Origin: Gammaproteobacteria bacterium
GTDB taxonomy: Bacteria; Pseudomonadota; Gammaproteobacteria; Chromatiales; Chromatiaceae
Direction of reading: 5' to 3'
Length of the DNA: 64,000 bases
Assembly (NCBI GenBank): GCA_009929855.1
Contig: RZZN01000015.1
Location: 1-64,000 of the forward strand
Shown here: positions 1 to 64,000 of the stretch, piece after piece
How the letters are laid out: the number at the start of each line of letters is the position of its first letter
How positions within the stretch are numbered: the first letter of the stretch is position 1
Notes under the pieces: generated by a model
What the model saw: only the letters and a program-made list of their open reading frames with translations
What the model was told of the DNA's origin: nothing
The model's database searches: none
Program-made: the position numbers and the translations under genes

Positions 1-24
1 GCCTTCAGGCCAAATCGAGGTCGC

Positions 25-142
25 CATGCGCGCCCGGCCTCGGGATCGGTGTTCTGTCTGTCCTTCCTCGGGGCGAGGACGCCCCGACTCCCCTGGGGGG
101 CGCTGGCCCCAAAGGAGTCGGGGCCTCCAGGCCCCGAGTGAT
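25..142. repeat. Partial copy of a hairpin-rich dispersed repeat
   Basis: This stretch closely matches the junction part of the 167-bp units repeated in tandem at 38313-38812. It contains two perfect inverted repeats: TCGGGGCG-AGGA-CGCCCCGA at 68-87 and CGGGGCCT-CC-AGGCCCCG at 119-136. The segments between them also pair (CCCCGACTCC against GGAGTCGGGG), so the element could fold into a compound cruciform like REP/BIME elements. No transposase is beside it. The repeat relation is directly visible; the REP-like classification is inference. Confidence 0.8.
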
Positions 143-316
143 GATCTTCGATCAGATGCCCTGGCTTAGACGGTGTGAATCGGTTTCACTGGGGTCTGGT
201 GGGTGAAGCGGGATCAGGCCCTCATGTGAGACGGGTGACCTGAGATCAGTCGCTGGGGTCTGGCCGGTCGGACTGGATCATTCTAAGCTGGGGTCGGGCG
301 TGCGTTGGACGGCGCT

Positions 317-448
317 GATCCAATGGGCTTCGGGCAGCCGATCCAATGGGCTTCGAGCATGCGTGCTGATCCAGCGATGTCAGGTCGATGGACCAGGGGC
401 GGAGCCCGCCTCGCACCAATTTCGAGCATGCATGCTGAACCAACGATG
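317..448. repeat. Short imperfect direct repeats upstream of cobB
   Basis: The 16-mer GATCCAATGGGCTTCG occurs at 317-332 and 340-355. A second pair of about 29 bp, beginning TTCGAGCATGC, occurs at 351-379 and 420-448. The right-hand copy contains the ATG taken here as the cobB start. The rest of 143-316 shows no convincing gene, and I found no B12-box-like cobalamin riboswitch. Function is unknown; the repeats make the true 5' end of cobB uncertain. Confidence 0.6.
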
Positions 449-1772
449 GAGGTCGACGATCCTGAGCAGCAATCGGTCCGCTGGGGCGCGGCACTGCCCT
501 GCCTGGCTTCTCGCCGCGTCTGCGTCTGGGCAGGGCAAGACGACCCTGGTCGCGGCGCTGGCGCGCCATCATCGCAACCAGGGCCGGCGCGTGCGTGTCT
601 TCAAGATGGGCCCGGATTTCCTCGACCCCATGATCCTGGAGCAGGCCGCGGGGACTGCGGTCGAGTGTCTGGATCTGTGGATGGTGGGTGAGGCGCAGTC
701 GCGTCACAAGCTGTATCAGGCGGCGGGCAGCGCTGATCTGATCTTGATCGAGGGGGCGATGGGTCTGTTCGACGGCGATCCATCCAGCGCCGTGCTCGCC
801 GAGCGTTTCGGCGTGCCGGTGGCGGTGCTCATCGATGCCAGCGGGATGGGTCAGACCTTCGGTGCGCTGGCGCTCGGACTGGCCCGCTATCGGACGGGAC
901 TGCCTGTCGCCGGGGTCATCGCCAACCGGGTGGCGAGCGCGCGCCATGCCGAGCTCCTGGCCGCGGGCATGCCACCCGAGGTCACCCTGCTCGGCACCCT
1001 GCCGCGGGTCGCCGAGGCGCAGCTCCCGCGGCGTCATCTCGGGCTGATCCAGGCCGTCGAGATCGCCGATCTGCACCAACGCATCGAGGCGGCGGCCGCG
1101 GCACTCGGCGACAGCGCGCTCGCGCGTCTACCCGCTCCGGTCCGGTTCGTCGCGCCGCCCGATCTCGGCGCACCGCCCCCACTGTTGCGCGGTTGCCGGA
1201 TCGCGGTGGCCCGCGACGCGGCCTTCAGCTTCATCTATCCAGAGAATCTCGATCTGCTGCGCGCACTCGGCGCCGAGTTGCGCGAGTTTTCACCACTCGC
1301 CGACAGCGGCATCAGTGCCGATGCCATCTATCTGCCGGGCGGTTATCCCGAGCTGCATCTCCAACGTCTCGCCTCCAGCCAGTCGATGAAGTCTTCGCTG
1401 CGTGACCATGCACGGGCCGGACGGCCGATCTATGCCGAGTGCGGCGGCATGCTCTATCTGCTCGAATCGCTCACCGATGGCACGGGTGAGCGCGGTGAGA
1501 TGGTCGGTCTGTTGCCTGGCCATGCGTGCTTGATGCCGCGTTTGGCCGGACTCGGCCTGGAGTCGCTGTGCCTGCCGAGGGGTGAGCTGCGCGGTCATAC
1601 ATTCCATCACTCGGTCATGGAAACGTCCATGCGGCCGCTGCTGCGCGGGCGCCGCCGCGCCGATGGACAGGCCGGCGAGTCATTCTTTGCGCTGGGATCC
1701 GTGCGGGCCACCTATCTCCATCTCTACTTCCCATCCGCCCCGGCGGCGGCCGCGAGTCTTTTCATGCCTTGA
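432..1772 (+). CDS. cobB: Cobyrinate a,c-diamide synthase
   Basis: The enzyme amidates the a and c carboxylates of cobyrinate in cobalamin synthesis, using glutamine and ATP, in the cytoplasm. The N-terminal half is a dethiobiotin-synthetase-like ATPase with a P-loop (ASGQGKTT) and the family segment KMGPDFLDP. The C-terminal half is a type-1 glutamine amidotransferase with nucleophile Cys337 in AECGGM and catalytic His near residue 430 in YLHLYF. The 446 residues from ATG 432 fit the family. The frame stays open upstream to 300, but that part is repetitive and unlike the family, and no good ribosome site supports any start. No other cobalamin gene lies in the window. It could also be called cbiA. 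Confidence 0.88.
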   Translation: MLNQRWRSTILSSNRSAGARHCPAWLLAASASGQGKTTLVAALARHHRNQGRRVRVFKMGPDFLDPMILEQAAGTAVECLDLWMVGEAQSRHKLYQAAGSADLILIEGAMGLFDGDPSSAVLAERFGVPVAVLIDASGMGQTFGALALGLARYRTGLPVAGVIANRVASARHAELLAAGMPPEVTLLGTLPRVAEAQLPRRHLGLIQAVEIADLHQRIEAAAAALGDSALARLPAPVRFVAPPDLGAPPPLLRGCRIAVARDAAFSFIYPENLDLLRALGAELREFSPLADSGISADAIYLPGGYPELHLQRLASSQSMKSSLRDHARAGRPIYAECGGMLYLLESLTDGTGERGEMVGLLPGHACLMPRLAGLGLESLCLPRGELRGHTFHHSVMETSMRPLLRGRRRADGQAGESFFALGSVRATYLHLYFPSAPAAAASLFMP

Positions 1773-1861
1773 TCCTGCAGACGCGCACGGCGGCTTGCAT
1801 TGCCTGTCCGGTCACCAAAACTGTACCATGCGGTCAGACACTTCACTGGACGCTCTGAAGC

Positions 1862-2437
1862 ATGGCTGTCGCCCAGCCCCCACGCACTCGCTCGCGCAAT
1901 GCGCGCGGTGAGATCCTGGATGCCGCGCAGCGGGTCGCGGCTCGCGACGGCGCGGCTTGGCTCACGCTCGCCGCGGTCGCGCGTGAGACCGGACTCACCA
2001 AGGGCGGAGTGCTCTATCACTTCCGCTCCAAGACCGCGCTCTTGCATGGCATGCTCGAGCGTCTGATCGAGACCTCCGAAGCGGTCTTCGTGGCAGCACG
2101 CGCGCGCGCCGCCGATCAGCCGAATCCGACACTGCGTGCCATGCTGGCGGTCTATGATCATCTCGAGCAGACCGATGCCGAGCGACAGATGGCGATCGTC
2201 GTCGCCGCCGCCGAGACCCCTGAGCTCCTGGATCCGGTCCGCGCCCTGAGCCGGCGCTATCAGGAGCAGGTGCGCGCCGAGGCAGGTGACGGCGAGCTTG
2301 GTCTACTCCTCTACAGCATCCTCGATGGTCTGAGCTTCCAGCGCTTGATGGGTCTGCCGCCCACCGATCCAGCTCAACGCGCGGCATTGCTGCGGCGTCT
2401 GCGTGTGCTCATCGACACACTCGAGGGGGCTCAGTGA
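1862..2437 (+). CDS. TetR-family transcriptional regulator
   Basis: A 191-residue protein with an N-terminal TetR helix-turn-helix (about residues 14-60: AVARETGLTKGGVLYHFRSK) and an all-helical C-terminal ligand/dimer domain. It is the first gene of an overlapping four-gene operon. Its TGA shares bases with the GTG start of the efflux adaptor gene. By analogy with other tetR-RND operons it probably represses its own operon and is relieved by a pump substrate. The inducer cannot be read from the sequence. An 89-bp gap separates it from cobB; I did not find a clear palindromic operator there. Confidence 0.9.
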   Translation: MAVAQPPRTRSRNARGEILDAAQRVAARDGAAWLTLAAVARETGLTKGGVLYHFRSKTALLHGMLERLIETSEAVFVAARARAADQPNPTLRAMLAVYDHLEQTDAERQMAIVVAAAETPELLDPVRALSRRYQEQVRAEAGDGELGLLLYSILDGLSFQRLMGLPPTDPAQRAALLRRLRVLIDTLEGAQ

Positions 2438-3501
2438 CACTCCTCCTGGCACGCTGGGCGCTGCCGCTGCTCGTCTGGCTGTCGGTCGGGGGCTGCTCGG
2501 GCGAGTCCACCGCCGAGCACGCGCCCTTGGCCCCGCCGCCCACCGTGCGGCTGATCCATGTCGCTGCCGCGGCGGCCTTCGATCAGCGTCGCTTCGTCGG
2601 TCGTGTCGAGCCGCGCAGCAGTGTCGATCTGGCATTCCAGCTCGCCGGCCAGATCGTCGATCTGCCGGTGCGCGAGGGCGAGCTCATCGAACGTGGCGGG
2701 CGCATTGCCGCGCTCGACCCGGCCGATTTCGAGCTCGCGCTGGCCCGTGCCGATGCCTCGCTCGTACTCGCCCGCGCCGAGCATGACCGCGCCCGCGACC
2801 TTTTCAAGCGCTCCGCGGTGTCGCAGTCGCGTCTCGACGAGGTCGTCGCCGACCTCAAGCTCGCCGAGGTCGCGCTCCAGACCGCGCGGCGCAACCGCGC
2901 GCTCACACTCATCGAGGCCCCCTTTCCGGCACTGATCGCGCGGCGCCTGGTGGATGCATACACCTTTGTCAGTCCTGGCACGCCAGTGGTCCGGGTGCAG
3001 GACGTGACCGAGCTGCGAGTGCGCATCTCGCTGCCCGAGGATCTCATCGGGCTCGCGCGCGACCCACGCGGCTTCACCGCCACCGCGCGTCTGGCGGCCT
3101 TGCCCGAGACGAGTTTTCCGCTGGAGCTGCGTGAATTCGTGACCGAAGCCGATCGGGTCGCCCAGACCTTCGAGGTCAGTCTGGCCATCAGCGGTCCGCG
3201 CGACCCGCGAGTCCTGCCCGGCATGACCGCGACCGTGGAGCTGCGCGCTGCCACCCCGAATGGCGTCCAGCCTCCAGTGTTGGTGCCGCTGAGCGCCATC
3301 GACACCAGTGGCGCGACCGAGGCCCGGGTGTGGGTCTATGAGGCCGTGAGTGGTCGTGTCGAGCCACGCCAGGTGGTGCCCGGATTGCCCGAGGGTGATC
3401 AGGTCCCGATCCGCGCCGGACTCCTCCCTGGTGAGCGCATCGTCGCCATCGGCGTGCAGCATCTGCATGCCGGGCAGGCGGTGCGTCCATTCGAGCCTTG
3501 A
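2434..3501 (+). CDS. RND efflux periplasmic adaptor (lipoprotein)
   Basis: A 355-residue membrane-fusion protein that would bridge the inner-membrane pump encoded next and an outer-membrane channel. The N-terminus is a short hydrophobic signal ending in a lipobox (SVGGC, Cys at about residue 22), so it is probably lipid-anchored. The barrel/lipoyl half (RFVGRVEPRSSVDLAFQ, then PVREGELIERGGRIAALD) and a helical hairpin (about 95-150) are typical. The GTG start overlaps the tetR stop by four bases, and its own TGA overlaps the start of the pump gene, indicating translational coupling. No outer-membrane factor gene is present, so a shared TolC-like channel is inferred. Confidence 0.9.
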   Translation: MTLLLARWALPLLVWLSVGGCSGESTAEHAPLAPPPTVRLIHVAAAAAFDQRRFVGRVEPRSSVDLAFQLAGQIVDLPVREGELIERGGRIAALDPADFELALARADASLVLARAEHDRARDLFKRSAVSQSRLDEVVADLKLAEVALQTARRNRALTLIEAPFPALIARRLVDAYTFVSPGTPVVRVQDVTELRVRISLPEDLIGLARDPRGFTATARLAALPETSFPLELREFVTEADRVAQTFEVSLAISGPRDPRVLPGMTATVELRAATPNGVQPPVLVPLSAIDTSGATEARVWVYEAVSGRVEPRQVVPGLPEGDQVPIRAGLLPGERIVAIGVQHLHAGQAVRPFEP

Positions 3502-6500
3502 GCGCCGTGCCCGGGTCCGGCTCGGCGTTGCGTCCATCCGCGACCGCCTCGGTCAGCATCGTCGAGATCGCCATCCGCCGGCCGGTGTTGACCTGGCTGC
3601 TGATCCTGCTCTGTCTGATCGGTGGTCTATGGGGCTTGACCACGCTCGGCCGGCTCGAGGATCCGGCCTTCAGCATCAAGCAGGCGCTCATCTTCACGGC
3701 CTATCCGGGGGCCAGCGCCGAGGAGGTCGAGCGCGAGGTCACCGAGCGTCTGGAGTCGGTCGTGCAGCAGATGCCGCAGCTCAAGCGGGTGATCTCCAAG
3801 TCCATGCCCGGGATGTCGCAGATCGAGGTCGAGATCGATGACCACTACGGTCCTCGCGAGATGCCGCAGGTCTGGGACGAGCTGCGTCGGCGCATCGGCG
3901 ATGCCCAGGATGACTTGCCCGACGGCGCCCGTCGCTCCATCGTCAACGACGATTTCGGCGATGTCTTCGGTCTCTTCTATGCCGTCACCGCCCCCGGCTT
4001 CAGCGCGGCCGAGCAGCGCGAGCTCGGCCGCTTGTTGCGACGCGAGCTCTTGACCGTGCCTGGAGTGAGCAAGGTCGAGCTGGCCGGCTTGCCCGAGGAG
4101 GCGATCTATATCGAGCTACCGAGCGAGCGTCTGAACACGCTTGGCATCGCACCCGAGGCCATCCTGGGTCTTTTTCGCGCCGAGAGCGACCTGCCTGCGG
4201 TGGGTCGCTCGAGCATCGGCGATCGTGAGATCCGCATCGGTCCGCGCGGCGGCCTGGATTCGCTGACCGACATCGAGCGGCTGCGCATCGGCCCGGCCGG
4301 CGGCACTGGGCTCATCAGTATCCTCGACATCGCGCGTATCAGTCGACTCGAGATCGAGCCACCCGCCCATCTGATCCATCACAACGGCGAGCGCGCATTC
4401 ACCCTCGCGGTGGCCGGCAATGCGACATCGAACATCGTCACCATCGGCAAGGCTGTCGATGCCCATCTGGCCAGCCTCGCCGAGGCGATCCCGCTCGGTG
4501 TGACGCTCAGTCCAATCTATCAACAACATCTGGTGGTCGAGCAGGCGATCGACGCCTTCATCGTCAGTCTCGCCCAATCCATCGCCATCGTCATCGGGGT
4601 GCTTTTTCTCTTCATGGGCTGGCGGGTCGGCGTGATCGTCGGGGCGACCCTGCTGCTGACCGTGTTGGGCACGCTCTTCTTCATGCGTCTGCTCGGTATC
4701 GAGATGGAGCGCATCTCGCTCGGCGCGCTCATCATCGCCATGGGGATGCTGGTGGACAATGCCATCGTCCTGGCCGAGGGCATGCTGATCGGCATGCAGC
4801 GTGGCGCCACCGCGATCCAGGCCGCGCGTGTCGCGGCCAGCCGCACCCAGATCCCGCTGCTGGGTGCCACCGTGATCGGCATCATGGCCTTTTCCGGGAT
4901 CGGTCTGAGCCCCGACGTGACCGGCGAGTTTCTCTTCTCGTTGTTCGCCGTGATCGCCATCTCGCTGCTCCTGAGCTGGGTGCTGGCGATCACCGTGACC
5001 CCGCTGCTCGGGTCTTATCTGTTGCGCACCACGCCCCCCGAGGCGCGGCGCGATCCCTATGGCGGGCGACCCTACCGTGCCTATCGCGCGCTCCTGGGAC
5101 TGAGCCTGAGGGCGCGTTGGCTGGTGGTGTTGATCCTGGTCGCGATCACCGCCGCAAGCATCGCCGCCTTTGGCCTGGTCAAGCAGGCCTTCTTTCCCAA
5201 CTCCAACACACCGCTCTTCTACGTCCACTACCAGTTGCCACAAGGCAGCGACCTGCGCGCCACCGCGCGCGATCTGGCGACCTTGGAGCGCTTGGTATCG
5301 GAGCAGCCCGAGGTGACCGCGGTCACTGGATTCGTCGGCCGCGGCGCCAGTCGCTTCATGCTCACCTACGCCCCAGAGCAGACCAATGCGGCCTATGGTC
5401 AGCTGATCGTGCGGACCGCCGCGCTCGCCGACATCGACCCGCTGATCGCCAGGCTGCGCGGCGAGCTCGCCAGCGCCGTTCCCAATGGCGAGCTGCGGAC
5501 CGAGCGGCTGGTCTTCGGCCCGCCCTCGGGCGCAACCGTGGCGGTGCGCTTCTCCGGCGAGGATCCGGTGGTCTTGCGCGCGCTCGGCGAGCAGGCCATG
5601 GCCATCTTCCGGGCCAGCGGTGTGCTGCGCGACATCCGTACCGATTGGCGCCAGCGCGAGCTCAGTGTCGTGCCGATCTTCGACGAGGAGCGTGCCCGGA
5701 TGGCCGGGGTCGGTCGCGCCGACCTCGCGCTCAAGCTCGAATTCGCCACCTCCGGCACGCGCGCTGGCACCTTCCGCGAGAGCGATGCCCAGATCCCCAT
5801 CATCGTCCGTGCCCCGCCCGCCGAGCGTGGTGGCATCGCCAGCCTGCGCGACCGGCGCGTCTGGTCGAGCGCCGCCGGCGGTTATGTCCCCATCACCCAG
5901 GTGGTCAGCCGTTTCGAGACCCGTGCCGAGGAGGCGCTCATCCACCGTCGCGATCGGCTGCGCACGCTCACCGTGATGTCATCCGAGATCCCTGGTCTGA
6001 CCGCCGATGCGGCCTTCCGTCAGGTGCGTCCAGCCATCGAGGCACTGACGCTTCCGCCTCACTATGGCATCGAATGGGGCGGTGAATTCGAGGCCGCCAA
6101 GGAGGCCAACGCGGGGCTTGCCGGCAGCTTGCCCGCGGGTATCCTAGTGATGTTGGTGATCTCGGTCCTCTTGTTCGGCAAGGTGCGCCAGCCGCTGATC
6201 CTCTGGCTGGTAGTGCCCATGTCCGTCACCGGTATGGTGCTCGGACTCTTGATCGCCGATCTGCCGTTCACCTTCACCGCCCTGTTGGGACTGCTCAGCC
6301 TCTCGGGTATGTTGATGAAGAACGCCATCGTCCTGGTCGAGGAGATCGACCGTCAGATCGCCGAGGGTCAGCCGGGCGTCACTGCAATCCGCGAGGCCTG
6401 CGTCAGTCGGCTGCGCCCGGTCGTGCTCGCCGCCGCCACCACCATCCTCGGCATGGTGCCGCTGCTCACCGATGCCTTCTTCGCCTCGATGGCCGTGACC

Positions 6501-6653
6501 ATCATGGGTGGATTGGCCTTCGCCTCGGTTCTGACGCTGATCGCGGTCCCGGTCCTCTATGCGTTCTTGTTCGGGATTCGCGGTCAGGCCGACTGGCGCA
6601 TGCGCACCGCGGCGCGGACCCCATCAACGGTCGCTATGGAGCCGCGCGAGTGA
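3498..6653 (+). CDS. RND-family multidrug/solute efflux permease
   Basis: A 1051-residue inner-membrane proton-driven pump of the HAE1/AcrB type, which would expel a hydrophobic or amphiphilic compound with the adaptor encoded just upstream. It has the usual two-fold architecture: a transmembrane helix near residues 30-50, a large periplasmic loop, helices at about 350-520, a second periplasmic loop and helices at about 870-1030. The segment GALIIAMGMLVDNAIVLAEG holds the conserved relay aspartate region of TM4. The start is taken as TTG 3498, overlapping the adaptor TGA; GTG 3507 is an alternative. The substrate is unknown. Confidence 0.92.
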   Translation: MSAVPGSGSALRPSATASVSIVEIAIRRPVLTWLLILLCLIGGLWGLTTLGRLEDPAFSIKQALIFTAYPGASAEEVEREVTERLESVVQQMPQLKRVISKSMPGMSQIEVEIDDHYGPREMPQVWDELRRRIGDAQDDLPDGARRSIVNDDFGDVFGLFYAVTAPGFSAAEQRELGRLLRRELLTVPGVSKVELAGLPEEAIYIELPSERLNTLGIAPEAILGLFRAESDLPAVGRSSIGDREIRIGPRGGLDSLTDIERLRIGPAGGTGLISILDIARISRLEIEPPAHLIHHNGERAFTLAVAGNATSNIVTIGKAVDAHLASLAEAIPLGVTLSPIYQQHLVVEQAIDAFIVSLAQSIAIVIGVLFLFMGWRVGVIVGATLLLTVLGTLFFMRLLGIEMERISLGALIIAMGMLVDNAIVLAEGMLIGMQRGATAIQAARVAASRTQIPLLGATVIGIMAFSGIGLSPDVTGEFLFSLFAVIAISLLLSWVLAITVTPLLGSYLLRTTPPEARRDPYGGRPYRAYRALLGLSLRARWLVVLILVAITAASIAAFGLVKQAFFPNSNTPLFYVHYQLPQGSDLRATARDLATLERLVSEQPEVTAVTGFVGRGASRFMLTYAPEQTNAAYGQLIVRTAALADIDPLIARLRGELASAVPNGELRTERLVFGPPSGATVAVRFSGEDPVVLRALGEQAMAIFRASGVLRDIRTDWRQRELSVVPIFDEERARMAGVGRADLALKLEFATSGTRAGTFRESDAQIPIIVRAPPAERGGIASLRDRRVWSSAAGGYVPITQVVSRFETRAEEALIHRRDRLRTLTVMSSEIPGLTADAAFRQVRPAIEALTLPPHYGIEWGGEFEAAKEANAGLAGSLPAGILVMLVISVLLFGKVRQPLILWLVVPMSVTGMVLGLLIADLPFTFTALLGLLSLSGMLMKNAIVLVEEIDRQIAEGQPGVTAIREACVSRLRPVVLAAATTILGMVPLLTDAFFASMAVTIMGGLAFASVLTLIAVPVLYAFLFGIRGQADWRMRTAARTPSTVAMEPRE

Positions 6654-7087
6654 ATGAGTCAGTGGAGCGGGTGGAGGGGATCCTGATCGAATCGGTCGCC
6701 TTGCGCGCCCTGCGTTATCCGCAGCGTCTGAGGCTGCAGGAATTGACCAGCGGTGAGCCCGACTCGCACATGCTGGCGGTGCTGCGCGAGCGCCCGGAGC
6801 ATGCCCAATGTTTCCTCGCCAGGCACGAGGAGGAGATCGTCGGCTGGAGTGTGGCGCGTTGGTTCAAGCCGCCCGCTGAGCGACCGCGCAATGCCCATCT
6901 CAGTGTCTTCGTCGCGCCCGAGTGGCGACGCCGCGGTCTGGGACGCGCCCTGACCGCGGCGGCGGTGGATTTCGCCGTCGGGCGCGGTCTGGTACCCTGG
7001 GTCTCGGCGGCGCGCGCGGATCAGCTGGTCTTCTATCGATCATGCGAGGGGACACGGATCTGCCGGGTCCCCTTCCCGCGTCGCTAG
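6650..7087 (+). CDS. GNAT-family N-acetyltransferase
   Basis: A 145-residue acetyl-CoA-dependent acyltransferase. The acetyl-CoA loop appears as RRRGLGRAL (about residues 91-99), preceded by the beta-strand segment AHLSVFVAPEW. The GTG start overlaps the pump stop, making it the fourth member of the operon, so it may modify an efflux substrate or detoxify the same compound. That role is inferred only from position. Its TAG (7085-7087) overlaps the stop codon of the convergent Cdc48-like gene (7084-7086), leaving no room for a terminator between the two operons. Confidence 0.85.
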   Translation: MNESVERVEGILIESVALRALRYPQRLRLQELTSGEPDSHMLAVLRERPEHAQCFLARHEEEIVGWSVARWFKPPAERPRNAHLSVFVAPEWRRRGLGRALTAAAVDFAVGRGLVPWVSAARADQLVFYRSCEGTRICRVPFPRR

Positions 7088-9234
7088 CCGCGGCGCAATC
7101 CCTGCATGGCATCGAGCAGATCAGCCATGTCGATCCGCACCTCGACCTGCTCGAGCGCCAGTGACGCGGCGCCCTGATCGATCCCGGCAACCGCGCGTCG
7201 CACCGCGGCCAGCGCGGCGCGGCTGCACACGGCGGCGACCTCGGCCCCACTGAAGCCAGCGGTCGCCTCGACCAGGTCAGGGATCTCGATCCCGGGTGCC
7301 AGCGGCTTGCCGCGGAGATGGACCTTGAAGATTTCCGCGCGCCCCTCGGCATCGGGCAGTGGGATGCGGATCACCTCGTCGAAGCGCCCGGGCCGGAGGA
7401 TCGCCGGATCAAGCATGTCGGCCCGGTTGGTGGCGCCCAACACCAGCACGCCGCGCAGATCCTCGATCCCGTCCATCTCGGCGAGGAATTGACTGAGCAC
7501 CCGCTCGCCGACCGGGTTGTCGCTCGCGCCGCCACGCGCTGGCACCAGTGCGTCGATCTCGTCGAAGAACATGATGCAGGGCGCCGCCTGACGGGCCTTG
7601 TGGAACATCTCGCGCACACCGCGCTCGGACTCGCCCACGTACTTGGACATCAGTGCCGGACCCTTGACCGAGATCACATTGACCTGGGTCTCGGAGGCCA
7701 CGGCCTTGGCCAGCAGCGTCTTGCCGCAGCCCGGTGGGCCATCGAGCAGGATTCCCTTGGGCGGACGCACCCCGGCACGCTCGAAGAGCTCGGGATACTG
7801 GAGTGGCCAGGCAACCGCCTCCTTCAGCCGTGCCTTGGTCTCGTGCAGGCCCCCGACATCGCCCCAGGTCACGTTGGGGATCTCCACGAAGACCTCGCGC
7901 ACCGCCGAGGGCTCGACCTCGTGCAGTGCGGCGAGGAAATCGGACATGCCGATCTCCAGCGTGGCCAGGCGCTCGTAGGGGATGGTCCCCAGGCTCAGGT
8001 CCAGCTCAGGCATCAGGCGTCTGAGACAGAGCATGGCCGCCTCGCGGCACAGCCCCTGCAGATCCGCGCCGACGAAGCCATGGGTGACAGCGGCGAGATG
8101 ACGCATGCTCACGTCGGCGGCGAGTGGCATGCCGCGACTGTGGATCTCGAGGATCTCCAGACGTCCGTCGCGATCCGGGATGGGGATCTCGATCTCGCGA
8201 TCGAAGCGTCCCGGCCGGCGCAGCGCCGGATCGATCATGTTGGGCAGATTGGTCGCGGCGATGACGATCAGGTTGCGTCGCTGACTGAGCCCATCCATGA
8301 GTGCGAGCAGCTGGGCGACCACCCGTTTCTCGACCTCGCCCAGGGTTCCCTCGCGACGTGGGGCGATGGCATCGATCTCGTCGAGAAAGATGATGCTCGG
8401 TCCCTTGGCCGCCGCCTCCTGGAAGATCTTGCGCAGATGCGCCTCGCTCTCGCCATAGAACTTGTGAATGATCTCCGGCCCGCTCACGGAATAGAAATTG
8501 GCCTCGGCCTCGTCGGCGATGGTGCGGGCGATGAGCGTCTTGCCGCAGCCGGGTGGACCATGCATGAGCACACCCTTGGGCGGATCGATGCCAAGCCGCT
8601 CGAAGAGCTCGGGGTGTCGCAGTGGCAGCTCGATCATCTCGCGGATACGCTGCAGCTGAGACTTCAGACCGCCGATGTCCTCATAGGAGATGCGACTGCG
8701 CGCCCCGGCCGAGGACTTCGCGGGTTGACCCTTGGGACCACTGATCACCAGCTGAGTGGTGGGATTGATGATGACGGTCCCGCGCGGCTGCACGCCCAAC
8801 ACACGAAAATCGGTGGAGCGGCTGCCGAACAGCACGACACGCACCCGGTCGCCTTCGCGCACCGGCAGACCGTCGAGCAGGCTCCCGATATAGGGGAGGT
8901 CCCGCTCGGATGGGGTCACCGTGGTCGGGGCCAGGGTGATGCGCTCCGCCGGCGCATGCTCGGTCGGACGCAGGATCACATACTCGTCGAGACCCACGCC
9001 CGCGTTGTCCCGGCTGATCCCGTCGAGCTGCACCCGCGCCTGCCCGCGACTGTCCTTGAAGGCGGGCAGGACCTTGCAGACCGCCGAGCGCTTGCCGGTG
9101 ACCTCCACGACATCGCCGATGGCCACGCCCAGACGCGTCATGTCGGCCGGATCGATGCGCGCGAAGGCGCGTCCGACGTCCTTGCTCAGTGCCTCTGAGA
9201 CCTTGAGTCTCAACTCGCTCGTTGCTTCAGTCAT
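7084..9234 (-). CDS. Two-ring AAA ATPase, Cdc48/VAT type, at the end of the gvp cluster
   Basis: A 716-residue protein with a Cdc48 N-domain (double-psi barrel, about 1-110), a linker region and two AAA modules. D1 has Walker A GPPGCGKT at 226-233 and Walker B IIFLDEIDA. D2 has Walker A GPPGCGKT at 499-506 and IMFFDEIDAL. Arginine-finger segments RRPGRFDRE and LRPGRFDEV are present. Pore loops read KFYGESE (D1) and KYVGESE (D2). The D1 aromatic residues resemble archaeal VAT more than eukaryotic p97, which suggests unfoldase ability. The C-terminus (GLRRG) lacks a proteasome-docking HbYX ending. It lies last in the gas vesicle gene array on the same strand, so a role in assembling, remodelling or clearing Gvp proteins is plausible but unproven. 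Confidence 0.9.
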   Translation of the reverse strand: MTEATSELRLKVSEALSKDVGRAFARIDPADMTRLGVAIGDVVEVTGKRSAVCKVLPAFKDSRGQARVQLDGISRDNAGVGLDEYVILRPTEHAPAERITLAPTTVTPSERDLPYIGSLLDGLPVREGDRVRVVLFGSRSTDFRVLGVQPRGTVIINPTTQLVISGPKGQPAKSSAGARSRISYEDIGGLKSQLQRIREMIELPLRHPELFERLGIDPPKGVLMHGPPGCGKTLIARTIADEAEANFYSVSGPEIIHKFYGESEAHLRKIFQEAAAKGPSIIFLDEIDAIAPRREGTLGEVEKRVVAQLLALMDGLSQRRNLIVIAATNLPNMIDPALRRPGRFDREIEIPIPDRDGRLEILEIHSRGMPLAADVSMRHLAAVTHGFVGADLQGLCREAAMLCLRRLMPELDLSLGTIPYERLATLEIGMSDFLAALHEVEPSAVREVFVEIPNVTWGDVGGLHETKARLKEAVAWPLQYPELFERAGVRPPKGILLDGPPGCGKTLLAKAVASETQVNVISVKGPALMSKYVGESERGVREMFHKARQAAPCIMFFDEIDALVPARGGASDNPVGERVLSQFLAEMDGIEDLRGVLVLGATNRADMLDPAILRPGRFDEVIRIPLPDAEGRAEIFKVHLRGKPLAPGIEIPDLVEATAGFSGAEVAAVCSRAALAAVRRAVAGIDQGAASLALEQVEVRIDMADLLDAMQGLRRG

Positions 9235-9303
9235 GATTCATGAAGACCGCTGATGTCATTGCGATCCGCGCCGTGTCCGTCGCAGGGACGCGGCTCGACC
9301 CGG

Positions 9304-9822
9304 CTAATCCCGCGCGGTCTTGGCGCAGCGGATCTCCACGACGCCATTGTTGCAGGTGATGCTCGCGGGCGTGGTGGCACAGGGGGCAGGCAGGACGACC
9401 TCCTTGTAGTACGAGCGCTCGCCTTCACCGGCGTGCAGGGTCAGGATGTCGTCGTGGATCTCGACCTGGACCTGCGCGGCGGCGATCCCCGGCATTTCGG
9501 CCACCAGGATCACCTGATCCGGCTCGTCGAACAGGTCGATGACGGGCTCGCGCCGCTCCTGCACGACGGCATGGCCGGTCTGCTCATCGCGCTTGATGTT
9601 GCCGAATGGCTCGACCTTGACCTCGTCGCGCTCGCCGCCGAGACCCGTGCGCACGGTGAATCCATAGACCCCTTTGAAGTTCTTGCCGCCGCTCTCGACA
9701 TCGAAGTTGCCCGAGCGTTTGAGCTGCTCGCCCTTTTCGGCCAGCTCCCCGAGTTTCTCCACTAGGTTGGCGAGTCCGCCGAGGATGCCCTCGACCGATC
9801 CTTCACGTTTGCTTGTGCTCAT
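9304..9822 (-). CDS. gvpH: Hsp20-like gas vesicle protein GvpH
   Basis: A 172-residue small heat-shock-like protein. The N-terminal part is a helical, family-specific segment (GGLANLVEKLGELAEKGEQ). The C-terminal half (about 90-170) is an alpha-crystallin fold with PVIDLFDEPDQVILVAEMPG and GVVEIRCAK. The IxI tail used for sHsp oligomer contacts is not seen. In other gas-vacuolate microbes GvpH acts as a chaperone-like accessory protein. It sits 69 bp upstream of the Cdc48-like gene on the same strand, which may pair a holdase with an unfoldase. The gvpH name rests on domain content plus context. Confidence 0.82.
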   Translation of the reverse strand: MSTSKREGSVEGILGGLANLVEKLGELAEKGEQLKRSGNFDVESGGKNFKGVYGFTVRTGLGGERDEVKVEPFGNIKRDEQTGHAVVQERREPVIDLFDEPDQVILVAEMPGIAAAQVQVEIHDDILTLHAGEGERSYYKEVVLPAPCATTPASITCNNGVVEIRCAKTARD

Positions 9823-9909
9823 GATGGGCCGCTACCTCTTGCTCGAGCAGTGAAAGTTGCGTCTCGGACGCGGGGTCCGGTGAACGCGCAATGTGGTCAC
9901 ACCGGGTCG

Positions 9910-10602
9910 TCAATCCGGGTCGGGTCGATCCGTGACGGATGGTCGGCCGATGGGGTATTCGACGCGGATCGTCGCATCCAGCCAGGGATTGACGTCATGG
10001 AGCATCCCCAGGAAAAGGATCCCAGTCTCGCCCGCGAGCAGGGTGTCGTTGATGCGCTCGGCGATGACGCGATCCCGCGCCTTGAGCAGGGTGCGCGCCT
10101 GCATCTGCAGTGCGTCGCGCTGATCGCCGCCCAGGCTCGCTTGGTCGGCGCCCAGGAGCCGTTTGGCCAGATCGTATTCCTGGAGCAACAGATCCGGTGA
10201 CTCGGTGCCCATCAAGGTTGCGCCACGCATGCGCAGCCGCTGCAGGATCTGATGGTTGCGCCCGCCTTTTTCGGCCATGTCGCGGACGATCTCGTGGACG
10301 TGATCGCAGATCGGCAGGCCATCCTGATAGAGTCGCACCCGCGTGGGATCGAGCACCAGGGTCTCGATCGAGCGCTCGATCTCGTCCCACATCTGGTCGA
10401 TCGTGCGCACCCGCTCGCGCCAGGCCTCGGCCCCGCGCGAGCGCTGGGCGGCGGACTCGACCGACGCACGCAGCGCGCCGAGATCGACCAGTGAATGGAT
10501 CACTGGATAGTAGAGTAGGGCGCGTGTCGCGTCGGGTGTGGTCGCTGGGGTTGGGTCGACTGAGGTGGACACCTGGGACTCCTCAGGTGGGTCTCTCGGC
10601 AC
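9910..10602 (-). CDS. Unrecognised gas-vesicle-cluster protein, 230 residues
   Basis: I do not recognise this family. The protein is mostly helical and charged, without a signal peptide or transmembrane segments. Notable stretches are ALLYYPVIHSLVDLGALR near residue 29, a central helical part around WDEIERSIETLVLDPTRV, and a C-terminal hydrophobic segment GILFLGMLHDVNPWLD. It overlaps the end of gvpJ by 20 bp, so it is in the same transcript; GTG at 10572 would remove most of the overlap. Position among gvp genes suggests an accessory role in vesicle assembly. Confidence 0.75.
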   Translation of the reverse strand: MPRDPPEESQVSTSVDPTPATTPDATRALLYYPVIHSLVDLGALRASVESAAQRSRGAEAWRERVRTIDQMWDEIERSIETLVLDPTRVRLYQDGLPICDHVHEIVRDMAEKGGRNHQILQRLRMRGATLMGTESPDLLLQEYDLAKRLLGADQASLGGDQRDALQMQARTLLKARDRVIAERINDTLLAGETGILFLGMLHDVNPWLDATIRVEYPIGRPSVTDRPDPD

Positions 10603-10933
10603 CCGCCGCTTGGCTCAGCAACAGGCCTTCGAGACGGGCAAGCCGTGATTCGAGCGACTCCGAGGGGGCTGGGAGACTTGGCTCGACATCCGCCGATTGC
10701 CGCGTCAGCCCCCTGAACATCGCATTGTCCGACCACCAATCGATACCGATCTCGCGAGCCTTGTCGACCGAGCAGATGACCAGTCGCAGCTGGATGGTCA
10801 GCAGCTCGACGTCGACCAGCTTGATCCGGATGTCTCCCGCGATCACGATGCCCTTGTCCAATACGCGCTCGAGGAGATCGGCGACGCTGGTGCTGTTGGT
10901 CGAGTGAGTGAGTGTGGCGCGTTGCACTGCCAT
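10583..10933 (-). CDS. gvpJ: GvpA-family minor gas vesicle protein GvpJ
   Basis: A 116-residue paralogue of the shell protein GvpA. The GvpA core runs from about residue 15 to 65 (LLERVLDKGIVIAGDIRIKL, then VELLTIQLRLVICSVDKA). It is followed by GIDWW, a signature I associate with GvpJ rather than GvpA, and by a variable C-terminal tail. GvpJ is a minor component thought to shape the conical ends or nucleate the vesicle. It lies 10 bp downstream of gvpK in the operon. Confidence 0.82.
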   Translation of the reverse strand: MAVQRATLTHSTNSTSVADLLERVLDKGIVIAGDIRIKLVDVELLTIQLRLVICSVDKAREIGIDWWSDNAMFRGLTRQSADVEPSLPAPSESLESRLARLEGLLLSQAAGAERPT

Positions 10934-10943
10934 GGCTAGATTC

Positions 10944-11333
10944 TCAAAAAAGCTTGCCGAGTGGTCCCAGGTCCAGGTTGAGATCCTGATCCTCCAAACC
11001 GAGGAAGTGACACAAGCGCTCGATCTCCTCGGCCTGGCGCATCAGCGCGAGTCCGAGTTGCTCGATCTCCTCGTCGGTCAAATCGCCACCATCCATGCGC
11101 CGGATCGCCTGGCGCTCGAGCAGCACGTGCAAAAGCTTCACCAGTGTCAGCACCAATTGGCCCAAACCTTGCTGTACCCGCTCGGGATCGATGTCGATCC
11201 GACGTGGACCGGCGGAGACCTTGGTCTCCAGGATCTCGGCAAGTCGATCGGCGGGACGCGCGGGCGAGTCGGTCACGTCTCCGTCATCCGCCATGATGGT
11301 CTCCCGATCGAGCGGCGGGCTGTCCTCAGGCAT
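10944..11333 (-). CDS. gvpK: Gas vesicle protein GvpK
   Basis: A 129-residue cytoplasmic accessory protein of the GvpK family. The core GPRRIDIDPERVQQGLGQLV and the following helices (LLHVLLERQAIRRMDGGDLT, then EEIEQLGLALMRQAEEIERL) are characteristic, and the acidic N-terminus is variable. GvpK is needed for vesicle formation in several organisms and can form coiled coils. Its start overlaps the end of the upstream gvpS/M-like gene by 8 bp, indicating translational coupling. A shorter start at MADDGDV, 13 residues in, is possible. Confidence 0.92.
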   Translation of the reverse strand: MPEDSPPLDRETIMADDGDVTDSPARPADRLAEILETKVSAGPRRIDIDPERVQQGLGQLVLTLVKLLHVLLERQAIRRMDGGDLTDEEIEQLGLALMRQAEEIERLCHFLGLEDQDLNLDLGPLGKLF

Positions 11334-11535
11334 GCATGAGCTCGCGCCGGGCGGTCTCGACCGAGGTGATGACCAGCTGTAGGCTCAGATAGAGTAGATC
11401 CACGTTGGCCACCGAGATGGTGAGCTCACCCGAGACCACCGCGCCCTTGTTCAGGATACGATCAAGCGCTTCGCAAAGCGAGATGCGTTGGAGCTCATCG
11501 AGATCCTCGCGGGTCTCGCCAATCCCGATGATCAC
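11326..11535 (-). CDS. GvpA-family minor gas vesicle protein (GvpS/GvpM-like)
   Basis: A 69-residue GvpA paralogue with the core LCEALDRILNKGAVVSGELT followed by VDLLYLSLQLVITSVET. The VDLxYLxLxxxISSVET pattern matches what I know of GvpS and GvpM better than GvpA or GvpJ. Such proteins are minor and probably act at the vesicle tip. The ATG overlaps the gvpG stop (ATGA), and its own end overlaps gvpK by 8 bp. The family is certain; the exact letter is not. Confidence 0.82.
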   Translation of the reverse strand: MIIGIGETREDLDELQRISLCEALDRILNKGAVVSGELTISVANVDLLYLSLQLVITSVETARRELMHA

Positions 11536-11885
11536 GAGGAATGCCCAGTCGCCTGCTGATCCTGTACGCGCCCGCCGGAGACATTCGCGTCATCCGTGCT
11601 GGTCTCGTCCGCCTGCTCATCCTCGTCCTCATCCTCGTCGGCCGCGTCCTCGGCGTTGTAGCGGGCGTCGAGCTCGTCGAGCTCATCGAGGAGTGACTGC
11701 TCGCGCGCCTCGAAGGCCTCGTCGGTCAACTTGCCTTGCTCCAGGGCAATATAGAGCGCGCTGAGCTCGGCCATGATCTCATCGCGGCGCGCGCGCTGAT
11801 CCGCGTCGGCGGCCTTGTGGATCTCCTCGAAGATCCAGAGTAGACCCTTGACGGGTGCTGTCAGAAGGTCGTCGACGAGAAGCAC
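11532..11885 (-). CDS. gvpG: Gas vesicle protein GvpG with a long acidic tail
   Basis: A 117-residue protein. The N-terminal 75 residues fit GvpG: LLTAPVKGLLWIFEEIHKAA, then a helix with MAELSALYIALEQGKLTDEAF. GvpG is a small helical accessory protein that contacts GvpF/L and GvpA during nucleation. The C-terminal 40 residues are an unusual Asp/Glu-rich tail (AADEDEDEDEQADE). The gene lies between gvpF/L (84-bp gap) and the gvpS/M-like gene (4-bp ATGA overlap). Confidence 0.88.
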   Translation of the reverse strand: MLLVDDLLTAPVKGLLWIFEEIHKAADADQRARRDEIMAELSALYIALEQGKLTDEAFEAREQSLLDELDELDARYNAEDAADEDEDEDEQADETSTDDANVSGGRVQDQQATGHSS

Positions 11886-11969
11886 GGGTCACCTCCAGTG
11901 GCTCGGGTCGAGGATCGAAATCGCATCATTGTCAGGGCTCGCGTGGATCGCCTATCGTCTTGGCCGCAC

Positions 11970-12734
11970 CTAGAGCTGGATATCCATCTCGACGAAGTTG
12001 TGTGGTGCCCATGGCCCGTTGAAATCGAAGGCATAGTTGTTGTCGAACGGCCTTGCCGCCTGGAGGACGGCCTTCTCGAAACGCTCTTGATCCTTACGAT
12101 CGATGAGACATGCCAGGTTCATGATCTCCTTTTCGGTTCGACAATTGTTGCGCTTGATCTCTCGGCAACAGCCCTGCATCACCGCCTCGACACGATCCGT
12201 ATAGTCCTCGCGATCCGACTCGAGCAGACGCTCGAAGGTCCGGCCGAGATTGATCATCTGATCCTGGGTCAAGGTGTCGCCATCACGGAAATAGAGATCG
12301 CGCATCTCTTGAAGCTCTGAGTGCGCCGAGACGAAATATTCGAAGATGTTGGGCACGTCCCACGTCATGCGCAGACCCATCTCGACCGCGCCCTCGACCC
12401 GTGCCAACTGATCGAGAAAGGACTCCTGATTGTCGGCGAGGATGCGCACGATCGCCGCGTCACTTTCGGCCAACAGACCAAAGGCCGCGGGCAGCGGGGT
12501 CTGGTCACGCATCAAGCGCTTGAGTACCTCTTGATGGGCCGCCATGTTGCGACGCTGTGGGCGGATCCGGCTCCCTGCCAGGTTGCTGACCACCGCCGCG
12601 ACACGACCATCACCGATCGTGTAGACCTCAGCCTCCTCCAAGCCGATCCGACCGAGCCGCATCGTGCCGGCATCTGGGATGAAGGCGTAGATATACCGCC
12701 CGGATCCGGCGGCACGCTTGTTGACCTGTTGCAT
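11970..12734 (-). CDS. GvpF/GvpL-family gas vesicle protein (third copy)
   Basis: A 254-residue GvpF/L protein. The N-terminal alpha/beta domain begins GRYIYAFIPDAG, a helical middle holds LPAAFGLLAESDAAIVRIL, and the C-terminus ends with the typical FNGPWAPHNFVEMDI strand. GvpF/L proteins bind GvpA and form the accessory complex that starts vesicle growth. This copy is in the structural part of the cluster, unlike the two adjacent copies at 18179-19665 that are linked to regulators. The residues EIKRNNCRTEKEIMNLACLI mark a second, cysteine-containing region not seen in the other two. Confidence 0.9.
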   Translation of the reverse strand: MQQVNKRAAGSGRYIYAFIPDAGTMRLGRIGLEEAEVYTIGDGRVAAVVSNLAGSRIRPQRRNMAAHQEVLKRLMRDQTPLPAAFGLLAESDAAIVRILADNQESFLDQLARVEGAVEMGLRMTWDVPNIFEYFVSAHSELQEMRDLYFRDGDTLTQDQMINLGRTFERLLESDREDYTDRVEAVMQGCCREIKRNNCRTEKEIMNLACLIDRKDQERFEKAVLQAARPFDNNYAFDFNGPWAPHNFVEMDIQL

Positions 12735-12777
12735 GACGAAAACTCTCTGGCAGACCCGGAAGGGACGCTCCGCGGAA

Positions 12778-13122
12778 TCAACTCGTTTCGAAGGTGGTAT
12801 TCGGAGGCCGCGATTGCAACTGACGCTCGTGTCGCTTGACCGTGGTCTGAGTCGGCGTCACCGCGGATGTCGCGGGCGGTGGTGTCGCCGCGATCGTGGG
12901 CGGCGGATGACTCAGGGCGCTCGGAACGGTCACCGGCTCGATCTCCATCGCGCGCAGCTCGCCGACGGTGATGCGGACTGTCATCAGCCTCTTGCACACG
13001 GCACAACGCAATGGCCCTTGATAGTTGTCATACCCTCGACCCAGATCGATCGGGTGTCCGCAGTGCATACAAAAGACCTTCATCTCGGCCTGACTCCCAT
13101 CTCGTATCATTACGTCGGGCAT
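12778..13122 (-). CDS. Small zinc-ribbon protein of the gvp cluster
   Basis: A 114-residue protein with a treble-clef or ribbon-like metal site: Cys18/Cys21 (FCMHCGH) and Cys40/Cys43 (LRCAVCKR), 18 residues apart. The ribbon is followed by a short beta-rich segment and a Pro/Thr/Ala-rich, probably disordered tail (about 65-114). The start could instead be the Met at residue 14 (MKVFCMHC, 13083). I know no named Gvp protein with this architecture. Its place between gvpF/L and the 132-residue gene on the same strand implies co-expression with vesicle genes. Confidence 0.72.
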   Translation of the reverse strand: MPDVMIRDGSQAEMKVFCMHCGHPIDLGRGYDNYQGPLRCAVCKRLMTVRITVGELRAMEIEPVTVPSALSHPPPTIAATPPPATSAVTPTQTTVKRHERQLQSRPPNTTFETS

Positions 13123-13174
13123 GGCCGCGACGGATACTGCCGCGCGCCCGCATCAGCCAGTTCGTCCATCTCGA

Positions 13175-13573
13175 TCAGTAGCGAATCTTCACCGGCTCGA
13201 AGATCGTCTCGTCGGGAACGCTGGCGGCCGTGGGAGTCGACTTTGGACGACGCCGCGCGCGACCAACGGGCGAGGGGGTCTTGGCTCGCGTGCTGGCTGG
13301 CTCGGCCTCGCCCTGCGTGGGCTCCTGACTCGTCAGATTGGGGTCGATCAGGGCCAGTAGCTGCTTCATCTCCTGATCGATCTCGGCACAGCGCGCGTCG
13401 ATGTTATTCACCCTGAGCATGGCGCTGGCGCGCTCTTGCAGACGCCGATGCCGCTCGGTCTCCAAGGCGAAGAGACGCATGTACATCTTGTGCGGGGAGA
13501 GCAGGTCGTCTGATTTGCCCGCGAGTGTCTTGATATCGCGCACACTGCGCGCAGGCTGGGCGAACTTCGACAT
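13175..13573 (-). CDS. Small gvp-cluster protein, possibly GvpV-like
   Basis: A 132-residue basic protein. The conserved-looking part is helical (about 20-75): HKMYMRLFALETERHRRLQE, then RVNNIDARCAEIDQEMKQLL. This recalls the small cyanobacterial GvpV protein as I remember it, but I cannot confirm that. The C-terminal half is a Thr/Ala/Arg-rich linker ending in FEPVKIRY. Its ATG directly follows the gvpN stop codon with no gap, so the two are translated as a unit. A scaffold or shell-associated role is a guess. Confidence 0.7.
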   Translation of the reverse strand: MSKFAQPARSVRDIKTLAGKSDDLLSPHKMYMRLFALETERHRRLQERASAMLRVNNIDARCAEIDQEMKQLLALIDPNLTSQEPTQGEAEPASTRAKTPSPVGRARRRPKSTPTAASVPDETIFEPVKIRY

Positions 13574-14557
13574 CTAGACCTCCTGACCGACGATCTTGGG
13601 ACGGCGCGCACGCGAGCTGATCCGCGCCACGACATCATCGACTGGTGACTCGACGAGCGCGGCCCCGTCACGGCGCACCTTCGCGATCTCCATGTCGAGG
13701 ATATCGCGACAGATCGCCCGGAAAAAGCTGTTGTTGGACCGGGCAGTGATCTTGCGGTCCTGCATGATCCGCGCGATGGCGATGCTGGCGCGCAGGGTCG
13801 GACGGTGGTGATTGACGCTCTGCTCGCGCAATTCGCGCACGATATCCACGACGATGGCCACCTCGCTCAACGGGAGGCCGGATTTGGCGTGGGTCACCCG
13901 AATCTCGGTCTCGCGGTCGTAGTGATCGATCTTCATGGTGATCATACGATCACGCAAGGCATCCTGGGTCTTGTGCGTGCCGGCATACTCCTCGGGATTG
14001 GAGGTGAAGATCACGCGAAACTCGGGATGCACCTGAAGATAACCGGCGCCCTGATGACGTCGATTCGGGAGGTTGAGGATTCCCTCTCCGAGGATGCTCA
14101 GGAAGAGGTTGTTGACTTCTGGGCGCGAGCGGTTGAACTCGTCATAGATCAGGGTCTCGCCATTGAGACAGGCGGTCGTGACCCGGTTGTCGATCCAGAA
14201 GGTGCGCACCTCTTCCTGGGTCTTGACCACTGAGTGGATGAAATTGTCCACGACCGTGTTGCGGCGATAGCCGTTGTCCTGGCCGACGAGGTCGGAGACG
14301 CCGAATTCATCGTTGCCATGGATGAGCTTGACCGGCCGTCCGCGCTTGGCGGCGGCATGGAAGGCCAGAGTCGTCTTGCCGGTTCCAGCGGGACCAGCCA
14401 AATGGACCGGATAGCCCGCCTGCAGATAGGCCGAGGCACGCTCGGTCAGTTCTTCCACCGCTGGCGTACAGACGAAAGCGTCGCTCGCCTCGGGTTGCAC
14501 AGTGTCTTGATTCAAAACAGAGTCCTCACTGACGGCTGCCAAGGATTGGGCGCTCAT
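13574..14557 (-). CDS. gvpN: Gas vesicle AAA+ ATPase GvpN
   Basis: A 327-residue MoxR-like AAA+ ATPase found in nearly all gas vesicle clusters. Walker A is GPAGTGKT (55-62), Walker B LIYDEFNRS, and sensor region VIFTSNPEEYAGT. The substrate region GNDEFGVSDLVGQ is typical of GvpN. GvpN helps vesicles widen or mature, probably by acting on GvpA or GvpC assembly. It follows gvpC after a 207-bp gap with a possible terminator-like hairpin and abuts the next gene. Confidence 0.95.
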   Translation of the reverse strand: MSAQSLAAVSEDSVLNQDTVQPEASDAFVCTPAVEELTERASAYLQAGYPVHLAGPAGTGKTTLAFHAAAKRGRPVKLIHGNDEFGVSDLVGQDNGYRRNTVVDNFIHSVVKTQEEVRTFWIDNRVTTACLNGETLIYDEFNRSRPEVNNLFLSILGEGILNLPNRRHQGAGYLQVHPEFRVIFTSNPEEYAGTHKTQDALRDRMITMKIDHYDRETEIRVTHAKSGLPLSEVAIVVDIVRELREQSVNHHRPTLRASIAIARIMQDRKITARSNNSFFRAICRDILDMEIAKVRRDGAALVESPVDDVVARISSRARRPKIVGQEV

Positions 14558-14648
14558 GTCTTAGGTCCCGACCTCGCTAGTGACACGGAACAAAGCGCGC
14601 TCGGCGCGCATCCTATGCCGGTGATTGAGTCGCGGATGGTGCGATGTC

Positions 14649-14666
14649 GGGTCCATCCTTGGACCC
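14649..14666 (-). terminator. Hairpin between gvpC and gvpN
   Basis: The inverted repeat GGGTCCA-TCCT-TGGACCC gives a 7-bp stem with a 4-base loop in the gvpC-gvpN gap. It is read on the minus strand after the gvpC stop (14765). No U-tract follows, so it may be a weak attenuator or an mRNA 3'-end protector rather than a full terminator. The rest of 14558-14764 shows no gene. Confidence 0.4.
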
Positions 14667-14764
14667 AAGTCGCGTGTCAGCGGCGGCTTGCCTCAGCCAT
14701 CAGCCCGCATCCTCATCATGGAGGCGCGGGCCACGGATCAGCGGCGCAGCTGCCGCCGTGCCGC

Positions 14765-15502
14765 TCAGTTGTTGCCGCCAAATGGCTCCTCGATCCGCCG
14801 CGGGGGCGCCTCGAAGACCGGTGGCGTATAGGGTTCAGGAGCAGGAGCGGGTGCAACCTTTTCCTTCTGCGGAGGCTCTTTCTGCACCGGCTTTGCCGAC
14901 ACCTTCGGACGCTCGCTCACGCTCGGCGCGGGGGCCGCTGCTGGTTGCGATGGCGAGCCACCGCGCCAGGCCTGTGCCGCGGCCGCACGCTCACTCGTGA
15001 GCTCTTCGACCATCTGCACGGTCTGGCGACGCAAGCCACTCACCGCATCGGCCACGCCGGCCACGAAGGTCTGTCCTGCCAGTCGCATCTCGACCGCCAT
15101 GTCGGCATGCGCGCGCCGGAATCCATCCTGCAAGGCCTCGACCTCGCTACGCAGAGTGCTGATCGCCTGCTCGCGCGCCGCACGCTCAGCGGCCGAGGAC
15201 TCGGCGAAGGCGGCACGGACGGCCGCTTGCTGATCGGCCGCTTGGGTGCGCAGATCAGACACGGTTCCGACGATCTGGGTGACGAAGGCGTTGCGATCGG
15301 ACCGGCCGGACTCGGCCATCTGGGCGAAGTCGTCGCGGAATTTGGTCTGGAGGGTCTCGACACTCTCCTGAAGCTCGCGCATGAAGGCTTGCGCCTTGTC
15401 CGAGACCTCTTGGCGGGTGTCGGTGATCAGGGTTTTGCGGGCAACGCGATCGGCTTCGATCTCGTCACGCAGCCGCCCCATGTCTTCGGTAAAACGGCCC
15501 AT
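14765..15502 (-). CDS. gvpC: GvpC-like gas vesicle outer scaffold protein
   Basis: A 245-residue helical, Ala/Gln/Glu-rich protein directly downstream of gvpA. An internal repeat with the pattern F/A-x3-hydrophobic-x3-V-x2-L starts at residues 40, 73, 113 and 146. Spacing is 33 residues between the first and second and between the third and fourth, and 40 between the middle two. The 33-residue period is the hallmark of cyanobacterial GvpC, which straps and stiffens the GvpA ribs. A Pro/Lys-rich tail (about 185-245) ends in EEPFGGNN. A clear AGGAG lies 7 bases before the ATG. The name rests on repeats and position, since GvpC diverges quickly. Confidence 0.8.
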   Translation of the reverse strand: MGRFTEDMGRLRDEIEADRVARKTLITDTRQEVSDKAQAFMRELQESVETLQTKFRDDFAQMAESGRSDRNAFVTQIVGTVSDLRTQAADQQAAVRAAFAESSAAERAAREQAISTLRSEVEALQDGFRRAHADMAVEMRLAGQTFVAGVADAVSGLRRQTVQMVEELTSERAAAAQAWRGGSPSQPAAAPAPSVSERPKVSAKPVQKEPPQKEKVAPAPAPEPYTPPVFEAPPRRIEEPFGGNN

Positions 15503-15589
15503 GGAATGCTCCTAGGATGAATTGCGGAATCCGACCGGGAGCAGCAGGTCCGCGCGCGGCCCTGTCACCGGGGTCGGCGCAGCTTGCCG

Positions 15590-15669
15590 CCTGACCCGGC
15601 GGGGAGACGCCGCCCCAGGTCGGTCCCCCGAGCATGAGAGCGGCATCTCCCAAGGCGTAAGACCTTACG
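15590..15669 (-). terminator. Stem-loops between gvpA and gvpC
   Basis: Two inverted repeats follow the gvpA stop on the minus strand. CGTAAG-N2-CTTACG (15656-15669) starts two bases after the stop codon. A larger GC-rich imperfect hairpin (15590-15619) has arms around CCTGnnnCGGCG and CGCCGnnnCAGG. Such structures would protect the gvpA message or cut read-through, which would fit gvpA being made in great excess over gvpC. No U-tract is visible. Confidence 0.5.
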
Positions 15670-15670
15670 A

Positions 15671-15889
15671 TCAGGCCGGAGCAGCCGCAGGAGCGGTCAG
15701 GCCGATGGCCTCGGCATACTTCAGGTAGGTCTCGACGGACGCGACGACCACGCGCGCCTCGACGGCCAGCAGCTCGATACCAACCAGCGACACTTTCAAC
15801 CACGCATCGATCACGATGCCCTTGTCGAGGATGCGGTCGACGACTTCGGCCAGGCTCGAGGAATCAGTGGAGTTCGCAACTTTTGCCAT
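15671..15889 (-). CDS. gvpA: Gas vesicle major structural protein GvpA
   Basis: A 72-residue shell protein that polymerises into the ribs of the hollow vesicle. The conserved core is almost unmodified: [19 protein letters not shown], then [20 protein letters not shown], and a short Ala/Pro tail (LTAPAAAPA). The start is the ATG at 15889 (MAKVAN), matching other GvpA proteins, with AGGA about 8 bases upstream. An ATG 12 codons earlier is in frame but unlike the family. It is the first structural gene after the sigma-54 promoter at 16066-16083. Only one gvpA copy is in the window. Confidence 0.97.
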
Positions 15890-16065
15890 GATCTTGGTCC
15901 TATAGACACAACTATACAAATGCACATTACGTGCGGTTCAAGCAGTACGGGCTGGCCGGCTCGTCCGCTCAACGATGGATCGCTTGCGGGCGCCCTTCGA
16001 TGATTCACTCGGAATCTTGGCCGAAGGGCCGAAACACGGCGCCTTCCAGTCTGCTTACTATTAGA

Positions 16066-16083
16066 ATGCACCTCTCATGCCAA
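16066..16083 (-). promoter_or_regulatory. Sigma-54 promoter upstream of gvpA
   Basis: On the minus strand the sequence reads TTGGCATGAGAGGTGCAT. It has the invariant GG and GC elements exactly 10 bases apart and matches 11 of the 13 specified bases of the consensus YTGGCACG-N4-TTGCW. Transcription would start near 16057, giving a leader of about 165-170 bases before gvpA. The gap 15890-16259 holds no gene. A sigma-54 activator with an intact GAFTGA loop is encoded 3.6 kb upstream on the same strand. Confidence 0.75.
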
Positions 16084-16121
16084 AATTCTTGGATTGCCTC
16101 ATTAGATTATCTTTTGTTTGA

Positions 16122-16134
16122 AATCAGTATCCTG
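16122..16134 (+). promoter_or_regulatory. IHF-like site between gvpA promoter and upstream palindromes
   Basis: AATCAG-N4-CTG matches the IHF core WATCAR-N4-TTR with one mismatch and lies in an AT-rich stretch (about 16090-16135), roughly 40 bp upstream of the -24 element. DNA bending here is the standard arrangement in sigma-54 promoters. A single degenerate match is weak evidence taken alone. Confidence 0.4.
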
Positions 16135-16190
16135 TGATTGGCTGGCCGGAGCCGTCGAACCCCTCATGGATCCTCTGGGCCGACTCGACT

Positions 16191-16227
16191 ATGGAATGGA
16201 TTCCATGGTCATGGTCCATTCTCCATA
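16191..16227. promoter_or_regulatory. Palindromic candidate activator sites upstream of gvpA
   Basis: ATGGAAT-GG-ATTCCAT (16191-16206) is a perfect inverted repeat. It is followed immediately by a second, looser ATGG/CCAT palindrome with core ATGGTCATGGTCCAT (16205-16219) and a further CTCCAT. The pair lies about 110-145 bp upstream of the sigma-54 -24 element, the usual distance for an NtrC-type enhancer. Binding by the NtrC-like protein at 19696-21075 is inferred. Confidence 0.5.
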
Positions 16228-16259
16228 CTTCTGACACCGCCCCCGAGCACAGGCTCGAA

Positions 16260-16679
16260 TCAGTCGGTGAGCGTGACGGCGAGACGATTGATCAAGGCGC
16301 GGATGTCGCCATGAAGGAAGGGTTTGGCGATGAAGAACTGGATGAGTCCATCGTCCATCGCCTTCTCGACCACTGGATCGTCGTCGAAAAAATAGCCCGA
16401 GATCAGGACGACGATCGCATCACCGAGGCGTTCTCGGAGTTGATCGGCCAAGACCAGGCCACTCATGTCCGGAAGCTTGGCGTCGATGAAAACGACCTGA
16501 TAGGGGCGTTGCGCGATGAGCTCCAGCGCTGACTGTCCGCTGATGGCGTGATCGACCGTGAAGCCGTGTTGTTTGATCAGGCGCCCGAGCGCCCAATTGA
16601 TCGCCGGCTCGTCATCGACCGTGAGAAAGGCCGGCATGTCACGGCGTGGGTGGTCCGTGCTCGCCTTGAGGTCGTCCAT
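16260..16679 (-). CDS. Single-domain response regulator (CheY-like receiver)
   Basis: A 139-residue receiver-only protein. The acidic pocket is seen in LTVDDEPAI, the phospho-acceptor Asp in VVFIDAKLPDMSG, and the conserved Lys in FFIAKPF. There is no output domain, so it probably relays phosphate or acts by protein contact. It starts 13 bp after the PAS histidine kinase gene and ends just before the gvpA control region. It is likely the partner of that kinase and a link between it and gas vesicle expression. Confidence 0.88.
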   Translation of the reverse strand: MDDLKASTDHPRRDMPAFLTVDDEPAINWALGRLIKQHGFTVDHAISGQSALELIAQRPYQVVFIDAKLPDMSGLVLADQLRERLGDAIVVLISGYFFDDDPVVEKAMDDGLIQFFIAKPFLHGDIRALINRLAVTLTD

Positions 16680-16692
16680 TCACGCCCCCGGT

Positions 16693-18204
16693 TCAGTGCT
16701 TCAAGGCCTGTTCGGCGAGCGGCAGTGAGACGTGGAAGCAGGTCCCGAGCCCGGCTTGACTCTCGACCTCGATGCGGCCTTGATGCTGACGGATGATGGA
16801 ATAGCAGATCGAAAGTCCCAGTCCAGTGCCGCGCGCCACCGGAGAGCAGGTATAGAAGGGATCGAAGATCCGGCCCAGATCGGCCGAGTCGATCCCGATC
16901 CCGGTATCGCGCACTCGGACCACGAGTTGGTCTCCCGCGATCTCGGTGGCCACCGCGAGCAGGCCACCTCCTGGCATGGCGGCGATGGCATTGAGCAGGA
17001 TATTGATGAAGGCCTGCTCGAGCAGGCTCGCCACTCCTCGGACCCAATAGGGGTGCTCGAAAAATCTCGTCTGGATCTCGATCCGATTGAGACTGGCCTG
17101 GTGCTCCACCATCGACACGGCTTGGTGCAAGACCGCGACCGGATCGATCCGGGTCATCTTCTCCGCCGCCTCGGGGCGCGCGAAGCGCAATAGGTTCTCG
17201 ATGATTTGCGAGGCCTTGTGGATGCCGGCGATGGTCTTGCGCGCGCACTCATCGCGCAGCTCGGGCTCCAATGACTCCTCGAGCAAGAACTGGGCGGCCG
17301 AGGAGGCCACGGCCAATGGATTGCGGATCTCATGGGCGATGCCGCCCGCCATGACGCCGAGCGCGGCCAGCTTTTGCGATTGCATCAGCTCGGCCTCCAG
17401 CCGATAACGCTCGGTGAGATCGCGCCCAGCGGCGACCATGCCGATGGGCTTGCCTGATTCATCGAGCATGGGCGCGAGTGTCCAGGACACGGCGATCCGC
17501 CCGCCCATCGAGGTTTCGAGCGCCCATTCGGCGCTCTGTGGACCACCCAGCGCGGCCCCGTTCGCCAGGGCATGCTCGATCGCGGGCCGATCGCTCGGTG
17601 CGAAGAGCTCGGGCAGGAGCCGGCCCAGCACCGCCTTGGTCCGGTAGCCGGTCAGGCGCTCGGCGGCCCGATTCCAGCTGAGGATGCCGCCGGCGATATC
17701 GGTCGAGACCAGGATGTCGCTGGCGCTCTCCACGACCCCCGCGAGATGACGCTCCACGCGTTGGATGTCCTCGCTCAGACGCACCTGTTCGGTGATGTCC
17801 TCCATCAAAAAGAGCGCATAGCGCCCCCGGTCGCTCCAATTGAATGGCATGGCGCAGTAGTAGTAGGTCCGCATGGGAACGCCCGGACCGCGGAAGGTCA
17901 TGCGCCGGGATGGGCTCTTGGCGTTGCGGATGAAGACACGCTGCACACAGTCGAGTATATCGGTGCGCTCGAAGATGGTCGGTGGAAAGACCTCGTCGAA
18001 GCGTCGTCCGATGGTCTCGGTGGCCCGCCGGTTGCCCTTGCGCAGAAAGTTGCGGTTGGCCATCAGGATGCGCAGCCGGTCGTCCAGGACCAGGATGGAT
18101 GAGGGGATCGCGTCGAACAGGGTCTGAAACATCGTTTCACAGGGCTTTCCTGACTCGGGCGCTCGTTCCTTTCGCGAGTCATGCAAGGACGCGAAGATCG
18201 TCAT
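16693..18204 (-). CDS. PAS-domain sensor histidine kinase of the gvp locus
   Basis: A soluble 503-residue kinase with two PAS domains (about 25-140 and 150-270) and a catalytic core that looks intact. The H-box is AGGIAHEIRNPLAVASSAAQ, the N-box ILLNAIAAMPGGG, G1 RDTGIGI and G2 GTGLGLSI. No transmembrane segment is seen, so the signal is probably cytoplasmic (redox, small ligand or partner protein). ATG 18204 overlaps the end of the upstream gvpF/L gene by 26 bp; the frame stays open further upstream but without kinase-like sequence. The H-box resembles NtrB-class kinases, which often act with NtrC-type regulators such as the one encoded two genes upstream. Confidence 0.9.
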   Translation of the reverse strand: MTIFASLHDSRKERAPESGKPCETMFQTLFDAIPSSILVLDDRLRILMANRNFLRKGNRRATETIGRRFDEVFPPTIFERTDILDCVQRVFIRNAKSPSRRMTFRGPGVPMRTYYYCAMPFNWSDRGRYALFLMEDITEQVRLSEDIQRVERHLAGVVESASDILVSTDIAGGILSWNRAAERLTGYRTKAVLGRLLPELFAPSDRPAIEHALANGAALGGPQSAEWALETSMGGRIAVSWTLAPMLDESGKPIGMVAAGRDLTERYRLEAELMQSQKLAALGVMAGGIAHEIRNPLAVASSAAQFLLEESLEPELRDECARKTIAGIHKASQIIENLLRFARPEAAEKMTRIDPVAVLHQAVSMVEHQASLNRIEIQTRFFEHPYWVRGVASLLEQAFINILLNAIAAMPGGGLLAVATEIAGDQLVVRVRDTGIGIDSADLGRIFDPFYTCSPVARGTGLGLSICYSIIRQHQGRIEVESQAGLGTCFHVSLPLAEQALKH

Positions 18205-18925
18205 CAATGGCTCCAACGAAGTTGTAGGGGGGCCAGGGGCCGGTGAGCAGGCCGACCCCGAGCGCCCCCGGTGGTGCCTGACGGAGTCGCGCGACGAAGC
18301 GCTCGGCCGCATCGCGCGGGATGAGAAAGGACAGCGAGATCAGATCCTGTCCCGCGATGTGTGCGTGCTCCGTGTGCAGGTCGCGAAAGAGTCCAGCGAC
18401 CTGCCGCTCGATGCGCGCGCGCGCCTCGCTGGCCCCGAGCTCGAGGCGCGAGTCCTCGTGCAACCGCTCGCGAATCCGTGCCAGATAGGCCCGGCCGGGG
18501 CCGACATCTGGAGCGGCGGACCCGTCGACGGCGCGCGCGCGCGCCGGCTGTGTGGGTGCAGACTGGGGCTGGCCGGTCGGCAAGAGACGGATGCCGAACT
18601 CCACGCAGCCATCGATGTGCGCGATCAGTGACTGAAGCCGCTCGCGGCGGCGGGTCAACAGATCGCGCACCGCCGCATCGCTGGCGAGCAGACAACCGAA
18701 GCGCATGGGGATGAGTGTGGCGCGCTCATGGATCAGCGCGAGCAGATCCGCGTAGCGCTTCAGCGAGGCGGTATCGGCGTGCTGGATCCGCTCGGCCTGC
18801 TGGTCGGCGACCAGCGCGCCGAGACCGTCGACCTCGATCCAGCGCAGCCCATCGGCGAGCCGGGCGGCCTGGTGATCGGATGCCCGCAAGATCCCATGCA
18901 GCATGGGGCGCGCGGGTGTCCTCAT
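18179..18925 (-). CDS. GvpF/GvpL-family gas vesicle protein (second copy)
   Basis: A 248-residue GvpF/L protein. The family pattern is clear: an N-terminal segment with LHGILRASDH, a middle with LIPMRFGCLLASDAAVRDLL, HIDGCVEFGIRLL, and the terminal strand LLTGPWPPYNFVGAIDDD. The region around residues 128-145 has an insertion rich in Pro/Ala/Arg. The ATG overlaps the stop of the first gvpF/L (ATGA) and its 3' end overlaps the kinase gene, so vesicle accessory and signalling genes are translationally chained here. Confidence 0.88.
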   Translation of the reverse strand: MRTPARPMLHGILRASDHQAARLADGLRWIEVDGLGALVADQQAERIQHADTASLKRYADLLALIHERATLIPMRFGCLLASDAAVRDLLTRRRERLQSLIAHIDGCVEFGIRLLPTGQPQSAPTQPARARAVDGSAAPDVGPGRAYLARIRERLHEDSRLELGASEARARIERQVAGLFRDLHTEHAHIAGQDLISLSFLIPRDAAERFVARLRQAPPGALGVGLLTGPWPPYNFVGAIDDDLRVLA

Positions 18926-19665
18926 GTCAGATCGCGGAAGCTGTAGAGCGGCCAGGGGCCGGAGCAATGGAGCTCGAGCCCTTGGGGCGTGGCATCATCC
19001 TGTAGACGCGCGACCGCGGCTTGGAAGGCCGCCAGCCCGCTCGATGTGACCAGGCAGGCACGATTGGCGACCGCGGGGTCGCGCGCCGGTCGGATCAGCA
19101 GGATCTCGGTCAAGGGTTCGATCTCGGCATCGAGCGCGGCCAGGCGCTCGCTCAACCACGGGCCGAGCGCCCGTTCGGCCTCGGCCTTGCGCCGCTGTCG
19201 TAGCAGGTAGGCGCGACCATTGGTGCCCTCATGCGGGTCTCCCTGTGGTGTCAAGTGCTCGCGGATCCGCTCGCGGTCCATCAGCACCTTGACCGCCCAT
19301 TCGGTGCATCCGGCCATCCGCGCGAAGAAATCGAGCAGGATGCGGCGCTGCTGCGCCAGCTCCAGTGCAAGCGAGCGGGTGGATGAGAAGAGTGTCCCGA
19401 GCGAGAGCGGATAGAGTGTGGCGTGACGCATGGCCTGCATGATGACCCGATCATGCGCCGCGGCGCGCGGGACCACCCAGGCGGGATCGGCCAGACGCGC
19501 CTCGGCCGCGGGGCCGCTGAAGCGCTCCAGCGGCACCTGGCTCATGACCACCTGGAACCCGGCCACGGCATGGACCTGCACCGGATCTTCCCATCCGCAT
19601 CGACTGAAATCGAGATCACCCGGCAGGCGATCGGAAGCAAAACAGAAACAATAGAGTGCATCCAA
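18922..19665 (-). CDS. GvpF/GvpL-family gas vesicle protein (first copy)
   Basis: A 247-residue GvpF/L protein beginning MDALYCFCFAS. Diagnostic parts are ATLYPLSLGTLFSSTRSLAL, GCTEWAVKVLMDRERI and the terminal HCSGPWPLYSFRDLT. GvpF/L members interact with GvpA and other accessory proteins at the growing vesicle. The gene starts 30 bp after the NtrC-type regulator. Three diverged F/L copies in one locus probably correspond to distinct F and L roles, but I cannot assign letters. Confidence 0.88.
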   Translation of the reverse strand: MDALYCFCFASDRLPGDLDFSRCGWEDPVQVHAVAGFQVVMSQVPLERFSGPAAEARLADPAWVVPRAAAHDRVIMQAMRHATLYPLSLGTLFSSTRSLALELAQQRRILLDFFARMAGCTEWAVKVLMDRERIREHLTPQGDPHEGTNGRAYLLRQRRKAEAERALGPWLSERLAALDAEIEPLTEILLIRPARDPAVANRACLVTSSGLAAFQAAVARLQDDATPQGLELHCSGPWPLYSFRDLT

Positions 19666-19695
19666 TCCGGGCTCCTTCGACCGCGGCGCGATCAG

Positions 19696-21075
19696 TCACA
19701 GACCATAGGCCTTGAGCTTACTGTGGATGGTCTTGTAGTCGATCTGAAGTAGACGCGCGGCCGCGGCCTTATTGCCCCGCGCCCGCTGCATGGCCTCATG
19801 CAAGACCTGACGCTCGACGTCGGCGACATGGGTGCGCACGATCTCGCGCAACGAGCGTCCCGAATCAGAGTCATCCAGGCTGATCGATGGGTCCTGGCTC
19901 GCCGACAGCCGGCCCGCGGTCGGCAGGTCCAGATGATGGACGTCGATGACGAAGCGGGCGATCAGGACGGCGCGCCTGATCACGCTGCGCAGCTCGCGGA
20001 CGTTGCCCGGCCAGGAATGGTCGAGCAGTGCCTGCAGCGCCTCATCGGACAGGCGCTCGATGCCCTTGCCCAACTCTCGATTGGCATCGGTCAGGAATCG
20101 CTCGGCAAGCCAGGGGATGTCCTCGCGCCGCTCGCGCAAGGGCGGGATGACGATCCGATAATCGCAGATGCGATAGAGTAGGTCGGCACGGAAGCCACCG
20201 CAGCTCACCGCATCGGCGAGTTGTCGATTGCTGGCCGAGATCAGACGCACGTCGATGGGGACCGGTTTGGTGCCGCCGACCCGGTAGATGACCCGCTCTT
20301 GCAGGACCCTCAGCAAGCGGGCCTGCGCCGACAGCGAGAGATTGGTGATCTCATCGAGGAAGAGCGTGCCGCCATTGGCGGCCTCGAGTTTGCCGATCTG
20401 TTGACGGTCGGCGCCTGTGAAGGCCCCACGCTCATGACCGAAGAGCTCGTTCTCGATCAATGAATCCGGGATCGCCCCGCAATCCACCGCAACGAAAGGT
20501 TGACGCGCGCGGTGGCTGTTTTCGTGGATGACTTGCGCCACGACCTCCTTTCCCGCGCCGGTTTCACCGAAGAGGTTGACCGCGAAATCGGTCGGGGCCA
20601 CCCGCTCGATATCCTCGATGGTGCGCGTGATGGCCGGGCTGGAGCCCAGCCGCACGCGCAGCAGCGAGCCGTCCTGTGGTGTGCACAGCGTGCCCGCATT
20701 GCATCGCACCGCCTCGCGGACCCGGTTCAAGAGGTTTTGATTGTTCATCGGCTTGGCCAGATAGTCGGTGGCACCCTCCTTGATGGCATCGACCGCGCCG
20801 GCCAGATTGGCATACCCGGTCAGTAGGATTACGGGCAGTCGTGGATGTGTGACCTTGAGCTGGCGCAATGCCTCCAGCCCGGTCATGTCGGGCAGGCACC
20901 AATCCAGGATCGCCAGGCGCGGTGCCATGGTCTCGACCATCCGGAGTCCGGCCGTAGCGGTGGCGGCCGTCACGACCCGATAGCCACCCTGCTCCAGCAC
21001 CAGCTGCAGCATCCGGCGCAGGCCCTCGTCATCATCGATGACCAAGATCAAGTGACGATTCGGTGTTTCATTCAT
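19696..21075 (-). CDS. NtrC-family sigma-54 activator, response regulator
   Basis: A 459-residue enhancer-binding protein. The receiver (1-120) has acceptor Asp58 in LAILDWCLPDMTG and Lys in YLAKPM. The AAA+ domain (about 140-370) has Walker A GETGAGKE (170-177), an intact GAFTGA loop (217-222) that contacts sigma-54, and Walker B GGTLFLDE (236-242). The C-terminal Fis-type helix-turn-helix ends NKAAAARLLQIDYKTIHSKL. It is the first gene of a run leading through two gvpF/L genes, a kinase and a receiver to gvpA. A sigma-54 promoter before gvpA makes it the prime candidate for the gas vesicle activator. Confidence 0.93.
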   Translation of the reverse strand: MNETPNRHLILVIDDDEGLRRMLQLVLEQGGYRVVTAATATAGLRMVETMAPRLAILDWCLPDMTGLEALRQLKVTHPRLPVILLTGYANLAGAVDAIKEGATDYLAKPMNNQNLLNRVREAVRCNAGTLCTPQDGSLLRVRLGSSPAITRTIEDIERVAPTDFAVNLFGETGAGKEVVAQVIHENSHRARQPFVAVDCGAIPDSLIENELFGHERGAFTGADRQQIGKLEAANGGTLFLDEITNLSLSAQARLLRVLQERVIYRVGGTKPVPIDVRLISASNRQLADAVSCGGFRADLLYRICDYRIVIPPLRERREDIPWLAERFLTDANRELGKGIERLSDEALQALLDHSWPGNVRELRSVIRRAVLIARFVIDVHHLDLPTAGRLSASQDPSISLDDSDSGRSLREIVRTHVADVERQVLHEAMQRARGNKAAAARLLQIDYKTIHSKLKAYGL

Positions 21076-21472
21076 CGATGCGATCTCGTCTTGTCCGGGA
21101 AGGCCGCGACGTCACTGCTTCGAAGCACGTCGCGCCCGCGACACCGAGCGGATGGCGGTGGGGGGTGGGCACGCCAGCGATGACGTGGGGGTCCAGCGCA
21201 TGTCGCACCGACTCGATCATGTCAGGAAGCAGCTTCTGACCAATGCGATGTCATCGAGGTCGGGCGCCGCGAAGGTTCCACCGCGGGTTTCACAAGATAT
21301 CCAGCAGTGATGCGCGATCAGTGGAAAGGGGTCATTGCGAGGGTACTCATCCTCATGTCGACGCTGCGCCTGACGATCTTATTCATGAGCTGACCGCCGT
21401 GTTCCACTCGTCTTTCGTAAAGTTACGAGGATACCGAATCTCCTGCCGACGATGGGTTAAGTTTTGTAAAGC
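21076..21472 (-). other. Intergenic control region upstream of the NtrC-type regulator
   Basis: This 397-bp gap on the minus strand has no convincing gene. It contains a perfect inverted repeat TCGTAA-AG-TTACGA (21415-21428) about 45 bp past the end of the hybrid kinase gene, possibly an operator or part of a terminator. I looked for a sigma-54 (GG-N10-GC) element here and did not find one. The gap separates the kinase/OmpR pair from the NtrC-led transcript, so a separate promoter is expected. Confidence 0.4.
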
Positions 21473-24400
21473 TTAGCGATACGTGACCACCCTTGACAAG
21501 GCCGCGTCGAGCGCGGCGGCCGTGATGGGTTTATGCAGAAGACCCTGATGCTTGGGCAGTCTGTCCACCATGAGGTCGGCCTGAGCCTGTCCAGTCATGA
21601 GGATCAGGGGCAGATGGGGAAACTCGCGCGCCAGGGCCTCGCCGAGCTCGATGCCGTCCATGATTGGCATGGCGATATCGGACAGGACGAGTGCGATCCC
21701 TTGATCCTGTCTCAACAGCTCCAGGGCGGCGGCCCCATGCTCGGCATGATCGACCCGCATCCCCGCGGCCGTCAGCAACTGGCCCACGACCGCGCACGCG
21801 CTCGGATCGTTCTCGACCACCAGGACACGCGATCCCGCGCCGGGATGGACGGCCGAAGGTGTGTCCGCCCAAGTGGCGCCATCCGGCAGCGGGAGCAGCA
21901 GCCCGAACCGGCTCCCCTGCCCCTTGGCGCTGCGTAGGGTCAGGCCAGCGCCCGCGCGCTGGACCAGCTCGTGGACCATGAACAGCCCCAGACCCCGGCC
22001 GCGCTGTCCCGACTTGGTCGAAAACCAGGGTTCGAACAAGCGATCCTCGATGGACTTGTCGATGCCGGATCCGGTATCGGTGACACTGACCTCGACATAG
22101 TCGCCCGGGGCGAGATGGCCGATGATGAGTTGGGTCGACTGACCGTCCCAGCGGTAGCGACCTGCATTGATCCGCAGATCCCCAGCCAGCGGCATGGCAT
22201 CGCGCGCGTTGATGACCAGATTCAACACGCAGGCCTGCAGAAAGGCCGCGTTGGTGTGCGCCACCAGATCCGGCTCACTCGTCATGCTCAAGCGAATCCG
22301 CTCGGGGATGATCTGGTGCAGCATCGCCGTGAGCGCGCCCAGGGTGTCCTCGATCCGCACCGCCTTGAGCGGGATCTGGTCGGTGCCGCTCATCGACAAG
22401 AGCCCCGCGTTGAGGATCTTGGCGCGCCACAGCGCGGCCTGCGTCTCGGCGATGATCTGCGTGGCCTCCGCCCCGATCTGATCCCAGCCCGGCATCCCTT
22501 GCAGATAGGACAGATTGGCGCCGACGACCCCGAGTAGATTGTTGAAGTCGTGCACCACGCCCTGTGCCAGATGGGCAATCGTCTCGCGCTCGCGTGCCGC
22601 GATCAGCGCGTGCTCGAGCTCGGCCTGATGGTGACGGGCGAGGATGCGCTGGCCGATCAGGCGAATCAGCTCGCGATCCGGCGGAGACAGGTCGGGACGC
22701 ATCGAGCGCCCCCAGAGCAGGAGCAGGGTCGATGGTGCCTGGGGATCGCTGACCTGTTGTTGTGGCAAGAGGACGCAGGCACCGATATTGGCCGCGCGCA
22801 GCGGTGGCGGGAGTTGATCCCCGGTGAGGAACACTGGCGCGTTCAGCTCGGTCATGAGCGCAGCCAAGGGGAGATGGCGCAGCTGCTCTGGCCAGACCGT
22901 GCTCGGCTGCTCATGATTGAAGACCACCAGGCTCTGCAGCTCGCCCGAGCCATCTCGCGCGATGCTGCCGAACAACCCGCCATCGAGCCCCAGCTCGGCG
23001 CTGCCGAGGGCCAGCAAGGCCTGCTGCTCCTCGGTGACGGAGAGGATCCGGCTGCTCAGGTCCAGCAGTGACTCCAGATTTCCGGCATGCCGCATCATGG
23101 CCCGCTCGAGCCGATGCCGGCGGACCGATTCGCCGCGTCGCTCGGTGACATCCTCGACGATTCCAAGCACGCGTGGCGGGGTCTGCGGGATGTCCGGCAG
23201 GCGCACGCTCCAGACCTCGGCCAGGATCACCGAGCCGTCGGGGCGCAGACAGCGCTGCATCCCACGGGTCGCGCCGCTTGGCGCTTGCACCAGCTCGGCA
23301 AAGCGTGCGCGTTCCACGGCCAGGTCGTCGGGATGGATCAGGTCGTCCAGGGACTGGTCGGCCAATTGATCATGGGAGCGCCCCAGGATCCGCTGCAGCG
23401 ATGGATTGAAGAGGATGAAGCGCCGATCTGGACCAGCCAGATAGATGCCGATCGGGGCCTGCTCGATGATGGCATTCAGACAGCTCGCCGTGGTCTCCAA
23501 CTCGCTGTGCGCCGCGTGCAACGCCGCTTCGATCCGCGCGCGCTGGTTGGCCGTCGCCAGGATCTCGGCCACGCCTTGAAGGAAACCGAGCAGGGCCGAT
23601 GACCATTCCCTTGGCCTGTGCAGATCCTCGATCCCGAGCAGACCCAGCAGGCGCCCGTCCTCCAGCAAGGGCACGGCCACCAGTGAGCGGGCCGCGCGCG
23701 CATCCAGCAGCCACTGCCATGAGGGCTCGGGCGGCCGCGCGGTGGTGCTGGGACAGTGGATTGGCCGGCCCGATTGCAGCCACCGCATCAGTTCTGGATG
23801 TCGCTCCCGCGCGATGGCCTCGATCTCCCGATCGGGCGGCGCGCTGCCCGGCGCGCGCCACTCATGATGAAAACCACTCGTCCATGCGCTCTGCTCGAGC
23901 TGAATGATATGGACGCGATCTGCCCCGAGCCAGTCGCCGATCCGCGCGAGCGCCCAGTCGATAGTCTTGGTGATTCGTGTATGGTCGGTGGCCAGAAAGC
24001 CCTGGGCCAGCTCGATGCGCGCATGTTCGAGACGCTCGCGCATGCGCAGCGCCAGCTCGACCTCCTTGCGCTCGCTGATATCCAGGTTGGTCCCGATCAG
24101 GCGGATCAGACGTCCAGTCTCGTCGCAATGCGTGCGGGCGAGCATGCTCAAGATGCGTGTCTCGCCATCATGCCCGTGGACGCGAAACTCATGCGCGTAC
24201 CGCTCGGCGGGATTCGCGAGCGCGCTGGCGAGCCAGTCTCTGAGCGACTGCGCATCGGCTGGCTCGACCACCGCGAAGAAGGCCTCCAGGCTCGGGGTGA
24301 TGGCACCCGGTGGGTAGCCGAGCAGGCGGTAGTTCTCATCGCTCCAAAAGACCGCGTCGGAGCGGGTATCCAGCGTCCAGCTCCCGAGATGGGCCACCGC

Positions 24401-25696
24401 CTGAGCCTCTTTCAATCCAGCCTCGCTCTGACCGAGAGACCGATAGATCTGATCGAGCGTCAGGGCCATGTTCTCGATTGCGCGAATCAGATCGGCATAC
24501 TCGGATAGGCGGCCGGGGGGTGGCAGATTGGGTGGATCGCCCGCGACGATCTTGTCGGGGAGCGCCCGGGCGAGTTTCGCCAGCTGTTGCATGGGTTGAA
24601 CGATGTACCAGCTCAAGTAATGGCTCGCCAGGATCCAGAGTGCGGACAATATCAGCAGGATCGCCAGGAAACGGGTTGCGGCGACATGGACCTGATCGAT
24701 CAAGGGCGTGGCGCTCACGCTCATGATCAGCTGACCATTCGAGACAGGTTGTTGCATCCGATAACGCGACTGACGCCAAGCCTCGATGCGCAATGGCGTG
24801 GTCGTCTTGGCGGGGATCAGGACCAGGCCAGTGACGGCGGTCGGCAGGGTGTAGTCCGAGCCGAGCCTCGAGAGGTCGGTCGGAGACTGCAGCCATGCGA
24901 CTTGAATGTCGGCGGTCGCGGGCAGCGACTCGGCCAGGATGCTGGTGGCCTCGCTCAAGCGTTGCCGGATGGCATCTGGGTCCTCCAGATCAGTGCTCGG
25001 CCAGCGCTCGATCTCATGAGCCGCGAACCGACCGAAGAGACCGAGGCGCTCGCCCAGATCGCGTTCCAGCAGCAGCTTGAGCTCACGACTTTCGCGCGCG
25101 CCGCTCATCATCAGGGGCAAGAGTCCAAAGAGCAGCAGGAGGCTGAAGAGAATCTTGCGCACCGAGATGCCGGCGGGACGCACTCGCGCAATGGCGACGA
25201 GGACCAGGATCGTGCTGGCGAGCGTCGCGTTCAGGATCCCGTTCAATGGCTGCTTGAACGCGATCAGACGGACCTGCGGCGAATCCACGCCAAAGGTCAC
25301 CGTATAGAGTGTCAGGACGAGTGGGATCCCGATCAGGATCCAATAAAGGCCGACCGAGACCACCAAGGGCGGGGGCTCGGCCCCACGTCGTTGCACATGG
25401 CGGCGGTGCCAGGCCACGAATCCGGCCTCGGCGACGAACACCAGCCAAGCGAGAGGATGTCCCCAGAGCACCTGGGTATAGGTGGCCGAGATCGCCGCAA
25501 CGAGCAGGCCCGCGCCGGGGCCCAGCCAGACGATGGCCAACAGCACGGCGACCGAGCCGAAGATGACATTGGCGCCGAAGAAGAGCGAGAGATTGAAATG
25601 ATTGCCGGCGATCGCGAGCGCGCTCAGGGCCAGTATCGCGAGGATCCGACCCCAGGCCCAGCGACCGCGGTTCATCGCTCGGGGCGTCTCGCTCAC
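21473..25696 (-). CDS. Membrane-bound hybrid sensor histidine kinase
   Basis: A large kinase of about 1407 residues. The N-terminus has several membrane helices resembling a MASE1-type sensor (about 10-190), then a periplasmic or loop region, another helix and a HAMP-like segment (about 340-420). Downstream come PAS (about 440-550), GAF (about 570-720), PAS (about 740-860), GAF (about 880-1040) and an NtrB-like core with H-box HLAQGVVHDFNNLLG, N-box LNLVINARDAM, G1 DTGSGID and G2 GRGLGLFM. A C-terminal receiver carries Asp in LVLSDIAMPIMDG. The GTG start at 25696 overlaps the stop of the OmpR-type gene (GTGA); ATG 25675 is an alternative. It probably integrates several signals for the vesicle locus. 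Confidence 0.9.
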   Translation of the reverse strand: MSETPRAMNRGRWAWGRILAILALSALAIAGNHFNLSLFFGANVIFGSVAVLLAIVWLGPGAGLLVAAISATYTQVLWGHPLAWLVFVAEAGFVAWHRRHVQRRGAEPPPLVVSVGLYWILIGIPLVLTLYTVTFGVDSPQVRLIAFKQPLNGILNATLASTILVLVAIARVRPAGISVRKILFSLLLLFGLLPLMMSGARESRELKLLLERDLGERLGLFGRFAAHEIERWPSTDLEDPDAIRQRLSEATSILAESLPATADIQVAWLQSPTDLSRLGSDYTLPTAVTGLVLIPAKTTTPLRIEAWRQSRYRMQQPVSNGQLIMSVSATPLIDQVHVAATRFLAILLILSALWILASHYLSWYIVQPMQQLAKLARALPDKIVAGDPPNLPPPGRLSEYADLIRAIENMALTLDQIYRSLGQSEAGLKEAQAVAHLGSWTLDTRSDAVFWSDENYRLLGYPPGAITPSLEAFFAVVEPADAQSLRDWLASALANPAERYAHEFRVHGHDGETRILSMLARTHCDETGRLIRLIGTNLDISERKEVELALRMRERLEHARIELAQGFLATDHTRITKTIDWALARIGDWLGADRVHIIQLEQSAWTSGFHHEWRAPGSAPPDREIEAIARERHPELMRWLQSGRPIHCPSTTARPPEPSWQWLLDARAARSLVAVPLLEDGRLLGLLGIEDLHRPREWSSALLGFLQGVAEILATANQRARIEAALHAAHSELETTASCLNAIIEQAPIGIYLAGPDRRFILFNPSLQRILGRSHDQLADQSLDDLIHPDDLAVERARFAELVQAPSGATRGMQRCLRPDGSVILAEVWSVRLPDIPQTPPRVLGIVEDVTERRGESVRRHRLERAMMRHAGNLESLLDLSSRILSVTEEQQALLALGSAELGLDGGLFGSIARDGSGELQSLVVFNHEQPSTVWPEQLRHLPLAALMTELNAPVFLTGDQLPPPLRAANIGACVLLPQQQVSDPQAPSTLLLLWGRSMRPDLSPPDRELIRLIGQRILARHHQAELEHALIAARERETIAHLAQGVVHDFNNLLGVVGANLSYLQGMPGWDQIGAEATQIIAETQAALWRAKILNAGLLSMSGTDQIPLKAVRIEDTLGALTAMLHQIIPERIRLSMTSEPDLVAHTNAAFLQACVLNLVINARDAMPLAGDLRINAGRYRWDGQSTQLIIGHLAPGDYVEVSVTDTGSGIDKSIEDRLFEPWFSTKSGQRGRGLGLFMVHELVQRAGAGLTLRSAKGQGSRFGLLLPLPDGATWADTPSAVHPGAGSRVLVVENDPSACAVVGQLLTAAGMRVDHAEHGAAALELLRQDQGIALVLSDIAMPIMDGIELGEALAREFPHLPLILMTGQAQADLMVDRLPKHQGLLHKPITAAALDAALSRVVTYR

Positions 25697-26394
25697 CCCG
25701 CGGTCGCCGGTTCGATGCGCAGCCGATACCCGTAGCCACGCAGGGGCCAAATGACGATGGAATCGATCTGGGCCGCGCGCAGCTTGCGACGAATATTGGC
25801 GATATGGACGTCGACGCTGCGCTCCTCGGGGCCCAGGGTCTCGCGGTTGAGTAGATTGGCGCGGCTCAGCCCACGGTTGTGGTGACGCATCAGCATCGCC
25901 AGGATGCGTGCCTCGGTGTCGGTGAGCTTGACCCGGATGTCCTGCTCGCGATCGATCAATTCGGCAAGCACCGGGTCGAGCAGGAAGATGCCGAGCGCGA
26001 TCGGCTCGGGCGAGTGCATGAGCGAGCCCCGTCGTCGCAGTGCCGCGCGGATGCGTGCCAGCAGTTCCTCCATCACGAAGGGCTTGGTCATGTAATCATC
26101 GGCCCCGATGTCCAGCGCCTCGATGCAATCCTGCACCTCCTGGCGGCCGGTCACGATGATGATGGCCGCGGCACTGGTGTCGACCAATTCGCGGGCCAGG
26201 CACATGCCATCCTCGTCCCCGAGATTGAGATCCAGGAGCACCAGATCCGCGTCATCCTTGGCGAGCATTCGGTTGAGCTCGATCCCATTGGAGGCGATGG
26301 CGACCACATAGCCTTCGCGCGTCAGATGGCGGGTGATGGCGCGCGCCATCACAAGATCGTCCTCGACGATGATGATCTTACTTGGGGAGCTCAT
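25693..26394 (-). CDS. OmpR/PhoB-family response regulator
   Basis: A 233-residue two-domain regulator. The receiver has Asp in LVLLDLNLGDEDG and Lys in YMTKPFV; the C-terminal winged helix includes LSRANLLNRETLGPEERSVD and GYGYRLR. It overlaps the hybrid kinase start by 4 bp, so the two form a co-translated pair. It is the first gene of the minus-strand array that leads into the gas vesicle genes, though whether it controls them is inferred from position only. Confidence 0.92.
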   Translation of the reverse strand: MSSPSKIIIVEDDLVMARAITRHLTREGYVVAIASNGIELNRMLAKDDADLVLLDLNLGDEDGMCLARELVDTSAAAIIIVTGRQEVQDCIEALDIGADDYMTKPFVMEELLARIRAALRRRGSLMHSPEPIALGIFLLDPVLAELIDREQDIRVKLTDTEARILAMLMRHHNRGLSRANLLNRETLGPEERSVDVHIANIRRKLRAAQIDSIVIWPLRGYGYRLRIEPATAG

Positions 26395-26513
26395 GAGACC
26401 AGGATCCGCGAATCAGCGGAGACTATCCTAGCATCTTGGAGCGCCTGGGTGTGCGTCGCCATGGCGAGCGGTTGGCCACCGACGCGATCCAGGCGCACAT
26501 GTATCGCCGGTGA

Positions 26514-28332
26514 TCATGCGGAGGACGTGAATCGGGGCGTTTTGACGGGCCTGCTCTCGTGGGCCTCGCTGCGGTCGAGCGCGCGCCGCGAGCGGCTCGC
26601 CAGCGTCGCCGGCAGGGTCAGGACGAACTGAATTCCCGCGCCCGGGGGTGTCGATCAGCGTGATGTCGCCGCCCATGACACGCGCCAGCCGGCGACTGAT
26701 CGGGAGCCCGAGACGGCTGCCACTGGCGGCTGGGGCGCCAGCGTCGAGACCGCACTTGCGCACTGGCTCGAGGGACGGGGCCTGATCGGCGGTATCGGTA
26801 TCCGTGATGGTGAAACGCAATGCCACCCGATCATTCGCGTCTGGATCCGGGCTGGCGTTCGCGGTGAGCAGCACCTTGCCCGCTGGGGTCAGTCGGATGG
26901 CATCGTCGAGCAGCCGGTTGAGGATCTGTGCCAGCCGTTGCCGATCCACCTGGACCGCGGCCGGCAGGTTGGCGTCCAGCAACAGATCGAATGTCAGGCC
27001 CCTGGCGCGTGCGAGGGGCGCGAGGGGCGCGGCGCAATCCCTCAACAGACGGTGTAGGTCGGTCGTCTGCTTGGCCGGGTGCTGGCAGCCATGCTCCAGC
27101 CTGCCGAGATCCAGGATGCTCTTGACCAGATCGAGCAATTGCTGACCATTGCGGCGCACGATGGCGAGCAGCTCGCGGCGACGCTCAGCGGTGGCGGCCG
27201 TGGCCATGTCGCCGTGCTCATCCATGCGCTCGAGCATCTCGGTAAAGCCGAGGATGGCGTGCAGCGGGGTCATTAAAACGTGTTTTGTGTCGGCCAGCAA
27301 TTCGTGCATGGCCCGCGCGATCTCATCTCCGGCGCTCACCGGTGCCGCTGCGGTCGGTGTGTGCTCGGAGACCTCGATGAAGGCGATCAGGCGCAGCGAC
27401 TCGCTCACCGTGGTGTTGATGAGGATCTCGCGCCAGGCGCCGTCCTTGCACCTGACACGCAGATTCCTGGATTGGTTGGTACCGGCCGGGGTGGCGCCTG
27501 GCATGAGTGCCGCGAGCACGGGTGTCGTCGCCACCGGGTGCTGCCTTGGGTCCAGATTGGCGTCCTGGGTCCATTGCGCGAGTGTCGGCATTTCATCCAG
27601 TGCATAGCCGAAGGTGCGTGTGAATTGCGCGTTGACGTAGAGCACCCGTCCGTCTGGACGGCGCTCGGAGGCGGCGATCGCGACCGGCAGGGTGTCGAGC
27701 AGGCGGGCGAGGAGCGAGTCGCCGGTCAATTGCTCGAGCAGCCAGAGACGCTCATCGAGCCTGAGATGACTCTCGATCAGGTCGCGCAGCTTTTCCATCA
27801 GCCGGGTGACCATGCCCGAATCCGGGTAGGGCCGATCATGGAGCATGCAGAGGGTGCCAAACAGCTGGCCCGAGCCGAGGCGGATGGGGAGCCCCACGTA
27901 GGCGATCAGGCCATGCTTGCGGTGGTCTGGATTGTCCCGCCAGTGGGGCGAGCTGGTGGCATCCGCCACATGCAGCAGTGTCCCGCTTGCGATGACCTGC
28001 TCACAGTAGAGACCGGAGCCGAGCAGCGGCTCGCGCGCGCCGACCTGGTAAGGATTGGCCGCGTCTTGACTGGCCACGCACACCTCGATGTCATCCTCGC
28101 GCACGCGCATGACGAGACAGGCGCGCACCCCCGCCACTTGCGCGATGAGATCGACGATCTCTTGCCAGGACTCGAGCGTGGCGGCTGACAGTGCGACATG
28201 CCTAGGCTCGATCGATGCGCGACACCCTCCCGACGGGGTCGTGTCGATCCGATCCATGGGGCATGTGGATCGCGTGGCTGTTTCCTGCACGGCATCCCTG
28301 CCGCCGCGTTCGGATCGAGTCGCAGTGGGCAT
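26514..28332 (-). pseudogene. GAF/PAS histidine kinase with a frameshift and degenerate ATPase domain
   Basis: The gene starts at ATG 28332 (MPTATRSER) with GAGGA upstream. It has a GAF domain (about 35-200), a PAS domain (about 205-330), and a kinase core whose H-box keeps its His (KHVLMTPLHAILGF). Near 26644-26648 a run of five G (plus strand) shifts the frame. Removing one base restores a normal ending (GIQFVLTLPATL, then SRS) that stops at 26514-26516; as read, the frame runs into unrelated sequence to 26428. The ATPase motifs are also degraded: N-box reads LLDDAIRLTP, with Asp for the key Asn, G1 reads DTDTADQ, and G2 is GSRLGLPI. It may be a pseudokinase or a decaying gene, unless the extra base is a sequencing error. 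Confidence 0.7.
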
Positions 28333-28846
28333 GCTGTCATCCTCGCGACAGTCGGGGACCGCTGGCGAGCACGGGTCATGATGGCGTGTCACTTGCTTCG
28401 ATCTCCATGACCAAGGGGGGCGAGTGATCAGGAATGGCGCAGTCGTGTCCAGGTTCCAGGTGTTCGTGGGTGAGGGGGCGGACGATGAACACAGAGCGGG
28501 AGGTTGCAAGGCCGCTGGTTCGGGTGGATGCCCCGCCACTTGCGCCAGTCAGGGTCGAGCGCGAGCGATCGCTTGACGAGTCAAAACAACACGACATAGG
28601 GCCAAAACATACCAGCAAAGGCGACGTCATACCCGTGATGAAACCTTGCACAAGCTTGCAGGCAGCGCTGGAGTCGGTGCCTCTTGGCCGCAAGGGATGA
28701 GGGCATTTTGGCGCCCCGAGTCGACCCACGGTTTGCGGACCGGGCAGGCGAGGGGGCGCGCGTGTTATCCTAGGATCCGATTCGCATGTGCCGAGAGATC
28801 CTCGATCTCGTCCGTCCCCTTTGTCACGACCCTGGTCAAGCCCGCC
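28333..28846. other. Divergent intergenic region between the kinase remnant and glgX
   Basis: These 514 bp separate two divergently read genes and should hold promoters for both. The glgX frame stays open back to 28646, but the extra residues are unlike the family. I see a possible -35 (TTGACG near 28573) without a good -10, and no large inverted repeat. No supported gene. Confidence 0.35.
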
Positions 28847-30937
28847 ATGCCAGCCGTTCGAGAACCCTATCAGACCCTGCCCGGTCGGCGCTATCCGCTG
28901 GGTGCGAGCCTCGAGGACGATGGGGTCAACTTTTCCGTCTACAGTCGTCATGCCACTGGTGCCGAGCTCTTGCTCTATGCCGCGGCGGATAGCGCGGAGC
29001 CCTTTCAGATCATCCGTCTGGACCCGGAGATCAATCACACCTTCTTCTCTTGGCATGTCTTGGTGGTCGACCTGCCGCCAGGCACCCATTACACCTGGCG
29101 CATGCGTGGTCCGCGCGACCCGAGCACGCACGGCTGGCTGTTCGACGACCAGGTCGAGCTCGTCGACCCCTGGGCGCGCGCCATCAACCTCGGCCCCTGG
29201 GATCGCTGGCGGCGGCTGCGCGAAGGGGTCAGACCGCATGACTCGCCGCGGGCGCTGGTCTTGGCCGAGGAATACGACTGGGAAGGAGACACGCCCCTGC
29301 GTCAGCCGTCCGAGCAGACCATCATCTACGAGCTGCATGTCGGCGGCTTTACACGCCATCCCAGCTCGGGGGTGCGCCATCCGGGGACCTTTCTGGGGCT
29401 GATCGAGAAGATCCCCTATCTGCGCGACCTCGGGATCACCCATATCGAGCTGATGCCGATCATGGCCTTCGATGAGCAGGACGTCCCGCCGCGGGTCTGG
29501 GAGGCCGGTCTGCGCAACTTCTGGGGTTACAGCAGTTTCGGCTTCTTCTCGCCGCATCCGGGGTATTGCGTCACCCCCGAGCAGGCCACCCATCGGCGCG
29601 AATTTCGCGACATGGTCAAGGCGTTGCACCGGGCCGGAATCGGGGTGATCCTCGATGTGGTGTTCAACCACACCAGCGAGGGTGGTGACGGCGGACCCAT
29701 CATGAGCTTCAAGGGTTTCGCCAACGAGACCTTTTACTGCCTGGACGCGCTCGACAAGCGCATCTATCTCGATTTCACGGGCTGTGGCAACACGGTCAAC
29801 GCCAATCATCCATTCGTCGCGCGCTTCATCCTCGATGCCCTCGAATACTGGGTGCGCGAGATGCACGTGGATGGCTTTCGCTTCGATTTGGCCAGCGCCA
29901 TGGCCCGGGATGGCGATGGTCGACCGCTGGCCCACCCGCCGGTCCTCTGGGGGATCGAGCTGTCCGATACACTCTCGGCCACGCGCATCATCGCCGAGGC
30001 CTGGGACGCCGCGGGTCTCTATCAGGTCGGCAGCTTCCCCGGCTATCGCTGGATGGAATGGAACGGTCTCTATCGCGACAGTCTGCGCCGCTTCGTGCGC
30101 GGCGATCCCGGTCTGGTCCCCGAGATCGCGACCCGGCTCGCCGGCAGCAGCGATCTCTATCAGGCCAATCTGCGTCTGCCGATCAACAGCGTGAACTTCG
30201 TCACCTGTCACGATGGCTTCACGCTGTGGGATCTGGTCTCCTACAGCGACAAGGACAATCATGCCAACCGCGAGGACAATCGTGATGGCACCAATGATCA
30301 TCTGAGCTGGAATTGCGGCCTCGAGGGTCCGACTGACGATCCGGCGGTGCTCGCCTTGCGCCGTCGCCAGGCCAAGAATCTGCTGACCCTGTTGCTCCTC
30401 AGTCAAGGGATCCCGATGCTGTTGGCGGGTGACGAGCTCCTGCGCACCCAAGGTGGGAACAACAATGTCTGGTGTCAAGACAACGCGCTGGGTTGGTTGG
30501 ATTGGTCACTGGTCGAGCGCAATGCCGACATGCTGCGCTTCGTGCGCGGGCTGATCGCACTGCGCAAACGTCACCCGAGCCTGCGGCGACGCCATTTCTT
30601 GATGGGACAGGCGCGCGAGGGTCAGACATTGCCAGATATCAGCTGGCATGGCACCCGTCTGCATGAGCCCTGCTGGGACGATCCGCAGAGCCATGTCCTG
30701 GCCTTCACCCTGAGCTCGGGGCAGCCGCGCGAGGCGCGGTTGCACGTGCTGATCAACATGGACACCGAGGCGCGGCGCTTCGAGCTGCCGAGCATCCAGG
30801 GGCAAACCTGGTCGCTCGCGGTGGATACCGGGCGGGCCAGTCCGACCGACCTCATCCGGCCCGATGATCAGTCCCCGATCCAGACCCCGACGGTCCTGCT
30901 GCGCCCGCGCAGCATCCAGGTCATGGAGGGTCGGTGA
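28847..30937 (+). CDS. glgX: Glycogen debranching enzyme (GH13, isoamylase type)
   Basis: A 696-residue cytoplasmic alpha-1,6-glucosidase that removes branch stubs from glycogen. The N-terminal CBM48-like domain (about 10-150) starts PGRRYPLGASLEDDGVNFSV. The catalytic barrel has IYELHVGGFTRHPSSG, nucleophile Asp in DGFRFDLAS, acid Glu in IIAEAWDAAG, and Asp in FVTCHDGFTLWDL. YSDKDNHANREDNRDGTNDH is characteristic of GlgX/TreX enzymes. ATG 28847 fits the family start although no strong ribosome site is seen. It leads a plus-strand glycogen block with a GH57 enzyme and glgA; glgB and glgC are absent here. Confidence 0.93.
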   Translation: MPAVREPYQTLPGRRYPLGASLEDDGVNFSVYSRHATGAELLLYAAADSAEPFQIIRLDPEINHTFFSWHVLVVDLPPGTHYTWRMRGPRDPSTHGWLFDDQVELVDPWARAINLGPWDRWRRLREGVRPHDSPRALVLAEEYDWEGDTPLRQPSEQTIIYELHVGGFTRHPSSGVRHPGTFLGLIEKIPYLRDLGITHIELMPIMAFDEQDVPPRVWEAGLRNFWGYSSFGFFSPHPGYCVTPEQATHRREFRDMVKALHRAGIGVILDVVFNHTSEGGDGGPIMSFKGFANETFYCLDALDKRIYLDFTGCGNTVNANHPFVARFILDALEYWVREMHVDGFRFDLASAMARDGDGRPLAHPPVLWGIELSDTLSATRIIAEAWDAAGLYQVGSFPGYRWMEWNGLYRDSLRRFVRGDPGLVPEIATRLAGSSDLYQANLRLPINSVNFVTCHDGFTLWDLVSYSDKDNHANREDNRDGTNDHLSWNCGLEGPTDDPAVLALRRRQAKNLLTLLLLSQGIPMLLAGDELLRTQGGNNNVWCQDNALGWLDWSLVERNADMLRFVRGLIALRKRHPSLRRRHFLMGQAREGQTLPDISWHGTRLHEPCWDDPQSHVLAFTLSSGQPREARLHVLINMDTEARRFELPSIQGQTWSLAVDTGRASPTDLIRPDDQSPIQTPTVLLRPRSIQVMEGR

Positions 30938-31058
30938 GCCATCGCCGGGCATTCCCGGGGGCGCCGATCGGCTATCATGATGGAGTTCGAAGTATTCGCA
31001 ACGGCGTCGCGTCGTCAGTCTCGGCGAGACCGCAATCGAAAACTCGCGCACGATCGGT

Positions 31059-32252
31059 ATGGCCATGGGTGTGAACGCGATCCATCATGCTCTAGGGTTG
31101 AATCTGCATCAGCCGCCGGGAAATCTGCGACTCCTCATGGAGGTCAACCCGTGGGAGGCCGAGCAGGTCATCCGCTGCTACGAGCGGATCCCCCGTTATG
31201 CGTTGCGTTATCGCGACGTGGCCTGCCTGCACGTGAGTTTTTCCGGGGTGCTGCTCGAGCAGCTGCTCGATCCGGTGGTGGTGGATCGCTTTCGCCACAT
31301 CGTCGACATTCCAGCGATGCTCGCCGCCTACCGCGCGGCCGAGAACATCGAGCTGATCGCAACCGGCCACTATTACCCGATTTTTCCACTGATCGCGCGG
31401 GCGGATTGGTCCGAGCAGATCGCGCGCGGCCGCGCGATCCTGACCCGTGCGCTCGGCCGCGTGCCGAGTGGCTTCTGGCCACCCGAGCTCGCCTTCACCA
31501 TGACCATGATCCCAGCGCTCGTCCAGGCCGGGTATGACTATGTCATCGTCGACGCCGTCCATGTCCGCCCGAGCGACGGGATCAATGATGGCTTCAGGCC
31601 CTATCTGGCCTGTCACGAAGGGGTCTGCATCACGATCGTACCGCGCGATCGCGCCCTGTCCGATGCGCAGGAGAGTGGCTTCGATCCGGATTGGCTCAGC
31701 GCTGAGCTCACTGCGCGGGTGTCGCGCTCGGCGCGCCCGCACGAGAGACGTCTGGCGACCACCTGGTGTGACGGCGAGAATGGCGGCTGGTTTCGTCAGA
31801 CCCATGAGGCGTCTGGCTTCTTCGGGCATTTTTTCGCGCCCTATGTCGAGCGCATCGCGGCTGGGACCCTTCCGATCGAGTTGGTGCGCTTGAGCGACTA
31901 TCTTGGTCAGGTGCGGGCGAGCGCGCATGCGCGGGTCCAGAGCGGTGCTTGGAACGTCGGCTCGGCCTCTGGCGTGGATCTGTCGCGCTGGGCGGGGAGC
32001 GCCGCGCAGCAAGGTGCGGTCGCCGAGCTGCAGCACCTGAGCGCGCGCTATTGGGATCTGGTGCGCCGGCTTGGCGGTCCGGGCGCGCCCGATGGGCCGC
32101 TGGCGCGGGCGCGTGACTTGATCCTGGAGGCGCAAACCAGTTGCTTTCTCGTCTGGGGCGAGACCTGGCTGCCGCAGCTCTACCACCGCACCAGTGTCGC
32201 CACGGCCGCGCTCGACGCGCTGGAGTCGGGTGGGGCGCAACGGATCGTCTAA
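31059..32252 (+). CDS. GH57-family glycoside hydrolase/glucanotransferase
   Basis: A 397-residue protein of the GH57 family, whose members act on alpha-glucans (amylase, branching or 4-alpha-glucanotransferase). Family signatures visible are LNLHQPPGNL near the N-terminus, SGFWPPELAF (likely nucleophile Glu) and WCDGENGGWF (likely acid Asp). It is shorter than characterised GH57 enzymes, being essentially the barrel plus a small helical C-terminus. It lies 121 bp after glgX. A role in glycogen branching or trimming is inferred from the neighbours; the exact activity cannot be read. Confidence 0.85.
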   Translation: MAMGVNAIHHALGLNLHQPPGNLRLLMEVNPWEAEQVIRCYERIPRYALRYRDVACLHVSFSGVLLEQLLDPVVVDRFRHIVDIPAMLAAYRAAENIELIATGHYYPIFPLIARADWSEQIARGRAILTRALGRVPSGFWPPELAFTMTMIPALVQAGYDYVIVDAVHVRPSDGINDGFRPYLACHEGVCITIVPRDRALSDAQESGFDPDWLSAELTARVSRSARPHERRLATTWCDGENGGWFRQTHEASGFFGHFFAPYVERIAAGTLPIELVRLSDYLGQVRASAHARVQSGAWNVGSASGVDLSRWAGSAAQQGAVAELQHLSARYWDLVRRLGGPGAPDGPLARARDLILEAQTSCFLVWGETWLPQLYHRTSVATAALDALESGGAQRIV

Positions 32253-32416
32253 AGGGGTCATGGTCGCGTGACGAGTGCGCGAGCCGAAACGGGGGATGTG
32301 AGATCGATACCAATCCGCAGCTTGGCGCAAGCCAGGAGAGCGATCGCATCCGGCGCCTGGAGTCGCGCGTCGAGCCGCGTGACCGACGCCCCGCCGCGGA
32401 TGCGTCGGACGCGGCC

Positions 32417-33328
32417 GTGCCGCCCGATCTGGCGCTTGCGACACCTGAGCTCATCCCACGCTTCCCGCTGCTCAACGGTGGGACTGGGCTGGTTCTGGTG
32501 GACGGCGAGGCCGGCGAGCTGCGGGCTTTTTGGCGGCTGACCGGGGCTGACCTGATGCGCGCCGCGGCCGGATTTCAACCCGGCGGCCAGCGCCCGCGGC
32601 CGGTGCTGCGCCTGCGCCGCCGCAATGCCCAGGGCAGCGAGCCGGCGGGTGAGATCGGGATCCGTCTGGTGGGTGCGGGGGGCGCTGGTGATCAGGGGTT
32701 TCGGGTCGATCCACACACGGCCCGCTACGACGCCGAGCTGGGTCTGAGCGATCAGGCCGGGGGCTGGATCCTCCTCGCCCGCTCCAACGCGGTGGATCAT
32801 GCGGCGCGGGTGGGCCTGCGCTTGGCGGCGCGTCCACTGCCGCGCGCGGCCGAGCCGGTGCATGCCGTGCAGGATCACGCGCTCGCGCCCACGGCGCACG
32901 CCCCGTCAGCGGGACTGGATGCCGCCGACGCGACGCCGCGCGTGGCCGCGGGGCAGGGCGCCGAGCCCATGCCCGTCGCGCAGCATGCGCCAGCGGATCG
33001 GGGCGTGCAGGCGCCCGTGCCGGACCATGGGTCGGATACTGGTGCGCAGGCCGAGTCGGGGCGCCAACCCGCGCTCGGGGCGGTGATGCCGCCATTGGTC
33101 TACGGTCAACCAGCCCCTGGTGCCGTCGGGCCGATCCTCGAGGCTGAGCTGCATCTCAATGGGCAGGCCCCGCCTGGCATGGAGATCGACCTCTTTGGTT
33201 GGCCTTACCGGGTCGGGCCGGGCGGGCGCTTCCATCTCGTCATCCGAGTCGATGACCCGGATCTGCTCAGACGCGCGCTCGCGGCCCATCCACCACGGCT
33301 GCCCGAGCGCGCGCTGCTCGATCCATAG
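32417..33328 (+). CDS. DUF4912-like protein of the glycogen block
   Basis: A protein of about 303 residues from GTG 32417, in a frame that stays open back into the GH57 gene. It has two similar halves: LVLVDGEAGELRAFWRLTGA at the start, and a C-terminal part with AELHLNGQAPPGMEIDLFGW and FHLVIRVDDPDLLRRALA. A Pro/Ala-rich linker (about 140-235) joins them. The pattern fits DUF4912, which often accompanies GH57/glycogen genes and may bind carbohydrate. No ATG and no clear ribosome site occur in frame between 32253 and 32417, so the true start is open. Function is unknown. Confidence 0.65.
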   Translation: MPPDLALATPELIPRFPLLNGGTGLVLVDGEAGELRAFWRLTGADLMRAAAGFQPGGQRPRPVLRLRRRNAQGSEPAGEIGIRLVGAGGAGDQGFRVDPHTARYDAELGLSDQAGGWILLARSNAVDHAARVGLRLAARPLPRAAEPVHAVQDHALAPTAHAPSAGLDAADATPRVAAGQGAEPMPVAQHAPADRGVQAPVPDHGSDTGAQAESGRQPALGAVMPPLVYGQPAPGAVGPILEAELHLNGQAPPGMEIDLFGWPYRVGPGGRFHLVIRVDDPDLLRRALAAHPPRLPERALLDP

Positions 33329-33439
33329 ATCCACTGACTGGATCCGGTCGGCGTGACCCCCGAATGAACGAGAGACACAGCGATCATCCTTGGCTCTTTC
33401 GACATGGGCGACCCCTGGCGGCTGCTCGCGCCCGTGGGG

Positions 33440-34921
33440 ATGAATGAGCCGATGCGCATCGTCATGGTCAGTGCCGAGTGTGCACCGATCGCCAAGGCCG
33501 GCGGGCTTGGCGACGTGGTGCATGGTCTGTCACGCGAGCTGATCGCGCTCGGTCAGGACGTTGAGATCATCCTGCCGGCCTATGATGCCTTGCGCCATGA
33601 CCTGGTGACCGAGCGGCGTCGGCTCTACAGCGATCTGGCGGTCGCCCATTTCGATCAGTATTTGCCGGGTCGGGTCGATGTCGGTCTGGTCGACGGGATC
33701 CGCTGCGTCTTTCTCGACGTCGACTCGCCACAGCGATTCTTCCAGCGCGGCCGCATCTATGGCGAGGCTGACGACGCTGCGCGCTTCGCCGTCTTCTGTC
33801 AGGCCGCGCTCGCCTATCTGCGCCGCCGCGCCGAGCCACCTGATATCATCCATGGTCACGATTGGCAAACGGCGCTGGTGCCGGTCCTATTGTTCGAGCA
33901 GGATTGGGGCGCGGCACTGGCGCGCGCGCGGGTCTGTTACAGCCTGCACAACGTGGGTTATCAGGGACTCGTCGAGGAGGTGATCCTGCGTCAGGTCGGT
34001 CTGGACCCGGCACGGGTGATGACCCCCGATCGTCTTCAGGATCCAGCCAATCCACGGCTGGCGAACCTCATGAAAGGTGGGATCGTCTATTCCAACTTCG
34101 TCAACACGGTCTCGCCACGTTATGCCTGGGAGGTCCAGCACACCGAGCAGGGGATGGGTCTGCAAGCGCTCTTGCGCCATTACGACGAGAAATTTGCTGG
34201 TGTGCTCAATGGGATCGATGAGACGGTGTGGAGCCCGGCGAGCGACCCACACCTTCCCGCGCCCTTCGATCAGGATCGGCTCCCGGCCAAGCTGGCAAGT
34301 CGCCGTGCGCTGCGACAGCGCTTCGGACTGGCCGAGTCGGACAAGCCGATCCTGATCCTGGTCTCCCGTCTCGACCATCAGAAGGGCGTCCATTTGATCC
34401 GCTTCGGCATTCAATACGTGCTGGCACACGGCGGACAGGTCGTCTTGCTCGGAAGCGCACTCGATGAGCGCATCGCCGAGCAGTTTCGCCAGCTGCAGGC
34501 GGCCACGGCCGAGCATCCGGATTGCCGGCTGGTCCTTGCGTATGATGAGCAGCTCGCCCATCTCATGTACGGGGGCGGGGATATGATCCTGATCCCCAGC
34601 GTCTATGAACCCTGTGGTCTGACCCAGATGATCGCCATGAAATACGGTGTGGTGCCGATTGCGCGACGAGTCGGTGGACTGGCCGATACCATCGTCGATG
34701 CCAACTATTCGACACGTCCATTCAGCGAGCGCACCGGCTATCTCTTCGATGACCTGACCGAGGAGGCCTGCGCGGCCGCGCTCGAGCGGGCCTTGGGTCT
34801 ATGGCGCGACCATCCGGCCTATTTCCGCCAGTTGCGCGTCAATGGCATGCGGATCGACCATTCCTGGCGCCGACCGGCCCACCACTATCTCGACATCTAT
34901 GCCCACATTCGGGTGCTTTAG
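33440..34921 (+). CDS. glgA: Glycogen synthase
   Basis: A 493-residue GT5 enzyme that extends alpha-1,4-glucan from ADP-glucose. The ADP-glucose motif KAGGLGDVV is near residue 20, HGHDWQTALVPVLL in the first Rossmann domain, and the catalytic PSVYEPCGLTQMIAMKYG in the second. ILVSRLDHQKGVHLI is the standard linker strand. ATG 33440 (MNEPMRIVMVSAE) is chosen; ATG 33452 or an upstream extension to 33404 are alternatives. It ends 6 bp before the SufS-SufE gene, so these may be co-transcribed. Confidence 0.95.
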   Translation: MNEPMRIVMVSAECAPIAKAGGLGDVVHGLSRELIALGQDVEIILPAYDALRHDLVTERRRLYSDLAVAHFDQYLPGRVDVGLVDGIRCVFLDVDSPQRFFQRGRIYGEADDAARFAVFCQAALAYLRRRAEPPDIIHGHDWQTALVPVLLFEQDWGAALARARVCYSLHNVGYQGLVEEVILRQVGLDPARVMTPDRLQDPANPRLANLMKGGIVYSNFVNTVSPRYAWEVQHTEQGMGLQALLRHYDEKFAGVLNGIDETVWSPASDPHLPAPFDQDRLPAKLASRRALRQRFGLAESDKPILILVSRLDHQKGVHLIRFGIQYVLAHGGQVVLLGSALDERIAEQFRQLQAATAEHPDCRLVLAYDEQLAHLMYGGGDMILIPSVYEPCGLTQMIAMKYGVVPIARRVGGLADTIVDANYSTRPFSERTGYLFDDLTEEACAAALERALGLWRDHPAYFRQLRVNGMRIDHSWRRPAHHYLDIYAHIRVL

Positions 34922-34927
34922 AACACG

Positions 34928-36772
34928 ATGACACCGCGACTCTCCCCCACGCCCGTCCCCGCCACGCCCTTCGATCTGTCGGCTGTACGGGCCCAGTTTC
35001 CGATCCTGAAGACCCGCGTGCATGGTCAGCCGCTCGCCTATCTGGACAATGCGGCCAGCACCCAGCAGCCATTGAAGGTCATCCAGGCGGTCAGCGACTA
35101 CCATCAGCAATATCACGCCAACATCCATCGCGGCGTCTATCAGCTCTCACGCAACGCCACGCGCATGCATGACTATGCCCGTGAGGTGGTCGCCCATTTC
35201 ATCCACGCCGCCGAGCCGGCCGAGTGTCTCTTCACCCGCGGGACCACGGAATCCATCAATCTGGTCGCGGCCTGTTGGGGCAGGGCCAATCTGCGTCCAG
35301 GCGACGAGATCATCCTCTCGGTGCTCGAGCATCACTCCAACATCGTGCCCTGGCAGATGATCTGCGAGGCCACAGGCGCTCGGATCCGCGTCATCCCAAG
35401 CAATGAGCGGGGCGAGCTGCGGTTGGATGAGTATCGCCGTCTACTTTCATCGCGCACCCGACTGGTCGCGGTCAATCAGGTTTCCAATGCACTTGGGACC
35501 ATCAACCCGGTGGCCGAGATCATCGCCGAGGCGCATGCCGCGGGTGCCGTGACGCTGATCGATGGCGCCCAATGGGTGGCTCACGGCGTGACCGACGTGC
35601 AAGCGCTCGATGCCGATTTCTATGCCTTCTCGGGTCACAAGCTCTATGGGCCGACTGGGATCGGGGTGCTCTACGGCAAACGCCATCTGCTCGAGGCCAT
35701 GCCCCCCTACCAGGGCGGGGGTGACATGATCGAGCAGGTGACCTTCGAGAAGACCACCTATGCCGCCTTGCCGAACAAGTTCGAGGCCGGGACGCCACAC
35801 ATCGCCGGCGCGATCGGTCTGGCGGCCGCGATCGAGTGGCTTGAGACGGTCGGCTTGGAGCGGATCGGCGCGCACGAGCAGCAGCTGCTGCGCCAGGCCA
35901 CCGCGCGCCTGTCGGCGATCGAGGGGATCGCGATCAAGAGCAGCGCGGCACACAAGGGCGCGCTCGTCTCCTGGATTCCGGTCGATCTGCCGATCGGCAC
36001 GCTGGACATCGGGATGCAGCTCGACCTGCGCGGCATCTGCATCCGCACCGGTCATCATTGCTGCCAACCACTGATGGATCGAATGGGGGTTGCCTCGACC
36101 GCGCGCGCCTCCTTCGCCATCTACAATGATCCGGCCGAGATCGATCGACTGGGTGATGCACTGACCGAGATCATCGCCGCGGCGCGCCCCCGCGCGGCCG
36201 GCGCGAGCGCCCCCAAGTCGGCGCCGGCGAGCACCGCGGCGCTAGTGTCCGAGTCGATCGGCTACGCGGTGGCGGCGGCGGACTCCCCCGAGGCCGCGGC
36301 CGAGGCGATCGCCGAGGTCTTCGATCTGTTGCCTGATTGGCCGATGCGACATCAGCAGATCATCGATCTCGGCGAGCGTCTGCCCGTGCTGCCCGAGTCA
36401 CTCAAGACCCCCGAGCGTCTCGTCCCGGGGTGTCAAAGCCGTGTCTATCTGGTGGCGCGGCTCCGCCCGGATTCCGACGGGGTGATCGAGCTGGCCGCCG
36501 ACAGTGATTCGAATCTGGTGCGCGGGCTCATCGCGATCCTGCAGCAACTCTATTCAGGTCAGACGGCTACGGCCATCCTCGCGTTCGACATCGCCACCTT
36601 CTTCAAACGGATCGGGCTCGATGAGCAGCTCAGCATGGCGCGGCGCAATGGCCTGGCGTCGATGGTCGAGCGGATTCGTCGAATCGCGGCGCATGCACTG
36701 CAGCAGGATCGTCACCAGCGCGAGGACAGGATGCCCACAGGCGCGCGCCCACAGCAGCAAGTGTCAAATTAA
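34928..36772 (+). CDS. SufS-SufE fusion: cysteine desulfurase with sulfur acceptor
   Basis: A 614-residue fusion. Residues 1-415 are a SufS-type PLP cysteine desulfurase: PLP Lys in FYAFSGHKLYGPTG, and catalytic Cys in IRTGHHCCQPLMDRMG, here a double Cys. An Ala/Pro-rich linker (about 418-445) joins a complete SufE-like domain (about 455-595) with acceptor Cys in VPGCQSRVYL. SufS takes sulfur from cysteine and passes it to SufE for Fe-S cluster assembly; fusion would place donor and acceptor together. No other suf gene lies in the window. It follows glgA by 6 bp, and its stop codon lies inside the PpsR-like operator of the antenna genes. Confidence 0.92.
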   Translation: MTPRLSPTPVPATPFDLSAVRAQFPILKTRVHGQPLAYLDNAASTQQPLKVIQAVSDYHQQYHANIHRGVYQLSRNATRMHDYAREVVAHFIHAAEPAECLFTRGTTESINLVAACWGRANLRPGDEIILSVLEHHSNIVPWQMICEATGARIRVIPSNERGELRLDEYRRLLSSRTRLVAVNQVSNALGTINPVAEIIAEAHAAGAVTLIDGAQWVAHGVTDVQALDADFYAFSGHKLYGPTGIGVLYGKRHLLEAMPPYQGGGDMIEQVTFEKTTYAALPNKFEAGTPHIAGAIGLAAAIEWLETVGLERIGAHEQQLLRQATARLSAIEGIAIKSSAAHKGALVSWIPVDLPIGTLDIGMQLDLRGICIRTGHHCCQPLMDRMGVASTARASFAIYNDPAEIDRLGDALTEIIAAARPRAAGASAPKSAPASTAALVSESIGYAVAAADSPEAAAEAIAEVFDLLPDWPMRHQQIIDLGERLPVLPESLKTPERLVPGCQSRVYLVARLRPDSDGVIELAADSDSNLVRGLIAILQQLYSGQTATAILAFDIATFFKRIGLDEQLSMARRNGLASMVERIRRIAAHALQQDRHQREDRMPTGARPQQQVSN

Positions 36773-36779
36773 GTTGACA
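36762..36779 (+). promoter_or_regulatory. PpsR/CrtJ-type operator, site 1
   Basis: TGTCAAATTAAGTTGACA is a near-perfect palindrome with the TGT-N12-ACA spacing bound by PpsR/CrtJ, the oxygen/light repressor of photosynthesis genes in purple bacteria. It overlaps the -35 box (TTGACA, 36774-36779) and the stop codon of the upstream gene. Repressor occupancy here would block RNA polymerase. Confidence 0.75.
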
Positions 36780-36801
36780 TTACTAAGCGTCAAGCTAATA
36801 T
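36774..36801 (+). promoter_or_regulatory. Sigma-70 promoter of the antenna operon
   Basis: A consensus -35 TTGACA (36774-36779), a 16-bp spacer and -10 TAATAT (36796-36801) lie about 140 bp before the beta-subunit gene. This is the strongest vegetative-type promoter I see in the window, fitting the high expression needed for antenna proteins. Both boxes lie inside PpsR-like palindromes. Confidence 0.75.
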
Positions 36802-36805
36802 GACA
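36788..36805 (+). promoter_or_regulatory. PpsR/CrtJ-type operator, site 2
   Basis: CGTCAAGCTAATATGACA repeats the site-1 pattern with one changed base in the left half (CGT for TGT) and covers the -10 box. The centre-to-centre distance from site 1 is 26 bp. Paired sites are usual for cooperative PpsR/CrtJ binding. Confidence 0.6.
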
Positions 36806-36808
36806 CGA

Positions 36809-36825
36809 GGATCCCTTTGGGATCC
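36809..36825 (+). other. 5'-leader stem-loop of the antenna mRNA
   Basis: GGATCCC-TTT-GGGATCC forms a 7-bp perfect stem just downstream of the predicted transcription start. A 5'-terminal hairpin is a known mRNA stabiliser and would suit a highly expressed antenna message; that role is inferred. Confidence 0.55.
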
Positions 36826-36944
36826 CGTGGGATTTGGTCGTGGCGGATCAGGTCGCCGAGCTCCCAAGCGGTCTTCGCCACATATTCTTGCGTCGCAGAC
36901 ACCCACAGCGGCGACCCCGGCAACACCTTATGGAGGCCAATCCG

Positions 36945-37163
36945 ATGGCTGAACAGCGAACTCCCGGCGCATCAACCGGCGGTAAGGCGCGCGCGCAGAC
37001 GAAGACCGCCGCCGCCACCACCACACAATCGGCAAGCCTGTCCGGGCTCACCGAGCAGCAGGCGAGAGAGTTTCACGAGCAATTCAAGGTGACCTACACC
37101 GCGTTCGTTGGGATCGCGGCGCTTGTCCACCTGTTCGTGATTGCGAGCAACCCCTGGTTCTAA
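36945..37163 (+). CDS. pucB: Light-harvesting antenna beta subunit (LH2-type)
   Basis: A 72-residue intracytoplasmic-membrane protein. The beta signature is SLSGLTEQQAREFHEQFK, then one transmembrane helix with the bacteriochlorophyll-binding His in ALVHLF and the terminal SNPWF. It has an N-terminal extension of about 28 residues rich in Thr, Ala and Lys before the conserved part. ATG 36945 is chosen because GGAGG lies 8 bases upstream; an in-frame ATG 15 bases earlier overlaps that site. The alpha gene follows after 18 bp. LH2 rather than LH1 is favoured by the sequence of the alpha partner and absence of pufLM. Confidence 0.88.
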   Translation: MAEQRTPGASTGGKARAQTKTAAATTTQSASLSGLTEQQAREFHEQFKVTYTAFVGIAALVHLFVIASNPWF

Positions 37164-37181
37164 CCGAGGAGGTCAACTTCC

Positions 37182-37838
37182 GTGGATTCCATCAAACAGG
37201 CCCTGAGCAACGTTTTCGGTTACAGTCCGCGCGATCATGACTATCGAATCTGGCTGGTCGTCAACCCCGCTGTCTGGTTGATTCCAATCCTCATCGCCGT
37301 GCTCGTCATCGCCTTGGCTGTCCATCTCTACGCCTTCTCGCTTCCGGATCGCGCGTGGGATTCTGGCAAGGCACCGGTCGTCGAAGAGGCCGCGCCGGTC
37401 GTTGAAGAGGCTGCCCCGGTCGTTGAGGAGGCCGCTCCGGCTGCCGAAGAAGCCGCGCCGGTCGTTGAAGAGGCTGCTCCGGCCGTAGAGGCCGCGCCGG
37501 TCGTCGAAGAGGCCGCGCCGGTCGTTGAAGAGGCTGCTCCGGCCGTAGAGGCCGCGCCGGCTGCCGAAGAAGCCGCACCGGCCGTCGAGGCCGCGCCGGC
37601 TGCCGAAGAAGCCGCACCGGCCGTCGAGGCCGCGCCGGCCGCCGAAGAAGCCGCCCCGGCCGTCGAGGCCGCGCCAGCCGCCGAAGAAGCCGCCCCGGCC
37701 GTCGAGGCCGCGCCAGCCGTTGAAGGGGCTGCTCCGGTCGAAGAGGCCGCGCCAGCTGTCGAGGAAGCCGCTCCGGCTCAAGACGTCACGCCCAACGAGG
37801 AGCCAGTACCGGTCGTCCCGACCCCAGAGACCGCTTGA
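37182..37838 (+). CDS. pucA: Light-harvesting antenna alpha subunit (LH2-type) with a giant C-terminal repeat tail
   Basis: A 218-residue protein, whereas alpha subunits usually have about 50-70. The antenna part is residues 1-60: DYRIWLVVNPAVWLIPILIA, then VIALAVHLYAF with the bacteriochlorophyll ligand His48. The segment DYRIWLVVNP resembles LH2 alpha (DYKIWLVINP) rather than LH1 (KIWLLIDP). Residues 64-218 are almost only Ala, Pro, Val and Glu in repeats of the type VVEEAAP and AVEAAPAAEEAAP. The tail would project from the periplasmic/luminal face and be strongly acidic. The start is GTG 37182 with AGGAGG 9 bases upstream. Whether the tail stays on the mature protein is unknown. Confidence 0.88.
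   Translation: MDSIKQALSNVFGYSPRDHDYRIWLVVNPAVWLIPILIAVLVIALAVHLYAFSLPDRAWDSGKAPVVEEAAPVVEEAAPVVEEAAPAAEEAAPVVEEAAPAVEAAPVVEEAAPVVEEAAPAVEAAPAAEEAAPAVEAAPAAEEAAPAVEAAPAAEEAAPAVEAAPAAEEAAPAVEAAPAVEGAAPVEEAAPAVEEAAPAQDVTPNEEPVPVVPTPETA
37371..37781 (+). repeat. Coding minisatellite in the alpha-antenna tail
   Basis: Tandem units of 18-21 bp (VEEAAP/VVEEAAP) and 39 bp (AVEAAPAAEEAAP) fill this part of pucA. The 39-bp unit recurs almost identically about four times between roughly 37540 and 37700. Such a tract is prone to copy-number change by slippage and could also be misassembled from short reads. Confidence 0.85.
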
Positions 37839-38312
37839 TTCGGATCTGATCGTTGTTCGAGACTCATCGGGGCAGTGCGCCCTTGATGAAAGCGAAGCGA
37901 TATCCTGATCTCGCTTCGCATGTATGCCGCACGCAGTCGTCTTCAAGATAGGCCTTGGTTGGGTGAGAAACCAGTCAGTCTGAATCTCGATCCCGCATTC
38001 ACGCTTTGGTGGATGGCCTGATCCGCGATCCCGATCCCAGTTTGCCGGATCGCCCCGTGCTCAACGGTCTAACGCCGTTGAGCACGGGAGAGGAGCCACG
38101 CTTGATTCAAGCTCAAAGCCTCAAAAGCCTCAAAAGCCTCATCAGCCTCCGAAAGCGCTGAGCCTTGCATGGTTTCCGCCCGAAGCCGCGCCGGGGCCTT
38201 CAGGCCCTAGGGAAACGCTGAAATATTCGGATCCCGCTGGATCGGGATGTGCAATATCAGCTACTTGCGATGGGCTACCGTCCCGATTCTGAAATTAATC
38301 AGCGCCTCCCCA
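37839..38312 (+). other. Non-coding region downstream of pucA with hairpins
   Basis: I see no gene here. GCGAAGCGA-N10-TCGCTTCGC (37892-37919) is a 9-bp perfect stem soon after the pucA stop and may end or stabilise the antenna message, although no T-tract follows. A second, stronger stem is listed separately. CTCAAAAGCC-like short direct repeats occur near 38110-38145. A fragment resembling the dispersed repeat (GGGGCCTTCAGGCCC) lies near 38192-38206. Confidence 0.5.
38054..38088. terminator. Perfect 14-bp stem-loop
   Basis: CCCGTGCTCAACGG-N7-CCGTTGAGCACGGG is a perfect inverted repeat in the gap between pucA and the wecA-like gene. It is long enough for a strong RNA hairpin, but with no following T-run it may be a rho-dependent end, an mRNA stabiliser, or a protein-binding palindrome. 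Confidence 0.5.
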
Positions 38313-38812
38313 GAGGAGTCGGGGCCTCCAGGCCCCGAGTGAGGACCGACCCGGACCATCAAGCCCGCTCGAAGCCCGGCCCGCATGAGCGCGCCTTGCC
38401 TCGGGACCGTCATCGCAACTGTCCTTTCTCGGGGCGAGGACGCCCCGACTCCCCTGGGCGTCGGTGCCTCGAGGCCCCAGAGGAGTCGGGGCCTCCAGGC
38501 CCCGAGTGAGGACCGACCCGGACCATCAAGCCCGCTCGAAGCCCGGCCCGCATGAGCGCGCCCTGACTCGGGATCGGCATCGCAATTGTCCTTCCTCGGG
38601 GCGAGGACGCCCCGACTCCCCTGGGCGTCGGTGCCTCGAGGTCCCAGAGGAGTCGGGGCCTCCAGGCCCCGAGTGAGGACCGACCCGGACCATCAAGCCC
38701 GCTCGAAGCCCGGCCCGCATGAGCGCGCCCTGCCTCGGGATCGTCATCGCAATTGTCCTTCCTCGGGGCGAGGACGCCCCGACTCCCCTGGGCGTCGGGG
38801 CCTCTGGATTGG
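38313..38812. repeat. Three tandem copies of a 167-bp hairpin-rich repeat
   Basis: Units begin at 38313, 38480 and 38647, exactly 167 bp apart, and are nearly identical. Each contains CGGGGCCT-CC-AGGCCCCG near its start and TCGGGGCG-AGGA-CGCCCCGA near its end. The same element is found in part at 25-142 of this window, 38 kb away. Short open frames of 70-93 codons cross the units in several frames but encode only the repeat, so I do not call them genes. REP/BIME-like behaviour is inferred from the paired palindromes. Confidence 0.88.
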
Positions 38813-38990
38813 CGAGATTTCGGCCCTCCGTTCTGGAGGAGCGGGCTGGAAGGATAAGGTTGCGTAATATTTCGTTGGAAAGCCCAGTGTCTTTTTGTCA
38901 GCGAGATACTCTATACTCATCTGTTGCCATTCTGCTTGGTCAGGATGAATAAGGGTCAGGGATCACGTGTAGGAAGGCATTGGAAACACA

Positions 38991-40070
38991 GTGGGGTTGG
39001 ATGTGATTTGGGCGTTCCTGACGAGTCTACTCACGCTGCGACTGCTCATGCCGATCGCGCCCCGGTTGGGTCTGCTCGATCATCCGCATGAGCGTCGCAA
39101 GCAGCACCGGGTGCCGGTGCCCGTGGTCGGTGGAATCTCCGTGTTCACCGGCTTGGTGGTGTCCATCCTGGTCACCCTACCGATCACGGACACACTCCTA
39201 TTCGGACTGGCTGGCGCGGCCCTGCTGGTGGTGGTCGGCATCTTGGACGATCTCTTAGGACTGGGCGCGCGTGCCCGTCTAGTGGCGCAGGTCGTCGCCG
39301 TGCTCATCTTGACCCTGGGGACCGATCTCAAACTGGATTCGCTCGGTGATCTGTTCGGGTTCGGCGAGCTCGAGCTGGGCCTGTTGGCAATCCCTTTCAC
39401 GGTCTTCGCCATGGTTGGCGTCATCAATGCCTTCAACATGATCGACGGCATCGATGGACTTGCCGGCGGGATCGCACTGGTTGCGCTGTGCAGCCTGCTG
39501 TTCCTCTCACCTGGCCCCAACCCCGAATCATTCCTGATGGTCGCGACCATCGCGGCCACCATCCCTTACCTGATCTTGAATCTCGGGCTCTTCGGGTACC
39601 ATGGCGGCCGTGTCTTCCTGGGCGATTCAGGAAGTCTGCTCCTGGGATACCTCGTGGTCTGGATGCTGGTCAGTGCCACGCAAAGGCCATCGACACTGGA
39701 GCCAGCCGCCGCCATCTGGTTGGTTGCCATCCCTTTGATCGATACCTTGACCGTCATGGGGCGGCGCATTCTCAAACGGCGCTCACCCTTCAGTGCCGAT
39801 CGCGGCCATCTCCATCATATCCTCTCGCGCTGTCTCGGAAGCAACCGCAAGGCACTCCTCCTTCTGCTGACGATGGCCGTACTCTTTGCCATCATTGGTC
39901 TGGTCGGGCAGATGACACAGATGGAGCCACTCATCCTGCTGGTCGCGGCGGTTGTGGTCTTTCTGCTCGTGTTGGCCGCCTTGATCCAGGCACCCAAGTT
40001 CCATCGCAAGAATTCGCGCCGGAATCGGACGCTACTTCACATGGTCGAAAAGGGTGAAACCCAAGCCTGA
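38991..40070 (+). CDS. Undecaprenyl-phosphate GlcNAc-1-phosphate transferase family (WecA-like)
   Basis: A 359-residue membrane enzyme with about ten helices that would transfer a sugar-1-phosphate from a UDP-sugar to undecaprenyl phosphate, starting O-antigen or another surface polymer. Motifs present are VGILDDLLGLG, NAFNMIDGIDGLAGG, FLGDSGSLLLGY and the His motif RGHLHHIL. The start is taken as GTG 38991, with weak ribosome-site support; TTG 38997 and GTG 39003 are alternatives. An RfaH-like gene follows 78 bp later, which fits a polysaccharide locus, but no further glycosyltransferases are nearby. Confidence 0.88.
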   Translation: MGLDVIWAFLTSLLTLRLLMPIAPRLGLLDHPHERRKQHRVPVPVVGGISVFTGLVVSILVTLPITDTLLFGLAGAALLVVVGILDDLLGLGARARLVAQVVAVLILTLGTDLKLDSLGDLFGFGELELGLLAIPFTVFAMVGVINAFNMIDGIDGLAGGIALVALCSLLFLSPGPNPESFLMVATIAATIPYLILNLGLFGYHGGRVFLGDSGSLLLGYLVVWMLVSATQRPSTLEPAAAIWLVAIPLIDTLTVMGRRILKRRSPFSADRGHLHHILSRCLGSNRKALLLLLTMAVLFAIIGLVGQMTQMEPLILLVAAVVVFLLVLAALIQAPKFHRKNSRRNRTLLHMVEKGETQA

Positions 40071-40148
40071 GTCCGCGGATTGCGCAGGCTCCGATTCGGC
40101 TCGGGTCTTCATCCATGAGGATCGGCGGGTGGACCGAGGAGAGCTGAC

Positions 40149-40673
40149 ATGACCACAGAGATCGACGCTGAAGCGGCCACGTCCGTGCCGCGCTGGTATC
40201 TGGTGCAATCTCGGCCCCGTCAGGCCGAGCGAGCCGAGTTGAACCTCGCCCAACAAGGCTACCAGGTCTTTCATCCACGCATGCAGGTCGAGCGCGTGCG
40301 GCGCGGGCGCCGGGTGCTCGTCGAAGAGTCGCTGTTCCCGAACTATCTCTTCATCCTGTTGCAACGCTGGGTCGACAATTGGTATCCGCTGCGCTCCACG
40401 CGTGGCGTCGCGCGACTGGTTTCGTTCGGACAGGAACCACTCCCGGTGCCGGATGCGCTGATCGATGAGATTCGCCGCCGCGCCGAGGGGCTCGCCAGTC
40501 AGCCGGTGCTGGAGGTCGGAGAGCCAGTGCAGATCATCGCCGGACCCTTTCACGGGATCGACGCCATCTTCAAGGCCCATCAGGGTGAACAGCGCGTTCA
40601 GCTCCTGATCGAGCTGCTCCACCGCGAGGTGTGCGTGACACTGCCGCTGGAGAATATCCAACGCATCGCTTGA
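40149..40673 (+). CDS. rfaH: RfaH-like transcription antiterminator
   Basis: A 174-residue NusG paralogue. The NGN domain (about 14-110) starts PRWYLVQSRPRQAERAELNL and contains ESLFPNYLFI. The C-terminal KOW-type part (VLEVGEPVQIIAGPFHGIDA) completes the protein. RfaH is recruited to RNA polymerase at ops sequences and reduces termination in long surface-polymer operons. GAGGAG precedes the ATG. I did not find an ops element within the window, so its targets probably lie elsewhere. Confidence 0.88.
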   Translation: MTTEIDAEAATSVPRWYLVQSRPRQAERAELNLAQQGYQVFHPRMQVERVRRGRRVLVEESLFPNYLFILLQRWVDNWYPLRSTRGVARLVSFGQEPLPVPDALIDEIRRRAEGLASQPVLEVGEPVQIIAGPFHGIDAIFKAHQGEQRVQLLIELLHREVCVTLPLENIQRIA

Positions 40674-41731
40674 GGGTCTCAGGCGCTCAGGCAAACAGGC
40701 ACCAAGATTGGTGCAGCCGGGGCGCCATGTCCGAGCGGGCGCGGCAGCCAGATGGATGACTGACGCTCAGGGTCAGCTCAAGCCGCTGATCGAGCCCGCC
40801 GCACATTCTTTTCTGGTCATCGCGTCCAACCTCGATCCGATGATCGAAACCGCCGACATCAGCAGATCAGCGTCCCTGGACGAGTGGAGCCCTGTCAACG
40901 ACCGATCGTGATTTCGATTGAATTCGGCGCGCGGCAGGTTCTGTCAGGATGGAGTGCTCGTGCTGGGGTGTGGCTCGACTAGACTATCAGCGATGAGGTC
41001 GGTTCGCGCTGAAGGTCTCCAGGGCTTTCCAGGGCACGGCCGCTGATCTGTCTGACTTTTTGAGCCGAAATTCATTCATCTCCTTCATCCCGCTGAGGCG
41101 TCAATGCATTGGTCATTCGCAACACTAAAGGAGCCTCGGGGACCGCGTCTTATGCGCCGAGATCGCCCTCGCTTGTCTGGCAGATTGATGTTGATTGGTC
41201 CCTTTGGTCGTTCCGAGGATCATGATGTCCACATCCTGGGGTCATTCCTCTGGTATTACCGGATCGAGGCGATCCAGATCACCCCATTGAAAGGTCAGCG
41301 ATTCCTCATGCCTGGCGAGCGGGCCTGGGTGCCAAAACGGGCTGTCTCGGTGTTGGGCCCAGCCGACGTGACGAGCAGTGTACCCTGATCCTTTCGCAGG
41401 TTGAAGCTGGTGGCGTCGAATCGGTCATGGATGTACACGATTTATTTTTTCGCCGCGGGCATCTCCCGGCCTCCTTCCTCGAGAAACTGCTGCACCAGTG
41501 CATCGACCCCCTCGCCAGCAGGGTCGAGGCGGTTGGACTGATCCACCACCGTGCTCAAGCGCACCCGGTCGAGTCATGCGCCCGCCGCGGGCACGCGTTG
41601 GTGTGCGTCGATGCATGCGTGACAATGGGTGAACCCGGCTCGACATGCTAAACTTGGTCGGTTGCATGACAGGGCCTGACATTGGTCGATAGACCGGTCT
41701 TTGCCCTCCCACCCGCGGTCGACTGAATCCC
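40674..41731. other. Long intergenic region before gyrA, no firm gene
   Basis: About 1 kb with only short open frames lacking recognisable sequence. One weak candidate on the minus strand (41442-41564, GTG start) would give a 40-residue helical peptide ending GGREMPAAKK. The stretch 41104-41400 looks like decayed coding sequence but I cannot name it. The gyrA promoter should lie within the last 100-200 bp; I do not see a consensus one. Confidence 0.4.
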
Positions 41732-44839
<3,108 letters not shown>

Positions 44840-44843
44840 GCGC

Positions 44844-44886
44844 GATCGGCGTCGCCATCGCGCATCGTGCGATGGCGGCGCCGATC
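44844..44886 (+). terminator. Strong hairpin after gyrA
   Basis: An 18-bp stem with one mismatch (GATCGGCGTCGCCATCGC against GCGATGGCGGCGCCGATC) and a 7-base loop starts four bases after the gyrA stop. It is the best terminator-like structure in this region, though the T-tract is missing. Confidence 0.6.
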
Positions 44887-44889
44887 GAT

Positions 44890-44921
44890 CGAATAACCGA
44901 GTAACCGAATGATCGAATCAC
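44890..44921. repeat. Four 8-bp tandem units before serC
   Basis: CGAATAAC, CGAGTAAC, CGAATGAT and CGAATCAC follow one another immediately before the serC ribosome site (CGGAG, 8 bases from the ATG). They could be slippage products or a protein/RNA recognition array. Function is unknown. Confidence 0.5.
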
Positions 44922-44933
44922 GGAGATTCTAGA

Positions 44934-46016
44934 ATGGCTCGTGTATACAATTTCAGCGCGGGTCCGGCGATGTTGCCGGAGCCCGTATTGATCAGGGCGC
45001 GCGAGGAGATGCTCGAGTGGCGCGACAGCGGCATGTGCGTCGCTGAGATGAGCCACCGGGGCAAGGACTTCATGGCCATCGCCGCGCGCGCCGAGGCGGA
45101 TCTGCGCGAGCTGTTGAAGATCCCGGCCAACTACAAGGTGCTCTTTTTACAGGGCGGGGCATCCATGCAGTTTGCCGCGATCCCATTGAATCTGCTTGGT
45201 TCGGGGGGCAAGGCCGATTATCTCAATACCGGCTCCTGGTCGAAGAAGGCGATCGCGGAGGCGCGCCGCTATGGTCAGGTCCAGGTCGTGGCGAGCACCG
45301 AGGGCGAGCGCTTCACCCGCGCGCCAACCCAGGACGAGCTTGCCTTGAGCCCCGATGCCGCCTATGTGCACTACACGCCCAACGAGACCATCGAGGGTGT
45401 CGAGTTTCCCTATGTCCCCGAGACCAGCGACACCCCCTTGGTCGCGGACATGTCCTCGACGATCCTCTCGCGCCCGATCGAGGTCGCGCGCTACGGACTC
45501 ATCTACGCCGGCGCCCAGAAGAACATCGGTCCGGCGGGTCTGACCATCGTGATCGTGCGCGAGGATCTACTCGGCCGCGCCCTGCCCAGCACGCCAACCA
45601 TGCTCGATTACAGGGTCCAGGCCGACAATGACTCGATGTATAACACACCACCCACCTATGCCTGGTATCTCGCCGGGTTGGTGTTCGAATGGTTGAAGGA
45701 GTCGGGTGGACTCGATGGCATGGCGCGGGTCAACGAGCGCAAGGCCACGCGTCTGTATCAGGCGATCGATGGTTCGGACTTCTTCAACAACCCGGTCGAG
45801 CCGGCCTCGCGCTCCTGGATGAACGTCCCCTTCACGCTGGCCGACCCCGCGCTCGACGAGACCTTCCTCAAGGAGGCCAAGGCGGCCAACCTGACCACCT
45901 TGAAGGGTCATCGCTCGGTTGGTGGGATGCGCGCGAGCATCTACAACGCCATGCCAGAGGAGGGCGTCGAGGCGCTGGTCAGCTTCATGCGTGATTTCGA
46001 GCGCCGCTACGGTTGA
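44934..46016 (+). CDS. serC: Phosphoserine aminotransferase
   Basis: A 360-residue class-V PLP enzyme that converts 3-phosphohydroxypyruvate to phosphoserine in serine synthesis (and acts in PLP synthesis). [16 protein letters not shown] at the N-terminus and the PLP Lys in [13 protein letters not shown] are diagnostic; [17 protein letters not shown] closes the fold. It is followed by serA, pheA, hisC and tyrA, an arrangement common in Gammaproteobacteria. The gap to serA (216 bp) shows no gene. Confidence 0.97.
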
Positions 46017-46232
46017 GTCATGGCCACCCCCGCGGCCACGGAGTCGCCTAGGATGCCGAGCCAATGCGCCTCGTGCGCCGATCCTCGGCGTTTCCCAGCC
46101 GGGGATCGCGTGACACGCCGCCGAGCGGTCTGGGCCTAGGCGCGGCGGGCATGCTCGTCGTGGCCTTGACGATCGCCAGTCGGGCGCTCGGATCGAACAC
46201 TCATCCCCAGTCCTCCATATGGTTCGACACTG

Positions 46233-47417
46233 ATGTTCAAGATACAGACACTCAACAATATTTCGGTGGCCGGGCTCGACCGCTTGCCGCGTGAGCGCTA
46301 CGAGGTCGCCTCCGAGATCAGCCATCCGGACGCGATCCTGGTGCGCTCGGCCAAGATGCACGAGATGGTGATTCCAGAGACCGTCAAGGCGATCGGTCGC
46401 GCCGGTGCCGGCACCAACAATGTCCCGGTCGCGTCCATGACCGCGCGTGGCGTGGCGGTCTTCAACGCCCCGGGGGCCAACGCCAACGCGGTCAAGGAGC
46501 TGGTGATCGCCGGCATGCTGATGGCGGCACGCAACATCGGTCAGGCGATGTTCTTCACGCGTGCGCTGCAGGGCGATGACGCGACCATCAATCAGGCGGT
46601 CGAGGCTGGCAAGAAACAGTTCGTCGGGTTCGAGCTCCCGGGGCGGACCCTGGGCGTCATCGGTCTCGGGGCGATCGGGGTCAAGGTGGCCAATGCCGCA
46701 CGCTCGCTCGGGATGCGCGTCATCGGCTATGACCCGACCATCACGGTGCAGCGCGCCTGGCAGCTCGCCAGCGATGTGCAGCCCGCGCTCGGCATCGACG
46801 ATCTGCTCTCGCGCTCTGATTTCGTCAGCTTTCACGTCCCGCTGACCGATCAAACCCGCCACATGATCAACGCCGAGCGTCTGCGCATCTTGCGTAAGGG
46901 GGCCGTCCTGCTCAACTTCGCCCGCGCCGGCATCATCGACGATGACGCCGTGGTCACCGCGCTGGACCAGGGGCATCTCTATGCCTATTGTTGCGATTTT
47001 CCGAGCAACTTGCTGAAGGATCATCCGCGTGTGATCACCTTGCCGCATCTCGGTGCCTCGACGCGCGAGGCGGAGGACAACTGTGCCATCATGGTCGCTG
47101 ATCAGCTACGGGACTATTTGGAGCACGGCAACGTGACCAATTCAGTCAACTTTCCGGAGATCAACCTGCCGCGTAATGGCGGTTACCGGATGGCCATCGT
47201 CAACAGCAACGTGCCCAACATGGTCGGTCAGATCTCCACCGATCTGGCCACCGCTGGACTGAATATCCTCGACATGCTCAACCGTTCGCGCGGCGATGTG
47301 GCCGTCACCCTGATCGATATCGATCAACGCTGTCCCGAGGACACGGTGAATCAGCTCAGGGCCATCGAGGGTGTCTTGTCGGTCCGCTGTCTGGGCAAGC
47401 AGGACAGGAGCGATTGA
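46233..47417 (+). CDS. serA: D-3-phosphoglycerate dehydrogenase with ACT domain
   Basis: A 394-residue NAD-dependent enzyme for the first step of serine synthesis. The Rossmann motif is LGVIGLGAIGVKVANAARSL; catalytic segments include FARAGIIDDDAV and ITLPHLGASTREAEDNCA. A C-terminal ACT domain (about 320-390: GYRMAIVNSNVPNMVGQIST) should give feedback control by serine. Its last stop codon overlaps the pheA start (TGATGG). It is the short single-ACT type. Confidence 0.92.
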   Translation: MFKIQTLNNISVAGLDRLPRERYEVASEISHPDAILVRSAKMHEMVIPETVKAIGRAGAGTNNVPVASMTARGVAVFNAPGANANAVKELVIAGMLMAARNIGQAMFFTRALQGDDATINQAVEAGKKQFVGFELPGRTLGVIGLGAIGVKVANAARSLGMRVIGYDPTITVQRAWQLASDVQPALGIDDLLSRSDFVSFHVPLTDQTRHMINAERLRILRKGAVLLNFARAGIIDDDAVVTALDQGHLYAYCCDFPSNLLKDHPRVITLPHLGASTREAEDNCAIMVADQLRDYLEHGNVTNSVNFPEINLPRNGGYRMAIVNSNVPNMVGQISTDLATAGLNILDMLNRSRGDVAVTLIDIDQRCPEDTVNQLRAIEGVLSVRCLGKQDRSD

Positions 47418-48517
47418 TGGACCAAGACAGCGCAAAGGGGGTTGCCCTGGAGGATGTCCGCGACCGGATCGACGCGATCGATCTGGATTTGCTCCGTCTG
47501 ATCAGCGAGCGCGCCCGTTGCGCCCAGCAGGTCGCGCAGATCAAGAGCGCGACCAACGGCAGCCGGGTCCAGTTCTACCGCCCCGAGCGCGAGGTGGCGG
47601 TGCTGCGCCGCATCAAGCAGGTCAATCCGGGACCGCTCGACAGCGAGGAGGTCGCTCGGCTCTTCCGCGAGATCATGTCGGCCTGCCTGGCGCTGGAGCG
47701 TCCCATCAACGTGGCCTTTCTCGGTCCCGAGGGCACCTTCACCCAGGCCGCGGCCATCAAGCATTTCGGCCATTCGGTGCGGACCTCCGCGTTCGGCACC
47801 ATCGGCGAGATCTTCCGCGAGGTCGAGTCAGGGGCCTGTGACTTCGGGGTGGTCCCGGTGGAGAATTCCACCGAGGGCGTTGTGAGCCACACCCTGGACA
47901 TGTTCATCACCTCGCCGCTGATGATCACTGGCGAGGTGACCCTGCGCATCCATCATCATCTCATGAGTCTGACCGGTGTCGAGGGCGCGATTCGCACACT
48001 CTATTCGCACCAGCAGTCGCTCGCCCAGTGTCGTGGTTGGCTCGACCGTCATCTCCCCAACGCCGAGCGTGTGGCGGTCGGCAGCAATGCCGAGGCCGCG
48101 CGGCTCGCCTCGACCGAACCGTCCGCCGCCGCGGTGGCGGGACTGCATGCGGCCGAGATCTACCAGCTCAAGATCCTCGCCGAGCGGATCGAGGACGAGC
48201 CTGGCAACACGACTCGCTTTCTCGTCATCGGCCCCGAGGATGCACGCCCGAGCGGTGAAGACAAGACCAGCTTGTTGCTCTCATGCCGCAATCAGGCCGG
48301 TGGTCTGCACAGTCTGCTGACCCCACTGGCCGCGCATGGCATCAGCATGACCCGCATCGAATCTCGTCCCTCGCGTCGCGGCATCTGGGACTATGTCTTC
48401 TTCATCGACATCGTCGGTCATCGCGCCGATCCCAAGGTCGCGCTCGCGCTCGATAACCTGCGTCAGTCATCCATGCTCTTCAAGGTCCTGGGCTCGTATC
48501 CACTGGCGGTCCTGTAA
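47417..48517 (+). CDS. pheA: Bifunctional chorismate mutase/prephenate dehydratase
   Basis: A 366-residue enzyme that makes phenylpyruvate from chorismate. The AroQ-type chorismate mutase domain is at about 10-90 (VRDRIDAIDLDLLRLISERA). Prephenate dehydratase follows (VAFLGPEGTFTQAAAIKHFG, then CDFGVVPVENSTEGVV). A C-terminal ACT domain has ESRPSRRGIWDYVFFIDI, the phenylalanine-binding ESRP motif. ATG 47417 shares bases with the serA stop, indicating coupling. Confidence 0.96.
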   Translation: MDQDSAKGVALEDVRDRIDAIDLDLLRLISERARCAQQVAQIKSATNGSRVQFYRPEREVAVLRRIKQVNPGPLDSEEVARLFREIMSACLALERPINVAFLGPEGTFTQAAAIKHFGHSVRTSAFGTIGEIFREVESGACDFGVVPVENSTEGVVSHTLDMFITSPLMITGEVTLRIHHHLMSLTGVEGAIRTLYSHQQSLAQCRGWLDRHLPNAERVAVGSNAEAARLASTEPSAAAVAGLHAAEIYQLKILAERIEDEPGNTTRFLVIGPEDARPSGEDKTSLLLSCRNQAGGLHSLLTPLAAHGISMTRIESRPSRRGIWDYVFFIDIVGHRADPKVALALDNLRQSSMLFKVLGSYPLAVL

Positions 48518-48836
48518 CGCGCTCGTTGCGCATCCATGGACGGCGCGTGCGGTTGGGCTGATCTATCGTTGTGCAGTGCGAGCCACGCCAAGGGCCGGTC
48601 ATTGGTCTCCGGTGGACGATGCCGCGAAGCGGATGCTCGATGAGTATCCAATGCCGATTGAGCGTAAAATTTTCGCCACGCAGGAGGATCAGTGGGCGCC
48701 GCCGTCGACGGTGGGTCGTCCGCGCGAGCCTGCTCGAGCACCGGAATCGCATCCAGGTCGGTTCTTTCGATGTGTCTCAAACCCGATCCGATCCGCGGGG
48801 TCGACGGATCACTGCTCTCGAAGGCAAGCGCTCGTC
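48518..48836 (+). other. Gap between pheA and hisC
   Basis: This gap of 319 bp is unusually long for an otherwise tight operon. I see no recognisable gene and no strong hairpin. The hisC frame stays open through it but the sequence does not resemble aminotransferase. Confidence 0.35.
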
Positions 48837-49949
48837 ATGACTGAACAAGACAACCCCTTTCTGCCCTTGGCCGCGCCCGGCATCGCCGGCTTGACCCCCT
48901 ACATCCCGGGTAAGCCGGTTTCCGAGCTGGAGCGCGAGCTGGGGATTCGCGACTCGATCAAGCTCGCATCCAATGAAAATCCGCTCGGTCCCGGACCCAA
49001 GGCGCGCGCGGCGATCGCCGAGCTGATGGGTGAGATCGGTCGCTATCCCGATGGTGGTGGCTTCGAGTTGCGTCGTGTGATCGCCGACTATCATGGTGTC
49101 GCTCAGAGTGCCGTGACCATCGGCAATGGCTCCAACGATGTGCTCGATCTCATCGCCCGGACCTTTCTGTCGCCTCAGGTGGAGACGGTCTACTCAGAGT
49201 ACGCCTTCGCCGTCTATGCCATCTCCAGTCAAGCGGTCGGCGCCACCGCGCGGATCGCCAAGGCGAGCGACTACGGTCATGATCTCGATGCCATGGCCGC
49301 CCTGGTGACGGATCGGACGCGGGTGGTCTGGATCGCCAATCCCAATAATCCCACTGGTACCTGGTTGAGCGCCGCCGCGCTGCGCTCGTTCATTGGCGCC
49401 GTGCCAAGAACCTGTCTGGTGGTGGTCGATGAGGCCTATACCGAATATGTGAGCGAGCCTGACTTCCCGGATACCACGCGCTGGTTGGACAGCTTCCCCA
49501 ACCTCATCGTGACCCGGACCTTCGCCAAGGCCCATGGTCTCGCGGCATTGCGGGTGGGTTATGGGTTGAGCGATCCGCGGGTCGCTGAGTTGCTCAATCG
49601 GGTCCGTCAGCCCTTCAACGTGAATACCTTCGCGCAAGCCGCGGCGGCTGCCGCGCTCGGCGACCGTGAGCACGTGCGCGCCTCGCTGGAGCTCAATCGG
49701 GTGGGGATGCAGCAGTATGTCGATGCCTTTCGGCGTCTGGGACTGGACTTCATCCCCTCGGTCGGCAATTTCATCAGCGTCGACCTCGGGCGTCCCGCCG
49801 CGGCGCTGAACCAGGCGCTGCTGCGCCGTGGGGTCATCCTGCGACCGCTCGGCAACTATGGCTTGCCCAACCATCTGCGCATCAGCATCGGTCTGGAGTC
49901 GGAGAACGCTCGCTGCATCGCCGCGCTCGAGGATGTGCTCGCGTCATGA
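48837..49949 (+). CDS. hisC: Histidinol-phosphate aminotransferase (HisC2 type)
   Basis: A 370-residue PLP aminotransferase. The N-terminus GLTPYIPGKPVSELERELG and SNENPLGPGPKA are standard; IANPNNPTGTW binds PLP and Lys lies in TRTFAKAHGLAALRVGYGL. Placement between pheA and tyrA suggests it also serves aromatic amino acids. ATG 48837 begins where family similarity begins. Its TGA overlaps the tyrA ATG (ATGA). Confidence 0.94.
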   Translation: MTEQDNPFLPLAAPGIAGLTPYIPGKPVSELERELGIRDSIKLASNENPLGPGPKARAAIAELMGEIGRYPDGGGFELRRVIADYHGVAQSAVTIGNGSNDVLDLIARTFLSPQVETVYSEYAFAVYAISSQAVGATARIAKASDYGHDLDAMAALVTDRTRVVWIANPNNPTGTWLSAAALRSFIGAVPRTCLVVVDEAYTEYVSEPDFPDTTRWLDSFPNLIVTRTFAKAHGLAALRVGYGLSDPRVAELLNRVRQPFNVNTFAQAAAAAALGDREHVRASLELNRVGMQQYVDAFRRLGLDFIPSVGNFISVDLGRPAAALNQALLRRGVILRPLGNYGLPNHLRISIGLESENARCIAALEDVLAS

Positions 49950-50815
49950 TCGAGCGTCTCACGATCATCGGGGTTGGACTGATCGGCGGATCATTGGCGC
50001 GAGCGCTGCGGGTCGCCGGTGCGGTGGGTGAGGTGGTCGGCTGCGGTCGCGGTCTGGCCAATCTGGAGCGCGCGCGTGCGCTCGGTGTCATCGATCGTCA
50101 CAGCCAAGATCCAGGCGCGGCGGTCGCCGGCGCGGACATGGTGTTCGTCGCGGTCCCGCTGGGTGCGATGCGCGGCGTCTTCGAGGCGATCCGCGAGTCA
50201 CTCGATCCAGCCGCGGTCGTCACCGACGGTGGGAGCGTCAAAGGCAGTGTCGTCCTGGACGCGGTCGCCGCATTCGGTCAGCCGCCACCAGGTTTGGTGC
50301 CAGGCCACCCGATCGCGGGTACCGAGCACAGTGGAGTCGAGGCCTCCACTGCCGAGCTCTATCGCAATCGCCGGGTCATCTTGACGCCGCTGCCGGAGAC
50401 CGCGCCCGCGGCCGTGTCACGGGTCACGGCGATGTGGGAGACCTGTGGCGCGGAGGTGACCTGCATGTCGGTCGCGCATCATGACGAGGTGCTCGCCGCC
50501 ACCAGCCATCTGCCGCATATGCTGGCGTTCGGGCTCGTCGATGTGCTGGCGCGGATGCGCGAGAATGATGAGATCTTTCGCTACGCCGCCGGTGGCTTTC
50601 GCGATTTCACCCGAATCGCCTCCAGCAATCCGATCATGTGGCGCGACATCTGTCTGGCCAATCGCGAGGCGCTGAGCGCGATGCTCGCCCGATTCGGCGT
50701 CGAGATGAGCGATCTGGCCGAGAGTATCCGACGCGCCGATGGTGAGCGTCTGCTCTCGATCTTCGAGCGCGCGAAGGCTGCGCGCGATCGATTCGTCGAT
50801 TCCACTCGGGTCTGA
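49946..50815 (+). CDS. tyrA: Prephenate (or arogenate) dehydrogenase
   Basis: A 289-residue NAD(P)-dependent enzyme of tyrosine synthesis. The nucleotide-binding start is IIGVGLIGGSLARALR; PGHPIAGTEHSGVEAS and ATSHLPHMLAFGLVD are catalytic-domain signatures. No fused chorismate mutase or ACT domain is present. It often precedes aroA in related bacteria, but here the next gene is an opposed fasciclin-domain protein. It overlaps hisC by four bases. Confidence 0.94.
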   Translation: MIERLTIIGVGLIGGSLARALRVAGAVGEVVGCGRGLANLERARALGVIDRHSQDPGAAVAGADMVFVAVPLGAMRGVFEAIRESLDPAAVVTDGGSVKGSVVLDAVAAFGQPPPGLVPGHPIAGTEHSGVEASTAELYRNRRVILTPLPETAPAAVSRVTAMWETCGAEVTCMSVAHHDEVLAATSHLPHMLAFGLVDVLARMRENDEIFRYAAGGFRDFTRIASSNPIMWRDICLANREALSAMLARFGVEMSDLAESIRRADGERLLSIFERAKAARDRFVDSTRV

Positions 50816-50850
50816 GTGCGGATCGCCCGTGGTCGGGTGAATGCAGACAT

Positions 50851-50878
50851 GAGCTCGGTGCCATTCGGCACCAAGCTC
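50851..50878. terminator. Hairpin between convergent tyrA and the fasciclin gene
   Basis: GAGCTCGGTGCC-ATTC-GGCACCAAGCTC forms a 12-bp stem with one mismatch in the 111-bp gap between converging genes. It could act in both directions. No strong T-run is seen on either side. Confidence 0.5.
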
Positions 50879-50926
50879 ATATTGGGCTCAGGGGATTTCG
50901 GCACCAGGGGTGCCGGGGTGCGACGT

Positions 50927-51526
50927 TCAGAGCATCACGCGATCGATCACATGAACGATGCCGTTCTTGGCATTGATCGTCTGGGTGACCTTGGCCTCGC
51001 CGACCTTGAGGTTGCCCTCGATGCCGACCGGAACCTTTTGTCCGGCCAGGTTCGCGCCGCTGCGTCCTTGCAGTAGATCAGTCGTGCTCAGATGACCTGG
51101 GACGATGTGGGCCGACACGATCTGCTTGAGCGCCTCCGGATCCGCCATCAACGCATCCACTTGATGTGGCGGAATCCGTGCGAAGGCATCGTTGCTCGGT
51201 GCGAACAGCGTATAGGGCCCATCGCCATTCAGCATCGCTTGGGCTCCGGCGGCCGTGATCGCGGCCTGTAGTTGACTGAAGATCGCTGCACCGCTGGTGA
51301 TGTCGGAAAGCGTCTTGTCAGCGCCATAGCCGAGGACGCGAGTGCTGTCGAGTCCGACGAATGGATCGGCAGGTTTGGCATTGGCCAGACCAGCACGGGC
51401 GCGCTCGATCGTTTCCTCGTCGGCATATTTGCTGCCGAACGAGAGCGCGGTCAGCGGGCCGAGCGTGATGGCCAGACCAAGGACGACGGTCAAGGGGTTC
51501 ATGCCGGGTGCGCTTTGGTTGCTCAT
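50927..51526 (-). CDS. Secreted fasciclin (FAS1) domain protein
   Basis: A 199-residue protein with an N-terminal hydrophobic signal (NPLTVVLGLAITLGPLTALS) and one FAS1 domain (about 70-199). FAS1 motifs are GPYTLFAPSNDAFARIP (H1-type) and NGIVHVIDRVML (H2-type). Such proteins act in adhesion or surface contacts outside the cytoplasm. Between the signal and the domain is a short acidic linker. It is a lone gene, convergent to tyrA and divergent from the large membrane protein; 51527-51858 contains both promoters and no other gene I can support. Confidence 0.9.
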   Translation of the reverse strand: MSNQSAPGMNPLTVVLGLAITLGPLTALSFGSKYADEETIERARAGLANAKPADPFVGLDSTRVLGYGADKTLSDITSGAAIFSQLQAAITAAGAQAMLNGDGPYTLFAPSNDAFARIPPHQVDALMADPEALKQIVSAHIVPGHLSTTDLLQGRSGANLAGQKVPVGIEGNLKVGEAKVTQTINAKNGIVHVIDRVML

Positions 51527-51858
51527 GTCTCTCTATCCTCACTGCTGACGTTGAATCGACTGAAGCCAACGGTGACCTCATGGACAGTCTGCCACCGCAA
51601 TAACCTACCAACGTTGTCAACTATGGTGATGCCCAAGGGCATTGCAAGCCCTGCCAAAATCACAGTGTTTTTCGGGTTTTCTGCCCTGAGATCGGACAGG
51701 ATTGCTGACTGACCTGTGGATGAGGCCACCAGCCGCGGCTGCATCGGGCACGCTGGCGTGCAGCTGCTATGCTGAAGGAGTCGGCTCGGGGCGCCCTGCG
51801 TCCATGCGGACCCTGCACCATCAGGCATCTCAACCGGCTGTCGGCGGGAGCGTGGATC

Positions 51859-54800
51859 ATGTCGTTCGGCGTCCTGGGTGTTCCAATCCTCATGGCTTGG
51901 CTGGCCGCGACCAGCTCGGCCGTGGCCGATCCGCTCGGCCCCGCGGATGCCGACGCAGCGTCGGCGGTTGCCGCGAGCCCTCCCGCGGTGTCCTGGGGCG
52001 ACGCCGAGGTCGAGCCTGTGGTTCCACCAGCCTTGCGCCCCTGGATCCAGTGGGTGCTTGAGGATGATCAGGGTGGGCAGGATCAACGGGCCTGTCCGAT
52101 CGATCCAACGGACGGCGAGCGCCGCTGCGTCTGGCCGGGACCTCTGGTCCTGGAGTTGGATGCCACCGGCGGATCTTTCGCTCAGACCTGGGAGGTGCGC
52201 GCGCGCTCATGGGTGCCACTGCCCGGTGACCCCGAGATTTGGCCGCTGGGTGTCCAGGTCGCTGGTATGGCGCGGCCGGTGCTGCTGCGCGATGGCCGTC
52301 CGGCGGTGCGACTCGAGCCAGGCGTGCACCACCTGAGCGGGCGTTTCAGCTGGGATCCGTTGCCGGATGCGCTGCCGCTCCCGCCGCTGGTCGGGTTGGT
52401 CGAGCTGAGTCGCGATGGTGAGCCGGTCTTGGCGCCGCGCTTGGATCGATCCAACCGTCTGTGGCTCGGCGAGCCCGCGCAGGTCGCCGACGAGGTGGCC
52501 GACGCCGGTCTGAGTCTGGAGGTCCATCGGTTGATCGAGGATCGCCTGCCGTTGGAGGTGAGCACTCGACTCGAGCTGGAAAGCTCGGGCCCTGCCCGTG
52601 AGGTCCGGCTCGGTCCAGTGCTGTTGTCGGGGGGCATTCCGCTGCGTCTGGTCAGTCCCTTGCCAGCGCGACTGGAGGAGGATGGCACGCTGCGGGTCCA
52701 GGTGCGGCCCGGGCGCTGGGTGCTGGAGATCGCCTCCCATCATCCGGGCGCGATCACGGCGCTCTCGCGGGTGTCGGCGCCGCCCCCATGGCCGGAGCAA
52801 GAGCTTTGGGCCTTCGCGGCGCAGCCCGAGCTGCGACGGGTCGAGCTCAGCGGGGTCACCCCGATCGATCCGCGTCAGACCGGTTTGCCGGCCGATTGGA
52901 GGGTCTGGCCAGTGTATCGAGTCGGCCCGTCCGACCTGCTGAGTCTGACCGAGCAGGGTCGCGGTGATGCCGATCCGGCGCCCGAGCGTCTGCGTCTCGA
53001 GCGCCGACTCTGGCTCGATTTCGACGGCTCGGGCTACAGCGTGCAGGATCGCATCAGCGGCCAGATGTCGCGCGCCGGGCGCTTGGACGCGGGTCCGCGG
53101 CTGGAGCTGGGGCAGGTGCTGGTCGGCGGGCAGCCGGTCCTGATCACGCGTCTGGACACGCCTGATGCCCTGGCCGGCGTCGAGGTCAGGGGCGGTCGAC
53201 TGGAGGCGCTCGTGGATGCTCGGATCGCCTCGCCGGCGAGTCTGGTACCGGCCTCTGGTTGGGCGCTCGACCTCGCAGCGGTCGAGGCGACGCTGGAGCT
53301 CCCGCCAGGCTGGGATCTGCTGATGGTCCGCGGCGTGGACAACCAACCCGAGACCTGGGTTGGTCGGTGGACCCTGCTGGACCTTTTTCTCGTGCTGATC
53401 CTGGCGCTTGGCATCGGTCGTCTGTGGGGTTGGGGCTGGGGTCTGTTGGCGTTGGTCGCCTTGGGGTTGACCTGGCAGATACCGAGTGCGCCACGTCTGG
53501 TCTGGCTGCATCTGCTGGCCGCCGCCGCGCTGCTGCGCCTGGTCCCGGTGGCGCCCGAGCGCACCGGGCTACGGCGTTTGCGCGGGTTGCTCCTGGTCTA
53601 TTTCAGGCTGTCACTGCTTGCCTTGCTGGTGGTGGGTCTGCCCTTCGTGGTCAGCGAGGTCCGGGATGGGCTCTTCCCGCATCTGGAGCGGCCCGGGGCG
53701 AGTCTCCTGCATCCTGGATCCGGTCGTGCCGCCGCACTCGCTCGGCTGCCTGAGATGACCGTGCCCTCGGCGGCTCAGGAGTTTGCTGCCGAGCGAGCGT
53801 TCGACACCAAACGCGAGCATGTCGTGGATGCCTTGACCGAAACATTGGGCACACCGCCCGAGCCGCTCGTGTTGATCGATCCAACGGCGCGTCTGCAGAC
53901 CGGACCCGGGATTCCCGATTGGCGCTGGCATAGCCAGACGTTGCGTTGGGTCGGACCGGTGGGCGAGCAGGAGGCGGCGCGACTCTGGCTGTTGACCCCG
54001 ACCTGGAGTCTGATCCTGTCACTCTGCGGTGTCCTCTTGCTGATCCTGCTCGGACTGCGTCTGAGCGGATTGCGCGTCCGTCACCCCAAGTCACCGATCG
54101 GCATGGCGCTCTTGGTCCTCGTGGGGCTGGGGACGACGCTGGGCCAGGGACCGGCCATTGCCGATGATCTCCCCAGCCCGCAGCTCCTTCAGGAGCTGAG
54201 GTCGCGTCTGCTGGCGCCGCCGGATTGTCTGCCAGCCTGTCTGGATCTGCCGCATCTGCGACTGGTCGCCGACCCCGAGCGACTGGTGATCGAGATGACG
54301 TTTGACGCTGCGGTCGCCGTCGCGGCGCCGCTGCCATTGGGCGCGGGAGGTTGGCGGCCACGCTTGATCGAGCGCGTCGGTCTGTCGAGCGCGGGGCCGC
54401 GCCGTGGTCCGCGCGGCGAGTTGACGATCCCGCTGCCAGCGGGGCGACACCAGATCCGTCTGGCCGGCCCCCTGGCGGGGCATGACCAGGTGGAGATTCC
54501 ACTGCCCATGCCGCCGCGTGTCATGGAGCATGAGGTCGCTGGCTGGACCCTCGAGGGAGTGGACGCGCAGGGGCGTCCGGGCGCTCAACTGCGGCTGATC
54601 CGGCATGCCGCGGCGACCGCGCCGCCGCAGGAGACGCTCGCCCAAGAGGTGCTGCCGCCGCTGCTGCGTGTCGAGCGCCTCTTGCGGATGCGCGCCGACT
54701 GGCGCCTGGAGACCCATGTGCGGCGGCTCTCGCCGCCTGAGTATCCGGTCTTGGTGGCGGTGCCACTCTGGCCGGGCGAGCAGGTGCGCACTCCTGGTGT

Positions 54801-56070
54801 CCAGGTCGAGGGCGAGACGGTGCTGGTCGACCTGCCGGCCGGACAGACCGAGCTGAGCTGGTCGTCGCGACTGGAGCCTGTTGACCTGCTGCACCTGCGG
54901 GCCACGACCGATCCGCGTCTGAGCGAGGATTGGCGTCTCGATGTTGGCACGCTCTGGCATCTCGAGCACAGTGGTCCCGCGCCGGTGCATCCGCGCGAGC
55001 ACGCCGCTCAGTCGCTGCCGAGTTGGCGACCCCTGCCCGGTGAGACGCTGCATCTGCACATCACGCGTCCGGTGGCCGTGCCCGGTCCAACCCTGACGAT
55101 CGACCGCGCGCAGCTCGTCTTCGAGCCGGGTCATCGTGGGACACTCGGCAGCCTGACCTTGGCGATGCGCAGCAGCCAGGGGGTGAGTCATGGCATCCGT
55201 TTGCCCGCGGGGGCCGAGCTGCTGACCTTGACGCTCGATGGTCGCGGCCTGCCGCTCCCCGACACGGTCCCGCAGCTGCTGATCCCGGTGTCGCCAGGCG
55301 CGGCCGCGCTCGCGCTGACCTGGCGCGATTCGGGTCCACTGGGACTGTCCTTCAGCCCGAGCATGCCGGATCTGGGTAGCCCAGCGGTCAATCTCGAGAT
55401 GGCGGTCAGGCTGCCACAGGATCGCTGGGTCTTGGGGGTGTGGGGTCCGCGGATCGGACCGGCCGTGCTCTTCTGGGGATCCCTCCTGGTCTTGATCGGT
55501 CTGGCCGCCGCCCTGGGCCGCAGTCGTCTCACGCCGCTGCGCGTGCATGACTGGCTGCTGCTTGGCATGGGTCTGATCCTCGCCCAGCTCTGGGTCGGAC
55601 TGGTGGTGGTGGGCTGGCTGTTCGCGCTTGGTCTAAGGCGCGGTCTGGATCCTCAAGACGCGCCGCCATGGCGTTTCAATCTACTCCAGATCGGCCTGGT
55701 GGTCCTCACGCTCCTCGCCCTTGCCGGACTCCTCGATGCGGTCCAGCAGGGACTCCTGGGGTCGCCCGAGATGCAGATCATGGGCAATGGATCGAGCGCC
55801 AACCATCTCAATTGGTATCAGGATCGCACTGGCCCAGGGCTGCCGAGTCTCGGTGTGCTCTCGGTGCCACTGTGGGTCTATCGGGCACTGATGCTGGCCT
55901 GGGCGCTGTGGTTGGCGGTGCGACTGCTCGACTGGTTGCGTTGGGGCTGGGAGGGCTTCTCCAGGCCCATGCTGTGGCGCGAGATCAAGCTCGCGCGGAT
56001 GCCGAACACGCCAGCGCCTGGGGCGCGGCCGGCCGCGCCGGATCCCTGGCTGGCCTCGCGCGACCCCTGA
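51859..56070 (+). CDS. Very large exported membrane protein of unknown function
   Basis: A protein of about 1403 residues I do not recognise by name. From ATG 51859 (GGGAG 8 bases upstream) it has a signal peptide ending AATSSAVA, then a beta-rich extracytoplasmic domain (about 30-495). A first group of membrane helices (about 505-605) follows, starting LLDLFLVLILALGIGRLWGW. Another pair comes at about 715-765. The second helix of that pair (MALLVLVGLGTTLGQGPAIA) ends like a signal peptide and leads into a second beta-rich domain (about 770-1220). Four to five helices close the protein. The two similar halves suggest fusion of two genes. The role is unknown, possibly envelope-related. Confidence 0.75.
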   Translation: MSFGVLGVPILMAWLAATSSAVADPLGPADADAASAVAASPPAVSWGDAEVEPVVPPALRPWIQWVLEDDQGGQDQRACPIDPTDGERRCVWPGPLVLELDATGGSFAQTWEVRARSWVPLPGDPEIWPLGVQVAGMARPVLLRDGRPAVRLEPGVHHLSGRFSWDPLPDALPLPPLVGLVELSRDGEPVLAPRLDRSNRLWLGEPAQVADEVADAGLSLEVHRLIEDRLPLEVSTRLELESSGPAREVRLGPVLLSGGIPLRLVSPLPARLEEDGTLRVQVRPGRWVLEIASHHPGAITALSRVSAPPPWPEQELWAFAAQPELRRVELSGVTPIDPRQTGLPADWRVWPVYRVGPSDLLSLTEQGRGDADPAPERLRLERRLWLDFDGSGYSVQDRISGQMSRAGRLDAGPRLELGQVLVGGQPVLITRLDTPDALAGVEVRGGRLEALVDARIASPASLVPASGWALDLAAVEATLELPPGWDLLMVRGVDNQPETWVGRWTLLDLFLVLILALGIGRLWGWGWGLLALVALGLTWQIPSAPRLVWLHLLAAAALLRLVPVAPERTGLRRLRGLLLVYFRLSLLALLVVGLPFVVSEVRDGLFPHLERPGASLLHPGSGRAAALARLPEMTVPSAAQEFAAERAFDTKREHVVDALTETLGTPPEPLVLIDPTARLQTGPGIPDWRWHSQTLRWVGPVGEQEAARLWLLTPTWSLILSLCGVLLLILLGLRLSGLRVRHPKSPIGMALLVLVGLGTTLGQGPAIADDLPSPQLLQELRSRLLAPPDCLPACLDLPHLRLVADPERLVIEMTFDAAVAVAAPLPLGAGGWRPRLIERVGLSSAGPRRGPRGELTIPLPAGRHQIRLAGPLAGHDQVEIPLPMPPRVMEHEVAGWTLEGVDAQGRPGAQLRLIRHAAATAPPQETLAQEVLPPLLRVERLLRMRADWRLETHVRRLSPPEYPVLVAVPLWPGEQVRTPGVQVEGETVLVDLPAGQTELSWSSRLEPVDLLHLRATTDPRLSEDWRLDVGTLWHLEHSGPAPVHPREHAAQSLPSWRPLPGETLHLHITRPVAVPGPTLTIDRAQLVFEPGHRGTLGSLTLAMRSSQGVSHGIRLPAGAELLTLTLDGRGLPLPDTVPQLLIPVSPGAAALALTWRDSGPLGLSFSPSMPDLGSPAVNLEMAVRLPQDRWVLGVWGPRIGPAVLFWGSLLVLIGLAAALGRSRLTPLRVHDWLLLGMGLILAQLWVGLVVVGWLFALGLRRGLDPQDAPPWRFNLLQIGLVVLTLLALAGLLDAVQQGLLGSPEMQIMGNGSSANHLNWYQDRTGPGLPSLGVLSVPLWVYRALMLAWALWLAVRLLDWLRWGWEGFSRPMLWREIKLARMPNTPAPGARPAAPDPWLASRDP

Positions 56071-56179
56071 GCCGGCCGGTGAGCCGGGGCGGGTCGGCCT
56101 GCTGGCCCCGTCTCGCACACCGTTGCGGAGCCGCGACCGCGCGCGCCCAGGGCGCGGCCGTGGCGGGGAGCTCGAGTGG

Positions 56180-56695
56180 TCAGAACCCCTCGGTCGAAGT
56201 GAAGAGCCCCACGCGCAGATCCTTCGCGGTATAGATGGTGCGGCCGTCGACCTGGACCACGCCATCACCGATGCCGAGGACGAGCTTGCGGGTGATGACG
56301 CGCTTCATGTCGATGTGATAGCTGACCGTGCTCGCGCTCGGCAGGACCTGACCGGTGAATTTGACCTCGCCGACGCCAAGTGCGCGTCCGTGTCCCGGAT
56401 TGCCGATCCAGGCCAGGTAGAAGCCCACCAGCTGCCAGAGCGCATCCAGGCCCAGACAGCCGGGCATGACCGGGTCGCCGGGAAAGTGACATTGAAAGAA
56501 CCAGAGCTGCGGATTGATGTCGAGCTCGGCCAGGATCTCGCCCTTGCCGTTCGCTCCGCCGAAATTGGCGATGCGCAGGATCCGGTCCATCATGAGCATG
56601 TTCGGAACCGGAAGCTGAGCGTTGCCGGGGCCGAACATCTCGCCATGTCCACACGCGAGCAGCGCGGTGCGATCGAAAGAGGCTTCTTTGTGCAT
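56180..56695 (-). CDS. fabA: 3-hydroxydecanoyl-ACP dehydratase/isomerase
   Basis: A 171-residue hot-dog-fold enzyme that introduces the cis double bond of unsaturated fatty acids in the type II system. The active-site His lies in [20 protein letters not shown], and [15 protein letters not shown] is diagnostic of FabA rather than FabZ. Its usual partner fabB is not adjacent. It lies 77 bp after proS on the same strand, convergent with the large membrane protein gene. Confidence 0.96.
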
Positions 56696-56772
56696 GGGGT
56701 ATCATCCTGGGCGCGCGGGGCGCGTTGCGGGGCAGTCGCCCCCGAGCCGAGATCGTGGTGTGTGAAGGCGTT

Positions 56773-58500
56773 TCAGTCGGCCGCGGACCGCAGGCGCGCG
56801 CGCAGCCAGGCGACGATCTGGGCGAGCGGGATCAACTGGGTCTCACTGTCGGTGCGGCCCTTGTACTCGACCTGCCCCTCGTCGAGGCCTTTGTCGCCGA
56901 CGACGATGCGATGCGGGATGCCGATCAGCTCCATGTCGGCGAACATGACCCCGGGGCGGGCGTCGCGATCATCGAGCAGGACCTCGATCCCTGCCGCACG
57001 CAGGTCGGCATAGAGTCGCTCGGTCGCCTCGCGCACCCGGAACGACTTGCCGAGCTTCATCGGGAGGAGCGCGACCTCGAAGGGGGCGATCGGTGCTGGC
57101 CAGCAGATGCCATGCTCGTCATGATGCTGTTCGATCGCGGCGGCGACGACGCGCGAAACGCCGATGCCGTAACAGCCCATGGTCAGGATGGTGGCGCGGC
57201 CGTCCTCGCCGAGGACAGTCGCCTTCATCGCCTCGCTGTATTTGCGCCCGAGCTGGAAGATATGGCCGACCTCGATGCCACGCGCGATGCGCAGTCGACC
57301 CTGGCCATCGGGACTTGGATCGCCGTCGACGACATTGCGCAAGTCGGCGACCGGAGGCAGCGGGAGATCCCTGCCCCAGTTCAGACCGAGCCAGTGCTTG
57401 CCGTCCTGATTCGCGCCAGCGCTGAAATCGCCAGTGACCGCGACGCTGCGATCGGCGATACAGGGGATGGGCAGATCCTTGGGGCCGAGCGAGCCTGGAC
57501 CGGCGCCGATCACGGCACGGATCTCGCCCTCGCTGGCCATCCGCAGCGGCTTGGCCACCTCCGGCAGCTTTTCGGCCTTGAACAGATTCAGCTCATGGTC
57601 GCCACGAATCAGCAGCGCGACCAGCTCGGCTCCCGCGCCGGGGGCGGCAGCCACCACGAGTGTCTTGACGGTCCGCTCGATGGGTAGGCCAAACTGCTCG
57701 ACCAGGTCGGCGATGGTGCGCGCATCGGGGGTGTCGATCAGTCGCGCCGGCTCGACTGGCGCGGGTGCCGCCGGGCGTGGCGCAAGCGCCGCGGCGAGCT
57801 CGACATTGGCGGCATAGTCGCTGGCGTCGGAGAATACGATGGCATCCTCGCCCGCATCGGCCAGGACATGGAACTCGTGCGAGGCCTGGCCGCCGATGCT
57901 GCCGGTGTCGGCCTGCACGGCGCGAAAGTCGAGTCCACAGCGGGTGAAGATGCGACCATAGGTCTCGTACATCTGCGCGTAGGTCGTCTGGAGCGAGTCC
58001 TCATCGAGATGGAAGGAATAGGCGTCCTTCATCAGGAACTCGCGTGCTCGCATCACACCGAAGCGCGGTCTGATCTCGTCGCGAAACTTGGTCTGGATCT
58101 GGTAGAGATTGATCGGGAGCTGCTTGTAGCTCTTCAGCTCGCCGCGGGCGAGATCGGTGATGATCTCCTCATGCGTGGGACCGAAGCAGAAATCACGCTG
58201 ATGCCGATCGCGCAGACGCAACAGCTCGGGGCCGTATCGATCCCAACGGCCCGATTCTTGCCAAAGCTCTGCGGGTTGCACGGCCGGCATGGCGACCTCC
58301 AGCGCCCCGGCGCGGTCCATCTCCTCGCGCACGATCGTCTCGACCTTGCGCAGGACACGCAATCCCAGTGGTAGCCAGGTATAAAGCCCAGCCGCGAGCT
58401 TGCGAATCATGCCGGCGCGCAGCATGAGCCGGTGGCTCGCGATCTCGGCATCGGCGGGTGTCTCTTTGATGGTCTGAATCGGAAACTGTGAGGTGCGCAT
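56773..58500 (-). CDS. proS: Prolyl-tRNA synthetase, bacterial type with editing domain
   Basis: A 575-residue class-II synthetase. N-terminal motifs are [20 protein letters not shown] and motif 2 around [19 protein letters not shown]. The INS/YbaK-like editing insertion occupies about 230-385 ([20 protein letters not shown]). Motif 3 ([20 protein letters not shown]) and the anticodon-binding domain (about 470-575) follow. The length and order are those of the usual bacterial form that clears Ala-tRNA(Pro). Confidence 0.97.
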
Positions 58501-58737
58501 CGATTGGGGAGTCAGGGCAGGGCAAGAGTGGTGAGTGTATTGATCGCGTCTAGCCGAAACAAGACGCTCGACGTCGTTCTGGTCTCGCGGGATCCAGGCG
58601 CCCGCGGAGCATCGGGCGGGTCGCGCGTAGACGGAAACACCGAAAACCCACGCGTGATGGGTATACTACACCCCACGACAACCCGGTGCGGTCGACCTGT
58701 CCCAATCGGGTCCATTCGTGGATGAGCCGAACGAGCG

Positions 58738-59781
58738 ATGACCACCCCCAGCGAGCAACCGAACGCGCCTGCCGCCGCGCCGACACCGGCGCGTCGAACG
58801 CAACGTCGGATCAGCGTGCAGATCCCGATCAAGGTCTATCGGCCGGGATCCAAGATGCCGATCACGGCCATGAACCACGACATCTCCTGGGGTGGCGCGC
58901 AATTCGTCGCAACCGTGCCGGTGGCTTGGATGACCGGGCGGCTGCGTCTTGATTTCCCCTGGGCTGGCGGGCAGCAGATCTCGATCGATGCCGAGGTGGT
59001 TCGCGCCCAGCAGTTGAGCGAAGGCGTGAGTCAAGTCGCCGTGCGGTTCGTGAGCCTGTCGCCGCGCTGTCAGGTGCGATTGGAGAAATTGCTGACGATG
59101 CTCGATCCGGGGGGGCAGGGATCGGCCGATGGAGTCACCGAGCCTCTCTTCCAAGGCATCGAGCTGGAGATCCACGACCTGCCCGAGATGCGCGAGGCGC
59201 TCCAGCAGATCGCCGAGGGTCGTCTGAAGCTGGTGGTGACCGAGCCATATCAAGCCAGGCAAAGTCTCTGCCTGGCCATCAGCGGCATTCCCGGTCTCGC
59301 CACCGTCAAGCTGCGCGCGCGGGTGCTCAAGGTCGCTCCAAGCACGGCCAGTGCCCCGGGACAGCAAAGCGGCTATTTGCTCATCCTCGGCTTCGAGCAT
59401 CCCCCTGACTCCATCAAGGAGTTCGCCAATCTGTTGATGGCTCAGCTGGGCGGCGTCGCGCACACCACCTCGAGCGAGTCCGCGGCGCCTGACACGGGGC
59501 GCCGGGCGCGGGTGATCGGACCCCTGTCACCTGATCCGGCGACCCGCTCGAGTCTGGAGGTCAATCATCAGGATGCCTTGCGCAGCCTGTCGCTGTGCTG
59601 GGGTGATCCCGAGGCGTTCGACGATGTCTTCAAGGAGTTGACGTTCGGCAGTCTGTCCATCCCGGGTGGCTGGCCACCGGAGGCCTGGGATGAATTGGGC
59701 TTCCTCCAGGACATCCATGATCTGGCCTACGGTCTCTCGAGCTTTCGCGCGAGCGCCTTCCGTCCGGGCCGCGACCGGTGA
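58738..59781 (+). CDS. PilZ-domain protein (probable c-di-GMP receptor)
   Basis: A 347-residue cytoplasmic protein. The N-terminal PilZ domain (about 18-125) has the RxxxR-like arginines in RRTQRRISVQ and DISWGG for the (D/N)xSxxG motif, the two parts that grip cyclic-di-GMP. A second beta-rich PilZ-like part (about 140-245) includes LCLAISGIPGLATVKLRARV. The C-terminal 100 residues are unfamiliar and helical. It is divergent from proS across a 237-bp gap. A role in motility, surface polymer or light/oxygen responses is possible but not shown. Confidence 0.85.
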   Translation: MTTPSEQPNAPAAAPTPARRTQRRISVQIPIKVYRPGSKMPITAMNHDISWGGAQFVATVPVAWMTGRLRLDFPWAGGQQISIDAEVVRAQQLSEGVSQVAVRFVSLSPRCQVRLEKLLTMLDPGGQGSADGVTEPLFQGIELEIHDLPEMREALQQIAEGRLKLVVTEPYQARQSLCLAISGIPGLATVKLRARVLKVAPSTASAPGQQSGYLLILGFEHPPDSIKEFANLLMAQLGGVAHTTSSESAAPDTGRRARVIGPLSPDPATRSSLEVNHQDALRSLSLCWGDPEAFDDVFKELTFGSLSIPGGWPPEAWDELGFLQDIHDLAYGLSSFRASAFRPGRDR

Positions 59782-59839
59782 TCATCGGGCGCGCGGCGCG
59801 GATCGCCATGGGTTTTGTCGGGTTGTCGTCGCCGAGCGC

Positions 59840-59868
59840 TTGACCCTTTACCCTGATCGCTGTAACGT
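59840..59868 (+). promoter_or_regulatory. Possible promoter of the ilvIHC operon
   Basis: TTGACC (5 of 6 -35 bases) is followed after 17 bp by TAACGT, a poor -10 (3 of 6). It lies about 170 bp before the chosen ilvI start. I looked for a Leu/Val/Ile-rich leader peptide with a terminator and did not find a convincing one. Weak evidence. Confidence 0.3.
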
Positions 59869-60037
59869 CCTGTCCTTTTCAACCTGTTGTCAAGCTCCCA
59901 CGCGACTCGAGTGCCCTCGGGCAGCCGCGCGCCGAACCGAGGTGGACGGGGTCTCGCTCCGCTCACTCTCGGTTGATCGTGGTGGCCGGCCAGGGTGTCC
60001 GCAACGGGCGTGGTGGGCTGATCGTGAGGTCTCCGAG

Positions 60038-61822
60038 GTGACTGTGACTGGAGCGAATACCGACGCGGCCGGGATGGATCGGCCCGGTCGACAGCTAGAG
60101 TTGAGCGGAGCCGAGATCGTCGTTCAGGCACTCCTCGACGAGGAGGTCGAATTCGTCTTCGGCTATCCGGGCGGCGCTGTCCTACACATCTATGACGCGC
60201 TCTTCAAGCAGGACGCGGTCAAGCATATCCTGGTTCGCCACGAGCAGGCCGCCACGCATGCCGCCGATGGCTATGCGCGAGCGACTGGTAAGTGTGGTGT
60301 CTGTCTCGTGACCTCGGGTCCAGGCGCGACCAACGCCGTGACCGGGATCGCGACGGCCTACATGGACTCGATCCCGATGGTGATCCTCACCGGCCAGGTG
60401 CCGATCCCAGTGATTGGCAGCGATGCCTTTCAGGAGGTCGATACCGTCGGGATCACCCGGCCTTGTGTGAAGCACAACTTCCTGGTCAAGGATGTCCGCG
60501 ACCTCGCGGTCACCATCCGCAAGGCATTCTTCATTGCGACCTCGGGCCGGCCGGGTCCGGTGGTGGTCGACATCCCCAAGGACGTGACCGACCCGAACAT
60601 CAAGATCCCCTACGTCTATCCACGCGAGATCAAGCTGCGCTCCTACAATCCGGTCAGCAAGGGGCATCCAGGGCAGATTCGCAAGGCCGTGGATCTGATG
60701 CTCGAGGCCAAGCGACCCATTTTCTACACCGGGGGTGGCGTGGTGCTCGGCGAGGCATCGGCACAGTTGACCGAGCTGGTGCGCGCAACGGGCTTTCCGA
60801 TCACCAGCACCTTGATGGGTCTGGGCGCCTATCCCATGACCGACCCTCAGTTCATCGGCATGCTCGGGATGCACGGCACCTACGAGGCCAACATGGCGAT
60901 GCACGAGACCGATGTCCTGATCGCCATCGGTGCGCGCTTCGATGATCGGGTCACCGGCAAGATCGAGCACTTCTGCCCGCATGCCAAGATCATCCATGTC
61001 GATGTCGACCCGTCCTCGATCTCCAAGAACGTGAAGGTGCATGTCCCGATCGTGGGACAGGTGGCGAACGTCCTGGTCGACATGCTCAAGCTCTATCGCG
61101 AGCAGGCGCCGCGCGCCGAAGTCCCGCCGCTGGACGACTGGTGGGCGAAGATTGCCGAGTGGCAGCGCGTGGATTGTCTGCGCTATGACCGCGAGAGCGC
61201 GGCCATCAAGCCGCAGTATGCGATCGAGACACTCTACAAGGTGACCGGCGGCGATCTCTATCTGACCTCCGATGTCGGTCAACATCAGATGTTCGCCGCC
61301 CAATTCCATCCGTTCGACAAACCACGGCGCTGGATCAACTCGGGTGGCCTCGGCACCATGGGCTTTGGTCTGCCGGCGGCAATGGGCGTGCAATTGGCCT
61401 TTCCACAGGCGCCGGTCGCCTGTGTCTCGGGCGAAGCCAGTATCCTCATGTGCATCCAGGAGCTGGCGACCTGCTTGCAGTACAGTCTGCCGGTCAAGAT
61501 CATCCTGCTCAACAACGGCTACATGGGGATGGTGCGGCAGTGGCAGGAATTCTTCTACGAGAGTCGCTATTCGCACTCCTATGTGGACGCCTTGCCCGAT
61601 TTCGTGAAGCTCGCCGAGAGCTTCGGGCATGTCGGCATGCGGATCGAGCGTCCGGGTGATCTGGAGTCGGCGATGACCGAGGCCTTCGCCATGCAGGATC
61701 GCCTGGTCTTCATGGACATCATCGTGGACCCGACCGAGAACGTCTACCCGATGATCGCCGCTGGCAAGGGCCATCACGAGATGCAGCTTGCGCCGAGCCT
61801 GTCCGAGCGCGAGCTGGCCTAG
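60038..61822 (+). CDS. ilvI: Acetolactate synthase large (catalytic) subunit
   Basis: A protein of about 594 residues, thiamine-diphosphate dependent, performing the first common step of Val/Leu/Ile synthesis. VEFVFGYPGGAVLHIYDALF and the catalytic Glu in LVRHEQAATHAADGYARATG are diagnostic; the cofactor region reads GEASILMCIQELATC then LNNGYMGMVRQWQEFFYESR. The GTG at 60038 is chosen for its nearby GAGG; GTG 60044 or ATG 60074 are alternatives. The regulatory subunit follows after 30 bp. ilvB would be an equivalent name. Confidence 0.95.
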   Translation: MTVTGANTDAAGMDRPGRQLELSGAEIVVQALLDEEVEFVFGYPGGAVLHIYDALFKQDAVKHILVRHEQAATHAADGYARATGKCGVCLVTSGPGATNAVTGIATAYMDSIPMVILTGQVPIPVIGSDAFQEVDTVGITRPCVKHNFLVKDVRDLAVTIRKAFFIATSGRPGPVVVDIPKDVTDPNIKIPYVYPREIKLRSYNPVSKGHPGQIRKAVDLMLEAKRPIFYTGGGVVLGEASAQLTELVRATGFPITSTLMGLGAYPMTDPQFIGMLGMHGTYEANMAMHETDVLIAIGARFDDRVTGKIEHFCPHAKIIHVDVDPSSISKNVKVHVPIVGQVANVLVDMLKLYREQAPRAEVPPLDDWWAKIAEWQRVDCLRYDRESAAIKPQYAIETLYKVTGGDLYLTSDVGQHQMFAAQFHPFDKPRRWINSGGLGTMGFGLPAAMGVQLAFPQAPVACVSGEASILMCIQELATCLQYSLPVKIILLNNGYMGMVRQWQEFFYESRYSHSYVDALPDFVKLAESFGHVGMRIERPGDLESAMTEAFAMQDRLVFMDIIVDPTENVYPMIAAGKGHHEMQLAPSLSERELA

Positions 61823-61852
61823 ACCGCGCTCCGAGTGAACGAGACCTGACTC

Positions 61853-62344
61853 ATGAGACATATCATCGCCGTGCTGCTGGAGAACGAGGCGGGCGCGCTC
61901 TCGCGCGTTGCCGGACTCTTCTCCGCCCGTGGCTACAACATCGAATCATTGACCGTCGCCCCGACCGACGACCCCACCCTCTCGCGCATGACGCTGGTGA
62001 CCACTGGCAACGACGAGGTGGTCGAGCAGATCAAGAAGCAGCTCAACAAGCTCATCGATACCGTCAAGCTGCTCGATCTGTCGGAAGGACCGCACATCGA
62101 GCGCGAGATGATGCTCATCAAGGTGCGTGCCGAGCGTCCGGATCGCGAGGAGCTCAAGCGCCTGACCGAGATCTTCCGTGCCAAGATCATCGATGTGACC
62201 GATACCAGCTATGTCATCGAGCTCACCGGTGCATCCAGGAAGCTCGATGCCTTCATCGACGCGGTGCCGGATGGCCTGATCATCGAGGTCGTTCGCTCGG
62301 GCCCGACCGGGATCACGCGTGGCGAGAAGGGCCTCAGTCTCTGA
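61853..62344 (+). CDS. ilvH: Acetolactate synthase small (regulatory) subunit
   Basis: A 163-residue regulatory subunit. The N-terminal ACT domain (1-75: LLENEAGALSRVAGLFSARG, YNIESLTVAPT) binds valine for feedback inhibition. The C-terminal domain (about 80-160: REMMLIKVRAE, FRAKIIDVTDTSYVIELTG) contacts the large subunit. Length and order match the family. It lies 30 bp after ilvI and 115 bp before ilvC. Confidence 0.97.
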   Translation: MRHIIAVLLENEAGALSRVAGLFSARGYNIESLTVAPTDDPTLSRMTLVTTGNDEVVEQIKKQLNKLIDTVKLLDLSEGPHIEREMMLIKVRAERPDREELKRLTEIFRAKIIDVTDTSYVIELTGASRKLDAFIDAVPDGLIIEVVRSGPTGITRGEKGLSL

Positions 62345-62435
62345 CCGCGGTCGGGTCGATCGCCGCGACCATCGCAGACAGCGCGGAGTGCCATCGACAA
62401 CCACCCTGGGGCCTCGATGGCTCCAACTGTCCTAA

Positions 62436-63482
<1,047 letters not shown>

Positions 63483-63510
63483 GTCGATTTACTGGGAAGG
63501 CTCTCCCGTG

Positions 63511-63534
63511 TCGGGGCGAATTCATTCGCCCCGA
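63511..63534. terminator. Hairpin after ilvC
   Basis: TCGGGGCGAA-TTCA-TTCGCCCCGA is a perfect 10-bp stem with a 4-base loop, 28 bp after the ilvC stop and before the convergent folE gene. It probably ends one or both transcripts, although no long T-tract follows. Confidence 0.65.
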
Positions 63535-63680
63535 AGGTCCTTTGGCTGCGCCGCGGTGGCGATGGCGCTGGACTGAAATCGCCGCAGCCGATCGATCTGG
63601 GCCGCCGACCTGGGCCGCTTCGCTAGGGATCGCGAGCGGCTGCACGCGACCTTGGACGACGAACGGCTGGAGTGATCATC

Positions 63681-64000
63681 TCAGCCCTTGATGAAGGCCA
63701 TGAACTCGGCGCGGGTCCGGGGGTCGCTCTCGAAGGCACCGCGCATGGCGCTGGACACGGTCGTACTGCGCTGCTTCTGGACACCACGCATCATCATGCA
63801 GGTGTGGCTGGCCTCCATGACCACCGCCACGCCATGGGCGCCGAGATGATCCATCAAGGCATCGGCGACCTGATTGGTGAGTCGCTCCTGGACTTGCAGG
63901 CGGCGGGCGAAGACGTCGACGACGCGGGCGACCTTGCTCAGTCCCACGACCCGGCCATTGGGGAGATAGCCGACGTGGGCGTGACCGAAGAAGGGCAACA
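63681..64000 (-). CDS. folE: GTP cyclohydrolase I, 3' part (runs off the window)
   Basis: The C-terminal 106 codons of GTP cyclohydrolase I, which makes dihydroneopterin triphosphate for folate/pterin synthesis. The visible part begins [20 protein letters not shown] and includes [20 protein letters not shown] and the zinc-site Cys in [16 protein letters not shown]. The frame is open at the right edge, so the true start lies beyond 64000. It converges on ilvC. Confidence 0.95.

Follow-up and report, generated by a model that had tools for sequence, protein, structure and literature searches.

A long acidic Ala-Pro-Val-Glu repeat tail on a putative LH2 alpha antenna subunit, with counterparts at the same locus in related Chromatiaceae

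The window analysed here, a 64-kb stretch of DNA on contig C267 of a 4.81-Mb draft genome (414 contigs) from a genus group that includes Thiocapsa, encodes on its + strand an LH2-type alpha antenna subunit (37182..37838; ORF of 218 aa with a GTG start) in which the antenna module is followed by a 159-residue acidic repeat tail. Versions of the tail persist at the corresponding position in related genera, and it is therefore probably genuine and functional within the antenna. As for its role, the sequence tentatively suggests, with somewhat less than an even chance, that LH2 rings of mixed composition carry disordered polyanionic chains, or a brush of them, on their lumenal face, which would space the complexes and crowd the lumen.

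The antenna module comprises residues 1-59 (37182..37358, + strand) and contains His48, the presumed bacteriochlorophyll ligand, and Trp59 at His+11. Residues 20-53 match the Pfam family LHC, PF00556 (E=1.2e-8, 35.4 bits against a curated cut-off of 23), and His48 lies within a single helix (residues 29-53) predicted with high confidence by AlphaFold2; both findings place the protein among the light-harvesting alpha subunits and agree with the first-pass annotation, in which the antenna part was described as normal. The beta and alpha genes are each preceded by a Shine-Dalgarno-like sequence, which for the alpha gene is GAGGAGGT (37166..37173, + strand), as read from the sequence. Folding of the region 3' of the alpha gene gave no signal of a terminator hairpin (z-score -0.58), and an antisense ORF (37173-37946, - strand) appears to be a by-product of the repeat codons.

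The puf genes of the same genome are on contig C90, adjoining a reaction-centre gene (Photo_RC), and the long-tail alpha gene is outside the puf operon. Among 13 solved chains matching the alpha subunit, eight are named B800-850 or B800-820, the best being 8z4v (E=9e-12), and three others (6ZXA, 7ZDI, 7ZE8) are LH2 according to excerpts of PMC9618040, giving 11 of 13, while the names of the remaining two (6q53, 9j2f) do not settle the type. Because the puf genes are on C90 and the nearest solved chains are LH2, the long-tail alpha is assigned to LH2 rather than LH1, as had already been proposed. The NCBIfam models label both subunits as LH1, since the alpha scores 51.3 bits with NF040861 (pufA_517_ASD; equivalog cut-off 35) and the beta 62.4 bits with the LH1 beta model (cut-off 61). 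This label is not followed here. The genome has two more non-puf alpha genes, both on contig C400, one with a 20-residue Ala-Pro-Val-Glu (APVE) tail and one with no tail; NF040861 also accepts these two (48.3 and 50.2 bits), with a much higher score for the puf-operon alpha (77.2 bits), and so does not separate LH1 from LH2.

The tail (residues 60-218; 37359..37835, + strand), whose start was set after His48+11, consists of 20 units starting with AAP, 17 of which read AAP[AV][AV]E or AAP[AV][AV]EE, and ends in VVPTPETA. It contains 61 Ala, 36 Glu, 26 Pro and 25 Val, so that 148 of 159 residues (93%) are A, P, V or E; it has no aromatic and only one positive residue, a net charge of -37, and a mass of about 15.1 kDa out of 21.8 kDa for the whole alpha. 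A length of 155 residues had been given before, which is the same within the choice of boundary, and the description of an acidic, proline-rich tail two to three times the size of the antenna part holds (2.7 times). In the AlphaFold2 model, built on an alignment of five sequences (overall mean pLDDT 56), residues 60-218 have no secondary structure and block-mean pLDDT values of about 40-65, and the tail is therefore predicted to be disordered.

Tandem Repeats Finder detects an array at 37374-37777 with periods of 21, 39 and 60. Comparison of codons at lag 13 gives 23, 39 and 61 mismatches out of 146 at positions 1, 2 and 3, respectively (Fisher p ~1e-5 for position 3 versus 1+2, the sites being non-independent); this pattern, together with like tails at the same locus in other genomes, indicates that the tail is not due to chance. 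The 17 regular units give pS 0.50, pN 0.07 and pN/pS 0.14, a ratio biased low by the selection of these units on their amino-acid pattern, a bias from which the lag comparison is free; the window tail thus varies more at silent positions than in amino acids. Of the 12 genomes whose long tails are complete, 11 show mismatches at the best lag increasing from position 1 to 2 to 3; G070 departs from this order (13, 9 and 21 of 48) but still has its highest value at position 3, and G073 and G118 show a weak repeat with a small excess at position 3. An assembly artefact had been named as a possible source of the tail; this is unlikely, because G109 and G112 have orthologous long tails free of N on contigs of 5.65 and 5.89 Mb, and the caveat stays with the copy number of the repeats, which is provisional in a draft of 414 contigs.

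A search of the family finds matches in 74 of 210 genomes at E<=0.01. In all, 12 genomes, belonging to the Thiocapsa-like genus and a group containing Marichromatium, have a long-tail alpha at a glgA-linked locus. In particular, it is present in nine of 11 genomes of the Thiocapsa-like genus, the other two (G116 and G117) having none among the matches listed, and in three of the 74 genomes with family matches, G070, G071 and G073 of genus group g35, the last a metagenome-assembled genome. In all 12 loci glgA is on the same side, with alpha downstream of it and, in the nine Thiocapsa-like genomes, with sufS between the two genes; among the matches listed, more than 300 kb separate glgA and alpha in G009, G103, G105, G182 and G183. 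No antenna gene was found near glgA in G117 or in G072, a single-contig 3.78-Mb genome of the Marichromatium genus group, in searches of 13-kb pieces that in G072 cover about 5 kb around glgA; for G116 the absence is a weak one, as its glgA contig ends inside sufS. Another genus contributes G041, which has a 76-residue tail with alpha and glgA on different contigs.

Eleven of the 12 glgA-linked tails are complete and measure 159, 147, 129, 118, 115, 109, 86, 74, 63, 57 and 54 residues; the tail of G114 (171 residues by script) has a run of N and was left out of the tail counts, its antenna domain being kept in the tree. The survey of alpha tail lengths proposed by the first-pass annotation thus places long tails at the same locus in 11 genomes with complete tails, and the claim of exceptional length stands in part: the window tail is the longest complete one among the rows examined, but it is not isolated, since ten other genomes have tails of 54-147 residues. 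With G041 added, the 12 complete long tails are 82-99% A/P/V/E with 16-30 acidic residues per 100, have no aromatic residue and no Cys, and past residue five a single Arg (in G118) is the only K, R or H. The repeat unit depends on the lineage, being of 6-7 residues in the window, 5-6 in most Thiocapsa-like genomes, 5 in G118 and 6 in Marichromatium, and all 11 complete glgA-linked tails finish with P-E-[TA]-A, unlike that of G041. A second beta-alpha pair follows in the other eleven loci and is lacking in the window; downstream of the window alpha, where the others have this pair, three tandem copies of a 167-bp repeat are found (38308-38804), which belong to a dispersed family with 203 full and partial matches in the same draft genome.

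These comparisons bear on a rather unlikely alternative, in which an ancestral Ala/Pro/Glu tail would have grown by slippage and been tolerated in the periplasm, with selection acting only on frame and solubility. It would account for the fact that no two of the 12 complete long tails are equally long, over a threefold range, and for the unit that changes with lineage; moreover, a 330-residue protein of the same genome on contig C180 (L088, 1393-2385, - strand), with no Pfam family and no sign of an antenna domain, has similar repeats, and thus the APVE repeat is not antenna-specific. Since slippage from an ancestral short tail would yield the same make-up, composition by itself says little about function. 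It would not explain why the regular units keep their amino acids (pS against pN, biased low as stated), why 12 complete tails hold one basic residue past position five and no aromatic one, or why the PE[TA]A end and the locus persist across two genus groups. A further alternative, that the tail is a prosegment removed once the complex is assembled, leaving an ordinary mature subunit, is highly improbable: the same constraint on amino acids along the repeat and the conservation of the very end would not be expected of a discarded part, although disordered periplasmic chains are in general accessible to proteases.

The distribution of tails was followed in 137 alpha rows from the loci of 45 genomes; the search pattern may overlook some alphas, and duplicates were removed per genome and sequence rather than per gene. 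Of the rows truncated by a locus end, two showing exactly 5 tail residues were excluded from both the tree and the untailed count, while one with a tail of 10 (G116, L073) was retained among the short tails. In a tree of 119 antenna-domain rows, built on 52 columns and with a bootstrap that has not settled, tailed and untailed alphas are split with support 100/100; the tailed class nevertheless includes two rows without a tail (G105, G184), and the untailed class three with a short one (G111, G117). The window alpha falls in the tailed class and has the Ala/Pro extension that marks it. Short tails amount to 57 rows from 38 genomes (median 20 residues, longest 37), which bears out the earlier remark on shorter Ala/Pro tails, and a short-tail alpha often shares one locus with an untailed alpha. 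Members of the tailed class usually have a short Ala/Pro tail, and the long tails are elaborations nested there. A single origin of the long tails finds no support, as the starred branches of the tree require the long-tail label to change at least twice, with G041 apart (again with 52 columns and an unsettled bootstrap), and this also fits growth by slippage. In the same survey a divergent alpha type on a long branch, with tails of 20-28 residues, was observed in G117 and G111 (L067, L076, L084, L085); every listed match of G117 belongs to this type or to a still weaker one.

Outside the family, antenna matches at E<=0.001 occur in nine of 369 genomes of the class and 31 of 398 of the phylum, the genome of the window being included in each. 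In 45 rows found there by the pattern, which covers part of the matching loci, can miss alphas and returns a few rows that are not antenna proteins, the longest region after His+11 has 78 residues and none is an APVE repeat. LH2-like alphas of other phototrophs (L174, L180, L186, L188, L190, L191) resemble the window alpha in having a long C-terminal region past the antenna module, of 56-78 residues; unlike the window tail, these regions are non-repetitive and varied, with Thr, Leu, Asp and basic residues and without the APVE repeat, and they are apparently unrelated to it.

LH2 alphas with a polyproline/polyalanine C-terminal extension are described, in the excerpts of PMC5069747 and PMC9618040, for Rhodopseudomonas palustris (PucAb and PucAc) and Rubrivivax gelatinosus (PucA), and in R. 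palustris PucB-LH2 17 residues are untraced and predicted to be unstructured (PMC9618040, in part). The window alpha shares with these proteins an antenna module followed by a membrane-extrinsic Ala/Pro-rich C-terminal tail. However, their tails are short (17 untraced residues in the former and about 21 in Rvi. gelatinosus PucA), whereas that of the window has 159 residues, tandem repeats and a strongly acidic character. No long acidic repeat tail on an alpha subunit was found in the titles and abstract openings of the open-access literature searched; judged by sequence, the long tail would be a new form of an extension already described in its short Ala/Pro version. A role in assembly is reported for the short extension of Rvi. 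gelatinosus PucA (excerpts of PMC5069747), and it is possible, although unlikely, that the long tail acts in the same way, aiding insertion or ring assembly through PucC or the insertion machinery, with the extra length adding little. Short Ala/Pro tails are in fact usual in the tailed class, often in one locus with an untailed alpha; however, tails of at most 37 residues suffice in 38 genomes, and an assembly aid leaves unexplained both the 54-159 residues at one locus and the higher acidity (mean of 11 acidic residues per 100 in short tails versus 16-30 in long ones).

That the gene is expressed, how the protein lies in the membrane, which rings it joins and in what number, and all physical effects of the tail are matters of inference here. 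In LH2 the C-termini are periplasmic and the N-termini cytoplasmic (excerpts of PMC7880592), and by analogy the tail would lie in the lumen. In the reading as a polyanionic chain or brush, the gene would make a working LH2 alpha whose C-terminus bears a disordered polyanionic chain; this alpha and a beta subunit would be built into LH2 rings, most likely mixed with the tail-poor alphas of the other puc locus, and the tails would form an acidic brush on the lumenal face. Electrostatic and steric repulsion would then keep neighbouring rings and facing membranes apart, and the brush would keep the narrow lumen open and hydrated and concentrate cations, with selection acting on composition and approximate length rather than on the precise sequence. 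A role as an ion or cytochrome reservoir close to the membrane surface, binding cations or a basic electron carrier, is very unlikely, although the -37 charge per chain with one positive residue in the tail would suit it.

The purified heptameric LH2 of Marichromatium purpuratum (6ZXA) contains three alpha and three beta polypeptides, with terminal alpha residues untraced (PMC7880592, in part), and for this reason mixed rings are likely; it is, like the window system, an LH2 of Chromatiaceae, with an alpha chain of 70 residues compared with 218 here. The first-pass picture of a tail repeated around the ring as a dense brush needs change: because the genome has the two other non-puf alphas, with a 20-residue tail or none, rings may be mixed and the brush diluted, and this diluted case is the more probable; one tail per ring would give a chain, not a brush. 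With an assumed ring of 7 nm, nine alphas and 0.38 nm per residue, Alexander scaling puts the layer thickness at 9-20 nm when a ring bears from one to nine tails, as a rough bound. Export of a 159-residue periplasmic tail is needed and may be costly. In favour of the brush stand the long-tail locus in 12 genomes, the acidic make-up shared by tails whose units differ with lineage, the low pN/pS (with its stated bias), the constant tail end, the predicted disorder and the paired operator-like sites. Counted against the brush are the threefold range of lengths, the APVE repeats of the C180 protein, the locus of G111 without its operator pair, the glgA of G117 and G072 without adjoining antenna genes, and G116 without a listed long-tail alpha.

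A large disordered layer in the lumen would go unseen, because the LH2 structures of PMC9618040 and PMC7880592 leave flexible C-terminal residues untraced. The natural series of tail lengths at one conserved locus, from 54 to 159 residues, takes in deposited strains (Thiocapsa imhoffii DSM 21303, Marichromatium bheemlicum DSM 18632 and M. gracile DSM 203) and allows a direct test of ring spacing, membrane spacing and lumen composition against length.

Upstream of the pair, two operator-like palindromes are present: TGTCAAATTAAGTTGACA (36762..36779, no strand assigned), which is of the form TGT-N12-ACA, and, 26 bp downstream, CGTCAAGCTAATATGACA (36788..36805, no strand assigned), of the form CGTCA-N8-TGACA, whose initial CGT is one base off. 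TGT-N12-ACA is presumably the PpsR/CrtJ-type operator consensus, and it occurs three times in the 64-kb window. Paired PpsR-like sites at the 26-bp spacing are found in 11 of the 12 loci, the first having the form TGTCA-N8-TGACA in 10 and one changed base (TGTCC) in G071; among the 12 loci compared, the pair was not found at that of G111. By these putative operators, the puc pair fits a photosynthesis operon regulated by PpsR/CrtJ.

The LH2-type beta subunit (36945..37163, + strand; 72 aa; PF00556, E=1.3e-6) begins with some 26 extra residues of basic character (R5, K14, R16, K20), a feature absent from the first-pass annotation, followed by a normal antenna beta domain, and 40 solved beta chains align to it only from residues 24-35 onward. 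With starts chosen by Shine-Dalgarno-like sequence, a basic extension of about 24-29 residues is found in all nine Thiocapsa-like genomes with the locus (the window and L089-L096), whereas neither the locus's own second beta nor any other Thiocapsa-like beta examined has it; betas of G145, from another genus, appear extended too, and in the three g35 loci no first beta was seen between glgA and alpha. By analogy with known LH2 topology, the extension would be cytoplasmic. A bolder proposal, which is doubtful and quite unlikely, is that the glgA-linked puc pair forms a charge-polarised antenna, with the basic beta extension on the cytoplasmic side and the acidic alpha brush on the lumenal side of the same ring. 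With several tails per ring, a polyanionic gel would then largely fill the lumen and set its width, its ion content and the diffusion of electron carriers, tuned by repeat number. Elsewhere in the window (41732-44839), a GyrA is encoded with an in-frame intein of about 160 residues, with a Pfam intein splicing domain at residues 119-268.
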